Assembly: GCA_003142355.1 (NCBI GenBank)
Contig: PLMF01000236.1
Span: forward strand, 1,149 to 10,882
DNA: 9,734 nt
Direction: 5' to 3'
Origin: Bryobacterales bacterium
GTDB taxonomy: Bacteria > Acidobacteriota > Terriglobia > Bryobacterales > Bryobacteraceae
Below the pieces are notes generated by a model. That model made no database searches and was not told the origin of the DNA. It saw only the letters and a list, made by a program, of their open reading frames with translations. Made by a program: the position numbers and the translations under genes. This document shows positions 1-9,734 of this stretch, one piece after another. Position 1 is the stretch's first letter, and every line of letters starts with the position of its first letter.

Positions 1-755
1 GAGGGCGAGTTGACGATCCAGTTGGTCTGGTCGCGGCGCGCCTCCACGCGGTCCAGGTGCGTGTTCAATTGCGCGAGCTGTTCGGCCGTGTTGAGGAAGT
101 ATTCCCGGCACCCGGTGCGCCGCGCCGAGTAGGCGCTGTAGCACAGGTTGACGCCCCATTGACGAGCCTTGTCGGCGATGGCGCCGATCTCGCCCACGTT
201 CTCGCTGGTGATGCAACTGTTGAGCACGATGTCGTCGTGCCCCAGCTTCGCCAGGCGTGGAATCAAGTCCTCGAGATGCCGGTAGAGGCCCGGATAGGCG
301 CGGAATTCGTCGTGCCGCTGGTCGGGGAAATCCAGGCTGACGGAAAACTGGTCGATCCCGGCCTCGCCCAGCGCCAGGTACTTCTCCTGGGTCATGAGCG
401 ACCAGTTGGAAACCAGAATGGTGTAGGGCAGCTTGGACCCGCCCTTGATGCTGCGGACAATTTCGACCACGTCCTCGCGCAGCAGCGGCTCGCCGCCCGA
501 GACCTGCACCACGCACGGGCGCAACGCCTCCATGTAGCGGCGGTAGTCGGCGGGCTTCAGATTGTGCGATTCATCGCGCGGCCCGCCGTGGTCGCAGTGC
601 TTGCAAAAACACGTGCAGGCGTCCGTCACCTCGAACGAAACCACGATGGGACGTTCGGCGATCCAGTTCAGCGACCCTCGCCCGATAATCCGCAGCGATT
701 CGATAAGGGGGACCTTGCGCAAACGATAAGCCTCGAAGAAAAACGATGGTAACAT
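1..755 (-). CDS. Radical SAM enzyme, 3' end cut by window edge
   Basis: This gene reads leftward and runs off the left edge, leaving 251 complete codons. The translated protein has the radical SAM iron-sulfur motif CxxxCxxC as Cys47, Cys51 and Cys54 (VTDACTCFCKHC), with an extra Cys49 inside it. A SAM-binding GGEP motif follows at 87-90 (QVSGGEPLLRED). The rest matches the alternating strand/helix pattern of a partial TIM barrel (VSLDFPD near 139-145, VLNSCITSENVGEI near 177-190). Such enzymes cleave S-adenosylmethionine with a 4Fe-4S cluster to start radical chemistry in the cytoplasm. The C-terminal region that would show a SPASM or other auxiliary domain is missing, so the substrate is unknown. 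I chose ATG at 755 because the conserved part starts soon after it. The upstream frame stays open for at least 13 codons, and no clear Shine-Dalgarno is visible. It diverges from the small gene at 788. Confidence 0.9.
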   Translation of the reverse strand, partial: MLPSFFFEAYRLRKVPLIESLRIIGRGSLNWIAERPIVVSFEVTDACTCFCKHCDHGGPRDESHNLKPADYRRYMEALRPCVVQVSGGEPLLREDVVEIVRSIKGGSKLPYTILVSNWSLMTQEKYLALGEAGIDQFSVSLDFPDQRHDEFRAYPGLYRHLEDLIPRLAKLGHDDIVLNSCITSENVGEIGAIADKARQWGVNLCYSAYSARRTGCREYFLNTAEQLAQLNTHLDRVEARRDQTNWIVNSP

Positions 756-775
756 GCCGCGCCGAGGGCGTGCGT

Positions 776-781
776 TATAGT
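776..781 (+). promoter_or_regulatory. Putative -10 box (TATAGT) for a leaderless start at 788
   Basis: TATAGT fits the TAnnnT -10 pattern and ends 6 bases before the ATG at 788, so transcription would begin at or next to the start codon. No TTGACA-like -35 box is visible at 16-18 bases upstream. The context TGCGTTAT..TCGA recurs before the gene at 1094. On the opposite strand the same bases give TATAAC, 18 bases upstream of the radical SAM ATG, so a back-to-back promoter pair is possible. Confidence 0.5.
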
Positions 782-787
782 CGAGAT

Positions 788-1009
788 ATGAGCCTCGACG
801 AACGGTTGGAGCGCCTGGCGGGCATAGTGGAATCCTCGGCCGCCAGCGTAGTTGCGCGTGACAACCAAATCGGCGCCCATACCAGGCAGATCGGGGCGCT
901 GATCGAGGTGGCGGCGCGCCACCAAAAACAGATTGATGCCCTGGTGGCGAGTACCGCCGACCTTGAGAAGCAATGGCAGGCGTATATCCGCCGGTTGCCT
1001 CGCAACTAG
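788..1009 (+). CDS. Small predicted coiled-coil protein, function unknown
   Basis: This encodes a 73-residue hydrophilic protein starting MSLDERLERL and ending RRLPRN. I do not recognise a named family. Nearly the whole chain is predicted helical, with hydrophobic residues at about heptad spacing (L3, L7, L10, then IGAHTRQIGALIEVA and QKQIDALVA) and many Q, E, R and A residues. It is therefore likely a coiled coil that oligomerises or binds a partner. There are no cysteines, signal peptide or membrane segment. The frame is also open from an ATG at 746, but that start would overlap the 5' end of the divergent radical SAM gene. The -10-like box at 776-781 fits the ATG at 788. The next gene starts 84 bp downstream behind its own box, so the two may be separate transcripts. 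The gene is short, so a spurious frame is not excluded, but the ordered heptads argue for a real one. Confidence 0.6.
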   Translation: MSLDERLERLAGIVESSAASVVARDNQIGAHTRQIGALIEVAARHQKQIDALVASTADLEKQWQAYIRRLPRN

Positions 1010-1081
1010 CCATCGCCCGGCTGATAGGCGCTCCTGCGACTCGGCCCGGCGCGCGCTGGGGCACTGCTGACAGGTCTGCGT

Positions 1082-1087
1082 TATCCT
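1082..1087 (+). promoter_or_regulatory. Putative -10 box (TATCCT) for a leaderless start at 1094
   Basis: TATCCT ends 6 bases before the ATG at 1094, the same spacing as the box at 776-781. The surrounding sequence TGCGTTAT..TCGA is also shared. No plausible -35 hexamer lies at the right distance; CTGACA at 1067-1072 is too close. No Shine-Dalgarno precedes the ATG, which agrees with a leaderless message beginning at the start codon. It would drive the three-gene overlapping run from 1094 to 6311. Confidence 0.45.
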
Positions 1088-1093
1088 CGAAGC

Positions 1094-1606
1094 ATGTCCG
1101 GCGACGAGGCCCTCATCCAAATCGTGGATGCCGCACTGGCCGAGGCCGCGCGCAAGAGCGGGCCCTGGCTGGTCTGCCGCCCCGGCTGCATCGAATGCTG
1201 CCTGGGGCCGTTCCCCATCACTCAGCTCGACGCTCGCCGGCTGCGAGAGGGTCTGGCGGAACTCGAACGGCGCGACCGCCAGCGCGCCGCCCGCGTCCGC
1301 GAACGGGCGCGCCGGGCCGTAGCCCAACCCGCCACGGATGACGATCCCTGTCCGGCGCTCGACCCTTCGACTGGTACGTGCGACCTGTACGCGGCGCGCC
1401 CCATCACGTGCCGCATCTTCGGCCCGCCGGTGCGCTACGGTTCCGACGCCGTGGGCGTCTGCGAGTTATGCTTCCACGGCGCCAGCGACGAAGAAATTGC
1501 GGCTTGCCGGGTGGAGGTCGATCCGGGGCTCGAATATGAAGTGGAGGAGAGCACCGGCGTGCGCGGCGAGACTTCGGTGGCTTTCGCGCTGGTCGCGGCC
1601 GAATGA
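1094..1606 (+). CDS. YkgJ-type cysteine-cluster (metal-binding) protein
   Basis: This encodes a 170-residue protein with the cysteine signature of the YkgJ family (putative zinc/iron-chelating, formerly UPF0153). Cys28, Cys32, Cys35 and Cys36 form a CxxxCxxCC cluster. It is followed by Cys86 (DPCPALD), Cys96 in GTCDLYAARPITCR and Cys106, the typical C..Y..RP..CR block. A further CxxC pair lies at 123 and 126. A helical Arg/Glu-rich stretch at 46-77 separates the two halves. No signal peptide is present, so it is probably cytoplasmic. The family is thought to bind a metal or Fe-S cluster, but its role is not established. The start at 1094 is set by the -10-like box and gives normal family length. 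The stop overlaps the next start as ATGA, which implies translational coupling to the membrane protein downstream. Confidence 0.85.
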   Translation: MSGDEALIQIVDAALAEAARKSGPWLVCRPGCIECCLGPFPITQLDARRLREGLAELERRDRQRAARVRERARRAVAQPATDDDPCPALDPSTGTCDLYAARPITCRIFGPPVRYGSDAVGVCELCFHGASDEEIAACRVEVDPGLEYEVEESTGVRGETSVAFALVAAE

Positions 1607-3525
1607 GCAATCGGCACGCGCTGGCCATCCTCGGGCTTTGGGCCTTCGCCCTGCTGGCGTATTCCAATTCCTTTCGGGCCGGCCTCTCGCTCGACAATGC
1701 CTGGGTGATTCAGGAAGATTCCCGCATACAGGCCGCCACATCCGAGAATGCGCGCCTCATCCTGACGCAGGATTATTCGTACCGGAACTCATCCAGCGGG
1801 CTCTATCGCCCGCTGACTACGTTCTCCTACCTGGTGAACTACACCATCCTCGGCGACGGTTCTCGTCCGGCCGGCTACCACTGGGTCAATTTCGCGCTGC
1901 ATGCCGTGAACATCCTGCTGGTCTACTGGCTGGGCTTACTGCTGTTCCGGGAGATGGGACCGGCGTGGGCGCTGGCCGCGGTTTGGGCGCTTCATCCCGT
2001 CCTTACCGAATCGGTCGCCAACATCGTGGGCCGGGCGGACCTACTGGCTGGTTTCGGCGTGCTGGCGGGCCTGCTCTGCCATGTGAAGAGCACGGCTGCT
2101 TCCGGCCGGCGCAAGCTGGCGTGGCTGGCAGCCCTGATGCTGGCCGCGGCCATCGGGATCTTCTCGAAGGAAAGCGCCGTGGTGCTGCTGGCCGCCATGG
2201 TGATTTACGACTTCACATTGGGAAGGGGCGGCGCGCGCGCCCGCTTGCCCGGATACCTGGCCGTGGCGGTACCGGTGGCGATCTTCTTGTACGTTCGTGA
2301 TCGGGTTTTTGCCGGGCTCGCCGCGGCCCCGGTCCCCTTCACCGATAACCCCCTCGTCGGCGCCGGTTTCTGGACGGCGCGCCTCACCGCCGTCAATGTG
2401 ATCGGCAAGTACCTGTGGCTGCTGGTGTGGCCGCGCGGCCTCTCCTGCGATTACTCCTACAACCAGATCCCGGTAGCCGGGTGGGGCGTCGGCAGTTTTG
2501 CCGTGCTGGCAATTGGTGCGGCCGCAATTCTTTGTTACCGCCGGCACAAAGCCGTGTGCTTTTTCACGGCTTTCTTTTTCGCGGCTCTGGCGCCGACCTC
2601 CAACCTGGTGATTCTCATCGGCAGCATCATGGCCGAACGGTTCCTGTACCTGCCGTCGGTGGGCTTCGCCGGTTGTCTGGTTTGGGCGATCTATAGGCGG
2701 CCCCGCATCGCGCCGGCTGTGCTGGGCCTCGTCTGCGCCGCGCTCGCCATCCGCACTTACGCCCGCAACATCGACTGGCTCGATGACCAGAGCCTCTGGG
2801 CCAGCGCCGCCAAGGTGTGCCCCGCCAGTTACAAGACACACCTGCACGTGGCGACTGCGCTGGTCGGACCCCAGGGGCAAGGGATGGACCGCGCCGTCGG
2901 CGAGGTGGACCGGTCGCTGGCCATCCTCGACGGCCTGCCCGACGACCGCAACGTACCTCAGGCCTACGCCGTCGCCGGTTTCATCTACCTCATGCAGGGT
3001 TCCGGCGCGCAGAAAGCGCTGGATGTGTTATTGCGCGGCGAGAGAATCGATCGCACCATCGCCCGGGAACTTCGCCGCGAAAATCAGTTGCGCGGCATCG
3101 CGACATCCCCCTCGGGCTGGTATCCCTTGTACCTGGCGCTGGGCGATGCATACCTTCGCCTGTCCCATCCGCGCCAGGCCATGGAAGCGTTCGAGTATGG
3201 CCGCACGCTGCGCCCGGTGCCGGAATTCTTCGAGGACATGTCGGCCGCGTGGCGCGCCATCGGAGACCCGCAACGGGCCGCCATCACGCTGATCGAGGGC
3301 CTGCTGGTGGACAAGGGTAACCGCAAGCTGGCTGCCGAACTGGTGGAACTCTACCGCGAGACCGATCCAGGGAGCTGCGCACCCAGCCTGGACCCGGCCT
3401 GTCCTCTGGTGCATGACCAGGTGTGCACGGCCATCCGCAACGTGAAGCAGCTTTACATGCGGATGGGACAGGCGCCGATGGCCCTAAGCGAGGCGGGCTG
3501 CCCCGCGTTAGAATCGTCTCCGTGA
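1603..3525 (+). CDS. TMTC-like GT-C membrane glycosyltransferase with C-terminal TPRs
   Basis: This encodes a 640-residue polytopic membrane protein. The first half has about eight to ten hydrophobic segments, for example near 6-22, 96-115, 119-130, 147-160, 172-187, 191-204, 217-230, 293-310, 319-340 and 371-384. Motifs resemble those of bacterial TMTC-like proteins, a GT-C-fold group related to protein O-mannosyltransferases. They are LDNAWVIQEDSRI in the first external loop (acidic residues D31, E38, D39), YRPLTTFSY at 68-76, HPVLTESVANIVGRADLLAG at 131-150, SCDYSYNQIP at 281-290 and MAERFLYLPSVGF at 343-355. The second half (about 410-585) holds TPR-like helix pairs, the clearest at 507-540. 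By family analogy it may transfer sugar from a lipid-linked donor to exported proteins; donor and acceptor are unknown. Its start overlaps the YkgJ stop as ATGA, and its stop overlaps the peptidase start as TGATG. The usual DD/DE in the first loop reads DN here. Confidence 0.82.
   Translation: MSNRHALAILGLWAFALLAYSNSFRAGLSLDNAWVIQEDSRIQAATSENARLILTQDYSYRNSSSGLYRPLTTFSYLVNYTILGDGSRPAGYHWVNFALHAVNILLVYWLGLLLFREMGPAWALAAVWALHPVLTESVANIVGRADLLAGFGVLAGLLCHVKSTAASGRRKLAWLAALMLAAAIGIFSKESAVVLLAAMVIYDFTLGRGGARARLPGYLAVAVPVAIFLYVRDRVFAGLAAAPVPFTDNPLVGAGFWTARLTAVNVIGKYLWLLVWPRGLSCDYSYNQIPVAGWGVGSFAVLAIGAAAILCYRRHKAVCFFTAFFFAALAPTSNLVILIGSIMAERFLYLPSVGFAGCLVWAIYRRPRIAPAVLGLVCAALAIRTYARNIDWLDDQSLWASAAKVCPASYKTHLHVATALVGPQGQGMDRAVGEVDRSLAILDGLPDDRNVPQAYAVAGFIYLMQGSGAQKALDVLLRGERIDRTIARELRRENQLRGIATSPSGWYPLYLALGDAYLRLSHPRQAMEAFEYGRTLRPVPEFFEDMSAAWRAIGDPQRAAITLIEGLLVDKGNRKLAAELVELYRETDPGSCAPSLDPACPLVHDQVCTAIRNVKQLYMRMGQAPMALSEAGCPALESSP
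3509..3514 (+). promoter_or_regulatory. Possible internal -10 box (TAGAAT) before the peptidase
   Basis: TAGAAT sits in the context GCGTTAGAATCG, similar to the two boxes upstream of 788 and 1094. It ends 7 bases before GTG 3522 and 10 bases before ATG 3525. It also lies inside the last codons of the preceding gene (Ala-Leu-Glu-Ser), so chance is a real possibility. If active, it would let the peptidase be transcribed apart from the operon. Confidence 0.3.
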
Positions 3526-6311
3526 TGACGTTTCGCGTTTGGACCCTGCTGGCCTTCGCGGCCTGTGCGCTCGCGCAACCCAAACCTACCCTCACCCCCG
3601 CCGACTACGGCAAATGGGAAACGCTCGGCGCCGGCACCCTTTCGCCCGATGGCAAATGGCTGGCTTACGAGATCCGCCGCTCCGGCGGCGACAACGAATT
3701 GCGCGTCGCGGCCACGGCCGGCCGTGGTAAAACGCACGTGCTGGCCTTCTGCTCCAGCGCAGCGTTCTCTGCCGATTCCCGGTACCTCGCGTGCCTGGCC
3801 ACGGTCTCCGAAACCGAGCAGGACCGCGCGCGCAAGGCCGGCCGGCCCGCCCAGAACAAGCTGAACGTGCTCGACCTGGGCAGCGGCGCGGTCGCCAAGG
3901 TGGATGACGTCCAGTCCCTGGCGTTTTCCGGCGTTGGTCCCTACCTGGCGTTTCGCAAGTATCCCCCGGTGGCTGCCGGGGTGCCCTCAGGGCCCGGTGG
4001 CCGCGGCGGAACTGCACCGGAAGCGGCGGACCCCGAGCGCGACCCCGCCGGCGCCGTCCTGGTGGTGCGCAACCTCTCCACCGGCGTCGACACCACTTTC
4101 GGCGACGTCACCAGCTACTCCTGGCAGGACAAGGGCAGCAACCTCGCCATGGCCATCGGCGTGGACGGCCGCGCGGGCAACGCCATCCAGGTTTTCGATC
4201 CGCGTTCCGGCTCGCTCCAGGCGTTGGACTCTGGGGCCGCGCTCTACACCGCGCTCACCTGGCGCAAGGAGTCGGCCGACCTGGCCGCTCTGCGCTCCCT
4301 CAAGCAGGATGGCTACCAGGGCGAGAGCTACACCGTGCTGGCATGGAAAAACCTGGGCCAGAAACGCTCGACCCACGTGGATGCGCCCAAACGCATCGTG
4401 CCATCACGCGCGCCGCAGTGGTCCGAGGACGGTTCCACCCTGTACGTCGGCATCGCCGAGTGGCCCACCAAAATCGAGGTGAAGAAGTCCGACGACGATC
4501 CCGCCACCGTGGAAGTCTGGCACTGGCAGGACGTCAACGTCATCAGCGAGCAGAAGCTGACCATCGCGCGCGACCGCGACCGCAATGCGCCGGCGGCGTG
4601 GCACCTGGCCACCGGCAAACTGGTGTCGCTTTCCACCAACGTCAAGGAAGACGTGCGGCTGCCGCGAAACGGCGCGCGCGCCCTGGCCCTCGATGGCGTG
4701 CCCTATCGGAACGACGCCATGTTCGGCCGCGAGTTTGCGGACGTCTATAAGATCGACCTCCACACCGGCGCGCGCGCCGAGGTGGCCAAACACCTCACGC
4801 CGCCGGTCGAGTTCAGCCCTGGCGGCCGCTACGCCCTGAATTTCAAGGAAGGCGATTTCTGGATCTACGATCTGGAATCGGGCGCCGCCCGCAACATCAC
4901 CCAGGATTCGAAAATCGGTTTCACCAACCAAGAGAACGACTACCCCGTGAGCCAGAAGCCTTCCTACGGCGTCGCCGGCTGGACCAAGGACGACCACAGC
5001 GTCATTGTGTACGACGCCTACGATCTCTGGGAAATCTTCCCCGATGGCGCCCAACCGAAGCGTCTCACCGACGGCACTGCCGAGGAAGTGCGCCATCGCT
5101 ACGTCCGCACCACCCCCGGCGCGGTTGCGGGCGGGCGTGGCGGCGGCGCCACGGAACCGATAGATCTTGCCAAGCCCATGTATGTGAGCCTGGAAGGCCG
5201 CTGGACCAAGAAGACCGGTTACGCGATTCTGCACGACGGCAAGACCGACCGCGTGATTTTTCAGGACAAGGGCGTGCGCGGCCTCGAGAAAGCCAAGGAC
5301 GCCGATACCTTCGTTTACCAGTCCGGCGCGTGGGACGATTCGCCCAACTTCTTCGCCGCCGGAGCGGACCTGAAGAATGCCACGCGGGTCAGCGACACCA
5401 ATCCCTTCGCCTCGCAGTACGCCTGGGGCCGCGCGGAGTTGATCGACTACCGGAATTCGCATGGCGACCGCCTGCAAGGTGCGCTCTTCTACCCCGCCGC
5501 CTACGAGAAGGGCAAGCAATACCCGCTCATCGTGCGGATTTACGAAATCGAGAGCAACCAGATCCACAACTGGATGGCGCCCTCCGAGCGCACCACCTAT
5601 AACGCCGCGGTGTGGACCCAGCACGGCTATTTCGTCTTGCTCCCGGACATCGTCTTCAAACCGCGCGACCCGGGGGTCTCGGCGCTCGATTGCGTCACCG
5701 CGGCGGTGAAGAAGGTCGTAGCGAGCGGCATGATCGACGCCAGCCACATCGGCCTCACCGGCCATTCGTGGGGCGGATACGAGACCACCTTCATCCTGAC
5801 GCACAGCGGCCTGTTCGCCGCGGGCGCCGTGGGCGGAGCGTTGACCAACCTCTCCTCCAGCGTCGGTGAGATTTATTGGAACACCGGCGTGCCCGAAACC
5901 AACCACGTCGAAGTCAGCCAGGAGCGCATGCAGGTGCCGCTCTACGAAGACCCGCAGTCGTACATCCGCAACTCCGCCACCTTCGTCGCCAACAAGCTGG
6001 CCGCGCCGCTGCTGATGGAGGCCGGCGACCACGATGGCGCTTCCGACTGGCACCAGGACATCGAGTTCTACAACGCTGCGCGCCGCGCCGGCAAGCCCTG
6101 CGTGATGCTGGTGTATGAAGGCGAAAACCACTCGGTGGCCCAGAAAGCCAACCAGACGGACTACCACCGCCGCATCAACGCCTGGTTCGATCACTACCTG
6201 AAAGGCGCCCCCGCCGAAGACTGGATGACCAATGGCGTCACCGTCCTCGAGATGAAAAGGGGTCAGACGCATTTTCCGTCTGCACCCAACCCGTCTGCAC
6301 CCATCAAATAG
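3525..6311 (+). CDS. Secreted S9-family (prolyl oligopeptidase-like) serine peptidase
   Basis: Counted from ATG 3525 the protein has 928 residues. The N-terminus MTFRVWTLLAFAACALAQP is a typical Sec signal peptide with probable cleavage after ALA, so the enzyme is exported. Residues about 25-640 contain WD40/DPP-like propeller repeats (LSPDGKWLAYE, FSADSRYLACL, WSEDGSTLYVG, FSPGGRYALNF). Residues about 660-905 form the alpha/beta-hydrolase domain. The catalytic triad is visible: Ser748 in GHSWGGYE, Asp837 in AGDHDGASDW and His869 in EGENHSV. S9 enzymes cut short peptides, often after proline or as dipeptidyl or acylaminoacyl peptidases; the specificity cannot be read here. Gly/Arg-rich linkers occur near 153-178 and 530-543. 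GTG 3522 is an alternative start one codon earlier. The stop of the preceding gene overlaps the ATG. The last 18 residues, from Lys911 on, are encoded by an inverted-repeat element, giving an odd PSAPNPSAPIK tail. Confidence 0.92.
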   Translation: MTFRVWTLLAFAACALAQPKPTLTPADYGKWETLGAGTLSPDGKWLAYEIRRSGGDNELRVAATAGRGKTHVLAFCSSAAFSADSRYLACLATVSETEQDRARKAGRPAQNKLNVLDLGSGAVAKVDDVQSLAFSGVGPYLAFRKYPPVAAGVPSGPGGRGGTAPEAADPERDPAGAVLVVRNLSTGVDTTFGDVTSYSWQDKGSNLAMAIGVDGRAGNAIQVFDPRSGSLQALDSGAALYTALTWRKESADLAALRSLKQDGYQGESYTVLAWKNLGQKRSTHVDAPKRIVPSRAPQWSEDGSTLYVGIAEWPTKIEVKKSDDDPATVEVWHWQDVNVISEQKLTIARDRDRNAPAAWHLATGKLVSLSTNVKEDVRLPRNGARALALDGVPYRNDAMFGREFADVYKIDLHTGARAEVAKHLTPPVEFSPGGRYALNFKEGDFWIYDLESGAARNITQDSKIGFTNQENDYPVSQKPSYGVAGWTKDDHSVIVYDAYDLWEIFPDGAQPKRLTDGTAEEVRHRYVRTTPGAVAGGRGGGATEPIDLAKPMYVSLEGRWTKKTGYAILHDGKTDRVIFQDKGVRGLEKAKDADTFVYQSGAWDDSPNFFAAGADLKNATRVSDTNPFASQYAWGRAELIDYRNSHGDRLQGALFYPAAYEKGKQYPLIVRIYEIESNQIHNWMAPSERTTYNAAVWTQHGYFVLLPDIVFKPRDPGVSALDCVTAAVKKVVASGMIDASHIGLTGHSWGGYETTFILTHSGLFAAGAVGGALTNLSSSVGEIYWNTGVPETNHVEVSQERMQVPLYEDPQSYIRNSATFVANKLAAPLLMEAGDHDGASDWHQDIEFYNAARRAGKPCVMLVYEGENHSVAQKANQTDYHRRINAWFDHYLKGAPAEDWMTNGVTVLEMKRGQTHFPSAPNPSAPIK

Positions 6312-6393
6312 CCGGCCTTGCGGCGGGCCATGGTGTAGGACGGGTGCGTAACGCGCTGGAAGGTTCTCAGGAAAATGCGTCTGACCCCTTTTC
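6254..6393. mobile_element. 140-bp element with 24-bp perfect inverted repeats (MITE/REP-like)
   Basis: Bases 6254-6277 and 6370-6393 are exact reverse complements over 24 bp. The arms begin GAAAAGGGG, contain GGGGTCAGACGC and end ATTTTCC, and they flank a 92-bp centre with no gene. The first arm overlaps the 3' end of the peptidase frame. The second lies just past the stop of the convergent kinase. Repeats with a GGGGTCAGAC core are, to my recollection, often found around REP-associated tyrosine (Y1/IS200-like) transposase genes in acidobacteria and other soil bacteria. This copy carries no transposase, so it would be non-autonomous. No clear target duplication is visible, as expected for Y1-type elements. 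It could alternatively act as a bidirectional terminator through a long stem. Confidence 0.6.
6276..6303 (+). repeat. Two-copy direct repeat, 13 bp at 15-bp period
   Basis: CCGTCTGCACCCA occurs at 6276-6288 and again at 6291-6303, at the left side of the inverted-repeat element and inside the peptidase reading frame. The period of 15 is a multiple of three, so the repeat encodes the duplicated peptide PSAPNPSAP at the very C-terminus. It probably arose by slippage within the element. Confidence 0.8.
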
Positions 6394-6425
6394 TACCCCT
6401 TTTCTACCCTTTTCTACTTTTCTGA
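6385..6425. repeat. Decaying 11-bp tandem repeat (CCCCTTTTCTA)
   Basis: CCCCTTTTCTA occurs at 6385-6395 and 6396-6406, then shortens to CCCTTTTCTA at 6407-6416 and CTTTTCTGA at 6417-6425. The first unit overlaps the right arm of the inverted-repeat element. On the minus strand the units read TAGAAAAGGGG, so each carries a TAG; one of them (6414-6416) is the stop codon of the histidine kinase and the last unit encodes its final Ser-Glu-Lys. The T-rich plus strand may also help end transcription from the left. Confidence 0.8.
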
Positions 6426-9002
6426 CAAAACTTCCCGCACCTTGGCGGCGAGTTGCGCGGGGGAGAATGGTTTGGGCAGATAGGCCACGCCCGGATCGAG
6501 CACGCCTTCGTGCGCGATCGCGTTGGCCGTGTATCCCGACGTGTACAGCGTCTTGAGCGATGGACGCAGCGCCAAAAGCCGCGCGGCGAGTTCTCCTCCG
6601 GCCATTCCCGGCATCACCACGTCGGTGATCAGCAGGTGGATTGGCCCCGAGTACCCCTCGCACAGCGACAACGCCAAGCTTCCATTGGCGGCTTCGAGGA
6701 GCCGATACCCGCGGCTCCGTAGCACCGCCAGCGTCAGTCTCCGCACTTCCGGCTGGTCCTCGACCACGAGCACCGTTTCGGTGCCCCGCAGAGCGTCCGC
6801 CGCCAGAACTGGCGTCGGAACCGGCTCGGGGGTGCCGCCCGCCCTGGGAAGGTATACTTTGAACGTCGATCCTCTGCCGGGTTCGCTATAGACCCAGATC
6901 CAACCGCCGGCCTGTTTCACGATGCCGTACACCGTGGAAAGACCGAGCCCGGTTCCCACTCCCGTGTCTTTGGTAGTGAAGAAGGGCTCAAAGATGTGTT
7001 GCGCGACGTCCTGGGTCATCCCTGCTCCCGTGTCGGTGATGGAGAGCAGGACGTAGGGCCCGGTTGCCACGCCGGCGTGCTGCGCGGCATAGCTTTCGTC
7101 GAGATCGGTGTTCGAGGTTTCTATGATAATCCGGCCGCCATCCGGCATGGCATCGCGCGCGTTGATCGCCATGTTCATCAGAACCTGGTTCATTTGGCTT
7201 GGATCCGCCACCACCGAACCGAGGCCGCGATCGAAGTGGGTGACAATTTCGATGTCGTCGCCGATCAGCCGGGATAGCATCTTGCCAGCCTCGGCGACTA
7301 CGTCGTTGAGGCTGATGACGCGTGGCGCGGCCACCTGCTTCCTGCTGAACGCCAGAAGTTGTTGGGTCAGCGCCGCCGCCCGATTGCCCGCCAGGAGAAT
7401 CTCGTCTACTTGCTCCCGCAGCGGATTCTCGGGGCCCATCTCATCGAGAAGCATGGCGCAATAGCCGTTGATCACGGCCAGGTGGTTGTTGAAGTCGTGG
7501 GCCACCCCGCCGGCCAGCCGCCCGACGCTTTCCATCTTCTGCGCTTGCAGCAGTTGGCGCTCCAGATGGTGCCTTTCCTCTTCCGCCCGTTTCTGCCCGG
7601 TAATGTCCTCGACGACAGCGGCGAAGTGCAAGGGATTTCCGGAGGGCGAGCGGAGCAGGGACACCATCAGATTTGCCCAAACCACGTCGCCGTTTTTTCG
7701 GAGGTAGCGCTTTTCCACTCTGAAACTGCTCGGCTCACCCCTCAGCAGTTGCGCCACGAGTTGTTCGTCTCGAGCGAGCTCGTCCGGATGGGTGATGTCG
7801 CGGAACGTCCGGCCAAGCAGTTCCTCCCGCGAGTATCCCATAATCTCGCAGAATCGCCGGTTCACCCGGATGAACCGTGCTTCCAGCGAGGAATCAGCCA
7901 TGCCGATGGCCGCCTGCTCGAAGATCGAGCGAAAACGGGATTCGCTTTCTTGCAGCGCCTGCGCAGCCCTCTTTTCCACCGCCCGGCGCTCGATTTCCGC
8001 CTCGTAGCGCTCCCGGTAGAACTGGAGTTGCTGGCGCCTCCACCAGAGCACAATCATCGCGCCCACCGCCAGAATCAGCGAAACCGCACCCAGGCCCAGC
8101 ACCAGGCAGCGCCGGCGAACGGGCGCCTCCACCTCGTCCTCGTTCATCTTGGCGACCAGGTACCACGGCGTATCGGGAACGCGCCGGACGGCGGCGAATA
8201 CCCTCACGCCCCGATAATCCAGCGCTTCGATGTTGCCTTCATGGCCGCCCACCGCCTGCACCGCCGCAACTTCCGTCCGGCTCATCGGTACTCTGAGGTT
8301 GACCGCCGAATTCTCACGGCCGCGAAGTCGGTTCAGGAACACGGCTTCGTCGCCGTCCCGGCGAACCAACACCGTTTCCCCGCTCGCACTGGGGGCCGGC
8401 CAGGTTTCGAGGAACGGGTACAGGTAGGTAGCGGGATCTATGCCGAGTGCAAGCACCCCGAATGCCGCTGCACCGGGGGCGAGTCGCAGCGGCAGGTTCA
8501 GTGCGAGATGGACCGGTTCGGAAGGTGTGTCGCGGAAAAAGTCCCGAAGCACGACGTCGCCGGCCCGGAGCGTGCCCGCGGCAACCCGGCGAAGGTGTTC
8601 GTCGCTGCCGAACCTCTGTCCTGCCGAGAGGACCGGCTTTCCCTGCCGGTCGAGCAGCAAGACGTCCGTGTAACGCAGGTTCTTGCATAGCCCATCCATC
8701 CAGGCATAAACCGCGTCCCGATCGGACGCGCTGGCGTCTCCGGCCAGAACCCGCCGCATTACGGTCAAAACCATGCCGTCCGCCAGAATGGCGCGCGCTT
8801 CGCCAAGTTGCGTCGACCGCCACATGGACAGATCCTTGACCTTGATGTCGGCGACGGTAAGAAGCTGGTTGCGGACGTTCTGCTCGACTGTGTCCTTTTG
8901 TTCGACGTGGAACCAGTACGCCATCACGCCGATGGCCGAGGCTAGAAGGACGAACAGGGCGAGAAGCTGATACGGAACGCGCGGCGAAGAACTGGATCTC
9001 AT
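6414..9002 (-). CDS. Membrane hybrid histidine kinase: sensor, PAS, HisKA, ATPase, receiver
   Basis: This encodes an 862-residue signalling protein. The order is a membrane helix (about 12-30), a large extracytoplasmic sensor (about 31-294) ending in a Cache-like VPDTPWYLVAKMNEDE stretch, a second membrane helix (298-320), a helical linker (322-352), a PAS domain (about 354-472), HisKA with phospho-accepting His502 in GGVAHDFNN, and a HATPase domain. The ATPase boxes are intact: Asn614 in AINARDAMP, DTGAGM at 657-662, FEPFF at 671-675 and GVGTGLGLS at 681-689. A receiver domain follows (742-862) with Asp794 (LLITDVVMPGM), acidic pair Glu748/Asp749 and Lys844. The kinase should therefore pass phosphate from His502 to its own Asp794. 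The ligand is unknown, and no response regulator with a DNA-binding domain is next to it. ATG 9002 is preferred because upstream codons (MPGPGPGMPGPY) are only the palindromic repeat translated. Its last residues and stop lie in the tandem repeat at 6385-6425. Confidence 0.93.
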   Translation of the reverse strand: MRSSSSPRVPYQLLALFVLLASAIGVMAYWFHVEQKDTVEQNVRNQLLTVADIKVKDLSMWRSTQLGEARAILADGMVLTVMRRVLAGDASASDRDAVYAWMDGLCKNLRYTDVLLLDRQGKPVLSAGQRFGSDEHLRRVAAGTLRAGDVVLRDFFRDTPSEPVHLALNLPLRLAPGAAAFGVLALGIDPATYLYPFLETWPAPSASGETVLVRRDGDEAVFLNRLRGRENSAVNLRVPMSRTEVAAVQAVGGHEGNIEALDYRGVRVFAAVRRVPDTPWYLVAKMNEDEVEAPVRRRCLVLGLGAVSLILAVGAMIVLWWRRQQLQFYRERYEAEIERRAVEKRAAQALQESESRFRSIFEQAAIGMADSSLEARFIRVNRRFCEIMGYSREELLGRTFRDITHPDELARDEQLVAQLLRGEPSSFRVEKRYLRKNGDVVWANLMVSLLRSPSGNPLHFAAVVEDITGQKRAEEERHHLERQLLQAQKMESVGRLAGGVAHDFNNHLAVINGYCAMLLDEMGPENPLREQVDEILLAGNRAAALTQQLLAFSRKQVAAPRVISLNDVVAEAGKMLSRLIGDDIEIVTHFDRGLGSVVADPSQMNQVLMNMAINARDAMPDGGRIIIETSNTDLDESYAAQHAGVATGPYVLLSITDTGAGMTQDVAQHIFEPFFTTKDTGVGTGLGLSTVYGIVKQAGGWIWVYSEPGRGSTFKVYLPRAGGTPEPVPTPVLAADALRGTETVLVVEDQPEVRRLTLAVLRSRGYRLLEAANGSLALSLCEGYSGPIHLLITDVVMPGMAGGELAARLLALRPSLKTLYTSGYTANAIAHEGVLDPGVAYLPKPFSPAQLAAKVREVLSEK

Positions 9003-9023
9003 GCCCTCACTCGCAAAAGAACT

Positions 9024-9075
9024 GTAGGGGCCGGGCATGCCCGGCCCCGGGCCAGGCATGCCCGGGGGCCCCTAC
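9024..9075. repeat. REP-like pair: two GTAG-headed palindromes in opposite orientation
   Basis: Bases 9024-9048 read GTAG followed by an overlapping perfect 22-bp palindrome at 9027-9048 centred on GGGCATGCCC. On the opposite strand, 9075 down to 9049 again reads GTAG followed by an imperfect palindrome with the same GGCATGCC centre. The outermost 9 bases (GTAGGGGCC / GGCCCCTAC) are exact inverted repeats. A GTAG head on a GC-rich hairpin is the classic REP layout, and two in inverted order resemble a BIME. REPs are spread by RAYT transposases and can affect mRNA stability, termination or gyrase binding. The element fills most of the 69-bp gap between the oxidoreductase and the kinase. Its right GTAG contains the oxidoreductase stop codon. 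Left of it on the minus strand follows TACAGTTCTTTT, which could act as a weak T-tract or contain a -10-like TACAGT. Confidence 0.7.
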
Positions 9076-9734
9076 GCCACATCCACCCAGGCGTGTTTCC
9101 GGTGGCTGTCCATCTCCGCCTGCAGGATCGTGAGCGTCCGCAGGCCGTCGGCGAACTGCGGGTACTCGGGCTCGGAGCCGGGATCCTCGATCGACCGGTA
9201 GAAGCGGCGGAACACCTGCTTGAAGGTGTCGTCGTAGCCTTCGCTGTGGCCGCCCGGCAGATCCGCGTAGGAGCGCGCCAACGGTTTCAGCAGCGACGGG
9301 TCCTTGATAATGATCTGGTTGTTGGTGTTGCGGTTGCCAATCCACAACTCGTCGGGGCGCTCCTGGTCCCACGCCACGCCGGCTTTGGTCCCGTAGATTT
9401 CGAGGTTCAGACGGTTCTTGCGCCCGGCGGAAACCTGGCTGGCGGTGAAGGCGCCGCGCGCGCGGTCGCCCATGCGAAACGCCACCGCGCCGAAATCCTC
9501 GGTGTCGATGGGCACCTCGATGTAATCCTCGGGCTTCAGCATCTTGCCCGCGAACGTCTCCACCGGTCCCTTGGGACGCTTGTGCGTTTTGTTGTAGGTC
9601 TGCAGGTCCGCGCACACCGAGGTGATGCGCAACCCGGTGACGTGCTCGGCCATGTCGCACCAGTGCGAGCCGAGGTCCGCCAGGCAGCGCGACGCGCCGC
9701 TGGTCTTGGAATCCAGGCGCCAGTTCCAATCGGT
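9072..9734 (-). CDS. Gfo/Idh/MocA-family oxidoreductase, 5' end cut by window edge
   Basis: The last 220 residues of a leftward gene are present; the family is usually about 350-400 residues, so the N-terminal NAD(P)-binding Rossmann fold lies beyond the right edge. The visible part opens with TDWNWRLDSKTSG and then LADLGSHWCDMAEHVTG. This matches the family motif in which an Asp and a His (Asp20 and His24 of this fragment) sit at the substrate site. The remainder fits the C-terminal beta-sheet domain (RGAFTASQVSAGRKNRLNLEIYGTKAGVAWDQERPDELWIG) and ends FADGLRTLTILQAEMDSHRKHAWVDVA. Such enzymes oxidise or reduce sugars, inositols or related polyols with a nicotinamide cofactor in the cytoplasm; the substrate is not known. 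The frame is open through the edge, so an internal Met at 9653 should not be taken as the start. The stop TAG is part of the REP-like repeat. The kinase follows 69 bp downstream on the same strand. Confidence 0.9.
   Translation of the reverse strand, partial: TDWNWRLDSKTSGASRCLADLGSHWCDMAEHVTGLRITSVCADLQTYNKTHKRPKGPVETFAGKMLKPEDYIEVPIDTEDFGAVAFRMGDRARGAFTASQVSAGRKNRLNLEIYGTKAGVAWDQERPDELWIGNRNTNNQIIIKDPSLLKPLARSYADLPGGHSEGYDDTFKQVFRRFYRSIEDPGSEPEYPQFADGLRTLTILQAEMDSHRKHAWVDVA

What the first reader, a model, noticed from the sequence alone, without database searches (positions are those of the whole stretch)
6254..6393. A 24-bp perfect inverted-repeat element lodged between two convergent gene ends
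Arms 6254-6277 and 6370-6393 are exact reverse complements around 92 bp with no gene. A 24-bp match this close is very unlikely by chance. The arm core GGGGTCAGACGC resembles repeats that I recall around IS200-like REP-associated tyrosine transposases, so this may be a non-autonomous member of such a family, at a spot tolerant of insertion.
Basis: partly seen in the sequence, partly recalled or inferred. Interest (0 to 1): 0.7.

Follow-up and report, generated by a model that had tools for sequence, protein, structure and literature searches.

The report
Gutted transposon between two gene ends
A 140-base hairpin between two bacterial genes looks like the emptied shell of a small mobile element whose intact relatives carry a single-strand-DNA transposase, so it is a new example of a known kind of genomic parasite, with an odd stutter of partial copies at one edge.

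Summary
In detail: arms 6254-6277 and 6370-6393 are perfect 24-bp reverse complements, far beyond chance. The arm core GGGGTCAG fits the GGGGWSAS motif of TIRYT elements (PMC3733652, passages). In the family of a Ca. Sulfopaludibacter genome, arms of this type flank Y1 transposase genes and occur 169 times in 27 of 237 genomes. On the minus strand the right arm runs on into the 5' leader of those genes, with TGAGA box and start codon at family spacing; of 168 arms, only eight at Y1 genes (the model's own training loci), one at a degraded Y1 start, and this one match the whole leader. It is best read as an internally deleted, non-autonomous TIRYT element. It is not in gene-free DNA: it supplies the end of the S9-peptidase ORF. 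In the nearest relative (86-90% protein identity) both contigs break here in a different repeat. A ladder of flank plus truncated arm tip recurs in relatives, unexplained. The window's own genome could not be checked.

The parts
6254..6277 (+). left 24-bp terminal inverted repeat (3' end of the ancestral element)
   Evidence: GGGGTCAG fits GGGGWSAS (PMC3733652, passages)
6370..6393 (-). right 24-bp terminal inverted repeat (5' end of the ancestral element)
6332..6369 (-). remnant of the transposase gene's leader; TGAGA box at 6365-6369
   Evidence: leader HMM hit 6388-6321, 28.7 bits, E 1.3e-8; alignment; GAGA 32-40 nt before the start in 32 of 35 Y1 leaders
6314..6331 (-). remnant start codon and first codons of the transposase (ATGGCCCGCCGCAAGGCC, MARRKA)
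   Evidence: start codon spacing in the range of intact elements
6276..6303 (+). two copies of CCGTCTGCACCCA (6276-6288, 6291-6303) inside the element, resembling the arm core
   Evidence: sequence; relation to the arm is inference
6394..6423 (-). ladder outside the right arm: flank (T)AG plus arm tips AAAAG, AAAAGGG, AAAAGGGG
6252..6311 (+). 3' end of the S9-peptidase ORF where it departs from the G061 ortholog; tail and stop codon lie in the element
   Evidence: comparison with G061
6414..6422 (-). last two codons and TAG stop of the kinase ORF, lying in the ladder
   Evidence: G061 ends REVLS*, window REVLSEK*

Best explanation
The 140 bp (6254-6393) is an internally deleted, non-autonomous TIRYT element. 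Its ancestor had a Y1 (HuH) transposase gene, read on the minus strand, between two inverted copies of GAAAAGGGGTCAGACGCATTTTCC. Nearly the whole gene was lost, leaving both arms, the leader with its TGAGA box, and the start codon with about six codons. On a single strand the arms pair into a 24-bp hairpin, which a TIRYT encoded elsewhere would recognise and move as single-stranded DNA, as proposed for REP/REPIN elements. It sits at the junction of two convergent genes and now provides the end of one of them. Shown: the arms, the leader and start remnant, arms of this type around Y1 genes and as multicopy dimers in relatives, and a different repeat at this junction in the nearest relative as far as it is assembled. 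Inferred: mobility in trans through a TIRYT, the single-strand route, and that this copy was inserted already deleted rather than deleted in place.
For: L012: a 241-aa Y1 gene between inverted tandem arrays of the arm, four copies on each side. Inverted repeats with GGGGACAGACG on both sides of the Y1 genes of L023 (the L012 locus), L025 and L027, and on one of two sides of L028. AAAGGGGWCAGACGC: 169 places in 27 of 237 family genomes against 5 for the backwards control. G078: 38 of its 49 AAAGGGGWCAGAC arms form 19 inward-facing pairs. A leader HMM of 12 loci, built without the window, hits the right arm over model positions 1-66 at 28.7 bits and the left arm only over 1-18 at 11.2 bits. Of 168 arms scored, 10 reach model position 60: eight at Y1 genes, all from training loci and three of them stacked arms of L012; one, L204, at a weak Y1 N-terminal remnant (residues 1-44, E 0.013); and the window. 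TGAGAACCTTC beyond the arm is identical to L025/L248; GAGA to ATG is 37 nt in the window, 30-39 in relatives that have the box.
Against: No copy or transposase could be sought in the window's own genome. G061, the nearest relative, has 3 such arms but no match to the L012 transposase at E 0.001 and one weaker Y1 domain hit. The leader without its arm scores only 2.1 bits, E 4, below an unrelated place in the window. The interior as a whole matched no held locus better than E 0.65, and the 3' half has no counterpart. No target-site duplication or clean empty site was seen. No HTH hit in the relatives' C-termini, which subclass 2.1 should have.
Confidence: 0.83

Rival explanations
1. A plain TIR dimer (REPIN-like): two arms around unrelated host DNA that never held a transposase gene; the leader likeness is coincidence.
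For: Dimers without leader are common in relatives, e.g. 19 pairs in G078, and the leader alone scores weakly.
Against: Eleven identical bases directly beyond the arm, TGAGA box, start codon at the family spacing and a CCCGCCGC start of the coding part. Apart from arms at Y1 genes or a Y1 remnant, none of the other arms among 168 reaches the end of the leader model. The gap between the 13-base cores is 110 nt, against 24-61 in the 19 G078 dimers; the next largest in held loci is 102, in an array of G002.
Confidence: 0.12
2. A host-kept bidirectional transcription terminator or mRNA 3'-end stabiliser of the two convergent genes, of whatever origin.
For: 24-bp hairpin at the junction of two convergent genes; strong fold. 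REPs lie mostly downstream of coding regions (PMC3733652, abstract passage).
Against: The terminator scan finds no site at the arms and one weak site inside; shuffles give 0.6 on average. The nearest relative shows another repeat here. It does not explain the leader and start codon. A role could have been added later.
Confidence: 0.04
3. A remnant of some other insertion sequence with 24-bp ends, unrelated to Y1 transposases.
For: Perfect terminal repeats are typical of DDE insertion sequences (general knowledge).
Against: Arms of this type flank Y1 genes in relatives, and the leader matches theirs.
Confidence: 0.01

Closest known systems
TIRYT / TIRtron elements (PMC3733652; most are TnpAREP subclass 2.1 of PMC6006769)
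   Same: Inverted terminal repeats with GGGGWSAS (here GGGGTCAG); relatives' arm-bearing Y1 proteins of 232-244 aa with mostly NHVH and Y[VI][DE]LNP; TIRs found as dimers or clusters
   Different: No transposase left; keeps leader and start codon; ladder of truncated tips outside the arm, not mentioned in the passages read; no HTH hit in the relatives' C-termini
REPINs / GTAG REPs with RAYTs (PMC3116915, PMC2817692, passages)
   Same: Two inverted repeats making a hairpin, multicopy in relatives, tied to a Y1 transposase gene
   Different: No systematic GTAG head; arms are longer terminal repeats; this copy appears to derive from the gene-bearing element itself
MITEs (generic; size and definition in PMC3116915 passage)
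   Same: 140 bp, terminal inverted repeats, no gene, internal-deletion origin
   Different: No target-site duplication seen; presumed single-strand Y1 mechanism

Membership tests
TIRYT element (TIRtron), non-autonomous derivative | terminal inverted repeats with motif GGGGWSAS | tested here: met
   GGGGTCAG in both arms; motif from passages of PMC3733652
TIRYT element (TIRtron), non-autonomous derivative | same kind of repeats flank a Y1 (PF01797) gene | tested here: met
   in relatives: L012/L023, L025, L027 on both sides, L028 on one of two; Pfam PF01797 over cut-off in 5 of 5 proteins scanned
TIRYT element (TIRtron), non-autonomous derivative | interior derived from the gene-bearing element | tested here: met
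   5' leader and start codon; the 3' part is not matched and the leader without arm is not significant alone
TIRYT element (TIRtron), non-autonomous derivative | repeated in the host genome with a TIRYT present | not testable with these tools
   no genome held; in the family 169 places in 27 of 237 genomes
autonomous TIRYT element | encodes its own Y1 transposase | tested here: not met
   92-nt interior only
TnpAREP subclass 2.1 (relatives' transposases) | about 238 aa, NHVH, YIELNP or Y[IV]HLNP | tested here: met
   six full-length arm-bearing proteins of 232-244 aa; of 13 translations printed, fragments and one repeated gene included, 9 hold NHVH and 9 hold Y[VI]xxNP; table in PMC6006769 section 17
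TnpAREP subclass 2.1 (relatives' transposases) | C-terminal helix-turn-helix domain | tested here: inconclusive
   no HTH family listed at E up to 10 in 5 of 5 proteins; HMMER's filters drop weak hits
GTAG REP / REPIN | GTAG (or GTRG) head on a REP palindrome | tested here: not met
   GTAG stands just outside the right arm, formed by the ladder, but not at the left arm; GTAG lies within 6 nt outside in 4 of 198 arms, the window's included
MITE | about 100-400 bp, terminal inverted repeats, no gene | tested here: met
   140 bp
MITE | target-site duplication (not in all families) | tested here: inconclusive
   none visible; no clean empty site, since G061 contigs break there

The most novel reading that the evidence does not exclude
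The ladders outside the arms are a reproducible mutational signature of these elements: short flank pieces plus roughly the first 5-13 nt of the arm are duplicated stepwise, as if replication repeatedly stalled at the foot of the element's hairpin and slipped back, or as if the transposase made abortive cuts there. Resident elements would then keep writing new codons and stops onto neighbouring gene ends, as seen at the kinase's stop here.
Probability: 0.4. Interest if true: 0.55.

Novelty: new member of a known kind. Interest (0 to 1): 0.38.

Why it matters
It ties a miniature repeat to the 5' end of a TIRYT gene, which shows by sequence how such miniature elements can arise from the gene-bearing form. 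TIRYTs are named in only two papers of the library searched, and both treat them by sequence analysis in the passages I saw. The copies in this family, with matching arms, dimers, tandem arrays and ladders, give a concrete substrate set for testing how these enzymes cut. The element also rewrites the end of a coding sequence.

Tried and rejected
Chance inverted repeat: rejected. Rfam: no family at gathering score. Plasmid DNA match: one record, a 29-bp stretch, taken as unrelated. The exact arm 18-mer gave 7 stretches in the collection of 84,980 species genomes, about what chance gives by my own estimate (7 to 8); only 2 of 7 are Bryobacterales by record title, so the exact arm alone proves little. 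The one viral-contig hit showed no second arm in the 1.7 kb read. BLAST of the interior against the held loci gave nothing better than E 0.65. A leader model without the arm is not significant (2.1 bits, E 4; another place in the window scored 4.1 bits). Phylum sample: 2 of 396 genomes, one of them G002 itself, so the arm subtype looks close to family-confined. A paper search for four 10-mers of the arm core found 96 papers and listed 20, none about bacterial repeats by title; the other 76 were not seen. A search aimed at duplications and slippage at REPs listed two papers, both already known. Ladder as target-site duplication: rejected by eye, since the flank unit is not seen beyond the other arm in the window, L133, L138 or L140.

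Ladder statistics have limits. In one search the 15 of 181 arms (15 array members set aside from 196) include the window and at least two loci fetched because they matched a ladder pattern (L276, L284); other loci were hand-picked too. Permuted flanks gave mean 1.4, maximum 7. In the less biased count, 15 places match a ladder pattern in the same 237 genomes that hold 169 arms, but a few of the 15 are not true ladders (for example G002:C143); the backwards control there is 0 in the rows shown, yet it is a weak control because backwards arms are rare too. In a first test the inner side of the arms was also raised (11 of 195 against 21 of 195 outside at three bases), partly, I think, from full-arm arrays.

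Mended on checking: I had first counted nine Y1 genes among the ten whole-leader arms; L204 has only a weak N-terminal remnant, and the eight others are training loci. I lowered the main confidence from 0.85 to 0.83 for that.

Full report
Observation. The window holds an exact 24-bp inverted repeat at 6254-6277 and 6370-6393 with 92 nt between. Of the 25 longest of 86 pairs shown, the only other perfect one is 16 bp with 286 nt between. About 5e-8 such pairs are expected at 65% G+C (the window has 64.8%). The single strand folds to -45.9 kcal/mol, z = -8.9. The two genes are convergent: an S9-peptidase ORF (PF00326) and a hybrid histidine kinase ORF.

Host and relatives. No genome is held for the window. 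The exact arm 18-mer occurs in 7 stretches of the species collection, near chance; two are Bryobacterales by title (L002; L004, Ca. Sulfopaludibacter), and both share the AAA before and C after it. With the L004 genome (G002) as centre, the closest relative found in the 150 family genomes searched is G061: kinase 86% identical, S9 90%.

Repeat family. In G002 (contig 259) the arm stands in four tandem 22-bp copies upstream and four inverted copies downstream of a 241-aa Y1 gene. Across 237 genomes of that family AAAGGGGWCAGACGC occurs 169 times in 27 genomes, against 5 for the backwards control; in a phylum sample 2 of 396 genomes have it, one being G002. G078 has 49 arms of the looser pattern AAAGGGGWCAGAC, controls 0, and 38 of them form 19 inward-facing pairs with 24-61 nt between the 13-base cores (window 110). 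The L012 transposase finds matches in 106 of 150 family genomes. Of the 30 Y1 loci returned, all examined, the best inverted repeat holds GGGGACAG on both sides in nine (L023, L025, L027, L036, L041, L044, L045, L049, L050) and on one side in two (L028, L051); others carry different repeats or none above the shuffled level. Within these, the GACGCATT continuation of the window's arm is in L023, L025 and L027.

What the interior is. Read on the minus strand the element is arm, TGAGAACCTTC..., ATGGCCCGCCGCAAGGCC. Intact Y1 elements read arm, (T)GAGA, about 30 nt, then typically ATGCCCCGCCG. GAGA lies 32-40 nt before the start in 32 of 35 leaders, shuffled mean 1.15, maximum 5. A profile built from 12 leaders, none from the window and two of them nearly identical, hits 6388-6321 minus at 28.7 bits (E 1.3e-8), and the other arm only over the arm itself (11.2 bits). 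Scanning 168 arms, 10 reach model position 60: eight at Y1 genes, all from the training loci (three are stacked arms of L012; L033 is interrupted and L105 cut by its contig end); L204, where residues 1-44 of a Y1 protein match weakly (E 0.013); and the window. The two that were not in the training set are thus a degraded Y1 start and the window. L025/L248 shares CCTGAGAACCTTC with the window base for base. The likely history is loss of nearly all of a transposase gene between intact arms. Against this: the part after MARRKA matches nothing found, and the leader without its arm is not significant alone.

The site. In G061 the S9 homology stops at about the same base (GTCCTCGAG) and the kinase ends REVLS*, but both G061 contigs end right there with a GAAGTGCGAAAGT-type sequence facing outward. 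That 13-mer occurs 15 times in G061, control 0, and all 15 lie within about 30 bases of a contig end, so it is most likely the end of a multicopy insertion sequence. The spot has thus probably taken different elements in two relatives. A clean empty site was not seen.

Known kind. The motif GGGGWSAS, the dimer or cluster arrangement and acidobacterial TIRYTs are described in PMC3733652 (passages). PMC6006769 (passages, sections 17 and 20) places 20 of the 26 TIRYTs in subclass 2.1, about 238 aa, NHVH and YIELNP or Y[IV]HLNP; the relatives' proteins fit except for the HTH, which Pfam did not list. NCBIfam's REP-associated tyrosine transposase model scores 69.2-80.4 bits against a cut-off of 80, one of five proteins reaching it. 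The one PDB match up to E 0.01 is a TnpArep (4er8, E 1.6e-4). RAYT and REPIN biology is from passages of PMC2817692, PMC3116915 and PMC8266576.

The ladder. Outside the right arm, read inward, the sequence is GTC-AGAAAAG-TAGAAAAGGG-TAGAAAAGGGG-TAGAAAAGGGGTCAGAC: the flank TAG and an arm tip that grows step by step; the kinase's stop codon lies in it. Similar ladders, each with its own flank, stand at L002, L013, L026, L133, L138, L139, L140 and others; 15 of 181 non-array arms against a permuted mean of 1.4, maximum 7, with the sampling bias told under Tried and rejected. Tips of AAAAGG or longer start within 20 nt outside the arm in at most 18 arms (6 and 12 in the two 10-nt bins), against 1-4 per bin further out. 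In the family scan 15 places match a ladder pattern, 169 arms being present. By eye, several junctions share 1-3 bases between the truncated tip and the flank (CAG in L140 and L284, GG in L138), others none (L136, L026). I favour slippage at the foot of the hairpin. PMC3116915 reports REPIN excisions that leave about 6 bp of the end (passage), so scars of excision are the alternative. Neither is shown.

Verdict. A well resolved but mostly ordinary case: a new, non-autonomous member of a known transposon kind, with one unexplained, testable side feature.

Noticed in passing
window 6394-6423; L138, L139, L140, L133, L013, L002, L026: Ladders of flank plus truncated arm tip outside the arms; mechanism open.
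   Followed up: partly
L012:1476-2432: Y1 gene flanked by four tandem 22-bp arms upstream and four inverted downstream, an unusual array at an apparently intact element.
   Followed up: partly
Y1 leaders in L014, L129, L025, L109 and others: A GAGA box 32-40 nt before the start codon in 32 of 35 Y1 leaders, whatever the arm sequence; role unknown, perhaps a transposase or expression signal.
   Followed up: no
L204:124-305 (G046): Another arm followed by the Y1 leader and only a weak Y1 N-terminal match (residues 1-44, E 0.013): probably a second decayed element.
   Followed up: no
L053:1-20, L073:1-21; G061, 15 places: An outward-facing repeat beginning GAAGTGCGAAAGT at contig ends in G061, probably the end of a multicopy insertion sequence.
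   Followed up: partly
L179, L182, L183, L187 (G168): Pairs of GGGGTCAGACGC arms lying tip to tip with 5 nt between the 13-base cores, the reverse of the inward-facing dimers elsewhere.
   Followed up: no
window 3157-3172 and 3459-3474: A 16-bp perfect inverted repeat with 286 nt between (I22).
   Followed up: no
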